Source of the DNA: Sulfurimonas aquatica
GTDB lineage: Bacteria > Campylobacterota > Campylobacteria > Campylobacterales > Sulfurimonadaceae
Direction: 5' to 3'
Assembly (NCBI RefSeq): GCF_017357825.1
Contig: NZ_CP046072.1
Span: 558,001 to 622,000 of the forward strand
Length of the DNA stretch: 64,000 nt
In this document: in pieces, positions 1-64,000 of the stretch
Layout: the number at the start of each line of letters is the position of its first letter
Numbering within the stretch: position 1 is the first letter of the stretch
Notes under the pieces: model-generated
Told to the model about the DNA's origin: nothing
The model's input: only the letters and a program-made list of their open reading frames with translations
The model's database searches: none
Translations under genes and position numbers: made by a program

Positions 1-429
1 CTCCCTCACGAGATTAAGTTCAAAGAGATTGAGATAAACAAAGAGGTAATCGTATATGCTAAGCCAGAAGGCATATCACTTTTTAAGTTTTATAATAAGA
101 ACAACTCCATGAGTGGCGAAATAGATGAGTTTGATGGCGTTAAGAAGTTTAATCAAGGCGATAGCACATCCTATATTCATTGGGCATCTTTAGCAAAAAA
201 TGACACCTTAATGGTAAAAAACTTTTTATATGAAGATGAGACTAAAAAGCTATATTTTGATTTTAAGACAATGACTGGAACTAATGAAGAGAGGCTTTCA
301 CAACTAACTCTTTGGGTATTAGAGTGTGAAAAAAATAGATTTGATTTTACGATAAACTTAAATGGCGACATCTTAGAATCTAAAAAAATGAGTACAGATG
401 AAATCCTTCAAGCAATTGCTCAGTTCTAG
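1..429 (+). CDS. DUF58 family protein, C-terminal part (cut by window start)
   Basis: The reading frame is open from base 1 to the TAG at 427-429, so 142 residues of a longer protein are visible and the true start lies outside the window. The visible part is mixed alpha/beta with no membrane segment, as in the cytoplasmic C-terminal domain of DUF58 proteins. The assignment rests mainly on context: DUF58 genes commonly sit between a MoxR ATPase gene and a TgpA-type transglutaminase gene, and the next gene here is of that type and overlaps by 32 bases, which suggests translational coupling. The vWA-like metal site cannot be checked because the N-terminal half is missing. The family call is probable; the function is unknown. 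Confidence 0.6.
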   Translation, partial: LPHEIKFKEIEINKEVIVYAKPEGISLFKFYNKNNSMSGEIDEFDGVKKFNQGDSTSYIHWASLAKNDTLMVKNFLYEDETKKLYFDFKTMTGTNEERLSQLTLWVLECEKNRFDFTINLNGDILESKKMSTDEILQAIAQF

Positions 430-2314
430 AGTGCCCTCATCATCTAAGCTTTTAGATATAGCTATAATCTTATCTATAGTTCCACATCTTTTTGTTATGA
501 AATTTTTCATGATTTTGTATATATTTATAGCTCTTGTTGTTATTATGAAGAAACATAACTCTAGTAAAGATAAGTATATCTTGATGCTGACTGGTGCTAT
601 TCTCATAGCACTCTCTTTTTTCAATGATTATAATTTCTCAAACTTCTCTAGAATGCAATTTTTTGTATCTTTAGTGAGTGCCTTACTCATTTATGCAGTA
701 ACGCTTCAAAAAACTACAGGAGAAATTAATGTCTATTTAAAACTCTCTCCCGCGTTTTTAATGTTACTCAGTTTCTTCTTTTTTGAATCAATCACTATGT
801 TACTCTATACAGTTTTCACGCTTTTTGTTTTTACTCTTTTAAACATTTGGAGTAGAATGAACACGACACTGCTTGACGTTATCAAACTTACTTCCCAACT
901 CTTTGTCTTAGCACTTCCCATAGTTGTGATTTTGTTTTTAGTTTTTCCTCGTATCTCATTTCAAAAATCTGACTTTGGATTTCAAGCAGATAGCTATTTA
1001 TCGAGTGGATATAACGATGAGATGCATCTGTCCTCGGATGAAGTGCGACCATCAAACAGAGTAGTGATGGAAGTCTATTTTCAAGATGAAAATATATCTG
1101 ATGATAGTTTATACTTTAGAGGTGCGACACTTTACAAACAAAATGGAATCGATTGGCTTAAAGAGTCAAAAAACAGAGAAACCGATAGATTGATTAAAGC
1201 AAAAAATATCATTAACTACGACATTACACTCTATCCACATGCAAAAGAGTGGATATACCCACTAGATATGCCAACTAAAGCAGTTGAAAAAACAGTTCTA
1301 AAAAGCGACTATACACTCTCTTCCATAAAACCTATCTATAATAAAAAAAGATACAAACTAGATGCAGCCTTGTCTTATAAGTTAGTTTCAAAAGATTTAT
1401 CTAACACGCTTGACGTAGACGTAAGGAATAGCCCTCAAACATATAAAGCCTTAGAAGAGTTAAAAAACTCAAACTTAAGTGACATACAAAAGGCAGTAGG
1501 ATTAATGAACTTTTTTAAAAGGCAAAAAATACTCTATTCTCTAAAGCCAAAAAACATTGATTTAGACAACTTTATGGACTCATTTCTTTTTGATGCAAAA
1601 AATGGATACTGCATTCACTTTGCTTCTTCGTTTGCTATGAGTGCAAGATTGGTTGGGATTCCCTCTCGAATCGTTACAGGATTTAGACCTAGTAAGGAAA
1701 ACATGATAAAAAACTACCTCTTAGTCAAGAGCTCTGATGCACATGCTTGGGTTGAACTTTATGTAGATGATAGGGGCTGGATGAGGTTTGATCCTACTAC
1801 TACAGCTATGCAGAGTGCAAGGCAAGAAAGCCAATCTCAAGTAGTATCAAAAAACACTCTCTTTGAAACCATAAACCTGAACTTTATGTATGCAAAGTAT
1901 GTAATAGATAGTTGGATATTAGACTACAACAGAGCCAAGCAGCTGAGTATACTCAATAAACTTATGAACGACACCCTTTATGTTGCAAAATTTGTCGCAT
2001 CGATTGGTGGGTTTTTTATCCTAGTGTTTATACTATATATAACTATAAAAACTCCTAGAGCTAAAGATGAGCTTATGAGTGAGGTAGCTAAACTGCTCAA
2101 AGCTCTTAAGCGCCATGAGCTGATAAAAAAAGAGAGTGAACCTATGCGAGAGTTTCTTTTAAAAGTACAAGAGAGTAGAGGCTTAGACACTAAAAGTTTA
2201 AGTAATGCCTATCATGAACTGAAATACTCTAAGAAGGATAAAGAGTTAAATTTAGAATCATTAAAGTATGAAATAAAAATATTAATAAGCTCTTTAAAAA
2301 AGAAAAATAACTAA
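398..2314 (+). CDS. TgpA-type membrane transglutaminase-like protein (DUF3488 plus transglutaminase core)
   Basis: The 638-residue protein begins with several hydrophobic helices (residues about 17-190), followed by a large extracytoplasmic domain and another membrane helix near residue 535. The transglutaminase-like triad is visible: Cys405 in NGYCIHFASS, His449 in DAHAWVEL and Asp465 in RFDPTTT. This layout matches bacterial TgpA/DUF3488 proteins, which are inner-membrane proteins with a periplasmic transglutaminase fold and poorly known substrates. The ATG at 398 lies inside the end of the DUF58 gene, and this pairing is typical. A short cytoplasmic tail rich in Lys and Glu follows the last helix. 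The family call is strong; the physiological role is not known from sequence. Confidence 0.85.
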   Translation: MKSFKQLLSSRVPSSSKLLDIAIILSIVPHLFVMKFFMILYIFIALVVIMKKHNSSKDKYILMLTGAILIALSFFNDYNFSNFSRMQFFVSLVSALLIYAVTLQKTTGEINVYLKLSPAFLMLLSFFFFESITMLLYTVFTLFVFTLLNIWSRMNTTLLDVIKLTSQLFVLALPIVVILFLVFPRISFQKSDFGFQADSYLSSGYNDEMHLSSDEVRPSNRVVMEVYFQDENISDDSLYFRGATLYKQNGIDWLKESKNRETDRLIKAKNIINYDITLYPHAKEWIYPLDMPTKAVEKTVLKSDYTLSSIKPIYNKKRYKLDAALSYKLVSKDLSNTLDVDVRNSPQTYKALEELKNSNLSDIQKAVGLMNFFKRQKILYSLKPKNIDLDNFMDSFLFDAKNGYCIHFASSFAMSARLVGIPSRIVTGFRPSKENMIKNYLLVKSSDAHAWVELYVDDRGWMRFDPTTTAMQSARQESQSQVVSKNTLFETINLNFMYAKYVIDSWILDYNRAKQLSILNKLMNDTLYVAKFVASIGGFFILVFILYITIKTPRAKDELMSEVAKLLKALKRHELIKKESEPMREFLLKVQESRGLDTKSLSNAYHELKYSKKDKELNLESLKYEIKILISSLKKKNN

Positions 2315-2375
2315 CCCCGAATAAAGAGTGTTTTAGTATAGTCACACTTACAAAAAGAGTAAAAGGAGAGAAGCA

Positions 2376-2885
2376 TTGGTAGTATATGATAATGTAGTAT
2401 TGATAGGTTTTATGGGAAGTGGCAAAACTAGCGTTGGTAAAGTTCTAGCACGTCACCTATGTAAAACCTTTGTTGATGTTGACACGGTTATTGAAAAAGA
2501 GCAAAATTGTAGCGTTTCTGAGATTTTTGCTGACAAGGGAGAGGAGTATTTTCGCTCTTTGGAGCAAAAATGCATAAATGAGTTAACTCAAAATAAGGGT
2601 CAAGTGATAGCTACTGGCGGTGGATTGCCTATTTACAGTGAGATATCAAAGAAGTCTCTTATCATTTACATAGATGCGGACTTTGACGTGATACTTGGGC
2701 GTTTACCAGCAAAAGAACGTGCTAAACGCCCTCTGCTTCATGATGAATCTAGAGCAAAGGGTCTCTTTAAAGAACGCATAGGAAGATATGAAGAGCTTGC
2801 AAACTTTAGAGTAGACGCAAATCAAAGCATACCGACCTTTATACATGTCGCGCTAGATTATGTTTTAGACCAAAGAGTTTTATAA
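2376..2885 (+). CDS. aroK: Shikimate kinase
   Basis: This 169-residue protein phosphorylates shikimate at the 3-hydroxyl with ATP in the chorismate pathway. The Walker A loop is GFMGSGKTSVGK near residues 11-22. The shikimate-binding residues are in DVDTVIE, FRSLEQ and ATGGGLP, and an arginine-rich lid (KERAKRPLL) follows. Its length is normal for AroK. The start is a TTG at 2376, chosen because an AAGGAGAG Shine-Dalgarno lies five bases upstream and no ATG fits in frame. The upstream transglutaminase gene and the downstream response regulator gene are functionally unrelated, so this is probably a simple co-directional neighbourhood. Confidence 0.95.
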   Translation: MVVYDNVVLIGFMGSGKTSVGKVLARHLCKTFVDVDTVIEKEQNCSVSEIFADKGEEYFRSLEQKCINELTQNKGQVIATGGGLPIYSEISKKSLIIYIDADFDVILGRLPAKERAKRPLLHDESRAKGLFKERIGRYEELANFRVDANQSIPTFIHVALDYVLDQRVL

Positions 2886-2915
2886 CTTCTAGCTCTTTCT
2901 AGGATATAATTAATT

Positions 2916-3587
2916 ATGAAAAAGAAACTTTTGCTACTAGAAGACGATCTGGCGTTAAATGAGACTATTGTCGATTATCTTGAGAGTATTGGCTTTAGCG
3001 TTACTTCCGTATATGATGGCAATAGTGCTATAGACGCTATTTATGAGAATAGTTTTGATTTGTTGCTATTAGACGTTAACGTCCCCGATATAAATGGCTT
3101 TGAGATACTCAAGAAAACAAGAGAGCAGGGATCAAGTGTGCCTGCCATTTTTATAACATCTTTAAACTCAATGAGTGACGTAGAAAATGGGTATGATAGC
3201 GGTTGTGATGATTATATAAGAAAACCATTCGCGTTAAAAGAGTTGAAACTAAGAATAGATACGATTTTAAAAAGAGATTTTTTTCATAACGCTAGTGATA
3301 AAGTACAAATTGACACGGATATCTACTATGACACTCAGAGCGACCTACTAACTATAGGCAGTGATGAGGTACAACTCAACAACAAAGATGCGAAGCTACT
3401 AAAACTCTTTTTAAAAAATAGAGAGACTCTTCTTACCCATGAGACGATTTACGAAAATCTTTGGGAGTATGGAGAAGAGATAAGTGAGAGCGCTTTGCGC
3501 ACTTATATAAAAAATTTACGAAAGTATTTAGGAAAAGAAAAAATTGTCAGTATTAAAAAACTTGGATATAGATTTACCACAAAGTGA
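2916..3587 (+). CDS. OmpR/PhoB-family response regulator
   Basis: The 223-residue protein has a receiver domain (residues 1-120), with the acidic pair Glu9-Asp10, the phospho-acceptor Asp53 in LLLLDVNVPD, the conserved Thr in FITS and Lys in RKPF. A winged-helix DNA-binding domain follows (about 128-220) with the typical ending LGYRF. It is cotranscribed with the sensor kinase gene that overlaps its end. The pair lies directly upstream of the soxYZ-type operon, whose promoter carries tandem repeats one helical turn apart, the kind of site OmpR-type regulators bind as dimers. A TATAAT (2905-2910) lies only six bases before the ATG and would give an almost leaderless transcript if used. The target is an inference from position. 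Confidence 0.93.
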   Translation: MKKKLLLLEDDLALNETIVDYLESIGFSVTSVYDGNSAIDAIYENSFDLLLLDVNVPDINGFEILKKTREQGSSVPAIFITSLNSMSDVENGYDSGCDDYIRKPFALKELKLRIDTILKRDFFHNASDKVQIDTDIYYDTQSDLLTIGSDEVQLNNKDAKLLKLFLKNRETLLTHETIYENLWEYGEEISESALRTYIKNLRKYLGKEKIVSIKKLGYRFTTK

Positions 3588-4734
3588 AAAAAAGACGTTA
3601 TATAGACTTCTCTCTTTATATGTTTTTTTTACAATAGTAATTTTAGGCTTAACGGTATCTCTATACTATACTATGCAAAAAGAGTTGGCCATTAGCCAAA
3701 GAACAATACTCCTAGATGAGTATACAAATAATTTTTTATCACTACTCCAAGAGTTACAAAATGACAAAACAAATACTCTCGTTTATCCAAGAGATGAAAA
3801 GTTTAAGACCTCTTTATATGGAGAGGACTATAAACTTATCTATTCAACCCTACCTGACCCGCAAAAGCTATTAACAGAGGTGACGTATACTAATAGCAAA
3901 AAGATTAGATATGTCGCCCAGCCTCAAAAGTTTTATCTAAACACTCAATATATTGTCGTAGAGGTTATTGATGATAAAGAGTGGCTGAATAAGACTGTAG
4001 AGAATATAGTTCTTTATAGTTCTTTGTTTTTTATCTTTATGTTAGTTCTTGGATACTTCTTAGTAAATCTTTTTTTAAAACCAATGAAAGAGACTCTTTT
4101 ACTTCTAGACACTTTCATAAAAGATACTACGCATGAGTTAAATACTCCAGTAAGTACGATTATGACAAATATTGAGCTGATAGACAAAGACTCTATTGAG
4201 GATAAGTATCTTTTAAAAATCATCAATAGAATCGATATAGGGGCGAAGACAATATCAAATATATATAATGATTTAACCTACTTAGTATTAAACAATAAAA
4301 TCATATCAGATAACCAAGATATAGAGTTAAAAGAACTAATAGAGCAGAGAGTGGAGTATTTTTCAATTTTAGCAAACATGAAAAAAATAGAAGTTATAGC
4401 TACTCTAGAGTCAGGAGTGGTATTAAACATCGATAGTAAAAAACTCTCAAAACTCATAGACAATATTCTTTCAAACGCCATCAAGTACAATAAGGTAAGT
4501 GGTTCAATCTATATTCATTTAGATTCAAAACGTCTTAGCGTAAAAGACACGGGTCGAGGTATTAAGCAAGAGCATCTTGATTCTATGTTTGATAGATATG
4601 CACGATTTGATACAACGGTTGGTGGCTTTGGCATTGGCTTGAATATAGTGAAGATGATATGCAGTGAGTACCATTTGAGTATAAACATAAAATCAGAACT
4701 AGATAAGTGGACAGAAGTCACAATCACTTTTTAA
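3544..4734 (+). CDS. Sensor histidine kinase, partner of the preceding regulator
   Basis: This is an inner-membrane kinase of up to 396 residues. Transmembrane helix 1 is near residues 22-44, a periplasmic loop of about 100 residues follows, and helix 2 is near 153-178. The dimerisation/H-box DTTHELNTP contains the phospho-acceptor His197. The ATPase domain has an N-box around NILSNAIKYN, a G1 box DTGRGI and a G2 box GFGIGLNI. The start is uncertain: no ATG fits before the first helix, and TTG codons at 3544 and 3562 are the in-frame options. Either overlaps the regulator gene and suggests translational coupling. The periplasmic loop has no domain I recognise. The ligand is unknown, but the adjacent operon points to a sulfur-related signal. 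Confidence 0.9.
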   Translation: MSVLKNLDIDLPQSEKKTLYRLLSLYVFFTIVILGLTVSLYYTMQKELAISQRTILLDEYTNNFLSLLQELQNDKTNTLVYPRDEKFKTSLYGEDYKLIYSTLPDPQKLLTEVTYTNSKKIRYVAQPQKFYLNTQYIVVEVIDDKEWLNKTVENIVLYSSLFFIFMLVLGYFLVNLFLKPMKETLLLLDTFIKDTTHELNTPVSTIMTNIELIDKDSIEDKYLLKIINRIDIGAKTISNIYNDLTYLVLNNKIISDNQDIELKELIEQRVEYFSILANMKKIEVIATLESGVVLNIDSKKLSKLIDNILSNAIKYNKVSGSIYIHLDSKRLSVKDTGRGIKQEHLDSMFDRYARFDTTVGGFGIGLNIVKMICSEYHLSINIKSELDKWTEVTITF

Positions 4735-4748
4735 CTCCCTCTTTTTTA

Positions 4749-4782
4749 ATTCCACAATCATTCCACAATTATTTTATATACT
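4749..4782 (+). promoter_or_regulatory. Promoter with two 10-bp direct repeats ahead of the sox-type operon
   Basis: ATTCCACAAT occurs at 4749-4758 and again at 4760-4769, so the two copies have an 11-bp period. A TATACT -10-like hexamer follows at 4777-4782, thirty bases before the cytochrome start codon. Tandem half-sites one helical turn apart next to a promoter are typical of OmpR-family activator sites, and an OmpR-type gene lies just upstream. The repeat is seen directly; the link to that regulator is inference. Confidence 0.6.
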
Positions 4783-4811
4783 ACCCTTATAAGAAAATTA
4801 AGGAGAAGAAA

Positions 4812-5117
4812 ATGAAAACAATTAATAAAGTCTTATTAGGTTTAGCGGTAGTTGGTTCACTAACGGCGTTATCGGCAAATGGAGCTAACTTATATAAAAA
4901 ATGTTCCGTATGTCATGGTGCATTAGGTGAAAAAAAAGCTTTAGGTAAATCTGCAGCTATTAAAGGTTGGGACGCGACTAAGACTATCGCGGCGCTAAAA
5001 GGTTACAAGAAAGGAACATATGGTGGAGCGATGAAGGCTCTTATGAAAGGTCAAGTTGCAGCTTTAAATGATAAGCAGATTGAAGATTTGGCAAAACATA
5101 TACAAACACTAAAATAG
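4812..5117 (+). CDS. Periplasmic c-type cytochrome (c553-like, sox-associated)
   Basis: The 101-residue precursor has a Sec signal peptide ending near residue 25 (ALSANGA) and one haem motif, CSVCH. The C-terminal half has YGGAMKALMKGQVAALND, with a methionine suited to be the sixth haem ligand, as in small class I c553 cytochromes of Campylobacter type. The start was placed at ATG 4812 because AAGGAGAA lies just upstream and the signal peptide begins there; an earlier in-frame ATG at 4707 lies inside the kinase gene. The gene is first in the operon with soxY and soxZ, so it may take electrons from SoxYZ-bound sulfur. It could be called SoxX-like from position, but I see no SoxX-specific feature. 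Confidence 0.88.
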   Translation: MKTINKVLLGLAVVGSLTALSANGANLYKKCSVCHGALGEKKALGKSAAIKGWDATKTIAALKGYKKGTYGGAMKALMKGQVAALNDKQIEDLAKHIQTLK

Positions 5118-5131
5118 ATAAAGGAAATAGT

Positions 5132-5470
5132 ATGAATAATTTATTAAAAACGGTATTAGCAAGCGCATTGATACTTGCGGTAGGTTCAACAGTTGCATCA
5201 GCAGATGCTAAAAAAGGTCAGAAATATTACCTTAAAAAACTAAAAGTATGTAAAAAAGACGGTCTTAAAAATGGTGCGGTTTTCGCAACTAAACATGATC
5301 GTAAATCGTGGGAAGGGCTAAAGTCTTCTGGTAAGTTAATGGATGAATTCAAATCTATTTGTCCAAGTGGCGTTAAGAAAATGAAAAAGATGAAAGAAAA
5401 AGACATTACTAACCTGTATGATTTCGTTTGGAAGTATGCATCAGATGGTGAAGTTCCATCTTGTGGTTAA
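5132..5470 (+). CDS. Small periplasmic three-cysteine protein, sox-associated (paralogue at 34013)
   Basis: The 112-residue precursor has a Sec signal peptide (cleavage after ASA, near residue 24) and a very basic mature part of 88 residues beginning DAKKGQKYYL. It has three cysteines (KVCKKDG, SICPSG and the terminal PSCG) but no CXXCH, so it cannot attach haem c in the usual way. The pattern of a KGQKYY start, a central Trp and a C-terminal IT-YDFVWKYAS helix resembles a class I cytochrome c fold that lost its haem motif; this is inference. AAAGGAA precedes the ATG. It lies between the cytochrome and soxY. The second copy at 34013-34351 is identical at 81 of 88 mature positions. Function unknown. 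Confidence 0.85.
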   Translation: MNNLLKTVLASALILAVGSTVASADAKKGQKYYLKKLKVCKKDGLKNGAVFATKHDRKSWEGLKSSGKLMDEFKSICPSGVKKMKKMKEKDITNLYDFVWKYASDGEVPSCG

Positions 5471-5502
5471 TAAAGTAATTATAAAAAAATAAAGGAAATA
5501 TT

Positions 5503-5955
5503 ATGCAAAGAAGACAATTTTTAAGTATGACTCTAGGCGCGTTAGCTTTAGCTACTGTTCCTGCAAGCGTAAGAGCAGAAGATTTTAGAAAAACTAAACC
5601 AACTGTATGGTCTGCGCACACTGTTGACGACGCTATCAAAGCAATGTATGGCTCAACTAACTTAGTTATGGAAGGTGTTACTTTAACGGCTCCGGACGTT
5701 GCAAGTAATGGTGGAGCAATACCTGTTGATTTTGGTACGTCTAAAGACGCTAAAACTATCGCAGTGTTTCAAGATGCAAATCCTGAAGCTGCCGTATGCG
5801 TTTATACATTAAACAAGTATAGTAAAAATGATTACTCTATAAAAATCAAAATGGCAAAATCAGGAACTATCACTATCGTTGCTGAAGGTAAAGATGGAAA
5901 GCTATACGCAGCTAAGAAAACTCTAGACGTTGCTCTTGGTGGATGTGAAGGTTAA
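5503..5955 (+). CDS. soxY: SoxY, sulfur carrier subunit of the Sox system
   Basis: SoxY carries sulfur intermediates covalently on a C-terminal cysteine during periplasmic thiosulfate oxidation and forms a heterodimer with SoxZ. The 150-residue precursor begins with a Tat signal (MQRRQFLSMTLGAL, ending near residue 25), as expected for exported SoxY. The carrier cysteine is Cys148 near the end of a Gly-rich tail, but the tail reads GGCEG instead of the family consensus GGCGG. A second cysteine lies in the body (AAVCVYTL). soxZ follows by 46 bases. No soxA, soxB, soxC or soxD lies nearby, so this carrier must work with enzymes encoded elsewhere or in a different reaction. Confidence 0.93.
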   Translation: MQRRQFLSMTLGALALATVPASVRAEDFRKTKPTVWSAHTVDDAIKAMYGSTNLVMEGVTLTAPDVASNGGAIPVDFGTSKDAKTIAVFQDANPEAAVCVYTLNKYSKNDYSIKIKMAKSGTITIVAEGKDGKLYAAKKTLDVALGGCEG

Positions 5956-6001
5956 AACTTTCACATCTAAAAAATAGAAAAAAATAGTTAAAGGATATAT
6001 A

Positions 6002-6307
6002 ATGAAAGTAAAAGCAAAATTAAAAAATGGCGTTGTTAAAGTTAAGTGTATGGCTAAACATGACATGACTACTTACAACCAGATGGAAAAGAAAACAGGT
6101 AACAAAGATGATGCAAACTTTATTACGTATATGAGTGCTAAAATCGGTAATGAAACTGTATTTGAAGCTTCAACTTCTCAGTTTTTATCTAAAAACCCAA
6201 TCTTCAAGTTTCAATTTCAAGGCATTGGCGCTAAAGGCGACAAACTTGTAATGGAATGGATAGACCGTAAAGGTAATAAAGGTAAAGGTAAGAGTAAAAT
6301 TAAATAA
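6002..6307 (+). CDS. soxZ: SoxZ, partner subunit of SoxY
   Basis: The 101-residue protein has the immunoglobulin-like SoxZ pattern, with a KCMAKHDM strand near residue 17, a central FITYMSAKIGNETVFEA segment and a basic glycine/lysine-rich end. It has no signal peptide, which fits export as a complex with the Tat-targeted SoxY. AAAGGATATA precedes the ATG at 6002. It is the last gene of the cytochrome-soxY-soxZ operon. The length is normal for SoxZ. No strong terminator hairpin is visible in the 110 bases that follow. Confidence 0.92.
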   Translation: MKVKAKLKNGVVKVKCMAKHDMTTYNQMEKKTGNKDDANFITYMSAKIGNETVFEASTSQFLSKNPIFKFQFQGIGAKGDKLVMEWIDRKGNKGKGKSKIK

Positions 6308-6378
6308 TTTTAACTGTATGCAAGGTAGTACTTAAAACAATAACTCATTGCTTTAAGATTCAAGGCAATATAAGTAGC

Positions 6379-6384
6379 TATAAT
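6379..6384 (+). promoter_or_regulatory. Probable -10 element of the PAS-GGDEF gene
   Basis: A consensus TATAAT lies 34 bases upstream of the ATG at 6418 in an AT-rich spacer. No clear -35 hexamer is visible, which is common in Campylobacterota promoters. Confidence 0.45.
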
Positions 6385-6417
6385 ATTTAAGAAGAACATA
6401 ACTTAAGGTAAAAAGTA

Positions 6418-7302
6418 ATGGAATTAAATATATTAGAGCTACGTGCAAAAGCCTTTGATTACCTGTTTGACGCTGTTGTTGTAACAGATGGTCAGGGGAT
6501 TATTACGGACTGGAATAGTGGTTCTGAATTACTCTATGGTTATACCAAAGAAGAAGCTATTGGACAGCCTGCAAGCATACTCCATGTTCTTGAAGATAGT
6601 GATTCTATCACCTCGCTTGTCCTCTCTTCAGTTGAAAAATATGGAAAATGGAATGGTGAAATCAGGTACTTACATAAAGATGGTCATATAGGTTGGCTAG
6701 AATCAATATGTATTCCCGTTTTTGATGATAAGCAACAGATGATAGGCGCGCTTGGTATAAACCGAGATATAACTACTCGGATTGAAGAGACAAAAAAACT
6801 TGAGTACCAAGCACATTATGACCCTCTAACTAAACTCCCAAATCGTGCTCTCTTTTTTGAGAGATTAGAAAAAACCTTAGCAATTTCAAAGCGAAAGAAA
6901 CACTCTTTTGCAATACTGTTTATAGATCTGGATGACTTCAAAAGTATAAATGATAAGTATGGACATAATATTGGAGATGAACTTTTACACGAAGTCTCTA
7001 GAAAACTGGAGAGTTGTATACGAGAATCCGATACAGTTGGGAGAATTAGTGGTGACGAGTTTGTTATTTTACTAACTGAGATAGCCTCCCATGATGAGCC
7101 TGGTATTATGGCAGAACGTATTATTAAAACAGTTTCAAGCCCCATTAAAATAAAAGATTCTGTATGTAATATAGGTGTTTCAATAGGAATTAGCCTCTAT
7201 CCTGAACATAGTAGTGACTTGGATGAACTACTAATACTCGCAGATAAAGCTATGTATCATGTTAAGCATTTTGGTAAAAATAGCTCTGAATATGCAAAGT
7301 AA
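6418..7302 (+). CDS. PAS domain diguanylate cyclase
   Basis: The 294-residue soluble protein has an N-terminal PAS domain (about 8-125, with ITDWNSGSELLYGY and the PAC-like tail ALGINRDIT) and a C-terminal GGDEF domain (about 130-290). The signature reads SGDEF at residues 211-215 in place of GGDEF; a Ser in the first position is found in some active cyclases. An RxxD motif (RESD) five residues before the signature is the expected product-inhibition I-site. The predicted reaction is two GTP to c-di-GMP, controlled by a ligand or cofactor in the PAS pocket. It stands alone behind the sox operon with its own promoter, so a direct link to sulfur metabolism is not shown. Confidence 0.92.
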   Translation: MELNILELRAKAFDYLFDAVVVTDGQGIITDWNSGSELLYGYTKEEAIGQPASILHVLEDSDSITSLVLSSVEKYGKWNGEIRYLHKDGHIGWLESICIPVFDDKQQMIGALGINRDITTRIEETKKLEYQAHYDPLTKLPNRALFFERLEKTLAISKRKKHSFAILFIDLDDFKSINDKYGHNIGDELLHEVSRKLESCIRESDTVGRISGDEFVILLTEIASHDEPGIMAERIIKTVSSPIKIKDSVCNIGVSIGISLYPEHSSDLDELLILADKAMYHVKHFGKNSSEYAK

Positions 7303-7457
7303 TTTTATTTATTTGTAAGCTATTCCTTACTTAATTAATAACTTTTTACACCAAAGTAAAAAAACTTTTACAAACAACAACTACTTTTTAAGAAGCATCT
7401 TTATTTTGTTTATAATAACTATAATTACATAATTTAATTTTCTAAAGGAAATAGCTT

Positions 7458-7793
7458 ATGTATACAGTACAAATGCAAAAAGAGTGTGAGTGTTTTCAAA
7501 AAAGTGAGTACACAAACAATAGTACGTTTCAAACACAACAAGAAGCTTATAAATACGCTAATATTCTAGTTGAACTTATGAATGAAGAGTTTTGTGGCCG
7601 ACATACTTTTTACCCTGAAGTAGGCGAAAATGACACCTTTATAATTAAAGTCGATTTAAACGCTACTTTTGTCTCTGGTTGTAGTACAGGTGTAACTTGT
7701 GACGTTGGCTGTGGTTCTACTGATGACTGGACTCTTGAAGCTACTGATAAGAGTGATGATGAGAGTTGTGGCACAGGTTGTGGCTGCGCTTAA
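7458..7793 (+). CDS. Cysteine-rich small protein, unknown function
   Basis: I do not recognise this 111-residue protein by name. It has no signal peptide or membrane helix. An ECEC pair lies near the N terminus, one Cys lies in the middle (EEFCGRH), and a C-terminal tail of about 35 residues holds six cysteines in SGCSTG, VTCDVGCG and SCGTGCGCA. The Cys-Gly-rich tail could bind a metal or an Fe-S cluster. AAAGGAAATAGCTT precedes the ATG. It is monocistronic, with about 150 bases of AT-rich sequence upstream that include a weak hairpin (7343-7362) which may terminate the gene before it. Confidence 0.75.
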   Translation: MYTVQMQKECECFQKSEYTNNSTFQTQQEAYKYANILVELMNEEFCGRHTFYPEVGENDTFIIKVDLNATFVSGCSTGVTCDVGCGSTDDWTLEATDKSDDESCGTGCGCA

Positions 7794-7852
7794 AGTCTAT
7801 ACTTTGAGAGTCACAATATTTCTAAGATGCGACAAAACATTAATGTAAGGAT

Positions 7853-8725
7853 GTGAAAATCATATTTTTTTTCAATAAACAAAGAGTAATTAGCCGTTAT
7901 ATGTTAAGTTTACTTCTTCTAACTCTATCCACTCCATTACTGCTTCAAGCAGAAGATAACTCACAAAGTAAAAGTATGCTTGAGAGACCTTTAATGGAAC
8001 GCTATATTTTGGATGAGCTAAAATCCATTAGAATTGATAATCAACAAACCCGAATAGATGTAGAAGAGAGAATCGCTAGGTCAAAAGTAGAACAAACAGA
8101 TAGAGCCGCGAGGTATCTTACCGATACGATAGGAAATATATTTTATATAATAGCAGCTGCAACATCAATCCTATTTTTTGGTGGATGGAACTCCTTGAGA
8201 GATATTAGAAGAAAAACTGAAAGGATGATAGAAGAGAGAGTTGAGGCTATTACTCTAAAATATCATACAGAATTAGAAGAACTACAAGTGCGTTTAAGTG
8301 AGCAATCGCAAAAAATTATTAACAATCAAAATATGATTTCTAATACTCATATCGCTCATTCACTTTGGATGCGAGCAAATCTTGAGTCAAACCCACAATC
8401 TAAAATAGATATATATGATGAGATTTTGAAAATACATGATGAAGATGCCGAGGTTTATGCTTATAAGGCGGATGCCGTTTTAGATTTGGATGAATGCGAA
8501 TGGGCATTAAACCTAAGTAATAAAGCGATAAACATCGATCCAGAATATGGTTATGCCTATTGGCAAAGGTCTTGTGCAAATGCGATATTGGGTAATAGCT
8601 CTGAAGCAATAGAAGATTTAAAAATAGCTCTAGAAAAGGCACCAAACCTTAGAGAAGAAATTCAAAAAGAGCCATCCTTCTCAAAAATCAAAAATCTAAA
8701 AGATTTTAAAGAAGTCACTATTTAA
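7853..8725 (+). CDS. Membrane-anchored TPR protein with coiled coil
   Basis: The 290-residue protein starts at GTG 7853; TAAGG lies just upstream, and the ATG two bases earlier runs straight into a stop. It has an N-terminal signal or anchor helix (about 15-33), a second hydrophobic helix around IGNIFYIIAAATSILFFGG (about 91-110), a charged coiled coil (about 115-160) and two to three TPR-like helical pairs toward the end (IYDEILKIHDEDAEVYAYKADAV and the repeat after it). Such proteins usually act as scaffolds. No enzymatic motif is present. The neighbours give no clue to the partner. Confidence 0.75.
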   Translation: MKIIFFFNKQRVISRYMLSLLLLTLSTPLLLQAEDNSQSKSMLERPLMERYILDELKSIRIDNQQTRIDVEERIARSKVEQTDRAARYLTDTIGNIFYIIAAATSILFFGGWNSLRDIRRKTERMIEERVEAITLKYHTELEELQVRLSEQSQKIINNQNMISNTHIAHSLWMRANLESNPQSKIDIYDEILKIHDEDAEVYAYKADAVLDLDECEWALNLSNKAINIDPEYGYAYWQRSCANAILGNSSEAIEDLKIALEKAPNLREEIQKEPSFSKIKNLKDFKEVTI

Positions 8726-8738
8726 AATCATTAAAACT

Positions 8739-8870
8739 TTATTCTGAAGGGGATTCTTGCTCGGATATGAGACACTTTTCAAAAGTCTCATCACATTTTG
8801 AAAAATAATCTACACAACCCTCCTGAGACTCTTCACATGTAGCTATATTTATCATCACAACTATTGGCAT
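8739..8870 (-). CDS. Small Cys-heptad ORF, possibly a frameshifted remnant
   Basis: On the minus strand an ATG at 8870 opens 43 codons ending at TAA 8739-8741. Cysteines fall at residues 12, 19, 26 and 33, an exact seven-residue period. In the neighbouring frame just upstream another Cys (CDDKYSY) would continue the same period if one A were removed, so the reading frame may have been broken by a single-base insertion. Further upstream a TAAGG and an ATG near 8885 could be the original start. The product is unknown; the even spacing suggests a helix with a cysteine face. Confidence 0.35.
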   Translation of the reverse strand: MPIVVMINIATCEESQEGCVDYFSKCDETFEKCLISEQESPSE

Positions 8871-8951
8871 CTATCACATCTTCATAAAAACCTTACTATC
8901 AAAACAAGAATTTATGCTACTTAAGGGGCAGAACTTTGAAAAAATATCATT

Positions 8952-8957
8952 TATAAT
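8952..8957 (+). promoter_or_regulatory. Probable -10 element of the hsp20 pair
   Basis: TATAAT lies 29 bases before the ATG at 8986, and an AAAGGAG Shine-Dalgarno follows it. I looked for CIRCE and HAIR operators here and saw neither. Confidence 0.5.
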
Positions 8958-8985
8958 TTGAGTAAATAAAACAAAGGAGTTCGTT

Positions 8986-9438
8986 ATGTTTATTACACAT
9001 TATAACCCACAAAGAAGTATAAGAGAGTTTAGGAGAGGCTTTGACCTTCTTAACAGTATGCTAGATGACTATGCGCCAAGAAGTGAAGGTAGTAATCTTA
9101 ATGCCGACTTCAGCCCTGCTATAAATACAAGGGAGGGTGAATTTGCATACCATGTAGAAGTTGATTTACCTGGAATAAAAAAAGAGGATATTGATATTTC
9201 AGTCGAAGACAATAGACTGATTATTTCTGGCGAAAGAAAAATTAAAGAGGAGATAAAAGAGGAAAACTACTACAAAGTCGAAAGTAGTTTTGGCTCATTT
9301 TCTCGTTCTTTTTCACTTCCAGAAGGAGTCGATATTGAAAATATTCATGCAGAGAATGAAGATGGTGTTCTAGAAGTGATAGTGCCTAAACTAGAAAAAT
9401 CTTCAGTAGATAAAGTGAAAAAAATCACTATAAAATAA
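8986..9438 (+). CDS. Small heat shock protein Hsp20, first of a tandem pair
   Basis: This 150-residue chaperone has an alpha-crystallin domain (about 47-140), with the start strand YHVEVDLPGIKKEDI, a central ISGERK strand and the late A-x4-G-V-L signature (AENEDGVL). The short C-terminal tail carries the basic KKITIK end. Hsp20 proteins bind unfolding proteins without ATP in the cytoplasm. A strong AAAGGAG precedes the ATG. The second hsp20 follows after 12 bases, so the pair is an operon and the products may form mixed oligomers, as with IbpA and IbpB. Confidence 0.95.
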   Translation: MFITHYNPQRSIREFRRGFDLLNSMLDDYAPRSEGSNLNADFSPAINTREGEFAYHVEVDLPGIKKEDIDISVEDNRLIISGERKIKEEIKEENYYKVESSFGSFSRSFSLPEGVDIENIHAENEDGVLEVIVPKLEKSSVDKVKKITIK

Positions 9439-9450
9439 AAGGAGAATATT

Positions 9451-9876
9451 ATGGAAATAACAAATAAAGTTAAAGACATTGGTTCTGAAATAGAAAAAGG
9501 CGTAGAGGTTGTTGGTAAAAAAGTTTCTGAAGCTTTTGACAATTTGGCAAGTCATTTGCCTTTTGCAAACCTAGCAAAAAAGGAGGATGCCGCTTTTCAT
9601 ATTGAGGTTGATCTACCTGGTGTTAAAAAAGAGGATATCGACCTGAGAGTTGAAGAAGATCTCTTAATAGTGAGCGCTGTGCGTCATTACAAAAATGAGC
9701 TTAGTAGTGATAGTTATTATGTTTGTGAGAGCTCATTTGGAAAAATTGAGAGGCGTTTTGCACTTCCGGAAAATATTGATACTGAACAGGTAAGCGCTAG
9801 TTTTGATGATGGCCGACTGGAGATAGAACTGCAGAAAACTGAAAAAGCAAAACCAAAGAGCATATCCATTAAATAA
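9451..9876 (+). CDS. Small heat shock protein Hsp20, second of the pair
   Basis: The 141-residue protein has an alpha-crystallin domain from about residue 45 (FHIEVDLPGVKKEDIDL), with the signature ASFDDGRLEI near 120 and a KPKSISIK tail similar to the first copy. The N-terminal 40 residues are unlike those of the first Hsp20 and form an amphipathic segment (IEKGVEVVGKKVSEAFDNL), so the two probably differ in substrate or assembly. AAAGGAGAA precedes the ATG. An inverted repeat just downstream ends the operon. Confidence 0.93.
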   Translation: MEITNKVKDIGSEIEKGVEVVGKKVSEAFDNLASHLPFANLAKKEDAAFHIEVDLPGVKKEDIDLRVEEDLLIVSAVRHYKNELSSDSYYVCESSFGKIERRFALPENIDTEQVSASFDDGRLEIELQKTEKAKPKSISIK

Positions 9877-9917
9877 AAAGAGAAAAGCCATACTCAAGAT
9901 AATTATTCAAAATAAGA

Positions 9918-9944
9918 TAGGAGTTGAAAATTTTCACACTCCTA
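9918..9944. terminator. Bidirectional terminator between hsp20 and the minus-strand gene
   Basis: TAGGAGTTGAAAA (9918-9930) is followed directly by TTTTCACACTCCTA (9931-9944), an inverted repeat with a single bulge. It sits between two convergent genes. Confidence 0.6.
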
Positions 9945-9965
9945 GATTTAAAGTATAAAGATTGT

Positions 9966-10400
9966 TTATACTAAGATAACTTCATTTTTTATATTTGTAA
10001 ACTCATGTATTAGTTGAAGTGTTTCTGATGAGATGTATCCACCATTACATACTTGCGCAATAGCGATTAAATTATCCGTATTTTTTATATCAATACTTTT
10101 TTTCTGCAAGATGCGATTAGAAAGTACTTCAATAAATCTTTGCTCATTAACATTAAATTGACTGCTAAGGAGCATTACTGCTTGATTTATCTCTTCGTCA
10201 CTATTATGTATTTGAATAGGCAAATTCGTAGCAGTCAAGCCTTTAGAAACTAAATGCTCTTTAATTTTATTCTCAAAGGTTAATTTACTCTCTGATTGCA
10301 ATGTATTTGTGCTAGATTGAACTTTCGTAACGATAATAAGAGCAAGTGAAATATTACCAACTAGAACTAATCCATAGAGTACTGAAATATGTTTTTTCAT
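9966..10400 (-). CDS. Membrane-anchored small protein, unknown
   Basis: The 144-residue protein has one N-terminal hydrophobic helix (about 6-26, SVLYGLVLVGNISLALIIV) that may be a signal anchor, then an extracytoplasmic helical domain rich in Gln, Asn and Lys with a single Cys (QVCNGG). I recognise no family. AAAGGTAACTC precedes the ATG. It lies downstream of another small membrane protein gene (10453-10611) in the same direction, 52 bases apart, so the two probably share a transcript. It could assist a membrane complex, but nothing in the sequence names one. Confidence 0.65.
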   Translation of the reverse strand: MKKHISVLYGLVLVGNISLALIIVTKVQSSTNTLQSESKLTFENKIKEHLVSKGLTATNLPIQIHNSDEEINQAVMLLSSQFNVNEQRFIEVLSNRILQKKSIDIKNTDNLIAIAQVCNGGYISSETLQLIHEFTNIKNEVILV

Positions 10401-10452
10401 GAGTTACCTTTATCTATAAAGTCTGTTTAGCAAGAAGATTAAAGATAGATTT

Positions 10453-10611
10453 TTATTGTAAATACTTTTTAATTTTAAATTGATTGATTAAATTTTTCCA
10501 AAATTCATAAACTATATAACGTATTTCATAGTAGTATGTTCTAACGAAAACTACTATAGTATAAATGGTAAGCAACATTAAAATTGTTAGCATAGATAAA
10601 TAATTTTCCAT
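10453..10611 (-). CDS. 52-residue membrane protein, unknown
   Basis: An ATG at 10611 opens 52 codons on the minus strand, with a very strong AGGAGG Shine-Dalgarno five bases upstream. The product has one hydrophobic helix (residues about 5-23, with LTILMLLTIYTIVVFV), then an aromatic segment rich in Tyr and a basic end (NQFKIKKYLQ), the layout of a single-pass small membrane protein with a cytoplasmic C terminus. It fills most of a stretch of about 400 bases that otherwise has no gene; the remaining 10612-10799 is AT-rich and shows no clear element. Confidence 0.6.
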   Translation of the reverse strand: MENYLSMLTILMLLTIYTIVVFVRTYYYEIRYIVYEFWKNLINQFKIKKYLQ

Positions 10612-10799
10612 TAGATCCTCCTAATATTAAAGTTAATATATTCAACTCACTAAACTTGAGTCTAATTCTATAAGGCTTTGGTAAATAGTAACATAACAAA
10701 TATTTTAAAATGAGATTGTATAAGAGAGAGTGAGTTCAAAAGAGAGTGGACAGTTAATAAGAAATATATAACTGCCTATGAATATTATTGTTTATCTAT

Positions 10800-11168
10800 T
10801 TAGTCGTCATCTTCATTCTGGGCTAGCTCTTCACGTATCTCATCCATGTCAAGGTTTTTTACATGTGCTATCATATCGCCAAACTTATCTTCAGGCAACA
10901 TTCCTCCAGTATTAAGTAAAGTAACGCCGTCTCTAACAACCATTAAGGTTGGGACTGCACGTACATTGTACTTTAACGCTAGTGCTTGTTGCTCTTCAGT
11001 ATTTACTTTAGCGAAGAGTACATCGGGGTAAGCCTCAGCTACTTTTTCAAAAATTGGTGCAAATTTTTTACATGGACCACACCACTCTGCCCAAAAGTCG
11101 ATAATTACAATGTCGTTATTTTCAAGAGTTTCATCAAAAGTCTCTTGTGTTAAATCTATAGATGCCAT
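10800..11168 (-). CDS. Thioredoxin (extended C terminus)
   Basis: The 122-residue thioredoxin-fold protein has the classical active site WAEWCGPC with Cys30 and Cys33, the buried cis-proline region AVPTLMVV and the KVNTEEQ segment. It reduces disulfides in the cytoplasm, since it has no signal peptide. About 12-15 acidic residues are added at the C terminus (ELAQNEDDD) compared with E. coli TrxA. A paralogue with the same length, active-site position and MDEIRE/MDKVRE end lies at 25842-26204. It is divergent from a tetR gene; TTAGGAATATGAAAT precedes the ATG. Whether it is the main thioredoxin of the cell cannot be told here. Confidence 0.93.
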   Translation of the reverse strand: MASIDLTQETFDETLENNDIVIIDFWAEWCGPCKKFAPIFEKVAEAYPDVLFAKVNTEEQQALALKYNVRAVPTLMVVRDGVTLLNTGGMLPEDKFGDMIAHVKNLDMDEIREELAQNEDDD

Positions 11169-11300
11169 ATTTCATATTCCTAAGTAAGATCTCACTATGC
11201 TGCGGTTGAGCTGAGTAGCTGTGAGCTTGTGATATATTATTGATTTTTTATATAAGTGCTAGTATACAATTATTTAACAAGGATGTAAAATTATCCTCTC

Positions 11301-11337
11301 TTGACATTACAGAATCATTGTTCTATAATTTTGAACA
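11301..11337 (+). promoter_or_regulatory. Consensus sigma-70 promoter and TetR operator candidate
   Basis: TTGACA (11301-11306) and TATAAT (11324-11329) are both perfect and separated by exactly 17 bases. The -10 box lies inside an inverted repeat, TGTTC (11319-11323) and GAACA (11333-11337), with a nine-base spacer. This placement would let a TetR dimer block its own promoter and the efflux operon behind it. The promoter is seen directly; the operator role is inferred. Confidence 0.75.
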
Positions 11338-11349
11338 TGGAGATTTAAA

Positions 11350-11910
11350 ATGGCTAGACCAATAGAATATAATTTAAATGAAGTTCTTGATAGTGCGATG
11401 CAATTGTTTTGGCAAAAAGGATACGAAGGTGTTTCTATGGGTGAACTTGTTTTACATACAGGATTAAACCGTGCCACGATGTACTCTTTATTTAAAGATA
11501 AAGAAGGGCTATTTAAAGATGCTCTTGAGAATTATTATTCAAAAATGTCTATACGAAAGCTAGCTGTTTTGAAAAACAATCCTGGGAAAAAAGGGATTGA
11601 ACTATTCTTTGAAACTTTTAGTTTTAATGATAACTTTAAAGGGTGTTTGTTCTCGAACACCATGAGAGAAAAAGAGTTTATGCATGAAGAAACTTACAAT
11701 ATTCCAAAAGATTATTTTGAGAATGTTCGTTTACAAATGCAAATAAATTTAGAACAAGCCTCTATAAATGGGGATTTTAATGGAGATGCTAAATCAATGG
11801 CCTTGACTCTTGTGACCCTAATCCATGGTTTTCATGTTTATGGAAAGTACAATCAATCAAAAGAAGATAGTAATGCTATTATCACCAATATATTGAGCAT
11901 GATAAGGTAG
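11350..11910 (+). CDS. TetR-family repressor of the RND efflux operon
   Basis: The 186-residue protein has an N-terminal helix-turn-helix (about residues 7-52, with QLFWQKGYEGVSMGELVLHTGLNR in sequence, then YSLFKDKEGLF) typical of TetR proteins. The remaining helical domain is the ligand-binding and dimer part, with Cys98 in GCLF. It begins at ATG 11350 with GGAG upstream. The three genes behind it encode a complete tripartite efflux pump, so it is most likely the local repressor, released when a pump substrate binds. It may also act on the divergent thioredoxin gene. Confidence 0.92.
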   Translation: MARPIEYNLNEVLDSAMQLFWQKGYEGVSMGELVLHTGLNRATMYSLFKDKEGLFKDALENYYSKMSIRKLAVLKNNPGKKGIELFFETFSFNDNFKGCLFSNTMREKEFMHEETYNIPKDYFENVRLQMQINLEQASINGDFNGDAKSMALTLVTLIHGFHVYGKYNQSKEDSNAIITNILSMIR

Positions 11911-11981
11911 TTTATCCCTTGAAACATATAAACAAGTAATAGAAGAATTTTTAAATAAAAAGAATATATAAAAGGCAACCT

Positions 11982-13262
11982 ATGAATGATATTAAAAAAT
12001 CATCAATATTTATATCGCAAGAATCGCATGTAAAGACTTTTGTTCTGCTGTTGTGTCCTGTTTTTCTTTACTCATACAATTTAGAAGAACTCGTAGAAAT
12101 TTCTCAAAAAAACAGACTAGTTGAATCGGCAACTCTTAGTGTAACCGCTAGAGAAAAAGCATATCAAAGTACAAAAAGTACTTACCTTCCCACTCTAAAC
12201 CTTGGAGCTTCTTACTTAAACACACTAAATGAAACTCCAGCTTCTGCAGAAAACACCTTAAGAGCTACAGTAAGTCTGCAATACACTCTTTATGATGGTG
12301 GGAAAAAGGATGCACTTTATGAGAAGCTTCTTTACAATGTAGATGCAAGTAAAGAGAGTCTAGAATCTGTTAAAAATACCATCTCCCTTGATGTCACTCG
12401 ACTCTATTTTGACTATCTATCATTTATGTCATATAAAGAGGCAACAAACCAGCAGATAAAACAGCTCGAAGCAGAACTACAAAGACTTCAGATGTACTAT
12501 AAAATAGGCTCTGTTACACGTGATGAAGTAGATAAAATCGACTCGCGAGTAAAACTAGAAAAAGTAGTTTTAAATGAGATTGATCTTGATATTGCTAGAA
12601 TACTACATACATTAGAGTACTACACTATGAAAAATATAACTCAAGTCGATGCAGGCTCATCTATCGATATGGGCGAGACACAAAAAGTTCAGATGCGCCC
12701 AGATATTAAGATTTTAGAACTTGAAACTAAATCACTTATGTATGATGCACAAACTGCAAAAAGTGAAAACCTTCCAACACTTTACTTAGACAACACATAT
12801 ACATATTCGGATTATTACTTTGCTGATAATGCTAACAAAAGCCCCTTTGTCGTTAGTAATCAAAATGTAGCATCACTTAATCTAAAATGGAATGTTTTTG
12901 ATTTTGGAGCAAGAACTGAGGCTTATGAGGCTAAACAGTCTGAGTATTTAAGTCAAAAAGCATCTCTTGAACACCAGATAAATAAGGCGGACGTAGATTA
13001 TCGTCTCTCTCAAAAAGAGCTTGAGATTATAAAACTAAAAATAGCAGCTACTAAAGCGACACTCGATGCAGCCTCTGCTACATATAAACTTATCAAACTT
13101 AAGTACCAAAATGGGGCCATAGATAATGTGGCTTACCTACAGTCTCTAAGTGAAAAGTTCAATGCACAACGTGTTTATGAAAAAGCCAAAAATGATCTAG
13201 AAATTAAAAAAGCAGAAGTGCTTTTTTATAGTGGACATATAATTAAGGAGTATTTTAGATGA
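11982..13262 (+). CDS. TolC-like outer-membrane efflux channel
   Basis: The 426-residue protein contains the two repeated coiled-coil halves of the outer-membrane efflux protein family, with long helices at about 130-210 and 315-400. A signal-like hydrophobic stretch (VKTFVLLLCPVFLYS, residues about 17-31) follows an unusually long hydrophilic leader. No internal ATG fits, so the leader is kept, but a non-standard internal start is possible. It ends four bases inside the next gene. With the adaptor and the RND pump it forms a channel from the inner membrane to the outside. Confidence 0.9.
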   Translation: MNDIKKSSIFISQESHVKTFVLLLCPVFLYSYNLEELVEISQKNRLVESATLSVTAREKAYQSTKSTYLPTLNLGASYLNTLNETPASAENTLRATVSLQYTLYDGGKKDALYEKLLYNVDASKESLESVKNTISLDVTRLYFDYLSFMSYKEATNQQIKQLEAELQRLQMYYKIGSVTRDEVDKIDSRVKLEKVVLNEIDLDIARILHTLEYYTMKNITQVDAGSSIDMGETQKVQMRPDIKILELETKSLMYDAQTAKSENLPTLYLDNTYTYSDYYFADNANKSPFVVSNQNVASLNLKWNVFDFGARTEAYEAKQSEYLSQKASLEHQINKADVDYRLSQKELEIIKLKIAATKATLDAASATYKLIKLKYQNGAIDNVAYLQSLSEKFNAQRVYEKAKNDLEIKKAEVLFYSGHIIKEYFR

Positions 13263-14353
13263 GAAATTTAGCATTATATTTAGCAGTTTTAGGATTGTTT
13301 TTAGTAGGTTGTTCACAAGAAGAAAAACCACAAGTAAAAGAGGCAAAAACAGAGATGCCACCTATGCCGGTAAAGGCTTACGAAGTAAAGCTTGAAGATA
13401 CTACTTTTTCAAAAACTTACTCAGCACTTCTCAAACCTTTCAAGGAGGTAGAAGTTGTTGCGAGGATTAATGGTGTTTTAGAAAAAGAGAATTTTGTAGA
13501 GGGTAGTTTTGTCAAAAAAGGCACTGTTTTGTATGAGATTCAAAAAAATGAATTTAAAGCAGCACTAGACTCAGCAAAAGCAACACAACAAAAAGCTCAA
13601 GCAAACTCTGAAAAAGTCACTAAAGACTTTATAAGAGGGGAGTACCTATTTAAAAACAAGGCGATAAGTCAGCAACAGTATGATGCCCTTATATATCAAA
13701 ATGATGATGCAAAAGCACAGCTTCAAGGTGCAAAAGCGACACTTGATAAAGCACAGATAGAGTATGACTATACAACGATAAAAGCACCTATTAGCGGATT
13801 GATTGGCATTAGTAAGAGTGATGAGGGAACTTATATTTCAACACCTAACTCAACACTAACTACTATTACAGCACTTGACCCTGTATATGCTGAGTTTTCT
13901 CTTCCAAACAGTGATGTACTCAAGTATCGTTCACAGATTAAAGTAGGCAGTGAGGTCTCTTTAATGCAAGCTGGCACATTATATAGAGGAGTAGTTGACT
14001 TTATCGCTGCTAAGTTAGATGCTAAAACAGATACCCTTTTAGTGAGAGCCACATTTAAAAATAAAAGTCAGAATCTAGTGATAGGCTCTTTTACAGAGAT
14101 AAAACTTGATGGTTTTAGCTATAAAAATGTAGCAATTATTCCACAGTACGCACTTATAAAAACACCTGAAGCGGTTGTTGTGTATGTTATAGGCGAAGAG
14201 GGTGCACTTAGTATGAGGCCAGTTGAAATCGCTCTTGTAAAAGATGGTAATGCAATCGTTGTAGAGGGACTAAACGCAGGTGAGAAAATAGTAGTAAGCA
14301 ACATGGCAAAACTAAGACCAAACTCAAAAGTTAGCATTATAGGAAGTAACTAG
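13259..14353 (+). CDS. RND efflux periplasmic adaptor lipoprotein
   Basis: The 364-residue membrane-fusion protein carries a lipoprotein signal with lipobox LVGC (Cys18). It has the flexible biotinyl-lipoyl-like segment (EVEVVARINGVLEKENFVEG, about residues 63-82), an alpha-helical hairpin (about 100-155), the second lipoyl half and a beta-barrel plus membrane-proximal domain. Its ATG overlaps the end of the channel gene (ATGA) and it ends one base before the pump gene, so all three are translationally coupled. It links the RND pump to the TolC-like channel in the periplasm. Confidence 0.93.
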   Translation: MRNLALYLAVLGLFLVGCSQEEKPQVKEAKTEMPPMPVKAYEVKLEDTTFSKTYSALLKPFKEVEVVARINGVLEKENFVEGSFVKKGTVLYEIQKNEFKAALDSAKATQQKAQANSEKVTKDFIRGEYLFKNKAISQQQYDALIYQNDDAKAQLQGAKATLDKAQIEYDYTTIKAPISGLIGISKSDEGTYISTPNSTLTTITALDPVYAEFSLPNSDVLKYRSQIKVGSEVSLMQAGTLYRGVVDFIAAKLDAKTDTLLVRATFKNKSQNLVIGSFTEIKLDGFSYKNVAIIPQYALIKTPEAVVVYVIGEEGALSMRPVEIALVKDGNAIVVEGLNAGEKIVVSNMAKLRPNSKVSIIGSN

Positions 14354-14354
14354 T

Positions 14355-17300
14355 ATGTTTTCTGCATTTTTTATAAAGAGGCCAATTTTTGCATCGGTTA
14401 TCTCTATTATCATTCTGCTCGCAGGAGGAATTTCGATTTTTTCGCTTCCTATTTCTGAATATCCTAGGGTATCTCCACCACAGATTGTAGTCACTACAAT
14501 GTATCCTGGTGCAAGTGCTCAAACTATATCTCAAACAGTAGCCGCACCACTTGAACAAGAGATAAACGGCGCAAAAAATATGCTCTATATGAATTCAGTC
14601 TCATCAGATAGTGGAATGCTCAGTATTAGTGTTTATTTTGAAATAGGAACTGATCCAGATAGTGCAAAAATTGATGTGAACAACAGAGTACAATCTGCTC
14701 TTTCAAAGTTACCAGAACAGGTAAGTCGCCAAGGTGTAAGCGTAAATGAGCGCTCACCTGATATGTTACAGGTTGTAATTTTAAACTCACCAGATGACAG
14801 TAGAGATATAACGTACATATCTAACTATGCACTTATGAATGTAGTGGATGATTTAAAAAGAGTAAAGGGTGTGGGTGATGTTCAGATTTTTGGTGCTAAA
14901 GATTATGCCATTCGTGTATGGATTGACCCTTTAAAACTTAAGAAGTACTCACTTAGCGTTACAGACCTTATAGATAGTATTCGAGAGCAAAATGAGCAGT
15001 ATGCAGCGGGTAAAATAGCTGCTGAGCCAGTTTCTAATCATGAGATGTTTACCTACACTATAGAGACACCTTCGCGTTTGAGTGACCCTTTAGAATTTGC
15101 AAACATAATCATAAGAGCAAATGAAGATGGAAGTGCTCTTAAACTCAAAGATGTGGCGACTATAGAGTTAGGTTCACAAAGCTATGACATGAAAACTAAA
15201 CTTAATAATTCTCCAGCGATTCCAATAGGTATATTTTTACAAAGTGAGGCAAATGCCATTGAAACGGCTAAGGAAGTTCGTAAAGCCATGCAAGATGTTA
15301 GTGCAAACTTCGTGAGTGGTCTTGAGTATAAAATACCTTATGATATTACGGATTTTATCCAAGTCTCTATAAATGAAGTTATTAAGACTTTCATCGAAGC
15401 GCTTATCTTAGTAATTCTGATTATATTTTTATTTTTACAAAACTGGAGGGCGACGCTTATTCCTATTTTAGCAGTTCCGGTTTCCATAGTCGGTGCATTC
15501 GCAGGGATGTATATTTTAGGGTTTAGTATTAACCTTCTCACTCTTTTTGGACTTGTTTTAGCCATTGGAATAGTGGTGGACGATGCTATTATAGTTATTG
15601 AAAATGTTGAGCGGCACATCGATGAGGGCATGAGCCCATTTGATGCTTCTATGCAAGCAATGAAAGAGGTTTCAGGGGCACTTGTCGCTATCGTACTTGT
15701 TCTCTCTGCTGTTTTTATTCCAGTAGCATTTTTAGGAGGTCTAAGTGGTGAGATGTATAGACAGTTTGCTGTTACTATCGTAATATCTCTAGCTATTTCA
15801 GGATTTGTTGCACTTACACTTACTCCCGCTCTGTGTGCTGTTTTACTTAAACCTACTCATAAAAAGCCTAACTTCTTTTTTAGAGGTTTCAATCGCTTTT
15901 TTGAATGGGCAACAAATGGGTACACAAAAGCAGTCCAGCTTACTATTCGCTATGCATTTTTAAGTCTTTTACTCTTTGGTGGACTTATATATATTACTTT
16001 TGATTTATTTACAGGTTTACGTACAGGACTTGTTCCAGCTGAAGATAAAGGAACAATATTTGTGTTTAGTTACAATCCTCCCGCTTCTTCTTTAAGTAGA
16101 ACAGATGAACTTACAAAAGAGATTTATAATATCGTAGGAAGTGATACACAAAATGTTAAAAATGTCGTGCAGTTTGCAGGACGTGACTTTATGACTTCAT
16201 CACTAAGAACGCATGCTGCGGCAACTATTGTAAAGTTAACTCATTGGGACCAACGAACGAGACCAGAACAACATGCAGTGAGAATAGCGGCAGATTTAAA
16301 CAAAAAACTTTTTGCAACAAGTGATGGCTTCTCTTTTGGAGTTGTACCTCCTCCTATTCGAGGGATGGGAATCGTTGGTGGTTTTGAATTTTATGTACAA
16401 GATAGAACAGGCGGTGATATAAGCACATTGCAAAAGTATGCAAATGAAATCATCAAAAAGTCTAAAGAGCGCCAAGAGCTCAGTGGCGTTAGAACAACTC
16501 TAAACGCCAACATACCAAAGTATGAAGTGAGTGTAGATATAGAAAAAGCAAAGTCGAAGGGCGTCGCGATAAATGAGATTTATCAAACACTAAACGCTAC
16601 TTTTGGTTCGTTTTACGTCAATGACTTTAATCTCTTTGGTAGAACATACACTGTGAGTATGCAAGCTAAAAATGAGTTTAGAAATGAGCCGAGTGATTTA
16701 GAAAAAATTTATGTGCGAGGAAAAGCAAATGAGATGTTTCCTCTAAGCTCTTTTGTAACGCTAACCCAAAAAGTAGGGGCAGACTTGATAGAGCGTTTTA
16801 ACCTTTTTAATGCAGCGAAAATCTCAGGACAGCCTAGTCTCGGTTATAGCTCTGGGGATGCACTAAAAGCTATAGAAGAGGTTGCAAATGAAGTGCTTCC
16901 TACTGGTTATACCATTAGTTGGACGGGAAGTGCTTACCAAGAGAAGCAGATCTCAAGTGCAGGAAGCATGGCGTTTATATTTGGGATTGTCTTTTTGTAC
17001 CTTATCTTAGCTGCACAGTATGAAAGATGGCTGATGCCGGTATCTGTTGTCATGGCTGTCCCCTTTGCAATATTTGGTGCTGTTGTCGCAACACACCTAA
17101 GAGGAACACAAAATGACATATATTTTCAGATAGGCTTGTTAGTTTTAGCTGGGCTTGCTGCTAAAAATGCAATTTTGATTGTGGAGTTCGCGATGCAAAG
17201 ACAAGCACAAGGAGTAAAACTTATAGATGCGGCACTTGAAGCGGCGAAGATTCGTTTACGTCCTATTCTTATGACTTCATTAGCGTTTACTTTAGGGGTT

Positions 17301-17459
17301 GTTCCTCTGGTTATAAGTAGTGGAGCAGGGGCGGCAAGTCGTCACTCAATCGGTACGGGAGTTATGGGAGGGATGATAGCTGCAACTTTCTTGGCTATTG
17401 TCTTTATTCCACTTTTTTATATTCTTGTCTCTAAGCTCAAAGGTGAAAAGAAAGAGTAA
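14355..17459 (+). CDS. RND multidrug efflux pump, HAE1 type
   Basis: The 1034-residue inner-membrane protein has the 12-helix RND layout with two large periplasmic loops. The first helix is near 10-28. The proton-relay pair Asp-Asp is visible in AIGIVVDDAIIVIENV on helix 4, and the mirror segment is LAGLAAKNAILIVEFA in the second half. The C terminus is short and basic. HAE1 pumps export hydrophobic drugs, dyes, detergents or bile-like compounds in exchange for protons. It is the last gene of the tetR-controlled operon. Substrates cannot be read from the sequence. Confidence 0.95.
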   Translation: MFSAFFIKRPIFASVISIIILLAGGISIFSLPISEYPRVSPPQIVVTTMYPGASAQTISQTVAAPLEQEINGAKNMLYMNSVSSDSGMLSISVYFEIGTDPDSAKIDVNNRVQSALSKLPEQVSRQGVSVNERSPDMLQVVILNSPDDSRDITYISNYALMNVVDDLKRVKGVGDVQIFGAKDYAIRVWIDPLKLKKYSLSVTDLIDSIREQNEQYAAGKIAAEPVSNHEMFTYTIETPSRLSDPLEFANIIIRANEDGSALKLKDVATIELGSQSYDMKTKLNNSPAIPIGIFLQSEANAIETAKEVRKAMQDVSANFVSGLEYKIPYDITDFIQVSINEVIKTFIEALILVILIIFLFLQNWRATLIPILAVPVSIVGAFAGMYILGFSINLLTLFGLVLAIGIVVDDAIIVIENVERHIDEGMSPFDASMQAMKEVSGALVAIVLVLSAVFIPVAFLGGLSGEMYRQFAVTIVISLAISGFVALTLTPALCAVLLKPTHKKPNFFFRGFNRFFEWATNGYTKAVQLTIRYAFLSLLLFGGLIYITFDLFTGLRTGLVPAEDKGTIFVFSYNPPASSLSRTDELTKEIYNIVGSDTQNVKNVVQFAGRDFMTSSLRTHAAATIVKLTHWDQRTRPEQHAVRIAADLNKKLFATSDGFSFGVVPPPIRGMGIVGGFEFYVQDRTGGDISTLQKYANEIIKKSKERQELSGVRTTLNANIPKYEVSVDIEKAKSKGVAINEIYQTLNATFGSFYVNDFNLFGRTYTVSMQAKNEFRNEPSDLEKIYVRGKANEMFPLSSFVTLTQKVGADLIERFNLFNAAKISGQPSLGYSSGDALKAIEEVANEVLPTGYTISWTGSAYQEKQISSAGSMAFIFGIVFLYLILAAQYERWLMPVSVVMAVPFAIFGAVVATHLRGTQNDIYFQIGLLVLAGLAAKNAILIVEFAMQRQAQGVKLIDAALEAAKIRLRPILMTSLAFTLGVVPLVISSGAGAASRHSIGTGVMGGMIAATFLAIVFIPLFYILVSKLKGEKKE

Positions 17460-17495
17460 CTTTATAGAGCGGGCTGAATTTGTATTAAGTTTTAT

Positions 17496-17843
17496 TTATT
17501 GAAACTCTGCACCTTCAAGAGTAGCGACATCACTTCCCCACTCTATCAACTGCTCAAATATTGGTATTAGCTTTAATCCTCTATCGGTAATGGTATATTC
17601 AACTTTTGGTGGTACCACAGGGTATACTTTTCGGGTTATAAGTTGGTCTTCTTCAAGAGTTCTCAGTGTTTGGGTTAACATCTTTTGCGTGATGTTTCCA
17701 AGTACTTTTTTTATCTCTCCATAGCGAAGTGTTTTATCTTGCAAATGCCATAAAACCAAACCTTTCCATTTCCCACTGATTAGCTCTAAAGTATATTCAA
17801 ACGCGCAGTTATACTCTTTGCCTTTACAAGTAATTTTCGACAC
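17496..17843 (-). CDS. HxlR-family regulator with N-terminal cysteines
   Basis: The 115-residue winged-helix protein has the HxlR pattern: a CAFEYTLELISGKWKGLVLW helix near the start, then LRYGEIKKVL, ITQKMLTQTLRTLEEDQLI and the wing VPPKVEYTIT. Cysteines are at residues 6 and 13; in YodB, HypR and related HxlR proteins a Cys in this region senses quinones, diamide or hypochlorite. It is divergent from an operon of a nitroreductase, a thioredoxin-like protein and a flavin-dependent oxidoreductase, which is the usual type of target. A TAGTAT repeat lies at its own start. Redox control is inferred from the family. Confidence 0.92.
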   Translation of the reverse strand: MSKITCKGKEYNCAFEYTLELISGKWKGLVLWHLQDKTLRYGEIKKVLGNITQKMLTQTLRTLEEDQLITRKVYPVVPPKVEYTITDRGLKLIPIFEQLIEWGSDVATLEGAEFQ

Positions 17844-17844
17844 A

Positions 17845-17911
17845 TAGTATCCTTTTAGTATGTATATATCTTTTTAGATAGTTATTGACATTATAGCATA
17901 TATAGTATAAA
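17845..17911. promoter_or_regulatory. Divergent promoter region with TAGTAT repeats (HxlR site candidate)
   Basis: TAGTAT occurs at 17845-17850, 17856-17861 (11-bp period) and 17903-17908. A TTGACA is at 17885-17890 and a TATAAA at 17906-17911 (15-base spacer) for the rightward operon, so the third repeat overlaps its -10. HxlR sites often contain TACT/AGTA half-sites. The repeats are seen; binding is inferred. Confidence 0.5.
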
Positions 17912-17943
17912 CTAGCATCAATAATAAAAACAAAGGCGATATA

Positions 17944-18606
17944 ATGGAAAATAAATTTTTAGATGCAATGACATTTAGACATGCTTGTAAAGAGTTTGAC
18001 TCTACGAAAAAAATTAGTGATGATGATTTTAATGCTATTTTGGAGATTGGAAGAATAAGTCCAAGTTCGTTTGGATTTGAACCTTGGAAATTTGTCATAG
18101 TTCAAAATGAAGTCTTAAGAGAGAAACTCAAAGAGTTTTCATGGGGAGCACAAGGGCAGTTGCCAACGGCGAGTCATTTTATGATTATTCTTTCAAGAAA
18201 GAAAAACAGTATGATGTATGATAGTGAATACATTGAACATATCTTAAAAGACGTAAAACAACTGCCTCAAGACGTTGTAGAAATGTATGGTCAATTTTAT
18301 GAAAAGTTCATTAAAGAGGATTTTAAACTATTAGAGAGTGAGAGAACACTATTTGACTGGGCTACAAAGCAAACTTACATCCCACTTGCTAACATGATGA
18401 CAGGTGCAGCTTATATGGGTATAGACTCTTGTCCTATTGAAGGATTTGATGCACAAAAAACAGAGGATTTTTTACGAGATGAACTGAAAATTGATACTGA
18501 AGAATTTGGTGCTGCAGTTATGCTTGCGTTTGGTTATAGAAAAGATGAACCAAGCAGAGAAAAAGCAAGACAAGAGATGGACTCTATCACTCAGTGGTAT
18601 AATTAA
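17944..18606 (+). CDS. Nitroreductase-family NAD(P)H oxidoreductase
   Basis: The 220-residue flavoprotein matches the NfsB-like family. The FMN phosphate-binding start is FRHACKEFD (about residues 12-20), the substrate region SPSSFGFEPWKFVIVQN follows near 37-53, and the late IPLANMMTGAAYMGIDSCPIEGF segment is around 145-165. It most likely reduces quinones or nitroaromatics with NAD(P)H in two-electron steps. AAAGGCGATATA precedes the ATG. It is the first gene of a three-gene operon opposite the hxlR gene, which supports a role in removing electrophiles. Confidence 0.93.
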   Translation: MENKFLDAMTFRHACKEFDSTKKISDDDFNAILEIGRISPSSFGFEPWKFVIVQNEVLREKLKEFSWGAQGQLPTASHFMIILSRKKNSMMYDSEYIEHILKDVKQLPQDVVEMYGQFYEKFIKEDFKLLESERTLFDWATKQTYIPLANMMTGAAYMGIDSCPIEGFDAQKTEDFLRDELKIDTEEFGAAVMLAFGYRKDEPSREKARQEMDSITQWYN

Positions 18607-18636
18607 TAAAGAATTTATGATAAAAGGGAGACTAAT

Positions 18637-19185
18637 ATGTTACTAGATACGCCTATATGTGATTTTGGATGGAAAGCACCTGATTTCATGCTAAAAGACG
18701 CTAATGATAAAAGTTATTCTCTACATGATAATTTAGGTGAAAAAGGTTTACTAATCGCCTTTATCTGTAACCATTGTCCCTATGTTCAACAAGTTGCCAA
18801 ACGATTAGCTGAGGATACGAAACAGCTTATGGATGAAGGTGTTAACGTTCTTGCAATCATGTCAAACGATTATGAGTATGTAGAAGAAGATTCTCCTCAA
18901 AACATGAAAAAGTTTGCAAAATTACATGATTTCGCTTTTCCTTATTTAGTAGATGAAAATCAGTCAGTTGGTAAAGAGTATGGTGCTGTATGTACTCCAG
19001 ATTTTTTTGGTTTCAGCGCCAAAGGAGAGCTTCAGTATCGTGGAAGACTTGACGATGCAGGTATGGGTGACGCTTCATCTCGAACTCCAGAATTACTAAA
19101 CGCCATGCGTCTTATTGCAAAAACGGGAAATGGCCCAAAAGAGCAATACCCTAGTATGGGCTGTTCTATCAAATGGAGAGAGTAA
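18637..19185 (+). CDS. Thioredoxin-family protein with CNHCPY site
   Basis: The 182-residue protein has a peroxiredoxin/thioredoxin fold: the N-terminal APDFMLKDANDKSYSLHD segment, the strand LLIAFICNHCPYV with a CxxC redox pair (about residues 47-50), and a later TPDFFGFSAKGELQYRGRLDD hairpin. The CNHCPYV type is a known group of thioredoxin-like proteins with unassigned function. It lacks a signal peptide, so it acts in the cytoplasm. It starts 30 bases after the nitroreductase gene and ends seven bases before the LLM oxidoreductase gene, so it probably handles thiol damage from the same stress. Confidence 0.88.
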   Translation: MLLDTPICDFGWKAPDFMLKDANDKSYSLHDNLGEKGLLIAFICNHCPYVQQVAKRLAEDTKQLMDEGVNVLAIMSNDYEYVEEDSPQNMKKFAKLHDFAFPYLVDENQSVGKEYGAVCTPDFFGFSAKGELQYRGRLDDAGMGDASSRTPELLNAMRLIAKTGNGPKEQYPSMGCSIKWRE

Positions 19186-19191
19186 ACTAGT

Positions 19192-20112
19192 ATGTCCATA
19201 GATAAATTATCCCCAGAGGGCTTTTCCATTGGAGTGGAGTTACCACTTGACAATGACTGGTCTTCTAAGGGAATACTCAAAAGAGAGGAAAGTGACAGGC
19301 CTGCAGGTGTGCCAGATATGCAAGAGCATATAAGACTTATAAAACTTGTCGATGAGTTGGGTTACCGGGCTGCATGGCTTAGGGATGTGCCTCTTTATGA
19401 TCCAAAGTTTGGGGATGCCGCTCAGGTTTATGAAATCTTTACTTATTTAGGTTTTTTAGCCGCTCATACAAAAAATATTTTACTTGGGAGTGCGGCTATC
19501 GTACTTCCACTAAGGGAACCTTGGCTTGTCAGGAAAGCGTATAATACTTTGCAAGTTCTAAGCGAAAATAGATTTTTACTTGGAGTAGCAAGTGGAGATA
19601 GACCTGTTGAGTACCCTCTGTTTGAAAAAGATTTTGAGAGTAGAGGTGCAGCATTTAGAAAATCACTTGAGATTATCACGGGTAAAAAAGATTTATCTAT
19701 GCTTCGAGCAAATAATCTACAACTCTTACCACATGCTCCAGCTCCTAAGGTTCTTGTTGCTGGACTTGCTCAACAAAGTCCAGCATATATCGGCGAGCAT
19801 TGTAACGGCTGGCTTGCTTATCCAAGAACGCCACAAGAACATGATAAACAAGTCAAACTTTGGAGAGAAGTCGCAAGCGATGACAAACCATATGTAAGTT
19901 TTATTCATCTCGATTTTAAAATTGATGAAGATGATGCGCCTATTAAGAGGCATTGGTTTGGGATTAGCACTGGAAAAAATGGTTTGATTGAAGAGTTAAA
20001 CGCCATGAAAGCAGCAGGTGTTAATCATATAGGATTACAGTTTAGAAAAAACGAAGATGATTTGGAAGATAGTATAAGAAAGATTGCCCAAGAGGTACTT
20101 ATTTTATTTTAA
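19192..20112 (+). CDS. LLM-class flavin-dependent oxidoreductase
   Basis: The 306-residue protein is a luciferase-like monooxygenase family member. It has the TIM-barrel pattern with DELGYRAAWLRDVPLYDP near 45-63, LGSAAIVLPLREP near 96-108, and RFLLGVASGDRP (FMN region) near 125-136. The family uses F420 or FMN; in a bacterium of this type FMN is the likely cofactor. The start ATG at 19192 lies seven bases after the preceding stop. It completes the hxlR-divergent cluster. The exact substrate is unknown. Confidence 0.88.
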   Translation: MSIDKLSPEGFSIGVELPLDNDWSSKGILKREESDRPAGVPDMQEHIRLIKLVDELGYRAAWLRDVPLYDPKFGDAAQVYEIFTYLGFLAAHTKNILLGSAAIVLPLREPWLVRKAYNTLQVLSENRFLLGVASGDRPVEYPLFEKDFESRGAAFRKSLEIITGKKDLSMLRANNLQLLPHAPAPKVLVAGLAQQSPAYIGEHCNGWLAYPRTPQEHDKQVKLWREVASDDKPYVSFIHLDFKIDEDDAPIKRHWFGISTGKNGLIEELNAMKAAGVNHIGLQFRKNEDDLEDSIRKIAQEVLILF

Positions 20113-20153
20113 AAGAGCAAAACTTTCTGTGGTAATTATACTATTAATTGCCA

Positions 20154-20414
20154 TTACTCTGTAATTTCAACACCTTTGCTTTTAGCAATCTCATTTAATA
20201 AAGCACCCATCTTTTTAGCTGCTGAAATCATTTCGTCATCTGAATGTTCTTCTAAAATCATTCTCGAAATATCAGGTAAAACTTTTGTGTATAGTTCTCT
20301 GGCGTCTTCGTAAGACATTTTTTGATTTTCTATATTTCCCGCTGTTGAGTGCAGTACCATCGCTAAACCAAGAAATAGTTCTTTCGCGTTAAGTTCCACG
20401 TCATTATTATTCAT
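20154..20414 (-). CDS. Small acidic helical protein, unknown
   Basis: The 86-residue protein is predicted to be all helical and acidic, with no cysteines, signal or membrane segment. I recognise no family. It follows the 122-residue gene (20435-20803) after 20 bases in the same direction, so they are likely an operon. AAAGGATTTAC precedes the ATG. The segment MSYEDARELYTKVLPDISRMI resembles helical partner or regulator proteins, but this is only a shape argument. Confidence 0.65.
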   Translation of the reverse strand: MNNNDVELNAKELFLGLAMVLHSTAGNIENQKMSYEDARELYTKVLPDISRMILEEHSDDEMISAAKKMGALLNEIAKSKGVEITE

Positions 20415-20434
20415 GTAAATCCTTTGTATTGTTT

Positions 20435-20803
20435 TTAAGCAACTGCTGTTTGCATTTTTTTTAAGTATGTTACCATATCTTCAAAATCATTACCCAGTTC
20501 AGTCCGGATAACGTCTATATGATTATCGATAAACACAGACGTAAACTCAACTTGAGATAAAGGTACCAGAGTATTAAACGATAATCCTAACTGATCAAAA
20601 CAGTAATCAAAATCTGTTATCTCATCTTCTTGAGAAATATCAATGGCATGGGTCATTGCCTGCATATTGACTCTCATTATAAAAAGCTGTACGTCTTCTT
20701 CTGATAGTGAACTAAGCGAATCACTTAGTCCATTGATTATATAATCGTAAATTATTCTAGAGAGTACGATCTGCTTTTTTGTTTTTAAAGATAGTATTTC
20801 CAT
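20435..20803 (-). CDS. Small acidic protein, unknown
   Basis: The 122-residue soluble protein has mixed helices, a single Cys (DYCFDQL) and an acidic centre. No known domain is evident. It is the first gene of a two-gene minus-strand operon. AAGGTGATGTT lies before the ATG. A single ATTCCACAAT-like sequence on the same strand (complement of about 20873-20882) lies about 70 bases upstream; it matches the repeat in the sox-type promoter, but one copy alone is weak evidence. Function unknown. Confidence 0.65.
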   Translation of the reverse strand: MEILSLKTKKQIVLSRIIYDYIINGLSDSLSSLSEEDVQLFIMRVNMQAMTHAIDISQEDEITDFDYCFDQLGLSFNTLVPLSQVEFTSVFIDNHIDVIRTELGNDFEDMVTYLKKMQTAVA

Positions 20804-21052
20804 AACATCACCTTATTATTAGTATTTTGATTATAGCATACTATGATAATCCTCTTAAATAAAGTAGTGAACATTGTGGAATTATTACTAACTAGTAGTA
20901 TTGTGTGTATCAAGGAATAGAAAATAAAAAGAGGTAAAGATGGAGTTTGAAACAAGTTCTATGCTTATTAAAGACTCTTATTGACTGTAGTGATAAAATT
21001 AAGATTTCTATTAAGTTGAAAGAAATTTTAGTTAAATAATTAGGAAGTTATT
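20804..21052. other. Degraded intergenic stretch with a broken mini-ORF
   Basis: An ATG at 20940 with GAGGTAAAG upstream opens 14 codons to a TGA. The neighbouring frame continues open to a TAA at 21037-21039 (it reads LIDCSDKIKI and onward), so a reading frame of about 32 codons seems to be interrupted by one frameshift. No known gene is recognised. The rest is AT-rich with no clear element. Confidence 0.35.
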
Positions 21053-21229
21053 ATGACAAGAAAAGTTTTTTTAAAGTTATTAGCATTAATCTTAGGAGAT
21101 TTTACAATGCCACTCTTGGCAAAAAAGACCAAAAAAGCTCCTGCTTTTTTCATAGGACATGGAAGTCCAATGAATGCTATCGAAGAAAATACTTATACAA
21201 AATTCCTTCATTTAATGTGCTATCCATGA
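21053..21229 (+). pseudogene. Truncated LigB/YgiD-type extradiol dioxygenase gene
   Basis: TTAGGAAGTT precedes an ATG at 21053 that opens 58 codons. The segment PAFFIGHGSPMNAIEENTYT is the characteristic N terminus of YgiD/DODA-type LigB-fold dioxygenases, with the first metal-ligand His in GHGSP; the full family has about 260-300 residues. After residue about 52 the sequence switches to DNA matching the interior of the vWA gene at 26911-26960 and stops. All later metal ligands are therefore lost, and the gene cannot encode an active enzyme. The junction marks a past rearrangement. Confidence 0.75.
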
Positions 21230-21257
21230 AAGAGTTTAATATATTATCATTAAATTA
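21208..21257 (+). repeat. 50-bp fragment of the vWA gene interior
   Basis: This stretch matches 26911-26960 in the same orientation: the first 20 bases are identical, and only a few mismatches occur over about 48 bases. The similarity ends sharply on both sides. It lies inside the truncated dioxygenase gene and just after it. Confidence 0.8.
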
Positions 21258-21498
21258 CACCCCTGTGCATGAATCTGCACTTTTCTGATAACCTGGCATG
21301 CCTATCACCACTTATTTTAGGTCTCCAACCCAATATAAGTCTCAAAATTTACCCTTGGGGATATAATAAAACGTATCCCAATTATTTTACTGACTCTACA
21401 GCGTTTTACACTATTTAAATTTTATTTTGAAAGTAAATTTGTAACTATAGATTAGGCCGGGAGACATGCTAATATTTCTGAAAATTGAAGGAAAGAAT
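21258..21498. other. AT-rich stretch without a recognisable gene
   Basis: No open frame, RNA gene or strong hairpin is evident. It separates the pseudogene junction from a 33-codon ORF and is probably the remains of rearranged DNA. Confidence 0.4.
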
Positions 21499-21600
21499 AT
21501 GAGTGGATTAATAATAGGTAAGGTATTAAATATAAAATTTTTATTAGTATTTTTGTCAGTGATAACTTTGCTTGATATCTATTTTATTATTGGAATCTAG
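21499..21600 (+). CDS. 33-residue hydrophobic peptide ORF
   Basis: GAAGGAAAG lies just ahead of the ATG at 21499. The product is mostly hydrophobic (IKFLLVFLSVITLLDIYFII) and would be a single membrane helix. It ends at the TAG that abuts the REP-like sequence. It may be a real small membrane protein or the signal-anchor start of a gene cut off by the repeat. Confidence 0.3.
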   Translation: MSGLIIGKVLNIKFLLVFLSVITLLDIYFIIGI

Positions 21601-21620
21601 GGGGTCAGGCGATAAAATAT

Positions 21621-21641
21621 ACTTTAGGGGTCTGACCCCAT
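21621..21641 (+). repeat. REP-like palindrome, left copy of an exact 21-bp repeat
   Basis: The core GGGGTCTGACCCC is an almost perfect palindrome, and the whole 21 bases recur unchanged at 25401-25421. On the other strand it reads TGGGGTCAGACCCC, a motif seen in REP elements mobilised by Y1 (RAYT) transposases in many genomes. A partial copy, GGGGTCAGG, lies at 21601-21609. Confidence 0.75.
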
Positions 21642-21773
21642 AGTTCATTTTTCAGAAGTATATCTAAGATTTTTTCTAAGGATATTAAAGGAACTATACT
21701 AAGTTCAAAGAAGAGTTTATTATTAATATACTAAAAATATACACATAGTAATTTTTTTTGCTACAATGTTCTC

Positions 21774-24062
21774 ATGATAAGATTTAATAATATTTGGAAA
21801 GTATTTTGGATACTAAGCCTGGGGGCAGTATTTTTATTTATTTTACTTCTGTACTTAAACTATAAAAATATTGAAAATAAATATCATCTAGAAATAGAAC
21901 ACTATGCTGATATTATCTCAAAATCAGTTCAAGCTAACTTTTTACAAAAAGAAACAGTTTTAAGTGTTCTTGGTGATAAGCTTATGGCTAATGACACCTA
22001 CAAGAATGAAAAACTTAGTGCAAAAATATTAAACACTCTAATACAAGAAAATCCTTCCATAGTCGATTTTAATTTAGCAGATACTAAGGGTAATATCCTT
22101 CTTAAAACCTCAAGTATTAATCTTAAAAATCGATTTAATATATTAAAAAACGAACTTACATCGGTAAACTTTCAAGAGGCACTTAAGTCTAAACAAATGA
22201 TTGTTTCAAGAGGCTACTTATCTTCAGAACTAAAACAATGGGTGATTCCTTTACGAAAGGCTATAAGGGATTCTTCTGGAAAGACTTTAGCAGTTGCAAC
22301 AGCCATTGTATTAAATTCTAAAAACGGTGGTTATTTTGACTACTTAAGACTCTCTAGTGCTAAAGCACTTCTTATTGTAAAAGACTACGATTCTCAACAT
22401 AAAATATATGTCTCGTATCATAGTGAAACAAGCGACAACTCAAGTCAAAGTATTTATGCTAATCCTCTTCCTGCTGAGATGCTAGCTAACATCAAAAATA
22501 AGTTAATCAGAAAAAATAGTAAAAAATTTAATACTATCGAAGAAACAGAAGAAGTTATTAGCATAGAACATGCCGATGCTTTTGGTATTGATAAGATTGC
22601 AGGTATAACATACAATAAAAGATATCATCTTTGGATATCTTTGGAGATTGAGAAAGAAAACGTATGGAATGAATTTACTAATATATTTTTTATAAACTTG
22701 GCTATATTTATCATTGGTTATAGTATCCTTATTTTTTTATTTAGAAATATAAATACATCTGAAGAAAGAAAAAACAGAGAACTTACTCATCAAGCACAAC
22801 ATGATATATTAACAAGTTTACCAAATCGAACTTATATGTATGCAGAAATAGAAGAATGGAAAAAGAAGCATCCCCATAAGTACTATGTAATGTATCTAGA
22901 CTTGGATAACTTTAAAAACATTAATGATAAATTTGGACATACTATAGGAGATGAGATTTTAGTTGAAGTTTCTCAAAGGTTAAAATCGTTTTTTACTAGT
23001 GAAGATATGCTTGTTAGACAAGGTGGAGATGAGTTTATAGTTTTTAAAGAGGGCATTGATGAAAAGGAACTTGAACAACAAGTTGCAGAATTAATTGTTT
23101 TAATATCTAAAATATACCATATAGACAATAAAGAGTTTAGAATAGGAATGAGTGTAGGAATAGCACAGTATCCTGTAGATGCTAGAAGTGTTGAGGAGCT
23201 TTTAAGTCTTTCAGATACAGCTATGTATGAAGCCAAAAAACGTAAAAATTCATACTGTCTTTTTTCAGAAAAAATGAGATACACAAATATGATAAATGCT
23301 GATATTGAAAGTGAGTTACGTGGAGCTATAGAAAATGATGAACTCTGGATGGTTTACCAGCCCCAAATTAACTCAGATGAAACACTCTATGGGGTTGAAG
23401 CTTTAATCAGATGGGAAAACAAGAAGCTCGGGTTTGTAGGACCAGATAAGTTTATAATCATTGCTGAAGAAACTGGTCTTATACGTGAACTGGGTAATTT
23501 TATTATGTTGCACTCCTTGAGAGAAATTAAAAGTATTCAAGAAGAGTTAGGTGTTTATTTTGAACTATCTATAAATATTTCTGTTATTCAACTAATGGAA
23601 GATGACTTTTTATCAAATTTATTAAAATACATAGAGCAGACTGGTTTTGAGAAGGGCTTGTTGACACTAGAAATAACAGAAAGCTTATCTATCAAAAATC
23701 TAGATTATGTACTACCTCTTTTAAGTGAAATCCGTGATAGCGGTATACAGATATCTTTAGATGATTTTGGTACAGGTTACTCTTCATTAAGCATTTTAAG
23801 AGACTTGCCTATTACTGAGTTGAAGATAGATAAGAGTTTTGTAGATAAGATACTCTATGATGAAAGTGAAAAAATATTAGTTGAAAGTATAATAAATATT
23901 GGCAAAAACTTTAACATGAAAATAGTTGCTGAAGGTGTTGAGAGTCAAGATCAAATTAAAGTTTTAAAGAATGCAAACTGTGATATATTTCAAGGCTATT
24001 ATTATTCTAAACCACTCACTAAGCATAATTTAATAGAATATTTAACAAAAATAGGTGGGTAG
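21774..24062 (+). CDS. Membrane sensor with GGDEF and EAL domains
   Basis: The 762-residue protein has two transmembrane helices (about 8-28 and 300-322) around a periplasmic sensor domain of Cache/CHASE type, then GGDEF (signature GGDEF at 417-421) and EAL (EAL at 542-544). No RxxD inhibitory site precedes the GGDEF signature. The EAL catalytic set looks complete: the Asn in SINIS, Glu in LEITES, the Asp pair in SLDDFGTGYSSL, Lys in LKIDKSF, Glu in VAEGVES and Gln in FQGYYYSKP. Both synthesis and breakdown of c-di-GMP are therefore possible. No clear Shine-Dalgarno precedes ATG 21774. The gene lies between the two REP-like repeats and directly next to an IS256 element, so it may have arrived by transfer. 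Confidence 0.9.
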   Translation: MIRFNNIWKVFWILSLGAVFLFILLLYLNYKNIENKYHLEIEHYADIISKSVQANFLQKETVLSVLGDKLMANDTYKNEKLSAKILNTLIQENPSIVDFNLADTKGNILLKTSSINLKNRFNILKNELTSVNFQEALKSKQMIVSRGYLSSELKQWVIPLRKAIRDSSGKTLAVATAIVLNSKNGGYFDYLRLSSAKALLIVKDYDSQHKIYVSYHSETSDNSSQSIYANPLPAEMLANIKNKLIRKNSKKFNTIEETEEVISIEHADAFGIDKIAGITYNKRYHLWISLEIEKENVWNEFTNIFFINLAIFIIGYSILIFLFRNINTSEERKNRELTHQAQHDILTSLPNRTYMYAEIEEWKKKHPHKYYVMYLDLDNFKNINDKFGHTIGDEILVEVSQRLKSFFTSEDMLVRQGGDEFIVFKEGIDEKELEQQVAELIVLISKIYHIDNKEFRIGMSVGIAQYPVDARSVEELLSLSDTAMYEAKKRKNSYCLFSEKMRYTNMINADIESELRGAIENDELWMVYQPQINSDETLYGVEALIRWENKKLGFVGPDKFIIIAEETGLIRELGNFIMLHSLREIKSIQEELGVYFELSINISVIQLMEDDFLSNLLKYIEQTGFEKGLLTLEITESLSIKNLDYVLPLLSEIRDSGIQISLDDFGTGYSSLSILRDLPITELKIDKSFVDKILYDESEKILVESIINIGKNFNMKIVAEGVESQDQIKVLKNANCDIFQGYYYSKPLTKHNLIEYLTKIGG

Positions 24063-24070
24063 TGTTCAAT

Positions 24071-25355
24071 AATCTGTGTCAGTATCGAGTAATTCCTAAA
24101 ATTGTATCATAAATTAAGAGCTTTATCTAATCTCCCCTCAAAGTGAATTGAGAGTTGAGAGATAGTTAAGCTCCAGTTTCTAACTGGCATAGTCCATTTT
24201 TTTGAGGCATTCTGGATGCCCATATAGAGTAATTTTAATAAGCTATTATCATTAGGGAAAGCACCTTTAGTCTTAGTCAGTGTTCTGAACTGTCGATGCA
24301 CAGACTCAATGATATTGGTGGTATAGATTACTTTTCTAATATCAGCTGGATATTTAAAATATACAGACAGATTATCCCATTTATTTCTCCAAGAAGTAAA
24401 AACGATTGGATATTTTTTACCCCATTTTTCTTCAAGCTTATCGAGTTCAATTTCAGCTTCTTCTTTCGTAAAGGCTTGATAGACTTTCTTCAACTCTTTT
24501 GCGAACTGCTTTTGATTAGCGGAACCTACATATTTAAGTGAATTTCGGATTTGATGAACAATACAGAGTTGTACTTCTGTGTCAGGATAGACTGAGTTTA
24601 TGGCTTCAGGAAAGCCTTTTAAACCATCAACGGAAGCGATGAGTATATCTTTAACACCACGATGAGATAAATCAGTAAGTACCTGTAGCCAGAACTTAGC
24701 ACCTTCACTCTCATTGAGATAGAGACCAAGTATCTCTTTCTTCCCATCAATGCCGACACCGAGAACGGTATAAAATGCTTTTGAGATATATCTTCCATCC
24801 TCTTTTACTTTATAGTGAATCGCATCTAAAAATATAAAAGGATATACTTCTTCAAGAGGACGAACTTTCCACTCTTGAAGCATAGGTATTATTTTATCTG
24901 TTACTGTACTGATTGCACCCTTAGAAAAGCCTACACCGTAAATATCTTCGATAAGCTTTGCTATTTGAGAGTAGCTGTTACCATGAGAGTAAAGAGCAAG
25001 TATTTTATCTTCTATCTCACCTGACATAGTTCGTTGATTTTTCTTTACAATCTCAGGCTCAAAACTACCACTACGGTCTCTTGGAACATCAAGTTCAAAT
25101 TCACCATGTTCACTTTTCATAGTTTTAGTGGCATAGCCATTTTTACGGTTCTTTGAGATATCTTGTGTTAAATGGGAATCTATTTCTGCGGAGAGAGCAG
25201 CTTCTGTAAGTTGCTTTATTAAAGAGCTTAATGCTCCATCTTTACCACTGATACTCTTACCAGCCTTTATATCACGAGCAAATTGCTCTGCATCTATTTC
25301 TATCTTCATCTGTGTGTCCTTGAGTAATTGTTATTTTACCCGATTGACACAGATT
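24071..25355 (-). mobile_element. IS256-family insertion sequence
   Basis: The element of about 1285 bases is bounded by inverted repeats with the core AATCTGTGTCA at 24071-24081 and its complement at 25345-25355; the similarity continues inward with a two-base gap (ATCGAGTAA against ATCGGGTAA). It contains one intact transposase gene. No matching 8-9 bp target duplication is visible outside the ends, so either the exact ends differ by a few bases or one flank was changed by later recombination. Confidence 0.88.
24107..25309 (-). CDS. IS256/Mutator-family transposase
   Basis: The 400-residue DDE transposase has the family pattern: first Asp in FIFLDAIHYKV, second Asp in IASVDGLKGFPEAI, the C-x2-H motif in LCIVHQIRNSLKYV and the Glu in TTNIIESVHRQFR. 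The frame has no interruption and the length is normal, so the enzyme is probably active. It fills nearly the whole element. Near-consensus family features make the call secure. Confidence 0.97.
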   Translation of the reverse strand: MKIEIDAEQFARDIKAGKSISGKDGALSSLIKQLTEAALSAEIDSHLTQDISKNRKNGYATKTMKSEHGEFELDVPRDRSGSFEPEIVKKNQRTMSGEIEDKILALYSHGNSYSQIAKLIEDIYGVGFSKGAISTVTDKIIPMLQEWKVRPLEEVYPFIFLDAIHYKVKEDGRYISKAFYTVLGVGIDGKKEILGLYLNESEGAKFWLQVLTDLSHRGVKDILIASVDGLKGFPEAINSVYPDTEVQLCIVHQIRNSLKYVGSANQKQFAKELKKVYQAFTKEEAEIELDKLEEKWGKKYPIVFTSWRNKWDNLSVYFKYPADIRKVIYTTNIIESVHRQFRTLTKTKGAFPNDNSLLKLLYMGIQNASKKWTMPVRNWSLTISQLSIHFEGRLDKALNL

Positions 25356-25400
25356 TTTAAACGGTCCCAATAGGTGTCAGTTAATCACTATTACTTTTTA

Positions 25401-25421
25401 ACTTTAGGGGTCTGACCCCAT
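25401..25421 (+). repeat. REP-like palindrome, right copy of the 21-bp repeat
   Basis: It is identical to 21621-21641 and in the same orientation, about 3.8 kb away. Together the two copies enclose the GGDEF-EAL gene and the IS256 element. The remaining bases up to 25551 carry no gene. Confidence 0.75.
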
Positions 25422-25551
25422 TTGGTTACGTTTCTTACAAGGTGATAACAAAACATCTCTTTCTTACTATCTAAGTTACTAGAAATACACTCCAGGAAAT
25501 AAAGGGATGGGTGTTTGTGTATCGGCGGTCCCCTTTTCTTCGAAATAGTAT

Positions 25552-25829
25552 TTACACAGAAAACTTAATAACATGCATGTGCTGTTTTGAGTATTTACTT
25601 ACATCAAACAATAATCTGCCTTTTTCCTCAATAAGCCAAATTACCTGTACTTTATTTGGGATTTTAACATGTTCAAAACTTTTTTCTATATCTCCATCTG
25701 TAGCACATATTATCATATCAGGTATATCACGACTTGATTGTTCTAATAAGGCCATAAAGCCTGGTTTCATTATGGTTCCACCACTACCTTGTCTCTTTAT
25801 GAACTTGTCTCGATATCCAAACTTTTCTA
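25552..25829 (-). repeat. Duplicated 3' end of the vWA gene
   Basis: These 278 bases match 26256-26533 at a constant offset of 704 bases, with few mismatches and no gaps. The copy lies on the far side of the second thioredoxin gene. Confidence 0.92.
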
Positions 25830-25845
25830 AATTTATTTCTCTCAC
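25552..25845 (-). pseudogene. C-terminal vWA fragment, still in frame and coupled to thioredoxin
   Basis: A GTG at 25845 opens 97 codons, and its GTGA overlaps the stop of the thioredoxin gene, so it could be translated by coupling. Beyond the first six residues it is almost identical to the last 92 residues of the vWA protein at 26256-27830. It keeps the TDGD segment and the C-terminal end but lacks the DxSxS metal site and all upstream domains. It is best read as a duplication remnant; a stable dominant-negative fragment is possible but not shown. Confidence 0.8.
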
Positions 25846-26204
25846 TCTTCATTGTTATCTAAATCTTCGCGAACCTTATCCATATCAAGGCACCTGACAT
25901 GCGTAATAAGTTCATAAATCGCGGCCTCTGTCAAAGTTCCTTCATGATTAATAACAATAATACCATCTCTCATAATCATTACAGTAGGAACTGAGATAAC
26001 CCCATAATGTTGGGCGATAACAGACTGATCCTCTGTGTCAATTTTAGCAAAAACTACGTCCGAGTGATGCTCCGATGACTCTTCAAATATCGGGGCAAAC
26101 TTTTGACAAGGTCCACACCACTCTGCCCAAAAGTCAATTATCACGATTTCGTTATTATCCAGAACTTCATTAAAATTTTTAGTTGTTAAATCTATATAAG
26201 CCAT
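25842..26204 (-). CDS. Thioredoxin, last intact gene of the MoxR-vWA operon
   Basis: The 120-residue thioredoxin has WAEWCGPC with Cys30 and Cys33, the cis-Pro region SVPTVMIM and an acidic end. It is clearly paralogous to the thioredoxin at 10800-11168 but diverged through the middle (ESSEHHSDVVFAKI against EKVAEAYPDVLFAKV). AAAGGATAGACT precedes the ATG. It starts 51 bases after the vWA gene, and the copied vWA 3' end follows it. The duplication suggests it may have entered the operon with a recombination event. Its place with MoxR and vWA proteins suggests redox control or client handling, which is inference. Confidence 0.92.
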   Translation of the reverse strand: MAYIDLTTKNFNEVLDNNEIVIIDFWAEWCGPCQKFAPIFEESSEHHSDVVFAKIDTEDQSVIAQHYGVISVPTVMIMRDGIIVINHEGTLTEAAIYELITHVRCLDMDKVREDLDNNEE

Positions 26205-26255
26205 AGTCTATCCTTTATTCTTAATTAGCGTATGATTTGACGCATTGTTTTTGTC

Positions 26256-27830
26256 TTACACAGAAAACATAATAACATGCATCTGCTGTTTTGAGTATTT
26301 ACTTACATCAAACAATAATCTGCCTTTTTCCTCAATAAGCCAAATTACCTGTACTTTATTTGGGATTTTAACATGTTCAAAACTTTTTTCTATATCTCCA
26401 TCTGTAGCACATATTATCATATCAGGTATATCACGACTTGATTGTTCTAATAAGGCCTTAAAACCTGGTTCCATTATGGTTCCACCACTACCTTGTCTCT
26501 TTATGAACTTGTCTCGAAATCCAAACTTTTCTATGTTTTTTACCTCGGTGTCAACTTGCACCAGGGTAACACTCTTAATAGAATATCTTCTCTGGATGGC
26601 TTGGACTTCAGACATCAAAGAAGCAAGAAGTTTGTCATCAACAGAACCTGACACATCAAGTACAACGGCTAGTTTAGGTTGCTTTGTGTAGCTATATCCA
26701 TATAAGTCTAAATCATCTTGGAAAATGGGATGTTGTCTCGACTTATTTGGTTCTCTGTAGCGTGTAGAATTATTTAAGGAGTTTCGCATCTTTTTGTTAA
26801 GTATCTTTTTCCAATCTTTGTGTGAGTTCTTTTTTTTAATGTTACTTAACGCCCCAGTTGCAACACCAGGTGTAAAACCTCTTGCAAAGTCTGTTGAATC
26901 ATGTATCATCTCATTTAATGTGCTATCCATAAAAGAGTTTAATACATTATCATTAAGTTCAACAGCTTCTTGAAGCTGTTGACCATACTCATGGTTATCC
27001 ATCTTACACTCACCATTTTTCAAGGCTTCTAAGGTTTTATGAGATAAAGATTTTGACTCTGTACTTATCTCATCTTTTTTTTGGGATGATTCACTCTTTT
27101 CATCTGTGTCTTGTGCATCATCTTCTTGGCCATTGCTTAAGGGGTTACTGTTGTCATCTTTGTCTGAGGAAGTATCTGATGGTATATCTATCTCATCATG
27201 AGAGCTATTATCTAAGTCATTGTTAGATGATTCATTATTGTCTTGCGCTTCTTTAGAAGAACCTTCTTTTATAGCTTCTTGTATCAGCTCTACATAATAT
27301 TCAAACTCTCTACCAACCTCATAAGTTTCGATTTGGTACTTTTGAAAAAGAGACTGATAAAAAAGTGTTGCAATAGGCGAATCTTTATAGCTACCAGTAC
27401 GAGGTAGGTCTTTAATATAAGGAACCTCTCTACATCCATTAATTACTATATCTTTTGCTGTTTCAATCGCTTCTTTATTTATGCTGTTGTCGTAGTTTCC
27501 TCGAGCAAAGTGATGGTTAATTATATGTCCCGCACTATGTTTAAGTATGGCAATGATTTGGTCTTTATGAATGACTCCAAGTATCACTGGATTTACGACA
27601 ATAACAAAATTTTTCCCATTAAAATAAACAGATGAAACAAATGATTCATCAAAGTGAAATTCATATTCACACCTGCTTAGAAAATTTGCATACCAAAGCA
27701 ACTCATTTGTATTAGAAGCTATCATAGAAATAATCATCTCTTTAAATAGTGTTTTCCAACTACTATCAGGATTAGCAATGATAGACTCAATGGTTTTCAT
27801 AGAGTAGAGGTAGTCTTGATTACTGTTCAA
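26256..27830 (-). CDS. DUF2201-like protein with vWA domain and degenerate HExxH
   Basis: The 524-residue protein has three parts. The N-terminal part (about 1-180) resembles the putative metallopeptidase domain of DUF2201 proteins, but the helix reads KHSAGHIINHH, so the motif at residues 98-102 is HSAGH instead of HExxH and lacks the catalytic Glu. The middle (about 190-285) is a low-complexity stretch rich in Ser, Asp and Glu. The C-terminal part is a vWA domain with an intact MIDAS start DVSGS (Asp392, Ser394, Ser396), a Thr region and TDGD. MoxR ATPases act with such vWA proteins in metal insertion or complex assembly. It overlaps the ankyrin gene by 11 bases. Confidence 0.85.
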   Translation of the reverse strand: MNSNQDYLYSMKTIESIIANPDSSWKTLFKEMIISMIASNTNELLWYANFLSRCEYEFHFDESFVSSVYFNGKNFVIVVNPVILGVIHKDQIIAILKHSAGHIINHHFARGNYDNSINKEAIETAKDIVINGCREVPYIKDLPRTGSYKDSPIATLFYQSLFQKYQIETYEVGREFEYYVELIQEAIKEGSSKEAQDNNESSNNDLDNSSHDEIDIPSDTSSDKDDNSNPLSNGQEDDAQDTDEKSESSQKKDEISTESKSLSHKTLEALKNGECKMDNHEYGQQLQEAVELNDNVLNSFMDSTLNEMIHDSTDFARGFTPGVATGALSNIKKKNSHKDWKKILNKKMRNSLNNSTRYREPNKSRQHPIFQDDLDLYGYSYTKQPKLAVVLDVSGSVDDKLLASLMSEVQAIQRRYSIKSVTLVQVDTEVKNIEKFGFRDKFIKRQGSGGTIMEPGFKALLEQSSRDIPDMIICATDGDIEKSFEHVKIPNKVQVIWLIEEKGRLLFDVSKYSKQQMHVIMFSV

Positions 27831-29286
27831 GTGATGCAGCCTCAGACATTTTTATAACATAAGGCAGTGTTGAAAACTCTGCAATTTTTTCTAGGACATC
27901 TTCTTTTTTTTTGCCTTCTCGCCTTGGGTAAACTTCTGTTACTAAATAAATAGTGTAATTAAAGATATTTCGAATTTTTTTTTCCCACATATCAGAAAAG
28001 GAGGGGTATTTTACCCTGTACTCTAGTGATAAGTTTCTTATACTGGTTATATCAAGACCTAATTCTATGAGGTAGCTTATGCTTTCATAGGCATGGTGAG
28101 CATTCATTGCCTTATTTAGGTGCTCATTATACGACCCGTTAAACTCTATACCTGAGGCATGAAGATATTTTAGTATTTCTACATGATTTTCATTTATGAT
28201 TTCGACAATAACATCAGTGCCCAATAGGTCTAGATTTGCACCATTATTAACGGCCTGTCGTAAGTCTTTAAGATTTCCTTTAGTGGCAGAAACTTTCATC
28301 TTAGCAAAGTGTTGTGCTTGTTTAGAAACACCTTTGTCAATAAAATACTTTTGCAAGGAGTCATTTTCATAGCTATAGGCTATTTCATAGGCATATTCTA
28401 AATCATCCATATGGCTGAGAACACTCAAAATTTTAGTATAGTTAAAACATACTGCGTTTGCAATGATTATCTTATTAAATATGATATTTGAGTTTAAAAT
28501 ATATTCGATTATCTCGTCGTTAACGTTTACATCTTTATTGTCTTGTGTTTTTGAGTAGTATTGACTAAGTACAGAATTAAGCGATTCATTTTTGTTTACC
28601 CCTATTAAAACCGAAAACTTCATCATGTTCAAATTATTAGTGTCTAATCCCATTCTAAACAAACGTGATTTGTCTGATTCATTCCAAGATTTAAACCCTT
28701 CTATAAAGTTAGGTCTTTCTAGATAATACTCAATGATAAATTGTAATAGATCATGCCTTTTATTCTTTGTCTCTCCATGCCAGTTTATTGGAGAGGAACC
28801 CATCCATTTGGTTAAAATTTTGTTTGTATCGGCATGTATATTAAAACCATTTTCAATTAACAATTGTAATATTTCTACACTAGCAATCGTTAAAATAGAA
28901 TATAAAAACAATGAAGCTGGTTTTACACCTTGCTCAATTGCTTGCTTTGCGAGGTCTAAATCACCTATGTTAATGGCGGCGAGAAGCATTCCCCTAAGAA
29001 GTTTCTCATCCTTACACGCTTCCACGTTTGGAATTAAAAGATGCAAATATTTTTTGTCTTTTTCTATTGATTTTTGAAGCACATACTCTTTTACTGTAGC
29101 GCCAGACTCTAAGAGTAGATTAATAATTTGGTCATTGCCTGTTTGTACAGCTGTATCTAAGGCATTCTTCGGAAGGTGTATATTTAAGTTTACATCAGCA
29201 CCAAGAGCTAGCCACCGTTTGACCTCGTCTATATTGGCATTTTCACACGCTTGCATGAGATTTTCATGAAGGTAAGATGGTGTCAT
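27820..29286 (-). CDS. Ankyrin-repeat protein of the MoxR-vWA operon
   Basis: The 488-residue soluble protein has ankyrin-type repeats: clear ones near the N terminus (NANIDEVKRWLALGADVNLNI and the TAVQTGNDQIINLLLESGAT unit), degenerate units across the middle, and another good set near 345-430 (TKGNLKDLRQAVNNGANLDL, NHVEILKYLHASGIEF). It lacks a signal peptide or enzymatic motif. One base separates it from the moxR stop, and it overlaps the vWA start, so the three are made together. It probably acts as substrate adaptor or scaffold for the ATPase-vWA pair. Confidence 0.82.
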   Translation of the reverse strand: MTPSYLHENLMQACENANIDEVKRWLALGADVNLNIHLPKNALDTAVQTGNDQIINLLLESGATVKEYVLQKSIEKDKKYLHLLIPNVEACKDEKLLRGMLLAAINIGDLDLAKQAIEQGVKPASLFLYSILTIASVEILQLLIENGFNIHADTNKILTKWMGSSPINWHGETKNKRHDLLQFIIEYYLERPNFIEGFKSWNESDKSRLFRMGLDTNNLNMMKFSVLIGVNKNESLNSVLSQYYSKTQDNKDVNVNDEIIEYILNSNIIFNKIIIANAVCFNYTKILSVLSHMDDLEYAYEIAYSYENDSLQKYFIDKGVSKQAQHFAKMKVSATKGNLKDLRQAVNNGANLDLLGTDVIVEIINENHVEILKYLHASGIEFNGSYNEHLNKAMNAHHAYESISYLIELGLDITSIRNLSLEYRVKYPSFSDMWEKKIRNIFNYTIYLVTEVYPRREGKKKEDVLEKIAEFSTLPYVIKMSEAASLEQ

Positions 29287-29287
29287 A

Positions 29288-30520
29288 TTATTGTCCTCGA
29301 AGGAGTTCTGCTACATAGGGATTGGTTTTATATATATGTTTCACCAAACCATTAGATACTCTCTCATTAACCCCTAAGTTATATTTTTCATCTACCTTAT
29401 CTATATAAGTTTGAGCCTCATCGATACCAACTTTTATTGACATAATGTGTTCCTCAGAACTTATATTAAGCATAATTGCAAATATATCATCGCTTACACT
29501 CTTAGCTTCTAGGGCGAAGAAGCAAGAGCTAAGAATATTCATCTGAGTTACGGGTTGAGCACGATTCAATTGGGATTGTATTGACTCTATAAGTTCATCA
29601 TAATGAGAAGTATCATTCTTTTCATTTACTAAATATGCATTGAAGTCTTTTTCTTTATGTAAGTGTAAAAATTCTGTAAGTTGCTCTTGAATTTTGCTAA
29701 ATACCAAAACTTTAGAGCTCTTAAGATAGTTAACAAGTTTAGGTGTAACATCTTTACTAGATACGGTAGATAAAAGGCTTAGTAAGTTATTATCACTTGT
29801 ACTGTTTTTCTCATAAGAGTATAGTAGTCTAGAAATCATATCCCATCTTCTTGGATCCATTCCTGGATCACTCATATCATCCTCATTGCTTTGAAGTAAA
29901 AAGTCAGAACGATTATTATCAAGGTAGCTAATGATTAAGGGGTGAACCCTTTGTCTATTGTTTTTCTTATCATACAAAAGAGCATAACTCTTTTTCCATG
30001 CCTCAAGCGTAGCTTTAACCTTTACGATGGCCATTCGACTTAGCATAGCCTTGTCAAGTGACTCAACAAGGTAATTACCGTCATCTACGGGATTACCAGC
30101 ACAGACAATAAACAAAGACTCTGGTAATTTAATGCTATCAGATCCAAACTCTCTTTTAAGTATTAGGTTCATTAAACTTTGAAGATTTTGTGGCTCCGCA
30201 CGGTTGAGCTCATCTATAAAAAGAAGTGTTTCTTTATTGTTTTTATCATTGTGAAGTATTGTTGATACCCAGTTAGGTATAGACTTCTTAAATACAGTAA
30301 ATTTTTGATCATTAAAGCCTGCTACAATATCTGTTGAAACTGTCCTACCGTAAAACTCTATATGATCTAAAGAAGCCACTCCCATAATGATACAATCCAT
30401 CTCTTTTGACGCAGCATACTGCTCTATAATCGATGTCTTACCTATCCCAGACTCACCCTCTAAATAGGGGACAATTTGGGATTCTTTGTATATATCTAAA
30501 TGTGAAAAACTAATGTTCAT
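29288..30520 (-). CDS. MoxR-like AAA+ ATPase
   Basis: The 410-residue ATPase has Walker A GESGIGKT (residues 22-29), Walker B LLFIDE (99-104), a sensor 1-like region IVCAGNP and a sensor 2-like DPRRWDMISR. It belongs near the CbbQ/NorQ/MoxR group, whose members remodel or metallate partner complexes together with a vWA protein. It is the first gene of the four-gene operon. The C-terminal 170 residues are helical and not typical of the shortest MoxR proteins. No metal enzyme gene sits next to it, so the client is unknown. Confidence 0.88.
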   Translation of the reverse strand: MNISFSHLDIYKESQIVPYLEGESGIGKTSIIEQYAASKEMDCIIMGVASLDHIEFYGRTVSTDIVAGFNDQKFTVFKKSIPNWVSTILHNDKNNKETLLFIDELNRAEPQNLQSLMNLILKREFGSDSIKLPESLFIVCAGNPVDDGNYLVESLDKAMLSRMAIVKVKATLEAWKKSYALLYDKKNNRQRVHPLIISYLDNNRSDFLLQSNEDDMSDPGMDPRRWDMISRLLYSYEKNSTSDNNLLSLLSTVSSKDVTPKLVNYLKSSKVLVFSKIQEQLTEFLHLHKEKDFNAYLVNEKNDTSHYDELIESIQSQLNRAQPVTQMNILSSCFFALEAKSVSDDIFAIMLNISSEEHIMSIKVGIDEAQTYIDKVDEKYNLGVNERVSNGLVKHIYKTNPYVAELLRGQ

Positions 30521-30672
30521 CTATGTTCCTCTATCTTTTATGCTATTTTATTAAAGTGCACCTTTAAAAGCCCTATACTAGCTCAGCGATAAATATTAGT
30601 GGAAATTAAATGAAGAATGAAGTAAATAAAAATCTATGTATTTTGAAGATTTAAAGTAGTAATATAAGTGGC

Positions 30673-30704
30673 AGTAAATAGGCAGTTTAATCTGCCTGTT
30701 TACT
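30673..30704 (-). terminator. Terminator after serS
   Basis: AGTAAATAGGCAG (30673-30685) pairs with CTGCCTGTTTACT (30692-30704) across a six-base loop, with one G-U position. It lies 15 bases past the serS stop on the minus strand and separates it from the moxR operon. The promoter of moxR should lie in the 150 bases that follow; I see no clear consensus there. Confidence 0.7.
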
Positions 30705-30718
30705 AGAAAAAGAGAAGA

Positions 30719-31969
30719 TTACATCCCTAAATAAGGTTTTAAAACTTCAGGAATATCTATACTTCCATCTTCGTTTTGATTGTTTTCCATGATAGCTACA
30801 AGCGTACGACCGACAGCAAGAGAACTACCGTTTAGCGTATTTACAAAGCTGTTTTTCTTTCCATCTTTGTATCTTATTTTTGCGCGACGAGCTTGGAAAT
30901 CTCTTGTGTTAGAGATTGAGGAGATTTCTCTGTATGTTGCTTGTCCTGGTAGCCAAACTTCGATGTCTGTAGTATATGCAGCACCAAATCCTAGATCACC
31001 AGTACAAAGGTTTACAAGGCGATGAGGTAACTCTAACGCAGTTAAGATGTCTGACGCACATGTTACCATCTCCTCAAATATTTTCTCACTCTCTTCTGGT
31101 TTAACTATAGCCACAAGCTCAACTTTGTGAAACTGGTGTTGTCTTATCATGCCACGGGTGTCACGTCCTGCCGCGCCTGCTTCTTTTCTAAAACATGACG
31201 TATAAGCAGTCATTTTTTTAGGAAGTTCATCTTCTGCTAAAATCTCATCTTGGTAAAGATTTGTTACTGGAACTTCAGCAGTTGGGATGAGAAAAAGCTC
31301 TTGCCCGTCCATCTTATATAAGTCGTCTTCAAACTTTGGAAGTTGACCAGTACCTTCTAGTGCAGTGCGATTAACAAGTGCTGGAACACTTACTTCATCA
31401 AAACCACGACTACGATTAAAGTCAAGCATGAAGTTTATGAGCGCACGTTCAAGTCTCGCCCCCATACCAAATGAAACGCTAAAACGCGAAGTAGCTAACT
31501 TAACGCCACGTTCAAAATCTATCCATCCATTTTGCTCTGCTAACTCCCAGTGCTCTTTTGGAGGGAAGCTAAACTCTTTTGGCGTTAAAACTTTCTTTAA
31601 CTCTATATTATCCTCTTCATCTTTGCCATCTGGAACAGAATCATCTGGCATATTTGGTACTGCCATAGCAAGACTCTCTAGTGCTTCAGTAGCAGTTCGT
31701 TGCACTTCTATAGCTTCTGCAACTTTTACTTTGTTCTCATCTACTCGAGCCTTAAGTTCTGCTATGTCTTTACCCTCGCGTTTATAAACGCCAAACTCTT
31801 TACTCATAGCATTTTGTGCAGCTTGAAGAGTCTCGTAAGCTACTTTAGCTACTTTTAGCTCTTCATTTTTTGCTTTAAGCTCTTCAAGAAGCTCTGTGCT
31901 CACACCTTTTCTTATAAGTTTCGCACTAACGCTTTGAAAATCTTTTTGGAGTAGTTTTAAATCAATCAT
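30719..31969 (-). CDS. serS: Seryl-tRNA synthetase
   Basis: The 416-residue class II synthetase has the N-terminal coiled-coil arm (about 30-105) that holds the long tRNA-Ser arm. The catalytic core follows, with motif 2 around [25 protein letters not shown] and motif 3 near [17 protein letters not shown]. It charges tRNA-Ser with serine. Length and ending (VLKPYLGM) are normal. The MetF-type gene lies 23 bases upstream in the same direction. Confidence 0.97.
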
Positions 31970-31992
31970 TTTTTCCCTTACTTATTATCTAG

Positions 31993-32937
31993 TTATTTTA
32001 GTATATCTTTTGCTACTTGAAACTGGTTCGCTGTCATGAGGTGTATCTTTGGATGAAGAACTTTTAACTCATCAAAAAGAGTTTTACTAAGATCAAATCC
32101 AACTTTGTACTCTTCCTCAGGTCCCTTAGTATTTGCTACGCGAAGTTTTTCTAGCCATATATCTGGAACATTTATACCCGGCACATGAGCGGATAGAAAC
32201 TGAGCAGTACGGAGTTTTGTGATAGGAAAGACACCGAAGATCAGCTCTCCTTTTTTCTTGTCAGGACAACACTCTCTGTTTGCGTTTTCTTTAAGCTCTA
32301 AAAGAAGTTTTGCACTCTCTATGTCGTAAACAGGTTGCGTTATGATTCCCTGTGCACCATGTTTTATCTTTTTTTGTATCTTCTTCTGTAATGTTTTTGG
32401 GTTTTTTGCATAAGCATTTACAACCGCAAACGGAATTATTTTTTGTGGCTCAGGCGATAACGGCTTACCTGCATGGTCCATTCCTGCGTTAAACGCAGAG
32501 ATGATGTCAAGGAGTAAAGAACTGTCACCCTCAAAAACGCCTTTTGTATGAGGTTGGTCACTCATAGTGGCAGGATCGCCAGTAAGCGCTAGTATGGCTC
32601 TGATATCTACTTCATTAGCGCCAAGCAAGTCTGATTGCAGAGCGATTTTATTTCTATCTCTCATCGCCATTGTTGCAATAACTGGTTTGTCAAATCTTTC
32701 TTGAAGCATCTTAGCGGCAAAAAGAGCGTTGTACTTTAGTTTTGCTAGTGGATTGTCCGTTGTTGAAAAAGCGTCTACGTATTTGTCAAGTTCTAAAGCC
32801 GCTATTTTTTCTATGGTTGGTTTAAAAACAGGTGAGTGACCGGGAGTCGTCTCTAGAGTGATATACGTACCACTATTTAGTTTTTCTATAAGAGTGTCAA
32901 ACAAATATAAAGTCCTCTTTGGATATAATTGCGACAT
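31993..32937 (-). CDS. Methylenetetrahydrofolate reductase family protein
   Basis: The 314-residue protein has the TIM-barrel pattern of the MTHFR family: TYITLETTPGHSP near the start, MRDRNKIALQSDLLGANEVDI, ILALTGDPA (the conserved LTGDP segment) and GAQGIITQPVYD. It reduces methylene-tetrahydrofolate to methyl-tetrahydrofolate with FAD. The N-terminal Glu in ETTPG fits the catalytic Glu. It differs enough from E. coli MetF that metF is likely but not certain; in autotrophs related proteins serve C1 metabolism. It is divergent from serB. Confidence 0.85.
   Translation of the reverse strand: MSQLYPKRTLYLFDTLIEKLNSGTYITLETTPGHSPVFKPTIEKIAALELDKYVDAFSTTDNPLAKLKYNALFAAKMLQERFDKPVIATMAMRDRNKIALQSDLLGANEVDIRAILALTGDPATMSDQPHTKGVFEGDSSLLLDIISAFNAGMDHAGKPLSPEPQKIIPFAVVNAYAKNPKTLQKKIQKKIKHGAQGIITQPVYDIESAKLLLELKENANRECCPDKKKGELIFGVFPITKLRTAQFLSAHVPGINVPDIWLEKLRVANTKGPEEEYKVGFDLSKTLFDELKVLHPKIHLMTANQFQVAKDILK
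32924..32929 (+). promoter_or_regulatory. Probable -10 element of serB
   Basis: TATAAT lies inside the first codons of the divergent MetF-type gene, 31 bases before the serB ATG. The spacing suits a short leader. Confidence 0.5.
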
Positions 32938-32960
32938 TATAACAAAGAGAGAAAAAATAT

Positions 32961-33584
32961 ATGTTGAAATTAGCAGTTTTTGATTTTGATTCTACGTTGA
33001 TGGATGGCGAGACTATCGACTTTTTCGCTGAGGAACTTGGAATAGGTGAAGAAGTAGCTCGTATTACTGAAGAAGCGATGAGTGGAAGACTAGACTTTTT
33101 TGAGTCGCTTCAGCAAAGAGTAGGGCTTTTAAAAGGTCTAGACTTTTCAGTTGTGCAGAAGATAAGTCAAAACCTCCCTTATATGCCAGGCGCCATAGAG
33201 ACTATTGCCGCACTTAAAGCTAAGGGCGTAAAAGTAGTATGTTTTAGCGGTGGTTTTAGAACTGCGACTGGATATGCAAAAGATATACTCGGATACGATG
33301 CGGATTTTTCAAATGTTTTACATGAAAAAGATGGAAAACTTACTGGTCTTGTTGGTGGAGATATGATGTTCTCTCACTCTAAGGGCGACATGTTACAGCG
33401 TTTACAGAAGATCCTTGGCGTTAGTGAAGAAGAGACGTTAGTATGTGGTGATGGCGCAAATGATTTAAGTATGTTTGCGCATGCCGGAACAAGAGTGGCG
33501 TTTTGCGCTAGAGAGATTTTAGAAAAAGAGGCAAACATAGTTATAAAAACTAAAGATTTGACTCAAATACTGGAGAAAATATAA
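32961..33584 (+). CDS. SerB-like HAD phosphatase
   Basis: The 207-residue HAD hydrolase has the nucleophile motif DFDSTLMDGETI near residue 8 (Asp8, Asp10), motif II around VVCFSGGF, the conserved Lys in HSKGDML and motif IV in VCGDGANDLSMF. This is the phosphoserine phosphatase pattern, and SerB would complete serine synthesis. It is shorter than E. coli SerB because it has no ACT-like N-terminal domain. A 106-residue gene follows after one base. Confidence 0.9.
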   Translation: MLKLAVFDFDSTLMDGETIDFFAEELGIGEEVARITEEAMSGRLDFFESLQQRVGLLKGLDFSVVQKISQNLPYMPGAIETIAALKAKGVKVVCFSGGFRTATGYAKDILGYDADFSNVLHEKDGKLTGLVGGDMMFSHSKGDMLQRLQKILGVSEEETLVCGDGANDLSMFAHAGTRVAFCAREILEKEANIVIKTKDLTQILEKI

Positions 33585-33585
33585 T

Positions 33586-33906
33586 ATGTTAGATAGTACA
33601 GTTTGGAGACAACACCACAAAGACAATAGTTTTAGAAGATATATATCTGAATTTTGTATTATTGATGAGATTGATTTACTAGTTGAAGATAAAGAGTTAT
33701 ATAGCGTTTTAAAAGCTAAGCTTACAAAAAAAGAACTCAAACTTTTCGCTATGGACTGTGCAAACGTTGGTGATGACACTTTGAAAAAAGAGTTTTCTTA
33801 CGATGATGCAGCCTTAGAAAAAGCGAAGTTTAAACTTTATAAAAAACTAAAACAAGACAAAACAAGACTAGACTTTAAAGAATCGTCTAGAACAAGAGAG
33901 GGGTAA
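33586..33906 (+). CDS. Small basic protein downstream of serB, unknown
   Basis: The 106-residue protein is charged and helical with two cysteines (EFCIIDE, MDCANVG). I recognise no domain. It begins one base after the serB stop (TAATATG), so it is cotranslated with serB. A 13-bp inverted repeat just after it ends the transcript. Confidence 0.7.
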   Translation: MLDSTVWRQHHKDNSFRRYISEFCIIDEIDLLVEDKELYSVLKAKLTKKELKLFAMDCANVGDDTLKKEFSYDDAALEKAKFKLYKKLKQDKTRLDFKESSRTREG

Positions 33907-33935
33907 TTTAGAAACTTTAAACTAAAGTTTCTAAA
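33907..33935 (+). terminator. Terminator hairpin after the serB pair
   Basis: TTTAGAAACTTTA (33907-33919) and TAAAGTTTCTAAA (33923-33935) form a perfect 13-bp stem with a three-base AAC loop. The low GC content makes it moderate as an intrinsic terminator. Confidence 0.7.
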
Positions 33936-33963
33936 TCATGCATTACGATTAATCAATTATTTA

Positions 33964-33969
33964 TATAAT
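33964..33969 (+). promoter_or_regulatory. Probable -10 element of the three-cysteine paralogue
   Basis: TATAAT lies 43 bases before the ATG at 34013. The ATTCCACAAT repeats seen ahead of the sox copy are absent here, so the two paralogues seem to be controlled differently. Confidence 0.45.
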
Positions 33970-34012
33970 AGATTGTAGGATATCAATAGTATATTATTAA
34001 AAGGAAATCTAA

Positions 34013-34351
34013 ATGAAAAAAACAACTTCGTTATTACTAGCTGCAATGGTAGCAGGATCAGTTTTCACTACAAGTGCAATGGCTGACGCTAAAAAAGGTC
34101 AAAAATACTACCTTAAAAAGTTAAAAGTTTGTAAAAAAGATGGTCTTAAAAACGGTGCTGTTTTCGCAACTAAGCATGATCGTAAGTCTTGGGAAGATTT
34201 AAAAGCTTCTGGAAAACTTATGGATGAGTGGAAGACAATCTGTCCAAGCGGTGCTAAAAAGTTCAAAAAAATGAAAGAAAAAGATATTACAAATGTATAT
34301 GACTTCGTTTGGAAATATGCTTCTGATGGTGAAGTTCCATCTTGTGGTTAA
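34013..34351 (+). CDS. Small periplasmic three-cysteine protein, stand-alone paralogue
   Basis: The 112-residue precursor has a Sec signal peptide (cleavage after AMA, near residue 24) unrelated in sequence to that of the copy at 5132-5470. The 88-residue mature parts are the same except for seven positions, including all three cysteines and the terminal GEVPSCG. AAAAGGAAATCTAA precedes the ATG. It stands alone, away from sox genes, between a serB pair and a terminator. The lack of CXXCH rules out normal haem c binding. Function unknown; high conservation of the mature part suggests a specific contact surface. Confidence 0.85.
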   Translation: MKKTTSLLLAAMVAGSVFTTSAMADAKKGQKYYLKKLKVCKKDGLKNGAVFATKHDRKSWEDLKASGKLMDEWKTICPSGAKKFKKMKEKDITNVYDFVWKYASDGEVPSCG

Positions 34352-34364
34352 TCTAAAACAACTT

Positions 34365-34389
34365 TTTTAAGAGCTTTATGCTCTTAAAA
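34365..34389 (+). terminator. Terminator after the three-cysteine paralogue
   Basis: TTTTAAGAGC (34365-34374) and GCTCTTAAAA (34380-34389) form a perfect 10-bp stem with loop TTTAT, flanked by T and A runs so it could work in both directions. Confidence 0.75.
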
Positions 34390-34518
34390 GATCTACTCTA
34401 CTTACTTCCTTAGATATCTAAAAATCAAAACAAAATCTTTTAAATTAAAAAGCAATTTAGTGTTAGTATAACTTTTACACCATAAAGCTTTAGTTACCTA
34501 AAACTTTATAGTAAATAT

Positions 34519-34827
34519 TTATTGTGCCCCGTAAAAAGTAGAATCAATCTCTTCTGTAAACTGAGCAATTGAAAATGTGATTAAATTTGCTAAATCTTGA
34601 GGTTCTTTTTCAAGATTTGGTCCTTTTAGTGGCATGTATTGTACTTGTGGTCGTTGTCCATTTGCTTCATATGTAAACTGAATATATGGGTCATCAGATA
34701 CATTACGATTTTCTACTGTCATTAAAACTTCAGGAATATAATAATCAATTTGTACATCAGGATTTACGCCAACATTATCTATAATTCCAACAACCGCCTC
34801 TAGTGTTTCTTTATGTGCATCTAACAT
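34519..34827 (-). CDS. Small acidic protein, unknown
   Basis: The 102-residue soluble protein has no cysteines and no membrane segment. ATG 34827 was chosen because CGGAGAAATACT precedes it; a longer in-frame ORF upstream runs through a palindrome and has no Shine-Dalgarno. The centre (QIDYYIPEVLMTVENR) looks like a beta-hairpin and the end like a helix. I recognise no family. A 20-bp perfect palindrome sits 20 bases ahead of the start. Confidence 0.65.
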   Translation of the reverse strand: MLDAHKETLEAVVGIIDNVGVNPDVQIDYYIPEVLMTVENRNVSDDPYIQFTYEANGQRPQVQYMPLKGPNLEKEPQDLANLITFSIAQFTEEIDSTFYGAQ

Positions 34828-35194
34828 AGTATTTCTCCGATATGAGTGTTTATTTATAAATAAACATAGAGGAGTGAAACTCCCCATATCTGCAGAGTCT
34901 ATCTTTTCTAAACTATTGGATAGAAGGTGCAACTAACTTTCCTATAACTTTTGATTTATTTGTTGAGTTCTTTTTCCATAGTTCTCCAAAATCACCTTGA
35001 GCATAGTCTTAAAAGTTTTATGCTCTAAATAGTACTAAATTAAGCTTTTATCTAAAAGATTAAGCTCAATCTCCGCTTGCTATTTAATTGTAACTCAATA
35101 TGTTAAAGTAATAATATAAAATTTGATATCAATGTAAATAATTAAGAAGAAAAAAATGTTTGAAGAAAGATAGTTAAGAGATATGATGACTTTT
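34828..35194. other. Intergenic region of 367 bases with a palindrome
   Basis: The only strong elements are the 20-bp palindrome at 34847-34866, a GGAGT/ACTCC hairpin at 34871-34883 and a short TTGATATCAA palindrome at 35123-35132. No convincing gene is present. Confidence 0.5.
34847..34866. promoter_or_regulatory. Perfect 20-bp palindrome before a small gene
   Basis: TGTTTATTTA is followed directly by its exact reverse complement. It ends 20 bases before the start codon of the minus-strand gene, where a repressor could block transcription or an RNA hairpin could mask the ribosome site. No adjacent regulator gene suggests which protein binds. Confidence 0.5.
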
Positions 35195-35575
35195 TTAAAT
35201 TCCTAAGTCATCCATAAAACGATTTGCAAAGATAACACCCTCTTCTTTAAAGCGGGTAGAAATTTCTGGAGTGTAGATTTCATCAGCAGTAGCAGAAAAG
35301 AGTTCTATCCAACGCATAAAACTCTCTCTTGTTAAATGGGCTATGCCAAAGTGAGCACCAGATGGATTACCCCAATAAGGGCCTTCATCTAACAAAGAAG
35401 CCATCCAAAAATCTACTAGCAATCCTATATGGTATTCCCAGTCTTCATTTGTAATATCTGGACCAAGTTCATGAATAAAAAAAGGGCCTATCATATCATC
35501 TGCAATAGTTTTTTTATAAAACAGAGTCATTAGAACTCTTAAGTTTTCTCGGTTAATACTCTTTTGAAGTTCTAT
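35195..35575 (-). CDS. Group III truncated haemoglobin, probable AUA start
   Basis: The protein matches Campylobacter Ctb-type truncated haemoglobins: B-helix Tyr in LMTLFYKK, IGPFFIHEL, DEGPYWGNPSGAH with the proximal His, and LTRESFMRWIELF. The first ATG (35530) would give 111 residues and remove the first helix. In frame upstream, 15 more codons (IELQKSINRENLRVL) resemble the Ctb N terminus and begin at an ATA at 35575 that has AAAGGAT six bases before it. No ATG, GTG or TTG lies between the upstream stop and that site, so translation probably begins at AUA and yields 126 residues, close to the 127 of Ctb. Its likely role is O2/NO chemistry in the cytoplasm. Confidence 0.85.
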   Translation of the reverse strand: MELQKSINRENLRVLMTLFYKKTIADDMIGPFFIHELGPDITNEDWEYHIGLLVDFWMASLLDEGPYWGNPSGAHFGIAHLTRESFMRWIELFSATADEIYTPEISTRFKEEGVIFANRFMDDLGI

Positions 35576-35679
35576 ATTTTATCCTTTAGTCACAAATCAT
35601 CTATAAATACATTAGTATAAAAAAGGTAGAGATAATTTTTTGAAATTATAGCAAAAATTAAATAGGGATTGGAGTGAGT

Positions 35680-36138
35680 CTATTTCTTGGTTGTAAATTC
35701 AAGCTGACCGCTACTGTATGTCATTCCAAAACTATCTGCTAGATTATATACCTGTTTTAAAGCACTTTTAAAATCTTCTGTAGTAAGGGTTGAAAGAGGA
35801 TGAATAAAAGCAGCATAAAGGACATTTTCAGAAACTGCATAACGAGCATCTAGAGCTAAGTGAAAGTTTGAATTCATCAGAGAGTCTTTAATCTTTGGAG
35901 CTAAAGGAGAGTAGGCTGTAATAGGAGAAATGATTCTCATTCTATTGTGCTCCTCATCTGAGAGAAGTACCATCTTTGTGCCTCGGTATTTGAAAAATAG
36001 ATAACCTATATCTTCTTCTAATATTTCTGTATCAGCTGAGCTCTTTGCGATGTGGTGAAGAATCTCTTGAGTCATCGGAGATTCGATTTTTATAATAGGG
36101 TGTTCTTGAGTTAAACTTTTTAATGTATGCTTTTTCAT
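35680..36138 (-). CDS. Conserved small protein, possibly YbjN/CesT-fold
   Basis: The 152-residue soluble protein has an alternating pattern of helix, strands (IGYLFFKYRGTKMVLLSD, NRMRIISPITAY), a central helix and a final strand, with a length typical of YbjN-like or type III chaperone-like folds. This is a fold guess only; no motif is decisive. It stands alone between the haemoglobin gene and ssrA. No signal peptide is present. Confidence 0.6.
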   Translation of the reverse strand: MKKHTLKSLTQEHPIIKIESPMTQEILHHIAKSSADTEILEEDIGYLFFKYRGTKMVLLSDEEHNRMRIISPITAYSPLAPKIKDSLMNSNFHLALDARYAVSENVLYAAFIHPLSTLTTEDFKSALKQVYNLADSFGMTYSSGQLEFTTKK

Positions 36139-36200
36139 TGTTTTTTTATGATTATACCCTATAAATAGGAAAGAGGATGATTATTATCGAAGTTTATTTG

Positions 36201-36575
36201 TGGTGGAGACGTGCGGGATCGAACCGCAGTCCTAAAACTAATTTTCTATGACGTCTACATGCTTAGAGAAGTTGTTAAAGTTTAATTCTGCTTCACACAC
36301 CTTGCAAAGCTACACAGAACGAGTCTCGGAATTCGTATAAAGCTGAGACAGACTTTATATATATCTACATAAGGGTTATACTTCGAGTCCTATTTATCTA
36401 GAGTCCATAGGTGAAGCAGCCCGTCCTCTAAGAGGGGGTAAAACTTAAGCTACTGCTAAAGCTGGGCGGTAATTTGTATTGTTTGCGTTTAAGCAATTTT
36501 GAGCCGTGTAACGGAAGTGCTCAGTCCGACATGCAATCATAGACTACTAGCTCCAGTCGAAGCCATGTCGTCCCC
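36201..36575 (-). ncRNA. ssrA: Transfer-messenger RNA
   Basis: The 375-nucleotide gene has the tRNA-like ends: 5' GGGGACGACATGGCTTCGAC and 3' GGTTCGATCCCGC, then CGTCTCCACCA with an encoded CCA. Seven base pairs join GGGGACG and CGTCTCC. The tag frame starts at GCA and reads ANNTNYRPALAVA before TAA. tmRNA with SmpB frees stalled ribosomes and marks the peptide for proteolysis. It is the one-piece form usual in Campylobacterota. Confidence 0.97.
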
Positions 36576-36659
36576 AAAATATCTCAATACAAAGATATAT
36601 AAAAGTATATCAAATATTTAGTTATTAAAAAAATTAAAAGGAATTTGATATTTAAAAGG

Positions 36660-36735
36660 TGGTGGCCAATCTCGGAATCGAACCAAGGACACACTGATTT
36701 TCAGTCAGTTGCTCTACCGACTGAGCTAATTGGCC
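36660..36735 (-). tRNA. tRNA-Phe (GAA), second in transcription order
   Basis: The 76-nucleotide gene has a GGCCAAT/ATTGGCC acceptor stem, the anticodon loop CTGAAAA with anticodon GAA, GGTTCGATTCC as the T arm, and an encoded CCA. Confidence 0.97.
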
Positions 36736-36771
36736 ACGGTAAATGTTTTGTAATAAAAAGTCTTTAAAAGG

Positions 36772-36847
36772 TGGTGGCCAATCTCGGAATCGAACCAAGG
36801 ACACACTGATTTTCAGTCAGTTGCTCTACCGACTGAGCTAATTGGCC
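36772..36847 (-). tRNA. tRNA-Phe (GAA), first in transcription order
   Basis: The sequence is identical to the gene at 36660-36735, 36 bases away. The similarity extends seven to eight bases into the 3' flank, which indicates a recent tandem duplication. Confidence 0.97.
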
Positions 36848-36864
36848 ATCTTTTAAAGAGCGAC

Positions 36865-36870
36865 ATTATA
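36865..36870 (-). promoter_or_regulatory. Promoter -10 of the tRNA-Phe pair
   Basis: On the minus strand TATAAT is followed by a GTCGC discriminator, and the tRNA begins 18 bases later. No good -35 is visible. The GC-rich discriminator is common at stringently controlled stable RNA promoters. Confidence 0.65.
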
Positions 36871-36893
36871 TCCCGTTGGTACTGAAAGTAAGC

Positions 36894-37460
36894 TTATGAG
36901 GAAGTGAGTAGCTTAAGCCCTTTTACAACGACTTTTTTTTCAAGTTCTTTTATTTTTATTTCAAGGCCTTCTGCTGTTTCACCTTCTTGTATGATTAACT
37001 CTTCTTGAAGGATTATTTTTCCCTCATCATACTCTTCATTTACTTCATGAAGTGTCACGCCACTTTTTGGCTCTGCGTTTTTTATCACCGCTTGATGAAC
37101 TAGACTGCCATACATACCTTTACCACCGTACTGAGGAAGAAGGGAAGGGTGCGAGTTAAGAACTGTGAAGTTCTGAGTTATGGAGGGATTTATCTTTTTC
37201 ATGTAGCCCGCTAAGAACACATATTTACAATTGTACTTTTTTAAAAGCTGGGATATCTCTTTATCAACATCCTCAACATTTTTGCTGTTTATGACAAAAG
37301 CGTCTACATTTCGCTCTCTTGCTTTATTTAGTACATTCGCATTTGTATTATTCGTGATTATTAGAGGGATGTTTAAATCTAGTTGTTTAGCTTGAACTGC
37401 ATCATAGATAGAATCAAATGAACTTCCATTATAGGAAGCTAAAATAGCAATATTTTCCAT
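36894..37460 (-). CDS. purN: Phosphoribosylglycinamide formyltransferase
   Basis: The 188-residue enzyme transfers a formyl group from 10-formyl-THF to GAR in purine synthesis. The catalytic set is visible: Asn and His in LNSHPSLLPQYGG and Asp in VNEEYDEGKI. The usual N-terminal GSGSN loop reads ASYNGSS here. ATG 37460 was chosen because it overlaps the mraY stop (TAATG) and because the protein then begins at the first beta strand; upstream in-frame codons lie inside mraY. Confidence 0.93.
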   Translation of the reverse strand: MENIAILASYNGSSFDSIYDAVQAKQLDLNIPLIITNNTNANVLNKARERNVDAFVINSKNVEDVDKEISQLLKKYNCKYVFLAGYMKKINPSITQNFTVLNSHPSLLPQYGGKGMYGSLVHQAVIKNAEPKSGVTLHEVNEEYDEGKIILQEELIIQEGETAEGLEIKIKELEKKVVVKGLKLLTSS

Positions 37461-38566
37461 TATCTGATTTTTAAACTTATTAGAGCTAAGAGATTTGAGA
37501 GTACTGCGATAATCCAAAATCTTACTATTATTTTATTTTCAGCCCAGTTTTTCATCTCAAAATGGTGATGGATAGGGGCCATTAAAAAAACTCTTTTTTT
37601 ACGTAGCTTGTAGCTTCCCACTTGTAAAATTACAGAGAGTGTTTCAATCACAAAAATTGAACCAATAAGAAGTAAAAGAATTTCACTCTTTGTAATGATG
37701 GAAAGGTAACCTAAAAAAGCACCAATTGTTAAGGATCCACTATCTCCCATAAAAACTTCAGCAGGGTGACAGTTGTACCATAAAAAGCCACTAAGAGCTC
37801 CCATTAAGGCACTTGCGATGATAGCAACTTCACCTACATTAAAGTTTGGCATAAGTAGGTAAGCACTTATTTTTGCATGACCAGTTATATATATAATGAT
37901 GCTAAATGTTGTCAAAGCGACTATTGAGGGAACAGTGGCAAGTCCATCTAGTCCATCTGTTAAGTTTACAGCGTTTGATGTTGAAACAATGACTAAAACC
38001 CATAAAATTAATGCGAACATTCCCATCTCTAAAACAGGTGATTTAAGAAATGGCACATAAAGTTCAGTGTTAAAGTTTGCATAAAAGAGGATAAATGAAG
38101 CAACGATTAGTGATGAAATTATTTGTAGTAGTAGTTTTGTTCTAGCTTTAAGACCTGCTAGGTTTTCACTCTTTTTGATTTTTGCATAATCATCTTGGAA
38201 GCCTATAAGAGAAAATAGCACTATGGTCATTAAGCCAGCAATTGCATAGGGATTATCTAGCTTTACCGTGAATAAAGATGCGATAAGCGTAGAGCCTATA
38301 AAGACTATGCCTCCCATAGTAGGTGTTGAGACTTTTTCTTTGTGTCTATCTGGTGCCCACTCGTTTATGGGTTGAACTCGAGACGTTCTTTGTGCCCATT
38401 TTATAAAAAGTGGCATAAGAAAGAGTGTTAAAAAAAGAGCTATGAAAAATGAAAATCCAGCTCGGATAGTGATGTAACCTAAAATATTTATGTCTAAAAA
38501 ATCATGTAACCAGTAAAGCAATAGTTGTCCTGTTAGGAAGGGATTATAGTAAATTAAAAGTGACAT
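37460..38566 (-). CDS. mraY: Phospho-N-acetylmuramoyl-pentapeptide transferase
   Basis: The 368-residue polytopic membrane enzyme forms lipid I from UDP-MurNAc-pentapeptide and undecaprenyl phosphate. Motifs are present: GFQDDYAKI with the Asp pair, NAVNLTDGLDGLA, and the HHHFE loop near the C terminus. The start MSLLIYYNPF at 38566 gives a normal length; a longer ORF upstream lies opposite gpmI. The gene is divergent from gpmI with only 42 bases between them and is coupled to purN. Confidence 0.95.
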   Translation of the reverse strand: MSLLIYYNPFLTGQLLLYWLHDFLDINILGYITIRAGFSFFIALFLTLFLMPLFIKWAQRTSRVQPINEWAPDRHKEKVSTPTMGGIVFIGSTLIASLFTVKLDNPYAIAGLMTIVLFSLIGFQDDYAKIKKSENLAGLKARTKLLLQIISSLIVASFILFYANFNTELYVPFLKSPVLEMGMFALILWVLVIVSTSNAVNLTDGLDGLATVPSIVALTTFSIIIYITGHAKISAYLLMPNFNVGEVAIIASALMGALSGFLWYNCHPAEVFMGDSGSLTIGAFLGYLSIITKSEILLLLIGSIFVIETLSVILQVGSYKLRKKRVFLMAPIHHHFEMKNWAENKIIVRFWIIAVLSNLLALISLKIR

Positions 38567-38571
38567 TATAG

Positions 38572-38577
38572 TATAAT
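38572..38577 (+). promoter_or_regulatory. Shared -10 region between mraY and gpmI
   Basis: TATAAT points toward gpmI, and the complementary strand reads TATACT across the same bases, so this 42-base gap may serve both directions. Confidence 0.45.
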
Positions 38578-38608
38578 CCTCAAATAAATTTATATGATAG
38601 GAATAAAA

Positions 38609-40084
38609 TTGAGTAAAAAAGCAATACTGATTATTACAGATGGCATAGGCTATTGTGAAAAAATAGAGCATAATGCATTTTATAATGCTCAAAAACCAAC
38701 ATATGATAAGTTATTTAAAGAGACTCCGCATTCATTAGTAGATACTTTTGGCCTTAGTGTAGGACTTCCTGAAGGTCAGATGGGAAACTCAGAAGTAGGT
38801 CATATGAGCATAGGTAGTGGTAGAGTTTTGTACCAAGACCTTGTAAAAATTTCTCTTGCATTGAGTGAAAACAGACTGGAAAAAAATGAGGTGCTTCAAT
38901 CACTTTTTAAATCATCAGATAGACTTCATCTTATTGGTTTGATGAGTGATGGAGGTGTTCATTCTCATATAGATCACTTTATGGGCATAGCGGACATAGC
39001 TGCTAAAAATGGAAAGAAAGTTTTTCTTCATCTTATCACAGATGGGAGAGACGTCTCTCCAACTTCTGCTCAGAAATACATTAAAAAAGTACAAGAACAT
39101 CTGTCTGAAAATGTCACTATCGCTACGGTTTCTGGCCGTTTTTACTCTATGGATAGGGATAATAGATGGGAAAGAATAGAACGCGGTTACGATGCAATAG
39201 TAAACGCGACACCAAAGAGTGATTTTGATGCTCCGGGATATATTGGACACTCGTACGCTTTAGGTGAAACAGATGAGTTTGTAGAACCTGCCGCATTTGA
39301 TGGCTATGATGGAATGAAAGATGGGGACAGCGTTCTTGCTATCAACTTTAGAAGTGATAGAATGAGAGAAATGGTTACAGCATTGGGAGATAGAAATTTC
39401 AAAAACTTTGAAAAAGCGGATTTAAAAATAAACCTAGCGACTATTACAGAGTATGATAAAAGTTTCACATATCCAGTAATGTTTAAAAAAGACGTTCCAA
39501 AAAATACGCTTGCGGAAGTTATATCAAACGCAGGACTTCGTCAACTCCATACCGCAGAAACAGAAAAGTATGCTCATGTGACATTTTTTTTAAATGGGGG
39601 AATAGACGAACCTTATAAGAATGAGACAAGAGTTTTAATACCCTCCCCAGATGTTAAAACATACGACATGCAACCAGAGATGAACGCAGCAAGCGTTGGC
39701 AAAGCTGTTTTAAACGCCATTGATGAACAATATGATTTTATAGTGGTAAATTTTGCTAATGGCGATATGGTCGGACATACTGGAAATTTTGAAGCAGCTA
39801 AGCTGGCTGTGAGTGCGGTGGATGAGCAGTTAGGGTTGATACTTGAGTCTGCTAAAGTAAATGATTATTCAGTTGTACTTACGTCAGATCATGGAAACTG
39901 TGAAGAGATGAAAGATGAAGATGGAAATACGCTCACTAACCACACGGTAGGAAAAGTTTGGTGCTTTGTGCAAGCAGATGGTGTATCAAAAGTAGAATCA
40001 GGTAGCTTGAATAATATCGCGCCAACAGTCTTAAAGTTGATGGAGATAGAGATTCCACAAGAGATGGATCATAGTCTTATATAA
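38609..40084 (+). CDS. gpmI: 2,3-bisphosphoglycerate-independent phosphoglycerate mutase
   Basis: The 491-residue manganese enzyme interconverts 3- and 2-phosphoglycerate. It has the metal-binding start ILIITDGIGYC, the catalytic Ser in GQMGNSEVGHMSIG, DGRDVSPTSA, NFRSDRMREM, the late metal residues in NFANGDMVGHTG, and LTSDHGNCEEM. TTG 38609 was preferred because AGGA lies six bases upstream and the protein then starts MSKKAILII; an in-frame ATG at 38594 would add five residues and has no Shine-Dalgarno. Confidence 0.95.
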   Translation: MSKKAILIITDGIGYCEKIEHNAFYNAQKPTYDKLFKETPHSLVDTFGLSVGLPEGQMGNSEVGHMSIGSGRVLYQDLVKISLALSENRLEKNEVLQSLFKSSDRLHLIGLMSDGGVHSHIDHFMGIADIAAKNGKKVFLHLITDGRDVSPTSAQKYIKKVQEHLSENVTIATVSGRFYSMDRDNRWERIERGYDAIVNATPKSDFDAPGYIGHSYALGETDEFVEPAAFDGYDGMKDGDSVLAINFRSDRMREMVTALGDRNFKNFEKADLKINLATITEYDKSFTYPVMFKKDVPKNTLAEVISNAGLRQLHTAETEKYAHVTFFLNGGIDEPYKNETRVLIPSPDVKTYDMQPEMNAASVGKAVLNAIDEQYDFIVVNFANGDMVGHTGNFEAAKLAVSAVDEQLGLILESAKVNDYSVVLTSDHGNCEEMKDEDGNTLTNHTVGKVWCFVQADGVSKVESGSLNNIAPTVLKLMEIEIPQEMDHSLI

Positions 40085-40118
40085 ACTAATTAAAATTTAA
40101 AATGGAGATAAATTAAAT

Positions 40119-40865
40119 ATGAAATTTAGCGGTAAAAATGTATTGGTAACTGGATCAAGTCGTGGGATAGGCGCAGAAATAGCGAAAACTTTAGCAGGAT
40201 TTGGTTTAAAAGTGTGGATAAACTATAGAAGTGGTGCAAAAGAAGCTGATGCAATTAAAGAAGAGATTGAAGCTGCTGGTGGCAATGCGGCAATAATTGG
40301 TTTTGATGTAAGTGATGAAGCTGCATTTATCGACGCTATTAAAACTATAGTAGATAGTGATGGAGAGTTCTCATACCTTGTAAATAACGCTGGAATTACA
40401 AATGATAAACTAGCTCTTCGTATGAAAACTGATGATTTTATGTCCGTTATAAATGCAAACTTAACTTCTTGTTTTATAGGTTGCCGTGAGTCAATGAAAA
40501 CAATGAGAAAGAAAAAGTTTGGCGCTGTAGTAAATATCGCTTCTATAGTTGGAGAAACTGGAAACGCAGGTCAGACTAATTACTCAGCAAGTAAAGGTGG
40601 AGTAATTGCGATGACAAAAAGTTTTGCAATTGAGGCGGCGACAAGTGGAATCCGTTACAATACTGTTACTCCTGGTTTTATAGCAACTGAAATGACAGAT
40701 GTTTTAAGTGATGAAGTCAAAGAAAGCTTTACTTCAAAAATTCCAATGAGTCGCTTTGGAAACCCTAGCGAAGTTGCTGAAGCGACAGCATTTTTACTTT
40801 CAGATCACTCTAGTTATATCACTGGTGAGACACTAAAAGTAAACGGCGGACTGAATATGGCATAG
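40119..40865 (+). CDS. fabG: 3-oxoacyl-ACP reductase
   Basis: The 248-residue short-chain dehydrogenase reduces beta-ketoacyl-ACP with NADPH. It has the Rossmann TGSSRGIG loop (residues about 12-19), LVNNAG, the catalytic Ser in ASIVG, Tyr and Lys in YSASKGG, and the C-terminal GETLKVNGGLNMA. ATGGAGATAA provides the ribosome site. It opens the fatty acid block fabG-acpP-fabF-accA. Confidence 0.96.
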   Translation: MKFSGKNVLVTGSSRGIGAEIAKTLAGFGLKVWINYRSGAKEADAIKEEIEAAGGNAAIIGFDVSDEAAFIDAIKTIVDSDGEFSYLVNNAGITNDKLALRMKTDDFMSVINANLTSCFIGCRESMKTMRKKKFGAVVNIASIVGETGNAGQTNYSASKGGVIAMTKSFAIEAATSGIRYNTVTPGFIATEMTDVLSDEVKESFTSKIPMSRFGNPSEVAEATAFLLSDHSSYITGETLKVNGGLNMA

Positions 40866-40898
40866 ATTTCTTAGTTTTTAAATTAATTAAGATACTTA

Positions 40899-40907
40899 TG
40901 CTATAAT
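40899..40907 (+). promoter_or_regulatory. Extended -10 promoter of acpP
   Basis: TGCTATAAT (TGn plus a perfect TATAAT) lies between fabG and acpP, 34 bases before the acpP start. It gives acpP its own strong promoter, as expected for a very abundant protein. Confidence 0.65.
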
Positions 40908-40940
40908 TACACGATTTTAACTTAAATGACAGGAGCTATA

Positions 40941-41168
40941 ATGGCACTTTTAGAAGATATTAAAGAAGTAGTAGTAGAACAATTAAGCGTTAGCGCTGAT
41001 GAAGTAAAAGAAGATGCGAAATTCGTAGAAGATTTAGGTGCAGATAGCTTAGATGTTGTAGAATTAGTTATGGCTCTTGAAGAGAAATTTGATATAGAAA
41101 TTCCTGATGATGAAGCTGAGAAGATCCAAACTGTTAAAGATGTAGTGGATTACATAGAAAGTAAATAA
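40941..41168 (+). CDS. acpP: Acyl carrier protein
   Basis: The 75-residue acidic protein carries growing acyl chains on a phosphopantetheine arm attached to the Ser of [12 protein letters not shown]. The helices match AcpP, with the typical [13 protein letters not shown] segment. ATG 40941 follows AGGAGCTATA; an upstream in-frame ATG (40926) would add five residues not typical of AcpP. Confidence 0.97.
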
Positions 41169-41180
41169 TTTACTTTTTTG

Positions 41181-41201
41181 CTAAAGAGTTTTACTCTTTA
41201 G
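41181..41201 (+). terminator. Hairpin between acpP and fabF
   Basis: CTAAAGAGT (41181-41189) and ACTCTTTAG (41193-41201) form a perfect nine-base stem with a TTT loop. It may reduce read-through from acpP into fabF so that ACP is made in excess. Confidence 0.6.
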
Positions 41202-41279
41202 TTGAAATATTTTTAGTAGTTAATCATCTCTGATGGATTAATTTTTAAAAGTATTTTATTTTTTTATGGAGAATATTAA

Positions 41280-42497
41280 ATGAGAAGAGTAGTAATAACT
41301 GGACTAGGAATGATAAATTCTGTTGGGCATGATAAAGAGAGTTCTTTCAAGGCTATTTGCGATGGTGAATGTGGAATTGATAGAATTACTATTTTTGATC
41401 CAGAAGGTTATGGCGCTCAAATTGCAGGTGAAGTGAAAGATTTTGATCCAGCAACGGTAATGGCTCCTAAAGAGGTTAAAAAAGCTGATAGATTTATTCA
41501 CCTTGGTTTAAAAGCTGCTCAAGAAGCTATGCTGGATGCAGCACTACCAGAAGATACAGATATGAGTAGATTTGGTGTTAGTGCTGGTTCTGGAATAGGT
41601 GGTCTTCCATCTATTGAGAAAAACTCTGTTATTTTAGAGACTCGTGGTCCAAGAAGAATTTCCCCATTTTTTATTCCAGGTACTCTTGTGAATATGCTTG
41701 GTGGTTTTGTTTCAATTGAACATGGAACTCAAGGTCCAAACCTCTCAAGTGTAACTGCTTGTGCAGCAGGAACACATGCAATAAGTGAAGCAGCTAAAAC
41801 AATCATCTGTAATGGTGCTGAGAAGATGCTTGTTGTATCTGCAGAATCTGCTATAACAGGTGTAGGTATCGGTGGATTTGCTGCTATGAAGGCACTCTCT
41901 ACTAGAAATGACTCTCCAAAAACAGCATCACGTCCTTTTGATGCAGACCGTGATGGTTTTGTAATGGGCGAAGGTGCAGCGGCTTTAGTACTTGAAGAGT
42001 ATGAGTCAGCAGTGGCACGTGGAGCAAATATATATGGTGAACTTATTGGTTTTGGTGAAAGTGGTGATGCAAATCATATTACTACTCCATCACTTGATGG
42101 TCCTGCACGTGCGATGAGAGCTGCATATAAAATGGCTGGTGAGCCTAAAATTGACTATGTAAACGCTCATGGTACTTCTACTCCTATCAACGATAAAAAT
42201 GAGACAGCTGCTGTTAAAGACCTCTTAGGTGGAAAAGAGAATTGTCCTCCAATGAGTTCAATTAAAGGTCAAATAGGTCACTGTCTTGGTGCTGCTGGTG
42301 GCATAGAAGCTGTAACATGTTTAATGGCTATGAGAGATGGGATTATTCCTCCAACTATCAACAATATAACACCTGATGAAAATTGTGACTTAGACTATGT
42401 TACATCAGGTGCAAGAAAAGCAGAACTAAATGTTACTATGAGTAATTCATTTGGTTTTGGTGGAACAAATGGCGTTCTTATTTTTAAAAAAATCTAA
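41280..42497 (+). CDS. fabF: 3-oxoacyl-ACP synthase II
   Basis: The 405-residue condensing enzyme extends acyl-ACP with malonyl-ACP. The Cys-His-His triad is visible: VTACAAGTHA, NAHGTSTPIND and GQIGHCLGAAG. The glycine-rich GFGGTNG tail is normal. GGAGAATATTAA precedes the ATG. Its place behind acpP and ahead of accA is common in Campylobacterota. Confidence 0.96.
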   Translation: MRRVVITGLGMINSVGHDKESSFKAICDGECGIDRITIFDPEGYGAQIAGEVKDFDPATVMAPKEVKKADRFIHLGLKAAQEAMLDAALPEDTDMSRFGVSAGSGIGGLPSIEKNSVILETRGPRRISPFFIPGTLVNMLGGFVSIEHGTQGPNLSSVTACAAGTHAISEAAKTIICNGAEKMLVVSAESAITGVGIGGFAAMKALSTRNDSPKTASRPFDADRDGFVMGEGAAALVLEEYESAVARGANIYGELIGFGESGDANHITTPSLDGPARAMRAAYKMAGEPKIDYVNAHGTSTPINDKNETAAVKDLLGGKENCPPMSSIKGQIGHCLGAAGGIEAVTCLMAMRDGIIPPTINNITPDENCDLDYVTSGARKAELNVTMSNSFGFGGTNGVLIFKKI

Positions 42498-42514
42498 TTG
42501 AATAAGGATTTAAT

Positions 42515-43450
42515 TTGGCTACATACTTAGACTTTGAACATAAAATTAAATTTATTCAAGAAGATATCATTTCTGCACAGGTACGTCATAACTATGCAGA
42601 AGTAGAAGAGTTAACAAAAACTCTTGATAAAGAAGTTGAAAAAATATACAAAAATCTTTCTGACTTTCAAAAGCTTCAACTTGCACGTCATTTAGATCGT
42701 CCTTATGCTCTTGATTATATTAATATTATAATGAGAGATAAGTATGAAATTCATGGAGATAGACACTTCCGTGATGATGCTGCAATAATCTGTTACATGG
42801 GTTATATAGGCGATGAGAAAGTAATGGTTATAGGTGAGCAAAAAGGTCGTGGAACCAAAAATAAACTCAAACGCAACTTTGGTATGCCTCATCCTGAGGG
42901 TTATAGAAAAGCTCTTCGTGCGGCTAAACTAGCTGAAAAATTTGGTATACCAATATTAATGTTAGTTGACACACCGGGTGCATATCCAGGACTTGGAGCT
43001 GAAGAGAGAAATCAGAGTGAAGCGATTGCTAGAAACCTTTTAGAACTAGCAGAGATTAAAACGCCAACAGTATCTATTGTTATAGGTGAGGGTGGATCTG
43101 GTGGAGCACTTGCTATTGGTGTTGCCGATAGATTTGCTATGATGCGTTATTCTGTATTTAGCGTTATATCACCAGAGGGATGTTCGGCGATTCTCTGGAA
43201 TGATCCAAAAAAAGCTGAAGCTGCTACAAACGCTATGAAAATAACAAGTGCAGACCTCAAAGAGCTTGATCTGATAGATGATATTATTAATGAGCCATTA
43301 ATTGGTGCACATCGTGAAAAAGATGCAGCCGCACAAGCAATATCTGAGTACTTCTTAGAGCAACTTAAAGAGTTACGTTCTATGAGTGAAGATGAGCGAA
43401 TGGAAGCTAGATATCTTAAGCTAACTAAACCAGGGGCTTTTGCAGAATAA
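42515..43450 (+). CDS. accA: Acetyl-CoA carboxylase carboxyltransferase alpha subunit
   Basis: The 311-residue subunit of acetyl-CoA carboxylase transfers CO2 from carboxybiotin to acetyl-CoA. It has the crotonase-type core with [31 protein letters not shown] and [20 protein letters not shown] 42515 follows AATAAGGATTTAAT. The stop (43448-43450) touches the stop of the minus-strand exonuclease gene with no spacer. Confidence 0.96.
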
Positions 43451-44266
43451 CTATAACTCTTGAGTCTCTATTTCTTCCTCTTTGAGAAGAAATGGATCAA
43501 ACTTAGGCCTTTTAAGTCTAGGTGCTTCTTTTGAAAACTTTATCAAGTCCTCTACATTATTTAAACTTTCAGTACAATTTTCTAAAGATAATAAAAATAG
43601 GCCATATGTTGTCATAACATCACTCATAGCTCTGTGGTGTGTAGCATTTGTATTTAAATCAAATGTATCATTGAGATAAGAGAGTCCATATCTATAGGAT
43701 ACTATTGTTCTCTCAGCAAGCGCTAGAGAACATAGTGCTCTATTAAAGATGTCTTCAAGTCCAATCTTACGAAGAGTTTTCGATACAAATGTAAAATCAA
43801 ATTTCACATCATGAGCAATAAAAATTGCGTCACCCAAAAAAAGTTTGAATTCAAGCATAACGGTTTTTAAATCAGGCGCGTCAACTGTGTCTCCTGCGGA
43901 AATACCAGTTATTTCCGTAATGTGAGGATTAATCTCTTTAGTATAGACTAAAGATTCAAACCTATCGACGATGACTCCATTTTTTACTTTAACTGCGGCA
44001 ATCTCAATGATTTGATGTTTTTCAATTTTAGAGCCATTTGTCTCAATATCTACTATGCAAAACTCAGCATCTTCTATTGAGATATATTTAGTGTCAAAGT
44101 AAAAGTAACCCTGTTTTTTGATGATATTTAAACCTTTTGCACGGCTAAGTTCCATGAAAAAATCTATACTATCATCTATTTGTGATTTTAAAACTTCTAA
44201 GGGAAGACCACGAGAAGCTAAACGCGAAACACTTTTTTTATCTAGGGGGAACTCTTTATTGTGCAT
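43451..44266 (-). CDS. DnaQ-like 3'-5' exonuclease
   Basis: The 271-residue protein has an N-terminal extension of about 65 residues and then a DEDDh exonuclease domain: Exo I FCIVDIETNG, Exo II HDVKFDFTFV and Exo III HHRAMSDVMTT. This is the epsilon-subunit family, used for proofreading or DNA/RNA trimming. The start overlaps the trpF stop by 11 bases. It could be the DNA polymerase III epsilon subunit or a separate nuclease; the N-terminal extension argues for the latter. Confidence 0.9.
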   Translation of the reverse strand: MHNKEFPLDKKSVSRLASRGLPLEVLKSQIDDSIDFFMELSRAKGLNIIKKQGYFYFDTKYISIEDAEFCIVDIETNGSKIEKHQIIEIAAVKVKNGVIVDRFESLVYTKEINPHITEITGISAGDTVDAPDLKTVMLEFKLFLGDAIFIAHDVKFDFTFVSKTLRKIGLEDIFNRALCSLALAERTIVSYRYGLSYLNDTFDLNTNATHHRAMSDVMTTYGLFLLSLENCTESLNNVEDLIKFSKEAPRLKRPKFDPFLLKEEEIETQEL

Positions 44267-44840
44267 TGAGGATAAATTCTTTTACTTTTTCTTCATCTTT
44301 GATACCGTGACTAAGCTCAACGCCACTACTTACGTCAAGAGCGTAAAATCCATACTCTTTAAGTGCTGAGATATTCTGAGGATTTAATCCTCCAGCTAAG
44401 ATTATTTTAGAGCAATCAATGCCATCAAACCATTCAATGTTAATTCGTTTACCAGCTCCACCATATACTTCACAGTATGCATCAACTAGTCTATACTCAT
44501 CAGCAAACTTGAAAATATCATCTTTTTTTTGTGCTCTTATAACTTTAAGATGTGGTATTTTAAGAGAACTGCATAATTCATCTGAAGCTTCAAAGTGAAG
44601 TTGTGCAAGTGTTGCACCAATTGATTGAGATATGGAGTTAATAGTGTCAGCTTCTTCTTCAACAAAAAGAGCAACCTTCTCCACAAATGGGGGAAGTTTC
44701 TCAATTATAGATTTTGCATTATTTGGAGTTATATAACGCGGAGACTTTTCATAAAAAACAAAGCCAAGAGCATCTGCTCCTGCATCTATTGCAATCATTG
44801 CATCCTTAAATGATGTTATCCCGCATATCTTAGTTCTCAT
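44256..44840 (-). CDS. trpF: Phosphoribosylanthranilate isomerase
   Basis: The 194-residue TIM-barrel enzyme works in tryptophan synthesis. The pattern MRTKICGITSFKDA with catalytic Cys7, GFVFYEKSPRYI, ILAGGLNPQNI and ALDVSSGVE is clear. It lies between rpe and the exonuclease gene, away from other trp genes. Thirteen bases separate it from the rpe stop. Confidence 0.95.
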   Translation of the reverse strand: MRTKICGITSFKDAMIAIDAGADALGFVFYEKSPRYITPNNAKSIIEKLPPFVEKVALFVEEEADTINSISQSIGATLAQLHFEASDELCSSLKIPHLKVIRAQKKDDIFKFADEYRLVDAYCEVYGGAGKRINIEWFDGIDCSKIILAGGLNPQNISALKEYGFYALDVSSGVELSHGIKDEEKVKEFILNAQ

Positions 44841-44853
44841 GAATTTTTCTTCA

Positions 44854-45495
44854 CTAAATTTGAAGGCTATTTATCGCTGTTTTACGGTTTTCGTGTTTAA
44901 ATACATAGCTTCCAGCAACGACAACATCAACACCGACATCTTTGAGGGATTGGATATTTTTATCACTTACTCCACCATCAACTTCTATGAGACAATTTGG
45001 GTTAATTCTATTTCTCATTTCATTAAGACGAGCAGCTTTAGTCAGTACAGAATCAATAAAACTCTGTCCACCAAAACCTGGATTTACACTCATTAGAAGT
45101 ACCATATCTAAGTCTTTAAGTAAAAATTCAACAGATTCAGGTGGAGTGTGAGGATTAAGTACTATAGCTGGCTTGATACCAAGTGAACGAATCTTTTGAA
45201 TAAGTCTATGAGGGTGCTTCTCCTCTTCTATATGAAAAGAGATATATTCAGGCTTTAGTGGTGCAAAAAGTTCAACAAAAAAAGTATTGTTTTGAACCAT
45301 TAAATGTATATCTAATGGCTTTGTTGCACATTTAGCAATGGCAGAAACTACGACTGGGCCAATAGTCAAGTTTGGTACAAAGTGCCCATCCATAACATCT
45401 ACATGAACAAAATCACATCCAGCATCACATATCTCTTCTACATCTCTTTGTAAATTACCAAAATCTGCCGAGAGTACACTTGGAGCTACTTTCAT
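44854..45495 (-). CDS. rpe: Ribulose-phosphate 3-epimerase
   Basis: The 213-residue TIM-barrel metalloenzyme interconverts ribulose 5-phosphate and xylulose 5-phosphate. Motifs are VAPSVLSADFGNL, FVHVDVMDGHFVPNLTIGP, DIHLMV, LMSVNPGFGGQSFI and EVDGGV. AAAGGGAAATA precedes the ATG. It serves the pentose phosphate pathway and, in related organisms, carbon metabolism around the reductive TCA cycle. Confidence 0.96.
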   Translation of the reverse strand: MKVAPSVLSADFGNLQRDVEEICDAGCDFVHVDVMDGHFVPNLTIGPVVVSAIAKCATKPLDIHLMVQNNTFFVELFAPLKPEYISFHIEEEKHPHRLIQKIRSLGIKPAIVLNPHTPPESVEFLLKDLDMVLLMSVNPGFGGQSFIDSVLTKAARLNEMRNRINPNCLIEVDGGVSDKNIQSLKDVGVDVVVAGSYVFKHENRKTAINSLQI

Positions 45496-45539
45496 TATTT
45501 CCCTTTGTTTTTAAACTAATTATATAATTTAGATGCTTT

Positions 45540-46934
45540 TTATCTAGTTAAAAAAAACAAAAATTTATCATTGTCAAAAGAGAGGTCTACTTGAACACCC
45601 TTTTTACCTTGGACAATTTCAAGAAGACTTCCAACATTTGGGTAGGTTCTTGGAAGTGTAATATCTACACTTATATTATTATCCATGAGAAGTGTTTTTA
45701 GTTTACCTCCTACTATATTTACAAGTTCTGCCAAGGTGTCTAAAATCATCTCTGTATCATCAGTAGCTTCTCCTATGAGAAGTTCACAAGCTTTCTTCGC
45801 TATTTCATGAGGGAATACTAAAATAATCATACCGTCCATATCTCCATAAAAACCGATAGAACTAGCAATTTTCCCCTCTTTATTACCAACTTGGATCTGA
45901 TCAACTTGAGCAGCTTCTTTTACTGCTTTTGAGTTTGTCATCATCTCGATCGTAGCAACAGTAGCATCAATAAAGCTAGGGAGTTTTGTAACAATAGTTT
46001 TATTGATGGCACGTTTATTTTTGATATTAGCAGCACTACTAGCTCCTAGTTCTTCAAGAAGTTTTTTATCCTGCAGTATGTCATCCATCTGATTAAAAAA
46101 CATTATTCCAGAGTCTTCAAGAGTGTCTTTAAAGTTCTTTGGTGTTTTATCAAAGGTCATTCCTACAAAACATATCGTTGCATTGTATTCAGCGGCAGAA
46201 CTTGATAGTTTAGAGAAAAAATTTAATGCATGAATATTCATACTTATAACTTTATATGTGTCAAAAATAAAGAGTCTAAAGCCTACATTTAAAGAGTTGT
46301 TATGATAAACAATATTAAAAGTGCTGCCTATCTCTGCATCTAAAAATGATGAAAGGGTATAGATAATTGCATTTCCAGTTACTCTAGTTGCAACCTTTTG
46401 GCCCATTTGACCTAAATATGTATCTGTAATAATAATATCATAGGCTTTATCTGTTCTAGATTTTTCTTCAAACTCCTCTTCAGTTTGTGCGATAATTGGG
46501 TTATGTCCATTATCGTGAAGTTCTATTGCCATAGCAGCACGTTGAGATTTATCATCACTAAAGAGAAGTACACTTTTAGAGTCTTTTTTGAAACTTGAAG
46601 AGAAAAGCATTGCTACCTCTTGTGTTTTAAAAAGAGAAAACATCAAGTCATCTTTATAAAAACGTGATATTGCATCAAATTTTTTAGTGTCATAATCACA
46701 AAAACCTACTGTTGCTTGATTCTCTAAACGTACTTTTTTAAACATTTTAACAAAAGCATCTAAGCCATTTCGGTTAAAAAATATCACCTTTTTAAGTGAG
46801 ACAAGAATCATTTCTGCATTAGCATTAAGTGTAGATTGGATGTCCTCCATGCTCAAAATTGATGTGCCTGCTGCACCATCAAGAAATCCTTGGGGATGAA
46901 AAACACCTATATTGTTTTTAATGACTGCTTTCAT
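45540..46934 (-). CDS. CheX-type phosphatase with STAS-like and pseudo-receiver parts
   Basis: The 464-residue protein seems to have three parts. Residues about 1-110 look like a STAS-type domain (GVFHPQGFLDGA, ILVSLKKVIFFNRNGLDA). Residues about 115-250 have a receiver-like beta/alpha pattern (VLLFSDDKSQRAAMAIEL, IIITDTYLG) without the full acidic pocket. Residues about 300-464 match CheX, with the ELVN signature in DTLAELVNIVGG and the preceding GMIILVFP strand. CheX removes phosphate from CheY. The gene overlaps the upstream HDOD gene by four bases, so they act together. The domain limits are estimates. Confidence 0.75.
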   Translation of the reverse strand: MKAVIKNNIGVFHPQGFLDGAAGTSILSMEDIQSTLNANAEMILVSLKKVIFFNRNGLDAFVKMFKKVRLENQATVGFCDYDTKKFDAISRFYKDDLMFSLFKTQEVAMLFSSSFKKDSKSVLLFSDDKSQRAAMAIELHDNGHNPIIAQTEEEFEEKSRTDKAYDIIITDTYLGQMGQKVATRVTGNAIIYTLSSFLDAEIGSTFNIVYHNNSLNVGFRLFIFDTYKVISMNIHALNFFSKLSSSAAEYNATICFVGMTFDKTPKNFKDTLEDSGIMFFNQMDDILQDKKLLEELGASSAANIKNKRAINKTIVTKLPSFIDATVATIEMMTNSKAVKEAAQVDQIQVGNKEGKIASSIGFYGDMDGMIILVFPHEIAKKACELLIGEATDDTEMILDTLAELVNIVGGKLKTLLMDNNISVDITLPRTYPNVGSLLEIVQGKKGVQVDLSFDNDKFLFFLTR

Positions 46935-47728
46935 GAAATCTCCATTAGTTTTGAAAAATCTTCATATATATCCTCTACATACTCTATTTGAAAGTCTATA
47001 AAGTTATTAAGGTCTGCTTCGATATATGTTGGCTGAGATAGGGTGTAAAAAAGTAAAAGGTGCATCCACTTTCCAAGATTGTTAATCTTCTCATCAGTAG
47101 ATGGTTTAACTCCCGAAGCAGATTGAATAATCTCAGCTATCTCTTTATTCATTTCCCATTTTTGAGCTATTCTTTGACATATATCAAAAAGGTCAGTATG
47201 ACAAAGTCGTTTTAAAATAGTGTTTAAATCTATTGGATTTACACTCCTAAGAAGATTTACATCATCTATTTTCTCACAAAACAAAGCTTCTGCTACAATG
47301 ATACTTGCAGGGAGTAAAGATATAGAGCTTTGAATATCTTTATCTACTATCTCTAGATGAGAGAGTATTTTTTGCCAGTTTACAGAGAGGTCTGCTTGCA
47401 AATTGGTAAAAGATGTTTTATTAAGCTTAAAAAATATCCATTTTGATGGCGAAAGCAGTGTCATCATATAGTTGTAGACGGCTTGTTGTGTTTTAGAAAC
47501 ACCAAGAATTCCAAATATTTGAGGGATTTCACTTACTTCATTTCTAAAGCCAAATATTGGTTTGTTAACCATGTCTTTGAGGTAAGCACTCAGTGCTCTA
47601 TCCTCTTTAGCTGCTAAGGCTGCTTTTGTTATATCACCTAGGTTTAGATGAGCAAGCGTAAGTTTTAAAGCTTCGGGTGCAGGAGGTATTCTGTTTATGT
47701 AACTATCTATTTTATCTATTGTAATCAA
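46931..47728 (-). CDS. HDOD-domain protein
   Basis: The 265-residue protein has the HDOD pattern: IPPAPEALKLTLAHL at the start, then a long helical array with FGILGVSKTQQAVYNYMM and LLPASIIVAEALF. HDOD proteins are HD-fold proteins without the metal residues and often act in signalling. It overlaps the CheX-type gene by ATGA, which suggests a joint role in chemotaxis or motility control. Confidence 0.8.
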   Translation of the reverse strand: MITIDKIDSYINRIPPAPEALKLTLAHLNLGDITKAALAAKEDRALSAYLKDMVNKPIFGFRNEVSEIPQIFGILGVSKTQQAVYNYMMTLLSPSKWIFFKLNKTSFTNLQADLSVNWQKILSHLEIVDKDIQSSISLLPASIIVAEALFCEKIDDVNLLRSVNPIDLNTILKRLCHTDLFDICQRIAQKWEMNKEIAEIIQSASGVKPSTDEKINNLGKWMHLLLFYTLSQPTYIEADLNNFIDFQIEYVEDIYEDFSKLMEIS

Positions 47729-47822
47729 TTTATGCTCTTTTTTAAATGTAATATATTCTAACTTTATATATATAAGAGTAATATAAAAGAGTTTATCTAC
47801 TAAGAGATATAATTGGCTTAAG

Positions 47823-47850
47823 TTGAAGTTTTGCTTTAGTTTGATACAAT
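47823..47850 (+). promoter_or_regulatory. Promoter of rpmB
   Basis: TTGAAG (47823-47828) and TACAAT (47845-47850) are 16 bases apart, and rpmB begins 34 bases further on. Confidence 0.65.
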
Positions 47851-47884
47851 TCGCAACTTTAAAATATCAGTCAAGGATACAAAC

Positions 47885-48073
47885 ATGGCAAGAAGATGTG
47901 CTATTAGTGGCAAAGGCCCTATGAGTGGGAACAATGTTTCTCATGCAAAAAACAGAACAAAGCGTCGTTTTTTATTAAACCTAAGAACAGTGCGTATCAC
48001 TTTAGAAGATGGTACAACGAAAAAAATTAAGATCTCTGCAAGAGAATTACGCACACTTAAGAAAAACTCTTAA
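47885..48073 (+). CDS. rpmB: 50S ribosomal protein L28
   Basis: The 62-residue basic protein starts [20 protein letters not shown] and has the [10 protein letters not shown] and [14 protein letters not shown] segments of bacterial L28. It has only one cysteine, near the start. CAAGGATACAAAC precedes the ATG. It is followed after 15 bases by a potassium channel gene. Confidence 0.97.
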
Positions 48074-48088
48074 GCAAGGCATAAACAT

Positions 48089-49219
48089 ATGAATCTTTTG
48101 CAAAGGATTCGTAAGTTCTTAAATTGGGAGATAGCTCCCAAACCTGATCCAAAACTTCTTCCTGAAGTTTACTCACACCTAAAACACTTTCGCTTACCTC
48201 TTATTTTAACTGTAATTGTAATGCTCATTGGAACTATTGGCTACGTTCTTATTGATGATTTTCCAATATTTGACGCGATTTATCAAACAGCTATAACATT
48301 TACAACAGTTGGTTTTGGCGAGATTAGACCTATCTCTGATGTAGGTAGAATATTCACAATAAATTTGATTATTGCAGGGTTTGCAGTCTTTTCAAGTGCA
48401 ATAGGTATTTTAGTTTCTGAGTTAAATAAAGGGCATATTATTGCCATATTAAAGGAGAGAAAAATGTTATATAAGATTGTACGACTTAAGCAACATTTCG
48501 TAGTTTGTTATCATAATGACTATACTATCGAAGTTACAAAGCAGCTCCGAAAAAATCATATTCCTTTTGTTGTTATTGATCCAAGACCTGACATACATAA
48601 GTGGGCGGAAGAAAATAAATATCCACACTATCTTCAAGCTGAGCCTCATGCAGAGCTCTCTATGCTTAAAGCTCACCTTTCATCAGCGAAAGGCCTGATT
48701 TCTCTCTCTAGTTCAATAGCAGATAATATTGCCCTTATAGCTTCTGTGAGACTTTTTGAAAAAGAGCATGATCTACCTCGTCCATATTATATTATCTCTT
48801 CAGCAGAGACTATTAGTGATGTAGAGAAACTTAAAAAACTAGGTGCTAATACAGTTGTTTCACCAACAGAGTTAACCGCACAAAGAGTAAGTGCTATGGC
48901 TGCTCGTCCAGATATGGAAAACTTACTTGAACAGTTTCTATACAAAAGTGATAACCCGATAGATATGCAAGAGATAGTTGTTCCAAAGTATAGCTGGTCA
49001 GTGTTAAAAAAACTAAAAGAGACTCACCTTCGTCAAATGACAAATACATCTGTTATAGGTATAACAAAAAAAGATGGAAAATTTACAAGTATGCCAAAGG
49101 GTGATGAACTAGTAACTAGTGAGTGTAAACTCTTAGTAATTGGGACACAAGAGGGTATTAGAGCAGCTAAAGGGCTTATTAGAAAAAGAGAAAAACCAAA
49201 GGAATTGAAGTTTGTATAA
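48089..49219 (+). CDS. Two-helix potassium channel with RCK domains
   Basis: The 376-residue protein has transmembrane helices near 36-55 and 88-108 around a pore loop with the filter TTVGFGE (residues 72-78), then a cytoplasmic TrkA_N-like domain (from about 133) and a TrkA_C-like domain (about 290-365). Filters of TVGFG or TVGYG type select K+. The nucleotide-binding GxGxxG of the RCK fold is replaced by VVCYHNDYTIEV, so ligand control may differ. It lies between rpmB and argJ and overlaps argJ by eight bases. Confidence 0.88.
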   Translation: MNLLQRIRKFLNWEIAPKPDPKLLPEVYSHLKHFRLPLILTVIVMLIGTIGYVLIDDFPIFDAIYQTAITFTTVGFGEIRPISDVGRIFTINLIIAGFAVFSSAIGILVSELNKGHIIAILKERKMLYKIVRLKQHFVVCYHNDYTIEVTKQLRKNHIPFVVIDPRPDIHKWAEENKYPHYLQAEPHAELSMLKAHLSSAKGLISLSSSIADNIALIASVRLFEKEHDLPRPYYIISSAETISDVEKLKKLGANTVVSPTELTAQRVSAMAARPDMENLLEQFLYKSDNPIDMQEIVVPKYSWSVLKKLKETHLRQMTNTSVIGITKKDGKFTSMPKGDELVTSECKLLVIGTQEGIRAAKGLIRKREKPKELKFV

Positions 49220-50390
49220 GTTAACACAGATAGATGGCGGTGTTTGTGCAAGTAGTGGGTTCTATGCAGATGGTATTAGTGCAGGATTAAAATCAAATAA
49301 TGCAAAAGATATGGCATTTATATACTCTAATGAGTTATGTGACATCGCTTCTGTTTTTACAACAAATAAAATGGTAGCAGCACCAATAAAACATTTTTTG
49401 GCTAAAGGTGAATTTAAAACAAACTTTATCCTTATAAACTCTAAAAATGCCAACGCCATGACTGGAGATGCTGGAGTAGAAGATATAGATGAGATACTCT
49501 CTCATTTGCCAAGTGAAGTGAAAAATCCTCTTATGAGTTCAACTGGCGTTATCGGTGCTAGACTCCCTAAGGAGAAGATAATAGCTGGAACAAAGCTCTT
49601 TAATCTAACTTCTAGAGATGCAGATGCAGCGGCAAGAGCAATTATGACAACAGACAGCTTTTCAAAACAGATAGCGTTTAACGTAGAACTTGAAGATGGA
49701 AGTAGTTTTAAGATAGGTGCAATGGCTAAGGGTGCTGGGATGATTAACCCTGCAATGGCTACTATGCTCTGCTTTATAACTACAGATGCAAAAGTAAATA
49801 AGTCTGAGATGCAAACTATTTTAGATGAAGTGACAGTGACAACCTTTAATGCAGCAAGTGTTGATGGTGATACTTCTACAAACGACACCGTGATGCTTCT
49901 CTCAAACGCGACTTCAAATAGCTATGATAAAGATGCATTTAAAGAAGCTCTTCATAAAATTATGCTTTTTTTAGCACAAGAGATGGTAAGAGATGGAGAG
50001 GGTGCTACTAAGCTCGTGACATATAAAGTTACAGGTGCTAAAGATGATGAAGAAGCGCAGAGAGTTGCTAAAGCACTTTCGGATTCTCTACTTGTTAAAA
50101 CCGCCTTGTATGGTGAAGATCCAAACTGGGGAAGAATCGCTTCAACGGTTGGCGCTGCTGGAGTTGAAGCTAATGAAGAGAGTCTTACTATAAGCTTCAA
50201 TGAACTCTGTGTTTATGAAAAGGGCGTCATACACTTTGATGCTGCGATGGAAGAGAAAGCTTCTGCAGTTATGAAGCTCGATAGATTTAGTATATCTTGT
50301 GACCTAGGAATAGCTAGCGGGAGTTTTACTGCTTATGGCTGTGATCTTGGTTATGAGTATGTTAAGATTAACGCAGACTATAGAACATAA
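49212..50390 (+). CDS. argJ: Glutamate N-acetyltransferase / ornithine acetyltransferase
   Basis: The 392-residue enzyme recycles the acetyl group in arginine synthesis. The self-cleavage site Ala-Thr is visible in NPAMATMLCFITTDA, and STGVIGARLP and GEDPNWGRI are conserved. Cleavage gives the alpha and beta chains. TTG 49212 overlaps the channel gene and follows AAAGGAATTGAAG. Length is normal. Confidence 0.96.
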   Translation: MYKLTQIDGGVCASSGFYADGISAGLKSNNAKDMAFIYSNELCDIASVFTTNKMVAAPIKHFLAKGEFKTNFILINSKNANAMTGDAGVEDIDEILSHLPSEVKNPLMSSTGVIGARLPKEKIIAGTKLFNLTSRDADAAARAIMTTDSFSKQIAFNVELEDGSSFKIGAMAKGAGMINPAMATMLCFITTDAKVNKSEMQTILDEVTVTTFNAASVDGDTSTNDTVMLLSNATSNSYDKDAFKEALHKIMLFLAQEMVRDGEGATKLVTYKVTGAKDDEEAQRVAKALSDSLLVKTALYGEDPNWGRIASTVGAAGVEANEESLTISFNELCVYEKGVIHFDAAMEEKASAVMKLDRFSISCDLGIASGSFTAYGCDLGYEYVKINADYRT

Positions 50391-50404
50391 CTCTATAGCT
50401 AGCG

Positions 50405-51805
50405 CTAAACTTCTCCTCGGAGTGTTTTGCTCCAGTACTCTGGTTTGGTGACATAGAGGTCGCTTAACCAGTCTTTCTTTTTAGAATTTTTGAATCCTTG
50501 ATCTTTTTTAACAACGCCATTATAATCAAAGGCGGCTAAGACAAGTTCCCCATAAGCAGTTTTAATAGGGCAGACTGAGTAGCCATCAAAACTACTAGCT
50601 AGCTCTTTTTTAGTGATAAGTGCGATAAGGTTATTTTTTACTACTTTAGCTTGACGCTCTATAGTTGGGACTGTTTTACCTAGTGGCGTTCCACAGATAT
50701 CTCCTAGTCCAAATACATTTTTGTATTTTGTGTGCCCTAGAGAGTTCATATCTACATCTAACCACCCTTTAAAGTGGCCACTATCTTTTGCTAGTTTAGA
50801 TTTTGCTACGCTTGAAGTCGCAACCATAGGCGGAACGATATGTATGAAGTCATAATTGATTTTTACAATTTCACTTTTTTTCTCTATACTCTCCCATTCT
50901 TGGAACTCCTCATCCCAGCCTTTTTTTAGCTCATACTCATGCTTATATATCGCAATTTTTGTCTTTATATCTATCTCTATAAGTTCATGATGAAACCTGT
51001 TTGTGATAGAGTCATATCTTTTTTGAGACTCATGAAGTTTCTCATCTATGGCTTTTAGACCAAAGAGTCTTGCTCCGCTTGGTGTGTATATAAATTCTGC
51101 ATTTATATTTTCTTTTTTGAGATAATCAGCACTTAAATACATTATCATCTGTGCCACTCCTCCACACTTAACCGAAGTATGAGGCATAGTGTAGAGTAGT
51201 TTTAATTTTTTCTTTTTTGCTGCTTCTTTTATATCTTGAAACCACTGCCAAGTAAGTAAACCACCAGTCGCTTCTCCCGTATCGGTGTTGTTTAGATAAA
51301 CGCTAGATATACCACGTGTACCGATATCCTCTTTTTTTAAGCCCTTTATATCTTCATATCGATACTCTAAGCCAGTGGCAACTATGAGATAGTCGTAAGA
51401 GACTTTTTTACCAGTGGATGTTAGTAGAGAGTTTTCATCTGGAAGAAAACTCTCAACCTTCTCTTTGATCCACTCTACGCCATCAGGTATATACTCTTTA
51501 GTCTCTTTTAAAATATCTTGCGTTTGGTAAAGGCCAGCTGCTACATATACTTGACCTGGTTGGTATATGTGTATTTCATTAGGAGCTATGATGGTGATGT
51601 TATGATTTTTAATAGACTTAGTTAAATGAGAGAGTATAGTTATGCCAGCAGTTCCTCCACCAACTATTACTATCTTCGCATTTGAATCTATTTGGGCTAT
51701 TTTATTAGATGAACTATCTGCTAAAAGCTTAGCACTCAAAGTTGAGAGTGCGATAGTTTTTATCGCTTCTCTTCGTGGGAGCATTTTTTTAGTCTTGGTA
51801 ATCAT
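50405..51805 (-). CDS. sqr: Sulfide:quinone oxidoreductase-like flavoprotein with Tat signal
   Basis: The 466-residue FAD protein has a Tat-like N terminus (PRREAIKTIALSTLSAKLLA), then the FAD-binding IVIVGGGTAGITIL (residues about 45-58), a second nucleotide-type strand and the late GLGDICGTPLGKT. Catalytic-type cysteines are at 214 (VKCGGVAQMIMYL) and 412 (YSVCPIKTAYGELVL); Cys371 lies in the GDIC segment. Two of these match the Cys pair of SQR, which oxidises sulfide to polysulfide and reduces quinone at the membrane. The SQR type is not decided, and a flavocytochrome c sulfide dehydrogenase relation cannot be excluded. Confidence 0.85.
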   Translation of the reverse strand: MITKTKKMLPRREAIKTIALSTLSAKLLADSSSNKIAQIDSNAKIVIVGGGTAGITILSHLTKSIKNHNITIIAPNEIHIYQPGQVYVAAGLYQTQDILKETKEYIPDGVEWIKEKVESFLPDENSLLTSTGKKVSYDYLIVATGLEYRYEDIKGLKKEDIGTRGISSVYLNNTDTGEATGGLLTWQWFQDIKEAAKKKKLKLLYTMPHTSVKCGGVAQMIMYLSADYLKKENINAEFIYTPSGARLFGLKAIDEKLHESQKRYDSITNRFHHELIEIDIKTKIAIYKHEYELKKGWDEEFQEWESIEKKSEIVKINYDFIHIVPPMVATSSVAKSKLAKDSGHFKGWLDVDMNSLGHTKYKNVFGLGDICGTPLGKTVPTIERQAKVVKNNLIALITKKELASSFDGYSVCPIKTAYGELVLAAFDYNGVVKKDQGFKNSKKKDWLSDLYVTKPEYWSKTLRGEV

Positions 51806-52316
51806 TTTTAAAGTTCACATAGCGCAAAGCACCTGCATAAAGTTCTGCTACTTCGGTGTCAGTCAACTCTCTTACAACTTTTGCAGGACTTCCCATTATA
51901 AGTGAACGTGGAGGGAAAACTTTCCCTTTTGTAACAAGTGAACCTGCTCCAACTATGCTCTCTTTACCTATAACAGCATTATCCAAGATAGTAGCACTCA
52001 TACCTATAAGGCAAGCGTCTTCTATGGTACAGCCATGTAACATAACGCGATGACCAATAGTAACATCACTACCAATTATAGTAGGGCTTCCATCGCTTCT
52101 ATCCGCTTTTTTATGGTGTGTGATGTGTACCATACTCAAATCTTGAATACTGGTTCTGTCACCAATAGTAATGTAGTGTACGTCACCACGAATTACAGTT
52201 CCAAACCATATAGATGAATCTTCACCAATCTTTACATCGCCAATAACGTCGGCAGAAGATGCGATCCAAGTGTTTTTTCCTATGATTGGGAGCGTTCCTT
52301 TAAATTTATGTAACAT
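51789..52316 (-). CDS. Gamma-carbonic anhydrase family protein
   Basis: The 175-residue left-handed beta-helix protein has the hexapeptide pattern and the zinc-ligand histidines in SMVHITHHKK and TIGHRVMLHGC. It is close to YrdA/CaiE-type proteins. It overlaps the SQR gene by 17 bases. CO2/bicarbonate exchange would suit an autotroph, but many family members have no proven activity. Confidence 0.88.
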   Translation of the reverse strand: MLHKFKGTLPIIGKNTWIASSADVIGDVKIGEDSSIWFGTVIRGDVHYITIGDRTSIQDLSMVHITHHKKADRSDGSPTIIGSDVTIGHRVMLHGCTIEDACLIGMSATILDNAVIGKESIVGAGSLVTKGKVFPPRSLIMGSPAKVVRELTDTEVAELYAGALRYVNFKNDYQD

Positions 52317-52325
52317 TAAATATCC

Positions 52326-54422
52326 TTAATTTAGGGGGTATATAGAGTCAATAATCTCTGCAGTATGAGATGCGGACTCTTTTTTACTTGATTTTGCAAC
52401 GCGGTTTACATAATCCTCTAAATGCTTATGATTGTTTATAGTTTTTGTATCATCATCTTTGACCTTGAAATATGAACCATCGCTTTTAAGTTCGTGAGAG
52501 AGTACGTTGTCATTACACTGTAACTTGAGTATCTGGATAATTTTTTCTTTTGAAACTTTATCTTTTATGGCAGTAAGAAGCTCTATTCGACGAACAAGGT
52601 TTCTTGGCATCCAATCAGCACTAGAGATATAAACTTGGGAAGCGTCATTTTTAAAATAGAATGAACGAGGGTGTTCTAGGTATTTTCCAAGTATGGAAAT
52701 AACGCGAATGTTATCACTTACGTCTTCTAAGCCTGGTTTTAAACAGCAAATACCACGCACAATAAGACTAATCTTAACACCCGCTTGACTAGCCTTATAA
52801 AGAGCCCTGATGATATCATCATCAACAAGTGAGTTTACCTTTGCAATAATCTCTCCATTTTCTCCCTGTCGTGTTTCATTATGAATTAGGGAGAGTATCT
52901 TAGGTTTAATCTGTGATGGAGCCATATAGAGTTCGTTTAGTTTACCTTTTTTACTAAAGCCTGTAAGAAAGTGAAAAAATCTAGTAAGGTCGTTTGTTAT
53001 CTCATCCTTACTTGTCATATAACTCATATCAGTATATATTTTTGCCGTAGCGGGGTTATAGTTTCCAGTTGCTAAATGCGCATACTGTTTTAGCTTTCCA
53101 TTTTTTCGTCGCGTTATAAGTGTAGCTTTTGCATGTACTTTGAAGCCTCTAATCCCATAGATAACGTGTGCTCCAGATTTTTCTAGCGCTTTTGCCCAGA
53201 TAAGGTTGTTTTCTTCATCAAACCTAGCTTTTAGCTCAACCATTACGGTTACTTGTTTGCCTGACTCACTCGCATTTATAAGCGCTTGAACAATTGGAGA
53301 GTTAGTACCTGAGCGGTAGAGCGTCATTTTTATTGAAACTACATCAGGATCTTTACTAGCACTCTGTATAAACTTTACAACGGGCTCAAAACTCTCGTAT
53401 GGATGATACATAAGAATATCTTGTTTTTCTAATGTTGTAAATATATCTTCAGTGTTATCCAATGGTGGAAGATTTTTGGGTTTAAATGGTGGTGCTAAGA
53501 GATGAGCAAAATCTTTATTGCCCACTATCTGCCATAGACTAGCAAGATTTAAGAGCGTATTGAATTTATAGATATCGTCTTTATAAACATTGGTGTGACG
53601 ATTAAAAAAGTTGATGATTTCATCATCGGCGTTTGTACCAACTTCAAGTCTAACCATTTCGCCTTTACGACGAAGCTTAAGGCCCTCTTCAAGAATCTCC
53701 ATAAAGTCGTCAGCCTCTTCTTCTTCTATGGCGATATCCGCATTTCTCGTTACTCTAAACACCGCATACTTTAGAAGTGTATAACCCGGAAAGAGCTCTT
53801 CAACGTGACGAGCTACTAAACTCTCTACGGGTATGTAAACGCCACTGCTAAGCTCTACAAATCTACTTAAAACGCGAGGAACGCGAATAAGACCAAAGCG
53901 CTCTATGTTTTCATTGTCGGAGTCTCGTAGTTTTACGATAAGGCCAAAACTAAGGTTGTTTAGATGAGGAAATGGATGTGTAGCATCAATAGCTATGGGA
54001 ATAATGACGGGGTATACATTTTCACTAAAGTATCTATTGAGATAGTTTTTATCAGCCTGATTTACTTCATCGTAAGTCTTAACAAAGATACCCTCTGTAG
54101 TTAATTTTTTGAGTATCTCACTTCTACAAAATTCTACAACTTGTTGCTCTTGGTGAAGATAGGTGCGAATCTCCCGTAATTGCTCTAGTGGCGTGAGTTT
54201 ATCAGCTCCTGAGACTATAATTCCCGCAGCAAAAAGTTTTTTAAGACCTGCAACACGAATCATATAAAATTCATCAAGGTTAGTACCATAAATCGCTAAA
54301 AATTTTAGACGTTCAAGTAGTGGAAGGGACTCATCTTGAGCCTGTTTTAGAACTCTTGTATTAAACTGTAACCATGAAAGTTCACGGTTTAGATAAAGGT
54401 TTGGATTTTTTAAATTTAACAT
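52326..54422 (-). CDS. ppk1: Polyphosphate kinase 1
   Basis: The 698-residue enzyme makes polyphosphate from ATP. The N-terminal LNRELSWLQFNTRVL, the catalytic His in GFKVHAKATLI, the phospholipase D-like DLTRFFHFLTGFS, and the second His in HPRSFYFKND are all visible. The C terminus carries an extension of about 30 residues. It starts nine bases ahead of the carbonic anhydrase gene. Confidence 0.97.
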   Translation of the reverse strand: MLNLKNPNLYLNRELSWLQFNTRVLKQAQDESLPLLERLKFLAIYGTNLDEFYMIRVAGLKKLFAAGIIVSGADKLTPLEQLREIRTYLHQEQQVVEFCRSEILKKLTTEGIFVKTYDEVNQADKNYLNRYFSENVYPVIIPIAIDATHPFPHLNNLSFGLIVKLRDSDNENIERFGLIRVPRVLSRFVELSSGVYIPVESLVARHVEELFPGYTLLKYAVFRVTRNADIAIEEEEADDFMEILEEGLKLRRKGEMVRLEVGTNADDEIINFFNRHTNVYKDDIYKFNTLLNLASLWQIVGNKDFAHLLAPPFKPKNLPPLDNTEDIFTTLEKQDILMYHPYESFEPVVKFIQSASKDPDVVSIKMTLYRSGTNSPIVQALINASESGKQVTVMVELKARFDEENNLIWAKALEKSGAHVIYGIRGFKVHAKATLITRRKNGKLKQYAHLATGNYNPATAKIYTDMSYMTSKDEITNDLTRFFHFLTGFSKKGKLNELYMAPSQIKPKILSLIHNETRQGENGEIIAKVNSLVDDDIIRALYKASQAGVKISLIVRGICCLKPGLEDVSDNIRVISILGKYLEHPRSFYFKNDASQVYISSADWMPRNLVRRIELLTAIKDKVSKEKIIQILKLQCNDNVLSHELKSDGSYFKVKDDDTKTINNHKHLEDYVNRVAKSSKKESASHTAEIIDSIYPLN

Positions 54423-54473
54423 AACGGATATAACCTAGTTTATAGTTTTTATTATTATATCAAATTGTTCTTA

Positions 54474-55682
54474 TTATTTGATTATACCACTTCCTTTGTA
54501 GTTTGCTGAGTGATAAATTGTAACACCATTCTTTCGAGCATAGTATCTCATAAGTAGCCTCTGCAAGGTAGGTTCAATAGATGGAGTAAACCAAGCATTA
54601 TTACTTGTTGCTATAATAAAGTCTACCTCGCCCTCATAGATTTCAGAACAAGTCGCCTCGTAACAGATTGCGTTTCTAAACTTGACGCCTTTAATAAGAA
54701 AGTCCGTAGGCTCGCTTGCCGTTACAAAATCACTTGTTCCACTAAAAAATTTCTCATTTATAAAATCTTGCGCGAATTTTGGAAGGGGGATATACTCTCC
54801 AAAAGGGACTAGGACAAGTTTTTTAGCTATTGCGTACTCTCCATCTTCAAACTTATACGTAACATTGTAATGTGCCGAATTTTCAGTGATTAAGGTACCT
54901 GCTACTATAACGATATTTTTTGAAGCATTTTTGAGAATATCTAAAACTTGTGGATTATGATTCATATAAATCGGAAAGACGGACTCAGGTAAAACTACTA
55001 CATGATACTTCTCATCTATTGCTTTTTGAATCTCTGTAAATATCATCTGTATAGTTGGATTAAGGCTCTCTCTTTTCCACTTTTTCTCTTGTTTAACATC
55101 CGTCTGAATGAGTTTTATCTTTAGGGGCGCGTCTTTTTGAGATGGATAACCATAGTTAAATGCAAAGATTATAATAAGCAGAGGCAAAAATCTGTATTTT
55201 TTATTTTGTATAAGCACTGGAATCGATAAAGCAGCGAGGATAAGTGCAAGTTGGTACTTGTAAACGCCAAGATAACTCTCTACAAAAAGAAGTTCAACCT
55301 GTAACCAGTTCCAATCAAAAGGCTCTACAAAACTGAGCCCAAAGAGTATAAATGCTCTTATGTAGGGCTTGTCTGTAAAATAAAGAGGCATAAAAAAGAG
55401 CAGGTAAATAATTCCAAAAGAGAGAGTGATAACTGGGGTGAGATACCCAACCCCTTGGTACTCAAAACTATAACCAATCCAGTAAAACCAAAAAAGACCT
55501 ATGAAAAAGCCAGCAACTAAAACACTGCGTTTAGGTATATATAAAAAAAGTCCTAATGCTAAAAGAGCTGTAATGGTGTTCACCAACTTGTTTGTTAAGT
55601 CATACTCTTCAAAATAGATAAAAGAGCTAAATAAAAGAGCCGTTAAAATTCCAAAAGAAATAGTTTTTATTGATTTATTCAT
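54474..55682 (-). CDS. lnt: Apolipoprotein N-acyltransferase
   Basis: The 402-residue inner-membrane enzyme adds the third acyl chain to lipoproteins. It has six or so hydrophobic helices in the first 180 residues, followed by a nitrilase-type domain with Glu in VVLPESVFPI, Lys in VTYKFEDGEYAIAKKLV and the catalytic Cys in NAICYEATCSEIY. ATG 55682 was preferred to a TTG five codons earlier. It is shorter than E. coli Lnt, as is common in this phylum. Confidence 0.93.
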   Translation of the reverse strand: MNKSIKTISFGILTALLFSSFIYFEEYDLTNKLVNTITALLALGLFLYIPKRSVLVAGFFIGLFWFYWIGYSFEYQGVGYLTPVITLSFGIIYLLFFMPLYFTDKPYIRAFILFGLSFVEPFDWNWLQVELLFVESYLGVYKYQLALILAALSIPVLIQNKKYRFLPLLIIIFAFNYGYPSQKDAPLKIKLIQTDVKQEKKWKRESLNPTIQMIFTEIQKAIDEKYHVVVLPESVFPIYMNHNPQVLDILKNASKNIVIVAGTLITENSAHYNVTYKFEDGEYAIAKKLVLVPFGEYIPLPKFAQDFINEKFFSGTSDFVTASEPTDFLIKGVKFRNAICYEATCSEIYEGEVDFIIATSNNAWFTPSIEPTLQRLLMRYYARKNGVTIYHSANYKGSGIIK

Positions 55683-55726
55683 GGTGAAATTGTACACAAT
55701 TTAGTAGAGTATTAGTATATCTTTTG

Positions 55727-55732
55727 TATAAT
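55727..55732 (+). promoter_or_regulatory. Probable -10 element of the yajC-secDF operon
   Basis: TATAAT preceded by TTTTG lies 34 bases before the yajC start. A clear -35 is not seen. Confidence 0.5.
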
Positions 55733-55766
55733 CGCTCCAATTTTATAAAACAAGGAAGTCGTAGAC

Positions 55767-56033
55767 ATGGAAATGATCTCTCAACTATTACCGTTCGTAT
55801 TTTTAATTGCAATTATGTATTTTGTGATTATCCGCCCACAACAAAAAGAGGCAAAAGCTAAAAAAGAGATGATTGAATCTCTTAAAAAAGGTGACAAAGT
55901 AATTACAAATGGTGGTTTTATTGTAGTTATTAGCAAAGTTGAAGAGGAATTTTTAAGTGTTAAACTAAATGATGATGTAATAAGTAAAATCACAAAAGAT
56001 TCAATTGCAAAGAAGTATGAGGATGAAGCTTAA
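55767..56033 (+). CDS. yajC: Preprotein translocase subunit YajC
   Basis: The 88-residue single-pass protein has the hydrophobic helix PFVFLIAIMYFVIIRPQQK and the GDKVITNGGFIV segment of YajC, which associates with SecDF. CAAGGAAGTCGTAGAC precedes the ATG. It overlaps secD by 11 bases. Confidence 0.95.
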   Translation: MEMISQLLPFVFLIAIMYFVIIRPQQKEAKAKKEMIESLKKGDKVITNGGFIVVISKVEEEFLSVKLNDDVISKITKDSIAKKYEDEA

Positions 56034-57588
56034 TTATCGCATAGTCATTTTCGCTTTAGCGATAATTTTTGGTCTTTTTTTCTCGGCTCCTTCTCTTCTT
56101 CAAACTGAGGCAGGTAAAAAAGTTACTCTAGGTCTTGATCTTCAAGGTGGGCTTCATATGCTCCTTGGCGTTAAAACTGAGGAGGCTACAAAATCTCGCA
56201 TAAAGTCGATAGCGGCTAGCATTAAACATTTTTCAGAACGCAATGACATCTTAATAGACTCTCTTACTTTCACAGAAGACTCTGTTAAATTTGAAGTTTT
56301 AGATAGTGATGACAACAACGCTATTAATGAATTTTTAAAAGATATAGAGGGTTCAAGCATATCTCAAGAGGGCCAAATTGTCTCTCTTTCTCTCACAGAT
56401 AAAGAGATAATAAGAACTAAAGCAGCAGCAGTAGATCAAGCTATAGAGACTATCCGTAATAGACTTGATCAGTTTGGATTGTCAGAGCCTGTTGTTGCAC
56501 GCCAAGGTGAAGAGAAGATCCTTGTTCAGTTAGCAGGTATCAAAACGCAAGAGGAAGAGCAACGTGCACGTGAACTTATCTCACGTGCTGCAAAGCTTGA
56601 ACTTATGGCTGTAGATGAAGATAGAAATGCTCGTGTTTATAACATGAGTAGTTCTGATGCAGCAGCTTATGGTGATGTGATTTTACCAGATGTTAAAAAT
56701 GAGCAAGAGAAATATCTTGTTCGTGAGATTCCAATCCTTGATGGCGGTATGCTTACTGATGCTTCTATGGGCTTTGATGAAAATAATCGTCCACTAATTA
56801 ACTTTAAGTTAAATGCAGAGGGTGCAGAGATATTCGGTGACTTTACAGGTAAAAGTGTAGGAAAGCGTTTAGCTGTTGTTCTAGATGGTAAAGTTTACTC
56901 TGCTCCAAATATTAATGAGCGTATTGGTGGTGGTGCAGGGCAGATCTCTGGTAACTATACAGTGATGGAAGCAAAAGATTTAGCCATTGCTCTGCGTTCT
57001 GGTGCACTTTTAGCTCCGATTTATTTAATGGAGAAACGCTCAGTTGGGCCAAGCTTGGGAGCTGATAGTATTAAAGCATCACTGGTTGCACTTATAGGTG
57101 GTTTTGTTTTAGTTATCTGTTTTATGGTTTTTTATTACCGCTTAGCAGGTGTTATTGCAAATATTGCTCTTGTTGCTAACCTCTTTATTCTTTTAGCGGT
57201 TATGAGTCTTTTTGGTGCAACGCTAACTCTCCCTGGTATGGCAGGTATCGTTCTTACCGTTGGTATGGCGGTTGATGCAAATGTTATCATTTCAGAGCGT
57301 ATTCGCGAGCTTATATATGAGGGCAAATCTATGCATAAAGCCATAGAAGAGGGATATGCAAACGCGATGCGCGCAATCTTAGACGCAAACATTACGACGC
57401 TTATCGCTTCTGTAGTTCTTTATGCTTATGGAACAGGTGCCATTAAAGGCTTTGCCATTACTATGAGCATAGGTATTTTAGCTTCAATGCTAACGGCAAT
57501 TTTAGGTACTCATGGAATTTATGAGATGCTTGAGAGTAAAATTCAAAAATCTAAAAATAACCGTTTGTGGTTTGGAATTAAAGGGTAA
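56023..57588 (+). CDS. secD: Protein translocase subunit SecD
   Basis: The 521-residue protein uses the proton gradient to help secretion with SecF. It has the first helix near 5-25, GLDLQGGLHMLLGV, the first periplasmic region, then the five-helix block with GMAVDANVIISERIREL. The start at ATG 56023 (MKLNYRIV) fits the hydrophobic helix; ATGs at 56005 and 56017 are in frame but lie further into yajC. Confidence 0.96.
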   Translation: MKLNYRIVIFALAIIFGLFFSAPSLLQTEAGKKVTLGLDLQGGLHMLLGVKTEEATKSRIKSIAASIKHFSERNDILIDSLTFTEDSVKFEVLDSDDNNAINEFLKDIEGSSISQEGQIVSLSLTDKEIIRTKAAAVDQAIETIRNRLDQFGLSEPVVARQGEEKILVQLAGIKTQEEEQRARELISRAAKLELMAVDEDRNARVYNMSSSDAAAYGDVILPDVKNEQEKYLVREIPILDGGMLTDASMGFDENNRPLINFKLNAEGAEIFGDFTGKSVGKRLAVVLDGKVYSAPNINERIGGGAGQISGNYTVMEAKDLAIALRSGALLAPIYLMEKRSVGPSLGADSIKASLVALIGGFVLVICFMVFYYRLAGVIANIALVANLFILLAVMSLFGATLTLPGMAGIVLTVGMAVDANVIISERIRELIYEGKSMHKAIEEGYANAMRAILDANITTLIASVVLYAYGTGAIKGFAITMSIGILASMLTAILGTHGIYEMLESKIQKSKNNRLWFGIKG

Positions 57589-57590
57589 TT

Positions 57591-58562
57591 ATGGAATTTT
57601 TTAAATATACAAGAACCTTTAATTTTATGGGGAAATCTAAAGCAGCTATGGTTTTCTCAATTCTTATAGTTTTAGCTTCTTATGCACTTCTACTAACAAA
57701 GGGTCTTAACTATGGTGTTGATTTCGCTGGAGGAACAGTTGTTCAGGTGAAATATGACACTACTGCTCCAATTGATGAAATGCGTGATAGTTTAAAAACA
57801 AATGAAATTTTTAGTGGTGCGAGTATTAGTGAGTTTGGCTCTCCTGATGAAGTTGTTATCCGTATGAAAACAAGTACAGGAAATGTGACAACAGATATAG
57901 GTGACTTAACAAGAGAAGCACTTAAGGGAACAGGAAACTATGAGATACGTCGCGTTGACATAGTTGGTCCAACAGTTGGAGCTGAACTTAAAGAAAAAGG
58001 AATTATGTCTCTTGTCTTAGCTGTCATAGGTATTTTGATCTATGTGGCGTTTAGATTTGAGTGGCGTTTTGCTGTTGCTTCTATCGTCGCGCTTGTACAT
58101 GACGTCTCCATAGCTCTTGGAGCGATAACTCTTGTTGGTCTTGATGTGAACCTTGACGTGCTTGCAGCGCTTCTTACAATACTCGGATATTCACTCAACG
58201 ATACTATTATCGTATTTGACCGTATTCGTGAGGGTATTACGAAAAATAGAGGCATTGATCTTGGAGAGACTATTAACGAGTCTGTTACAAGAACACTAGC
58301 TCGTACAACACTCACTTCACTTACTACTTTCTTTGTTGTGTTTACTCTGTTTATGTTTGGTGGAGAGATTATTCATGCTTTCGCGTTTACTCTTTTAGTT
58401 GGCGTTGTAGTTGGTACGTACTCATCAGTTTTCGTAGCCTCTCCAATCCTTCTTTGGTTTGGATTTGATGTGAAAAACTATCATGTAAAACTTGCTGCAA
58501 AAGCTCAGAAAAATATAGAAAAACAGAGAATTCGTGAGCAGTTTGAATCAGGGGTTATGTAA
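57591..58562 (+). CDS. secF: Protein translocase subunit SecF
   Basis: The 323-residue partner of SecD has the first helix near 18-36, GVDFAGGTVVQV, and the helix block with SLNDTIIVFDRIREG and RTLTSLTTFF-like sequence. It starts two bases after the secD stop (AAAGGGTAATT ahead). Three hairpins follow the gene. Confidence 0.96.
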   Translation: MEFFKYTRTFNFMGKSKAAMVFSILIVLASYALLLTKGLNYGVDFAGGTVVQVKYDTTAPIDEMRDSLKTNEIFSGASISEFGSPDEVVIRMKTSTGNVTTDIGDLTREALKGTGNYEIRRVDIVGPTVGAELKEKGIMSLVLAVIGILIYVAFRFEWRFAVASIVALVHDVSIALGAITLVGLDVNLDVLAALLTILGYSLNDTIIVFDRIREGITKNRGIDLGETINESVTRTLARTTLTSLTTFFVVFTLFMFGGEIIHAFAFTLLVGVVVGTYSSVFVASPILLWFGFDVKNYHVKLAAKAQKNIEKQRIREQFESGVM

Positions 58563-58600
58563 AATTTATAAAAGTTACATATTTAAATAGTATTAAGAGG

Positions 58601-58702
58601 CACTTGTACCGTGAGCTTTCCGCTAAGGAAAACCAAGTGTTAATGTAGACAAGGGAATTACTTCCCTTGTCTACATTATTAAATGAAGGGTTTCCTTCAT
58701 TT
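58601..58702 (+). terminator. Cluster of three hairpins after secF
   Basis: The first is nested: CACTTG (58601-58606) pairs with CAAGTG (58634-58639) around TTTCC/GGAAA (58617-58631). The second is a perfect 17-bp stem at 58641-58678. The third is AAATGAAGG/CCTTCATTT at 58681-58702, followed by TTA. The last two are good terminator candidates; the first may be part of a structured 3' region or a small RNA. Confidence 0.65.
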
Positions 58703-58728
58703 TATAATGTAAAATTAAGGGAGTTAGT

Positions 58729-59067
58729 ATGGATTGGGGTAAAGTAATATACGTGTTTTTCTCATTAATGAGTTTAACATCAATAGCAGGTTTTTTATAT
58801 GAGAATACAGCTGTTTCACTTTTTATCGCTGCGAGTGTAAACTTGATTTCTACACTTTTAAAAATAGGGGTTAGAAATTTGCTCTCAGCAGAGCTTTTGG
58901 CTTCATCATTAGTAGCAGATTTACACCTTATTCCAGCATTTATATTTTTAGTTATTGTTGGGGATGATTCTTGGGCTATAGCACTTGCTATTGGTGCATT
59001 AATCGCAAATGTTTTTTCTATGGGTCTTGTTTACATCGAGAGTGGAAAAACAAAAGAAGAGTATTAA
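58729..59067 (+). CDS. Small four-helix membrane protein, possibly DUF6394
   Basis: The 112-residue protein has about four hydrophobic segments (residues about 5-22, 27-48, 55-80, 82-104) and a short charged tail. It resembles small membrane proteins of the DUF6394 type found in this phylum; the name is from memory and uncertain. AAGGGAGTTAGT precedes the ATG. It stands alone between hairpins. Function unknown. Confidence 0.7.
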   Translation: MDWGKVIYVFFSLMSLTSIAGFLYENTAVSLFIAASVNLISTLLKIGVRNLLSAELLASSLVADLHLIPAFIFLVIVGDDSWAIALAIGALIANVFSMGLVYIESGKTKEEY

Positions 59068-59074
59068 CACAAGA

Positions 59075-59100
59075 TAGAGAAAGAGTTTATTCTTTCTCTA
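59075..59100 (+). terminator. Terminator after the small membrane protein gene
   Basis: TAGAGAAAGA (59075-59084) and TCTTTCTCTA (59091-59100) form a perfect 10-bp stem with a six-base loop. A second small hairpin, TGATTCC/GGAATCA, lies at 59115-59132. Confidence 0.7.
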
Positions 59101-59213
59101 CGGTGACTAAAATTTGATTCCTTTTGGAATCAGAATCTGATGTATAAAGCATTGATATAGGTTCTCCTATATGACTCTTTTATATTAAAGAATTTTGTAG
59201 CAGGAAAGTTAAT

Positions 59214-61667
59214 TTGGAATATAGTTCATCAGTTATAGAAAAAAAATGGCAAGAGTATTGGAAGCAAAATGAAAGTTTTGAGCCAAGTGAAGACTTCTCT
59301 AAAGAGAAAAAGTACATACTCTCAATGTTCCCATTTCCAAGTGGGCGTTTACATATGGGGCATGTTAGAAACTACTCGATTTCAGATGCATTCGCTCGCT
59401 TTCATAGACAGCAAGGTAAAAACGTACTTCATCCTATAGGTTTTGACAGCTTTGGAATGCCTGCTGAGAACGCCGCTATTAAAAATGGGAGTCATCCAAA
59501 AGGTTGGACATACGATAACATCGACTATATGAAAAATGAGTTTTACTCTTTAGGCTTCTCTTTTTCTCGTAAACGTGAGATGGCAACATCTGATGAACTA
59601 TATACGAAGTTTGAACAGGCCTTTATGATAGACATGTATAACAAAGGTCTACTTTATCGTGAAAAAGGAATGCTTAACTGGTGTCCACATGATGAGACAG
59701 TTCTTGCAAATGAGCAAGTAGTTGATGGATGTTGTTGGCGTTGTGATACTCCTATCGTTAAAAAAGATATGAATCAGTACTATTTTAAAATTACTGATTA
59801 CTCTGATGAGTTACTTGATGATCTAAAAAAACTTGAAGAGGGATGGCCTAAACAAGTTCTTACTATGCAAGAGAACTGGATAGGAAAATCAAATGGATTG
59901 GTATTTGATCTTTTCTTTGACGATGATTCACTGTCTATCTTGAACAATGAGTTTAAATCTTTTGATGTTTTTACAACTCGTCCTGATACTATCTATGGCG
60001 TCTCATACACAGCGCTTGCGCCTGAACATAAAATTGTTGATTACATGATTGAAAATAAGCTTTTAGACGAAGCTACGATTGAGCAAATTAAAAAGATGAA
60101 AAACACTTCATCCATAGATAGACAAAAAGAGAAAGCTGGACTTCCTCTTGGTTTAAATGTGCTCCATCCTCTAAGTGGAAAAATTGTTCCCGTTTGGATA
60201 GCTAACTTTGTTCTTATGGACTATGGATCTGGTGCTGTTATGGCTGTTCCTGCTCATGATGATAGAGATTATGATTTTGCTAAAAAGTATGACCTTCCTA
60301 TAAATGCCGTTATTAAACCAAAAGATGCTGAAGTTGACGTAAGTAGTGCTGCTTATACAGAAGTTGGAGAGCTATTTAACTCTGGTGAATTTGATGGAAT
60401 GAACTCAAAAAAATCTCAATATAACATAATTAAAATGTTTGAAGAGAAAAATATAGGCAAAAAAACTACTAACTATAAACTTAAAGATTGGGGAGTCTCT
60501 CGTCAGCGTTACTGGGGAGCTCCTATTCCTTTCGTTCATTGTGACTCTTGTGGAATTGTAATGGAGAAAAAAGAGAATCTTCCAATCGCTCTTCCTGATG
60601 ACGTTGAAATTAACGGAGAGGGAAGTCCTTTAGAAAACCATCCTACTTGGAAACATTGCGCTTGCCCTTCATGTGGTAAAGATGCAGTGCGTGAGACAGA
60701 TACTATGGATACTTTTGTGCAATCGTCTTGGTATTTTTTACGTTTTTGCGCATCTCCAGCAACTTTGGAAAAAGCGGCGTTTACTCCAGAGGAAATAAAG
60801 TACTGGATGGGTGTTGACCACTACATCGGTGGGATTGAACATGCCATACTTCATCTTTTATATGCGAGATTTTTTACAAAAGTTTTTCGTGATTTAGGTT
60901 ATGTTGATTTTGATGAGCCTTTTGAGAAGCTCCTAACGCAGGGTATGGTACTTAAAGATGGTGCTAAAATGTCAAAATCTAAGGGCAATACGGTTGACCC
61001 TGACGCCATTATAGAAAAGTATGGTGCAGATACGGCGAGACTTTTTATCCTCTTTGCCGCTCCTCCAACACAAGAGCTAGAGTGGAATGATAGTGCTGTT
61101 GAAGGCGCTCATAAGTTTATTAAAAGGTTTTTTGATAGAAGCTCAAATATAGTAGCTTGTAAATCAAAACCGGTAATAAATCATGCAAGTTTAAGTAAAG
61201 AAGAAAAACTTGCTCGTAAGAAAGTTTATGAAGCACTTGTGCGCGCAAATGATGTTTACAATGAGCGTTATACATTTAACACTCTTATAGCTGGTGTTAT
61301 GGAAGCTATTAACGCACTTAATACTCAGAGTAATAGCGACGTATGGAGTGAAGGTTACTGGATACTTAGTTCAATAATGGAGCCGGTAATCCCACATACT
61401 TGTTGGGAGATAAGTCAAAAGTACTTCGGACTTAAAAATCTTGAAGCACAGGAGATAGTTGAAGAAGTATTTGTTGAAGATAGCATACTATTGGGTGTTT
61501 CCATAAATGGAAAGAACCGTGGAGAGATTGAAGTTGCTAAAGACGCAAGTAAAGATGAGATACTGGCTCTTGCAAAAGAAAAAGTTGCTAAATGGCTCGA
61601 GGATAAAGAGCTTGTTAAAGAGATAGTTGTTCCAAATAAGCTTGTAAACCTTGTAGTAAAGGGATAG
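59214..61667 (+). CDS. leuS: Leucyl-tRNA synthetase
   Basis: The 817-residue class I synthetase has the HIGH-type motif HMGHVRNYS (about residue 47), zinc-type Cys clusters (NWCPHDETV with DGCCWRCD, and HCDSCGI with CACPSCG), the editing domain with [10 protein letters not shown], and the KMSKS motif ([15 protein letters not shown]). TTG 59214 follows AGGAAAGTTAAT. It charges tRNA-Leu. lptE starts two bases after the stop. Confidence 0.97.
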
Positions 61668-61668
61668 T

Positions 61669-62196
61669 GTGAAATTGCTGTATTTCGTTTTAAGACTCTC
61701 TTTAGGAGTTATTTTACTTTTACAGCTTAGTTCATGTGGTTATAAACCAAGTGCAAAATATGCACGAGAGATAATTGGTACTAAAATTAGTACAAGTGTA
61801 GTTATCTCTTCACAAGATCCAGAAAATACAGTACTTATTAAAGATGCTGTAGATAGTGCGATTATCGGAATTTTTCATGCTTCTTTAAGTAGTAGAGACC
61901 GCTCTGACACTCATCTAAATTTTAGTATCTCTAAACCTACCTATACACCACTACAGTATAATGATAATGGTTTTGTTATCTCATATCGTGCTACAATAAT
62001 GCTCAAGATACAAAGACAAACAAAAGATATGATTAAAAATTATAGTGAGCTAGGGACATATGACTTCGCAGTTGTTCCTAATGCAGTACTAACAGATCAA
62101 GAGAGATTTGACGCCATTAGATATAGTGCCACAAAAGCTATTTCAGCTTTTATAGCAAGAGTCTCTGCTGAAGGTTCACAACAAATAGGAAGATAA
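61669..62196 (+). CDS. lptE: LptE-like outer-membrane lipoprotein
   Basis: The 175-residue protein has a lipoprotein signal with lipobox LSSC (about Cys23, LLLQLSSCGYKPSA). The rest is the mixed alpha/beta pattern of LptE, which plugs LptD and helps place lipopolysaccharide in the outer membrane. The start is a GTG one base after leuS. The leuS-lptE order is known in Campylobacter relatives, which supports the call, but sequence identity of LptE is always low. Confidence 0.82.
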   Translation: MKLLYFVLRLSLGVILLLQLSSCGYKPSAKYAREIIGTKISTSVVISSQDPENTVLIKDAVDSAIIGIFHASLSSRDRSDTHLNFSISKPTYTPLQYNDNGFVISYRATIMLKIQRQTKDMIKNYSELGTYDFAVVPNAVLTDQERFDAIRYSATKAISAFIARVSAEGSQQIGR

Positions 62197-62198
62197 AT

Positions 62199-63749
62199 AT
62201 GACTATACAAGCGATTATAAATAATGCTGTAAAAAGATTAAGGCTAGAGGGAAAGCTCCTGACACCTGATGCCTATGCTGAAGCTTTTTGTAAAGAAGCT
62301 AAAAAAGCGAAGATGAATATAGAAGATTGTAATCATATAGATAAATTTACTTCAACTTTAAATGCAGAGTTTCAAAAAGACATAAAAAATTATCGAATAT
62401 CTACTATGAATGAGTTTGTTCGCTTTATTGTCGCTAAGCTTAACCGAACAAATCCTACACAATGCTCAAACACGCTAGAATCCCAAATTTTATTAACAAA
62501 AAGAATACTGCAAGTTGTAGAAGTTCTTCATAACAAAGAAGCAAGTGAACTCGCTAAGAGTACTATAGAGATTATAGAATCGGGCGCTCAACCTGACCAA
62601 CTTGATAGTTTTAGACAGCGTTGGGTTAACTTCTTAACACTCTATGATGATACTTTTTTACAGTCGCTAAAAGCTCTTGGAAAAATAGATACCAATAATC
62701 TGCAAAAGAGTATAGAAGGCTTAAATATTGTTGCCGAGACTACATCTGTAACATCCACTACAGATCTAGAAAAGATATCTCGAATGCTTATCTCCTCTTT
62801 TGTTCCGTCTATAGCATCAAGTGTTAATGAGAGCATTGCAAATATTAGTGATAAAATTAGAAATAATCCATCTCTACTTGAGAGCGACAGCATAGAAAAA
62901 GAGATAAGGTCTGCTATATCGCTTAGAATTGCACTAGATAAAGAGAGTGTTAAAGAGATGATAGAGTCTATTGACGGCGTATTAGATAAACTCTCTCTGC
63001 GTTTGATAGATATGATAGAAAAGTCAGATAGCTCAAATATTGAAATTCAAGGCATAAAAAAAGAGCTTGAATCATACTCAGTAGAGTCTACTTCAAATTT
63101 TAACATAGCACATAAAAAACTCTACACAATCGCTCTTGCATTAGAAGAAAATACCCAGCTTTTAACACAAGATTTAAAAGATCATAGTGGTGAGGTTTCA
63201 GCCCTCTCAGCTAAGGTTAGAAAATTGGAAAAAGAGCTTGAGAGTGTTAAAAAAGAGTCAAAAGAGGACTTTTTAACAAAACTTTATAACAAGCGTGCTC
63301 TTGATGAGTTTATGGAGATGAAAGAGGCAGAGTTTAAACGCTATGACCATAACTACTCTATTGTAATGTTTGATATAGATCATTTTAAAGCGGTAAATGA
63401 TACTCATGGCCATGATGCAGGCGATGCCGTACTTTCCGCTTTTGCAAAAATTCTCAAAAAAGATTGTAGAGAAGTGGACATAGTAGGGCGTTTTGGTGGA
63501 GAAGAGTTTATGGCAATACTAAGTGAAACGGATGCAGAGGGTGGTTTTATTTTCGCTGAAAAAGTAAGAAATCATGTTCAAAAGGCCCGTTTTATGTATA
63601 AGGGCAAACGTATTGAAGTGACTGTAAGTGGGGGGATTAGTGATAGAAAGAAACATATATCTTTGAGTGCTACTGTTAAATCTGCTGATGAGTATCTTTA
63701 TTCTGCTAAAGAGAATGGTAGAAATAGGATGGAGTACAAGAAAAAATAG
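62199..63749 (+). CDS. Diguanylate cyclase with long helical N-terminal region
   Basis: The 516-residue soluble protein has a helical region (about 1-345, with coiled coil near 320-350) and a GGDEF domain with GGEEF at 433-437. An RxxD site (REVD) lies five residues before the signature, so product inhibition is expected. The N-terminal part has no domain I recognise. The gene starts two bases after lptE and overlaps folC by one base (TAGTG), so it lies in a housekeeping operon, which is unusual for a signalling enzyme. Confidence 0.9.
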   Translation: MTIQAIINNAVKRLRLEGKLLTPDAYAEAFCKEAKKAKMNIEDCNHIDKFTSTLNAEFQKDIKNYRISTMNEFVRFIVAKLNRTNPTQCSNTLESQILLTKRILQVVEVLHNKEASELAKSTIEIIESGAQPDQLDSFRQRWVNFLTLYDDTFLQSLKALGKIDTNNLQKSIEGLNIVAETTSVTSTTDLEKISRMLISSFVPSIASSVNESIANISDKIRNNPSLLESDSIEKEIRSAISLRIALDKESVKEMIESIDGVLDKLSLRLIDMIEKSDSSNIEIQGIKKELESYSVESTSNFNIAHKKLYTIALALEENTQLLTQDLKDHSGEVSALSAKVRKLEKELESVKKESKEDFLTKLYNKRALDEFMEMKEAEFKRYDHNYSIVMFDIDHFKAVNDTHGHDAGDAVLSAFAKILKKDCREVDIVGRFGGEEFMAILSETDAEGGFIFAEKVRNHVQKARFMYKGKRIEVTVSGGISDRKKHISLSATVKSADEYLYSAKENGRNRMEYKKK

Positions 63750-64000
63750 TGTTAGAAGATTATTTAAATGCTAAACCACTTTATTATGATGAGATAGACT
63801 ACACTCGTATGCCAAGAGTTTATGAGTCCATAAAAAACAAACTCCATATCCCTAAAATAATCCACCTTATTGGAACAAATGGAAAAGGCACAACTGGACG
63901 ATTTTTAGCCTCTGCTCTTTACACGCTTGGATTTAAAGTTGGTCACTACACATCTCCTCATATATTAGAGTTTAATGAGCGCATCTGGCTAAATGGTAAA
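63749..64000 (+). CDS. folC: Folylpolyglutamate synthase / Mur ligase family, N-terminal part
   Basis: A GTG at 63749 opens a frame that stays open to the window end, giving 84 residues. The ATP-binding loop IGTNGKGTTGRF (about residues 47-58) and the following SPHILEFNERI segment are typical of FolC, which adds glutamates to folates. It is coupled to the preceding gene by TAGTG. The remaining three quarters lie outside the window. Confidence 0.9.
   Translation, partial: MLEDYLNAKPLYYDEIDYTRMPRVYESIKNKLHIPKIIHLIGTNGKGTTGRFLASALYTLGFKVGHYTSPHILEFNERIWLNGK

Follow-up and report, generated by a model that had tools for sequence, protein, structure and literature searches.

Three adjoining genes of Sulfurimonas aquatica, encoding an AAA+ ATPase of the MoxR type, an ankyrin-repeat protein (Ank) and a DUF2201/vWA protein, probably constitute one accessory MoxR-vWA remodelling unit with an ankyrin client-recognition arm. 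The unit most likely brings a benefit only under certain conditions, and our favoured guess as to what it does is interference with mobile elements. To our knowledge, few MoxR-vWA machines have a known part for client recognition. Here the candidate for that part is a repeat protein in its own right that is strictly co-inherited, which makes an adaptor role testable by single-gene deletion. We refer to the three genes as the cassette and to the whole 64,000-nucleotide stretch analysed as the window.

A three-gene block with identical junctions

A sequence-only reading of this region had described a four-gene operon. All four ORFs are present and tightly packed on the minus strand with the spacing it gave (a 1-nt gap between moxR and ank, an 11-nt overlap between ank and the vWA gene, and a 51-nt gap between the vWA gene and trx; Table 1), and Pfam backs the family assigned to each (AAA_5, Ank_2, DUF2201 and Thioredoxin). 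The order moxR-ank-vWA and both exact junctions were identical in nine of nine loci (the window and L003-L010), and the pairing of MoxR with a vWA protein stands, both domains being confirmed within this one block. The thioredoxin gene, in contrast, is a direct neighbour in only 3 of the 10 copies, so that 'four-gene operon' is true of one sub-group only; in one of the other seven, L008, the neighbourhood cannot be read, as the contig stops 69 nt past the vWA gene. The core unit is therefore three genes, moxR, ank and DUF2201/vWA, with thioredoxin outside it. That ank and trx would both be conserved with moxR and vWA in relatives proved half right, since ank is conserved and trx mostly is not.

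Table 1. Features of the cassette and its immediate surroundings, in window coordinates
Feature	Coordinates	Strand	Description
moxR	29288..30520	(-)	MoxR-type AAA+ ATPase, 410 aa
ank	27820..29286	(-)	ankyrin-repeat solenoid protein, 488 aa
DUF2201/vWA gene	26256..27830	(-)	524 aa, TTG start
trx	25842..26204	(-)	thioredoxin, 120 aa; optional neighbour
97-aa ORF, truncated copy of vWA 3' end	25552..25845	(-)	286-nt repeat
leader 5' of moxR	30521..30593	(-)	partly common to L003-L006, L008 and L010; not L007

The copy in genome G047 has a frameshifted moxR. We rejected an RNA element across the leader and the 5' end of moxR (fold z-score 0.26). Promoter-like sites numbered 18 against 24.1 expected and terminator-like sites 5 against 2.0 expected; one of the latter is a REP-like palindrome at 25407-25419.

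Features of the encoded proteins

The MoxR protein matched Pfam AAA_5 (1.3e-7, 32.1 bits; cut-off 22) and carries Walker A (GESGIGKT) and Walker B (LLFIDE) motifs, whose columns are invariant across seven aligned copies except for I26M in one. The vWA protein matched DUF2201 (4.5e-14, 53.1 bits; cut-off 26.4) and DUF2201_N (1.9e-6), and joins an N-terminal pseudo-metallopeptidase domain to a C-terminal vWA domain in which the MIDAS residues are kept (DVSGS, GGT and ATDGD). The window proteins thus show the hallmarks of a MoxR-vWA pair, a MoxR-type AAA+ protein with Walker A and B and a MIDAS vWA protein, and the two genes share one block in nine of nine loci. In all nine aligned copies the vWA domain ends the protein, with no effector fused C-terminally. 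The structure model of the vWA protein had a mean pLDDT of 41.6 and was too poor for a structure search.

The label 'pseudo-metallopeptidase' was upheld, as HSAGH replaces HExxH in all 10 copies and the catalytic glutamate is absent. In a comparison sample that was neither random nor wide, HExxH was intact in eight of eight chosen phage proteins and one plasmid protein, and in 0 of 59 aligned DUF2201 proteins from other genomes of the phylum. The latter came from 60 regions picked, not drawn randomly, from a longer list of places; none of L096, L097 and L117 had a called DUF2201 ORF, and a short ORF of L084 (280 aa) was omitted. Because the motif is kept in the phage and plasmid sample and absent from the sample of other genomes and from the cassette copies, 'peptidase turned scaffold' becomes a concrete hypothesis.

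Residues 10-299 of MoxR match phage family phrog_1297 (1.4e-44), and residues 27-502 of the vWA protein match phrog_1314 (2.2e-38). Profile scores were 141.2 bits (seven phages) versus 48.6-88.1 bits (other class profiles) for the window MoxR, and 138.5 bits (eight phages) versus 50.2 bits (42 Campylobacterota proteins, the largest class) for the window vWA protein; the phages were chosen by us and found through similarity to the window's own proteins, so the phage profile is favoured, and most other class profiles are narrow. A quick vWA tree, made without bootstrap, placed the cassette together with a protein from an Arcobacter plasmid and two of the eight phages, both large ones (SH-aLRT 96); the phages did not form one clade. 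The MoxR tree had very long branches and no resolution. No relative turned up among viral contigs when these were searched with alignments of MoxR, Ank and vWA.

Ank matched Pfam Ank_2 (2.3e-9), with the strongest stretch at residues 10-65; at E up to 1, Pfam returned ankyrin families and one weak DUF7628 match, and no VMAP, iSTAND, FtsH or beta-propeller. Its AlphaFold2 model consists of helices only (mean pLDDT 69.2), and the PDB matches that Foldseek listed for this model were mostly ankyrin proteins and DARPins (E down to 5.9e-7), with TM-scores over the query of just 0.16-0.29. Ank emerged as a conserved third partner of MoxR and vWA with fixed junctions: the 9 of 135 Sulfurimonas genomes that have ank are precisely those that have this vWA type.

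Distribution, selection and genomic context

Of the 135 Sulfurimonas genomes, 126 lack the unit; if only the 79 good genomes are counted, 74 lack it. At fourfold sites, cassette genes from seven genomes are 68-91% identical to the window, against 38-52% for serS and metF; the exception is G047, whose cassette copy has diverged to core-gene level. The fetched stretch behind serS lacked the cassette in all eight relatives that carry it elsewhere, and the ORFs flanking the cassette are mostly not common between loci. To judge from these comparisons, the three-gene block is accessory and has spread laterally between Sulfurimonas species and chromosomal sites. Spread of this kind hints at an occasional benefit instead of housekeeping, perhaps against viruses or plasmids.

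Mean dN/dS values for the three genes of the block (0.29, 0.33 and 0.26) indicate that all three are under purifying selection. pN exceeded pS in a single 40-codon interval (vWA 241-280, 0.073 versus 0.056), which lies in the length-variable linker; this gives little sign of an arms race.

A PADLOC scan of 54 flank ORFs of at least 110 aa from L003-L010, which took in neither the window's own flanks nor those of G047, matched 47 families, 25 of which were listed. A second scan, of 10 of the 54 ORFs, placed the methylase and restriction matches in L010, the DolB and PDC-M37B matches in a long L004 protein of the AAA family that on inspection looks like a ClpA type, a caspase match in L003 and one of the three mad2 matches in a methyltransferase of L010. 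Among the scanned flanks, restriction-modification genes were confined to L010. We rejected a defence island: among the 54 flank ORFs and the 25 of 47 families listed, nothing recurs across loci except mad2 at weak scores. In the cassette and its neighbour, PADLOC found no match to anti-phage models for MoxR, vWA or thioredoxin, and the repeats alone of Ank (residues 10-67) matched the candidate model PDC-M72A. We found no toxic effector domain. A possible attachment site in a tRNA, at the right end in L004, was not confirmed, since the 23-nt sequence occurs just once in G048.

Relation to known MoxR-vWA systems

Phages, among them schitoviruses and large phages, carry a MoxR and DUF2201 pair (phrog_1297/phrog_1314) that both window proteins match over most of their length. 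The two genes adjoin in Pylas, BpSp, PB119, MTATph1, RHph_X2_28B and phiKp_21 and are separated by a 134-aa ORF in At2, while no partner gene lies alongside in the examined stretches of phiKT1024 and pVa5. Unlike the cassette with its HSAGH, all eight aligned phage proteins keep HExxH, and the phage pair comes without an ankyrin gene. The sections of PMC4193335 and PMC10579305 that we drew on state no function for gp24/gp25 of N4-type phages.

The ternary conflict systems described by Kaur et al. (VMAP, iSTAND, FtsH, beta-propeller, iSTAND2, TERNS3) likewise combine MoxR, vWA and a dedicated third protein, and are accessory; sections of PMC7159879 and PMC8195603 describe them mainly for multicellular bacteria. 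The cassette differs in its third protein, an ankyrin, in its order (MoxR-third-vWA) and in its DUF2201 N-terminal domain, and lacks the variable C-terminal effector that their vWA proteins carry. By its gene content, the cassette is a further variant of the MoxR-vWA ternary kind, with ankyrin as a new third component.

Operons of the form LRR-MoxR-DUF2201 (L077-L081; from two other families of the same taxonomic order) also include a repeat protein, and their DUF2201 likewise lacks HExxH. In place of ankyrin they have a BspA-type LRR, which sits upstream of MoxR; an LRR-type ORF lies directly upstream in five of five loci, all 87-96% identical to the one that Pfam assigns to LRR_5. The aligned parts of their proteins are only about 25-29% identical to those of the window. 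Of 20 proteins upstream of MoxR that we chose for a repeat scan at E up to 0.05, 11 matched LRV_2 (best E 2.6e-10) and 7 matched LRV (best 2.4e-4); the single protein given in full fell under the cut-off.

RavA-ViaA and NorQ-NorD share with the cassette the principle of a MoxR AAA+ protein with a vWA co-chaperone, but no PDB chain matched the window MoxR (phmmer, E up to 0.01) and no client gene was seen adjoining the cassette. The LARA domain is specific to RavA. The hallmarks of CoxD-CoxE and NorQ-NorD were not seen either, VWA_CoxE scoring 14.0 bits on the window vWA protein (cut-off 26.4) and no metal enzyme appearing among the common neighbours.

Proposed function and alternatives

From what is known of these protein families, MoxR would form an ATP-driven ring, and the vWA protein would be its co-chaperone, gripping the client through the MIDAS metal site. 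The ankyrin solenoid would pick the client, and the former metallopeptidase domain, without its catalytic glutamate, may serve for binding or as a scaffold. Powered by ATP hydrolysis, the machine would thereby pull on the client complex or remodel it.

A chaperone that matures a cellular enzyme or loads it with metal, like NorQ/NorD, CoxD/CoxE and RavA/ViaA, and in which ankyrin would choose the client and thioredoxin supply redox control, would be in keeping with purifying selection on all three genes, and several studied MoxR-vWA pairs act in this way according to parts of PMC7159879, examples being described in portions of PMC9976466 (NorQ/NorD) and of PMC10585395 and PMC9489729 (RavA-ViaA). 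We consider it unlikely here, given the many genomes without the unit, the sub-threshold CoxE-type model, the lack of a PDB match to MoxR and a thioredoxin gene that mostly lies elsewhere. The ORFs common to flanks include no enzyme gene apart from two close to the site that L008 and L010 share, a gene for a rhodanese and an ORF of transporter type in L003 and the window. Metal insertion, which the sequence-only reading had raised, lost ground on the same distribution, the same CoxE score and the absence of a metal enzyme among the common flanking ORFs. The phrog matches of both proteins would instead suit a module that began as cargo of a phage or plasmid, now chromosomal and kept for helping a mobile element, for example in virion or complex assembly. 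Parts of PMC7824862 propose a virion-assembly role for such pairs in jumbo phages, an Arcobacter plasmid has the order AAA - 330 aa protein - DUF2201, and L006 has, upstream of the unit, an ORF resembling the mobilization family NikA (31.7 bits; cut-off 27), with a similar ORF downstream in L010. This origin and role is nevertheless decidedly unlikely in our judgement: Ank had no homologue in the phages (E up to 1e-3), plasmids (E up to 1e-6) or viral contigs searched, and the dN/dS of 0.26-0.33 means that the unit is not decaying.

That the cassette is a selfish unit, its own products driving movement between sites, appears highly improbable. It occupies several unrelated sites and the leader is common to most copies, but none of its three proteins matched a recombinase or transposase in Pfam, a repeat search of 23900-31000 listed no pair bracketing the unit, and no target duplication was noticed at the borders read by eye. 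We would also give only a small chance to a mobile defence module derived from a phage-type MoxR-metallopeptidase pair, its peptidase defused from HExxH to HSAGH and an ankyrin arm inserted, that would seize incoming protein complexes of phages or plasmids and take them apart; were this so, its targets might be the very assembly machines related to the unit.

The thioredoxin gene and the vWA tail copy

The thioredoxin matched Pfam Thioredoxin (6.4e-26) and TIGR01068 (102.7 bits; cut-off 96.8) and contains WCGPC. Its orthologue in G048 lies on a different contig from the block, and in the window a copy of the vWA tail follows it; together with adjacency in so few copies, these observations lend no support to a redox-control role for thioredoxin in the machine. 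The gene is probably a later neighbour within one sub-group.

The tail copy (25552-25837) is 97% identical to 26256-26541. Five of the nine differences are private to the tail; across all nine, with G047 left out, the tail agrees with L004 at four, and the full copy with L004 at five and with L006 at eight. One nucleotide state is common to the tail and L004 alone (again leaving out G047), and 11 bases 3' of the tail's stop match L006. We lean away from a simple tandem duplication; the tail is probably a scar of recombination with a second allele, and this event may have brought the thioredoxin gene. The end of this fifth ORF, which the sequence-only reading had passed over, sets the lower bound of the interval at 25552.

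Gene content of the locus

Four genes are tightly spaced on the minus strand, as the sequence-only reading stated; a 97-amino-acid ORF behind the thioredoxin gene (trx) was absent from that account. It is followed by a Mutator-type insertion sequence; the genome (2.85 Mb, 2 contigs) contains 8 full-length copies of this element, all identical and 3 of them on the second contig. By eye, the translated ORFs elsewhere in the window give the impression of ordinary chromosomal DNA. The window also holds a 271-nt repeat (83% identity), with copies 29 kb apart at 5201–5471 and 34082–34352, inside two small ORFs (5132–5470 and 34013–34351).

Features at the moxR–ank–vWA locus of the window
Feature	Position	Strand	Remarks
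moxR	29288–30520	minus	Domain confirmed by Pfam
ank	27820–29286	minus	Domain confirmed by Pfam
DUF2201/vWA gene	26256–27830	minus	Domain confirmed by Pfam
trx	25842–26204	minus	Domain confirmed by Pfam
97-aa ORF	25552–25845		Behind trx; copy of the 3′-terminal 286 nt of vWA (97% identity)
Insertion sequence	24064–25362		Beyond the 97-aa ORF; Mutator-type transposase at 24107–25309 (Pfam)

moxR, ank and vWA form a three-gene unit

Searching genome contigs with vWA recovered eight further loci (L003–L010), and a genus-wide search added a divergent copy in genome G047 (L034), giving ten copies with that of the window. Across the window and L003–L010, the junctions are constant in all nine loci, with a 1-base gap between moxR and ank and an 11-base overlap between ank and vWA; vWA starts with TTG in eight and with GTG in one. 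Among 135 Sulfurimonas genomes, including the window's own, ank (E up to 1e-20) was found in nine, and vWA of the cassette type (E up to 1e-10) in the same nine; 5 of the 79 good genomes carry both. Other DUF2201 types occur in 27 further Sulfurimonas genomes, so DUF2201 proteins in general are not rare. In a set of 397 genomes sampled evenly across the phylum, which does not contain the other eight carriers, ank was found in the window's genome alone. In G047, two ank paralogues sit between a frameshifted moxR and vWA.

By comparison with these fixed junctions, trx lies directly behind vWA only in the window, L003 and L007 (3 of ten copies; the L008 contig ends too early). A trx orthologue (94%) lies on a separate contig in genome G048; the 6-kb stretch fetched there lacks vWA sequence. 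The proposal of a four-gene operon is therefore not borne out, and the unit consists of moxR, ank and vWA. Mean dN/dS values of 0.29, 0.33 and 0.26, respectively, indicate that the three proteins are under selection; pN exceeded pS in a single 40-codon window, in a length-variable linker of vWA. Third positions in moxR codons 1–90 (window 30250–30520) are less variable than in the rest of the gene among eight copies (3.6–11.0% versus 9.2–18.0% elsewhere, in 30-codon bins).

A second thioredoxin gene in the window (10800–11168) encodes a protein 56% identical to that beside the unit; homologues (54–62% to the query) were found in all 9 carriers and 8 others among the 135 genomes.

Among the papers found on MoxR, vWA, ankyrin, DUF2201 and Sulfurimonas, none describes the three-gene unit, judged mostly by titles and abstract openings. 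In the available part of PMC8195603, MoxR, vWA and ankyrin are all present, with ankyrin referring to other proteins; the available text of PMC7159879 lacks the words ankyrin, thioredoxin and Sulfurimonas.

Movement between genomes and sites

At fourfold-degenerate sites, the cassette genes of seven genomes are 68–91% identical to those of the window, while their serS and metF are 38–52% identical. The exception is G047 (35–46% for the cassette), which on this measure represents an old divergence. The window's unit lies behind serS, where other genes were found in the stretch fetched from each of the eight other carriers (8/8). Clustering of flanking ORFs identified a single clearly common site, that of L008 and L010, along with some small common genes. 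These comparisons show that the unit has moved between genomes and sites. In L007 it starts directly after the fructose-bisphosphate aldolase stop codon; other copies have a common leader of ~70 nt, which by eye abuts REP-like palindromes in several loci.

Between the 286-nt vWA tail copy behind trx and the full copy there are 9 differences, with five states private to the tail, one private to the full copy and one common to the tail and L004 alone. The 11 bases after its stop codon are those that follow the L006 vWA stop, not those that follow the full copy. We read the tail as the probable product of recombination between a vWA–trx donor and a resident vWA allele, with a homologous exchange at one end and an illegitimate one at the other; such a process, homology-facilitated illegitimate recombination, is on record (PMC3240628, in the part available). 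Tandem duplication followed by decay is a less likely alternative. A full gene–insert–tail layout like that of vWA–trx–vWA tail is seen at serS in genome G106 (L162, contig 4, 1033–4679), where full serS is succeeded by a 641-aa gene and, behind that, by two serS 3′ end pieces (25 and ~80 codons).

Resemblance to phage proteins and related layouts

MoxR matches phrog_1297 (1.4e-44), and vWA matches phrog_1314 (2.2e-38) over residues 27–502. The window's vWA scored 138.5 bits with a profile built from 8 phage DUF2201 sequences, 50.2 bits with the phylum's largest class (42 proteins) and at most 43.3 with three smaller classes, and MoxR scored 141.2 bits with a 7-phage profile versus 48.6–88.1 with phylum class profiles; the profile phages were chosen from matches to the window's own proteins, which biases these scores towards the phage profiles, a bias that the PHROG matches do not share. 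A quick vWA tree united the cassette, a protein of an Arcobacter plasmid and two large phages (SH-aLRT 96), although the phages did not form one clade; the MoxR tree had very long branches and no resolution. The peptidase motif HExxH is present in the protein of the Arcobacter plasmid and in each of the 8 from phages but in 0 of 59 other aligned DUF2201 proteins, and all ten cassette copies have HSAGH at this motif. MIDAS residues are retained in the commonest motifs of each DUF2201 group. No phage or plasmid match was found for the ankyrin protein.

The Arcobacter plasmid has a three-gene layout like that of the unit, except that its middle protein (330 aa) is unrelated to ank. In two other families of the order, an LRR protein (391–761 aa) is encoded directly upstream of MoxR at 5/5 loci (L077–L081), in LRR–MoxR–DUF2201 operons; one matches Pfam LRR_5 (8.9e-158) and the other four are 87–96% identical to it. 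Another class often carries a repeat protein of LRV type (11 of 20 chosen proteins encoded upstream of MoxR), and gene sizes and order alone revealed no repeat partner for a third.

Proposed mechanism and role

Gene order, motifs, co-inheritance, lateral spread and selection are facts of sequence. In the mechanism that we propose, a MoxR ring would work with a vWA co-chaperone that grips the client via its MIDAS, as argued for other MoxR–vWA pairs in the available part of PMC7159879; client choice would fall to the ankyrin protein, with the one-time peptidase domain acting as a scaffold. The metal insertion suggested earlier for this locus is unsupported. In jumbo phages, a MoxR–vWA pair with an N-terminal metallopeptidase is a proposed aid to virion assembly (PMC7824862, in the part available). 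That the unit is accessory, moves about and has phage-type relatives points to a benefit felt only under some conditions, for which conflict with mobile elements is the simplest candidate. Three results speak against a conflict role: none of the defence models matches MoxR, vWA or trx, restriction-modification genes occur in the scanned flanks of L010 only among L003–L010, and codon-window pN/pS gives little sign of fast evolution in the unit.

Genes flanking individual copies

A rhodanese-domain gene lies less than 3 kb from the unit in 4 of ten copies (L003:2179–2547, L006:701–1078, L009:3702–4121 and L010:10746–11114). Of 135 genomes, 12 have a close homologue (at least 61% identity); the unit is present in 7 of these, a co-occurrence that may be a clade effect. 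At L004:9565–9789, the vWA 3′ end passes into sequence like a tRNA 3′ end and then a fragment resembling, by eye, an integrase C-terminus, for which Pfam gave no match. A divergent gene for a caspase-domain protein (Peptidase_C14, 2.3e-14; L003:3955–4974) adjoins the unit in this locus only. Related small ORFs lie near the unit at L006:53–463 and L010:11843–12217, the former matching a NikA-like mobilization family.
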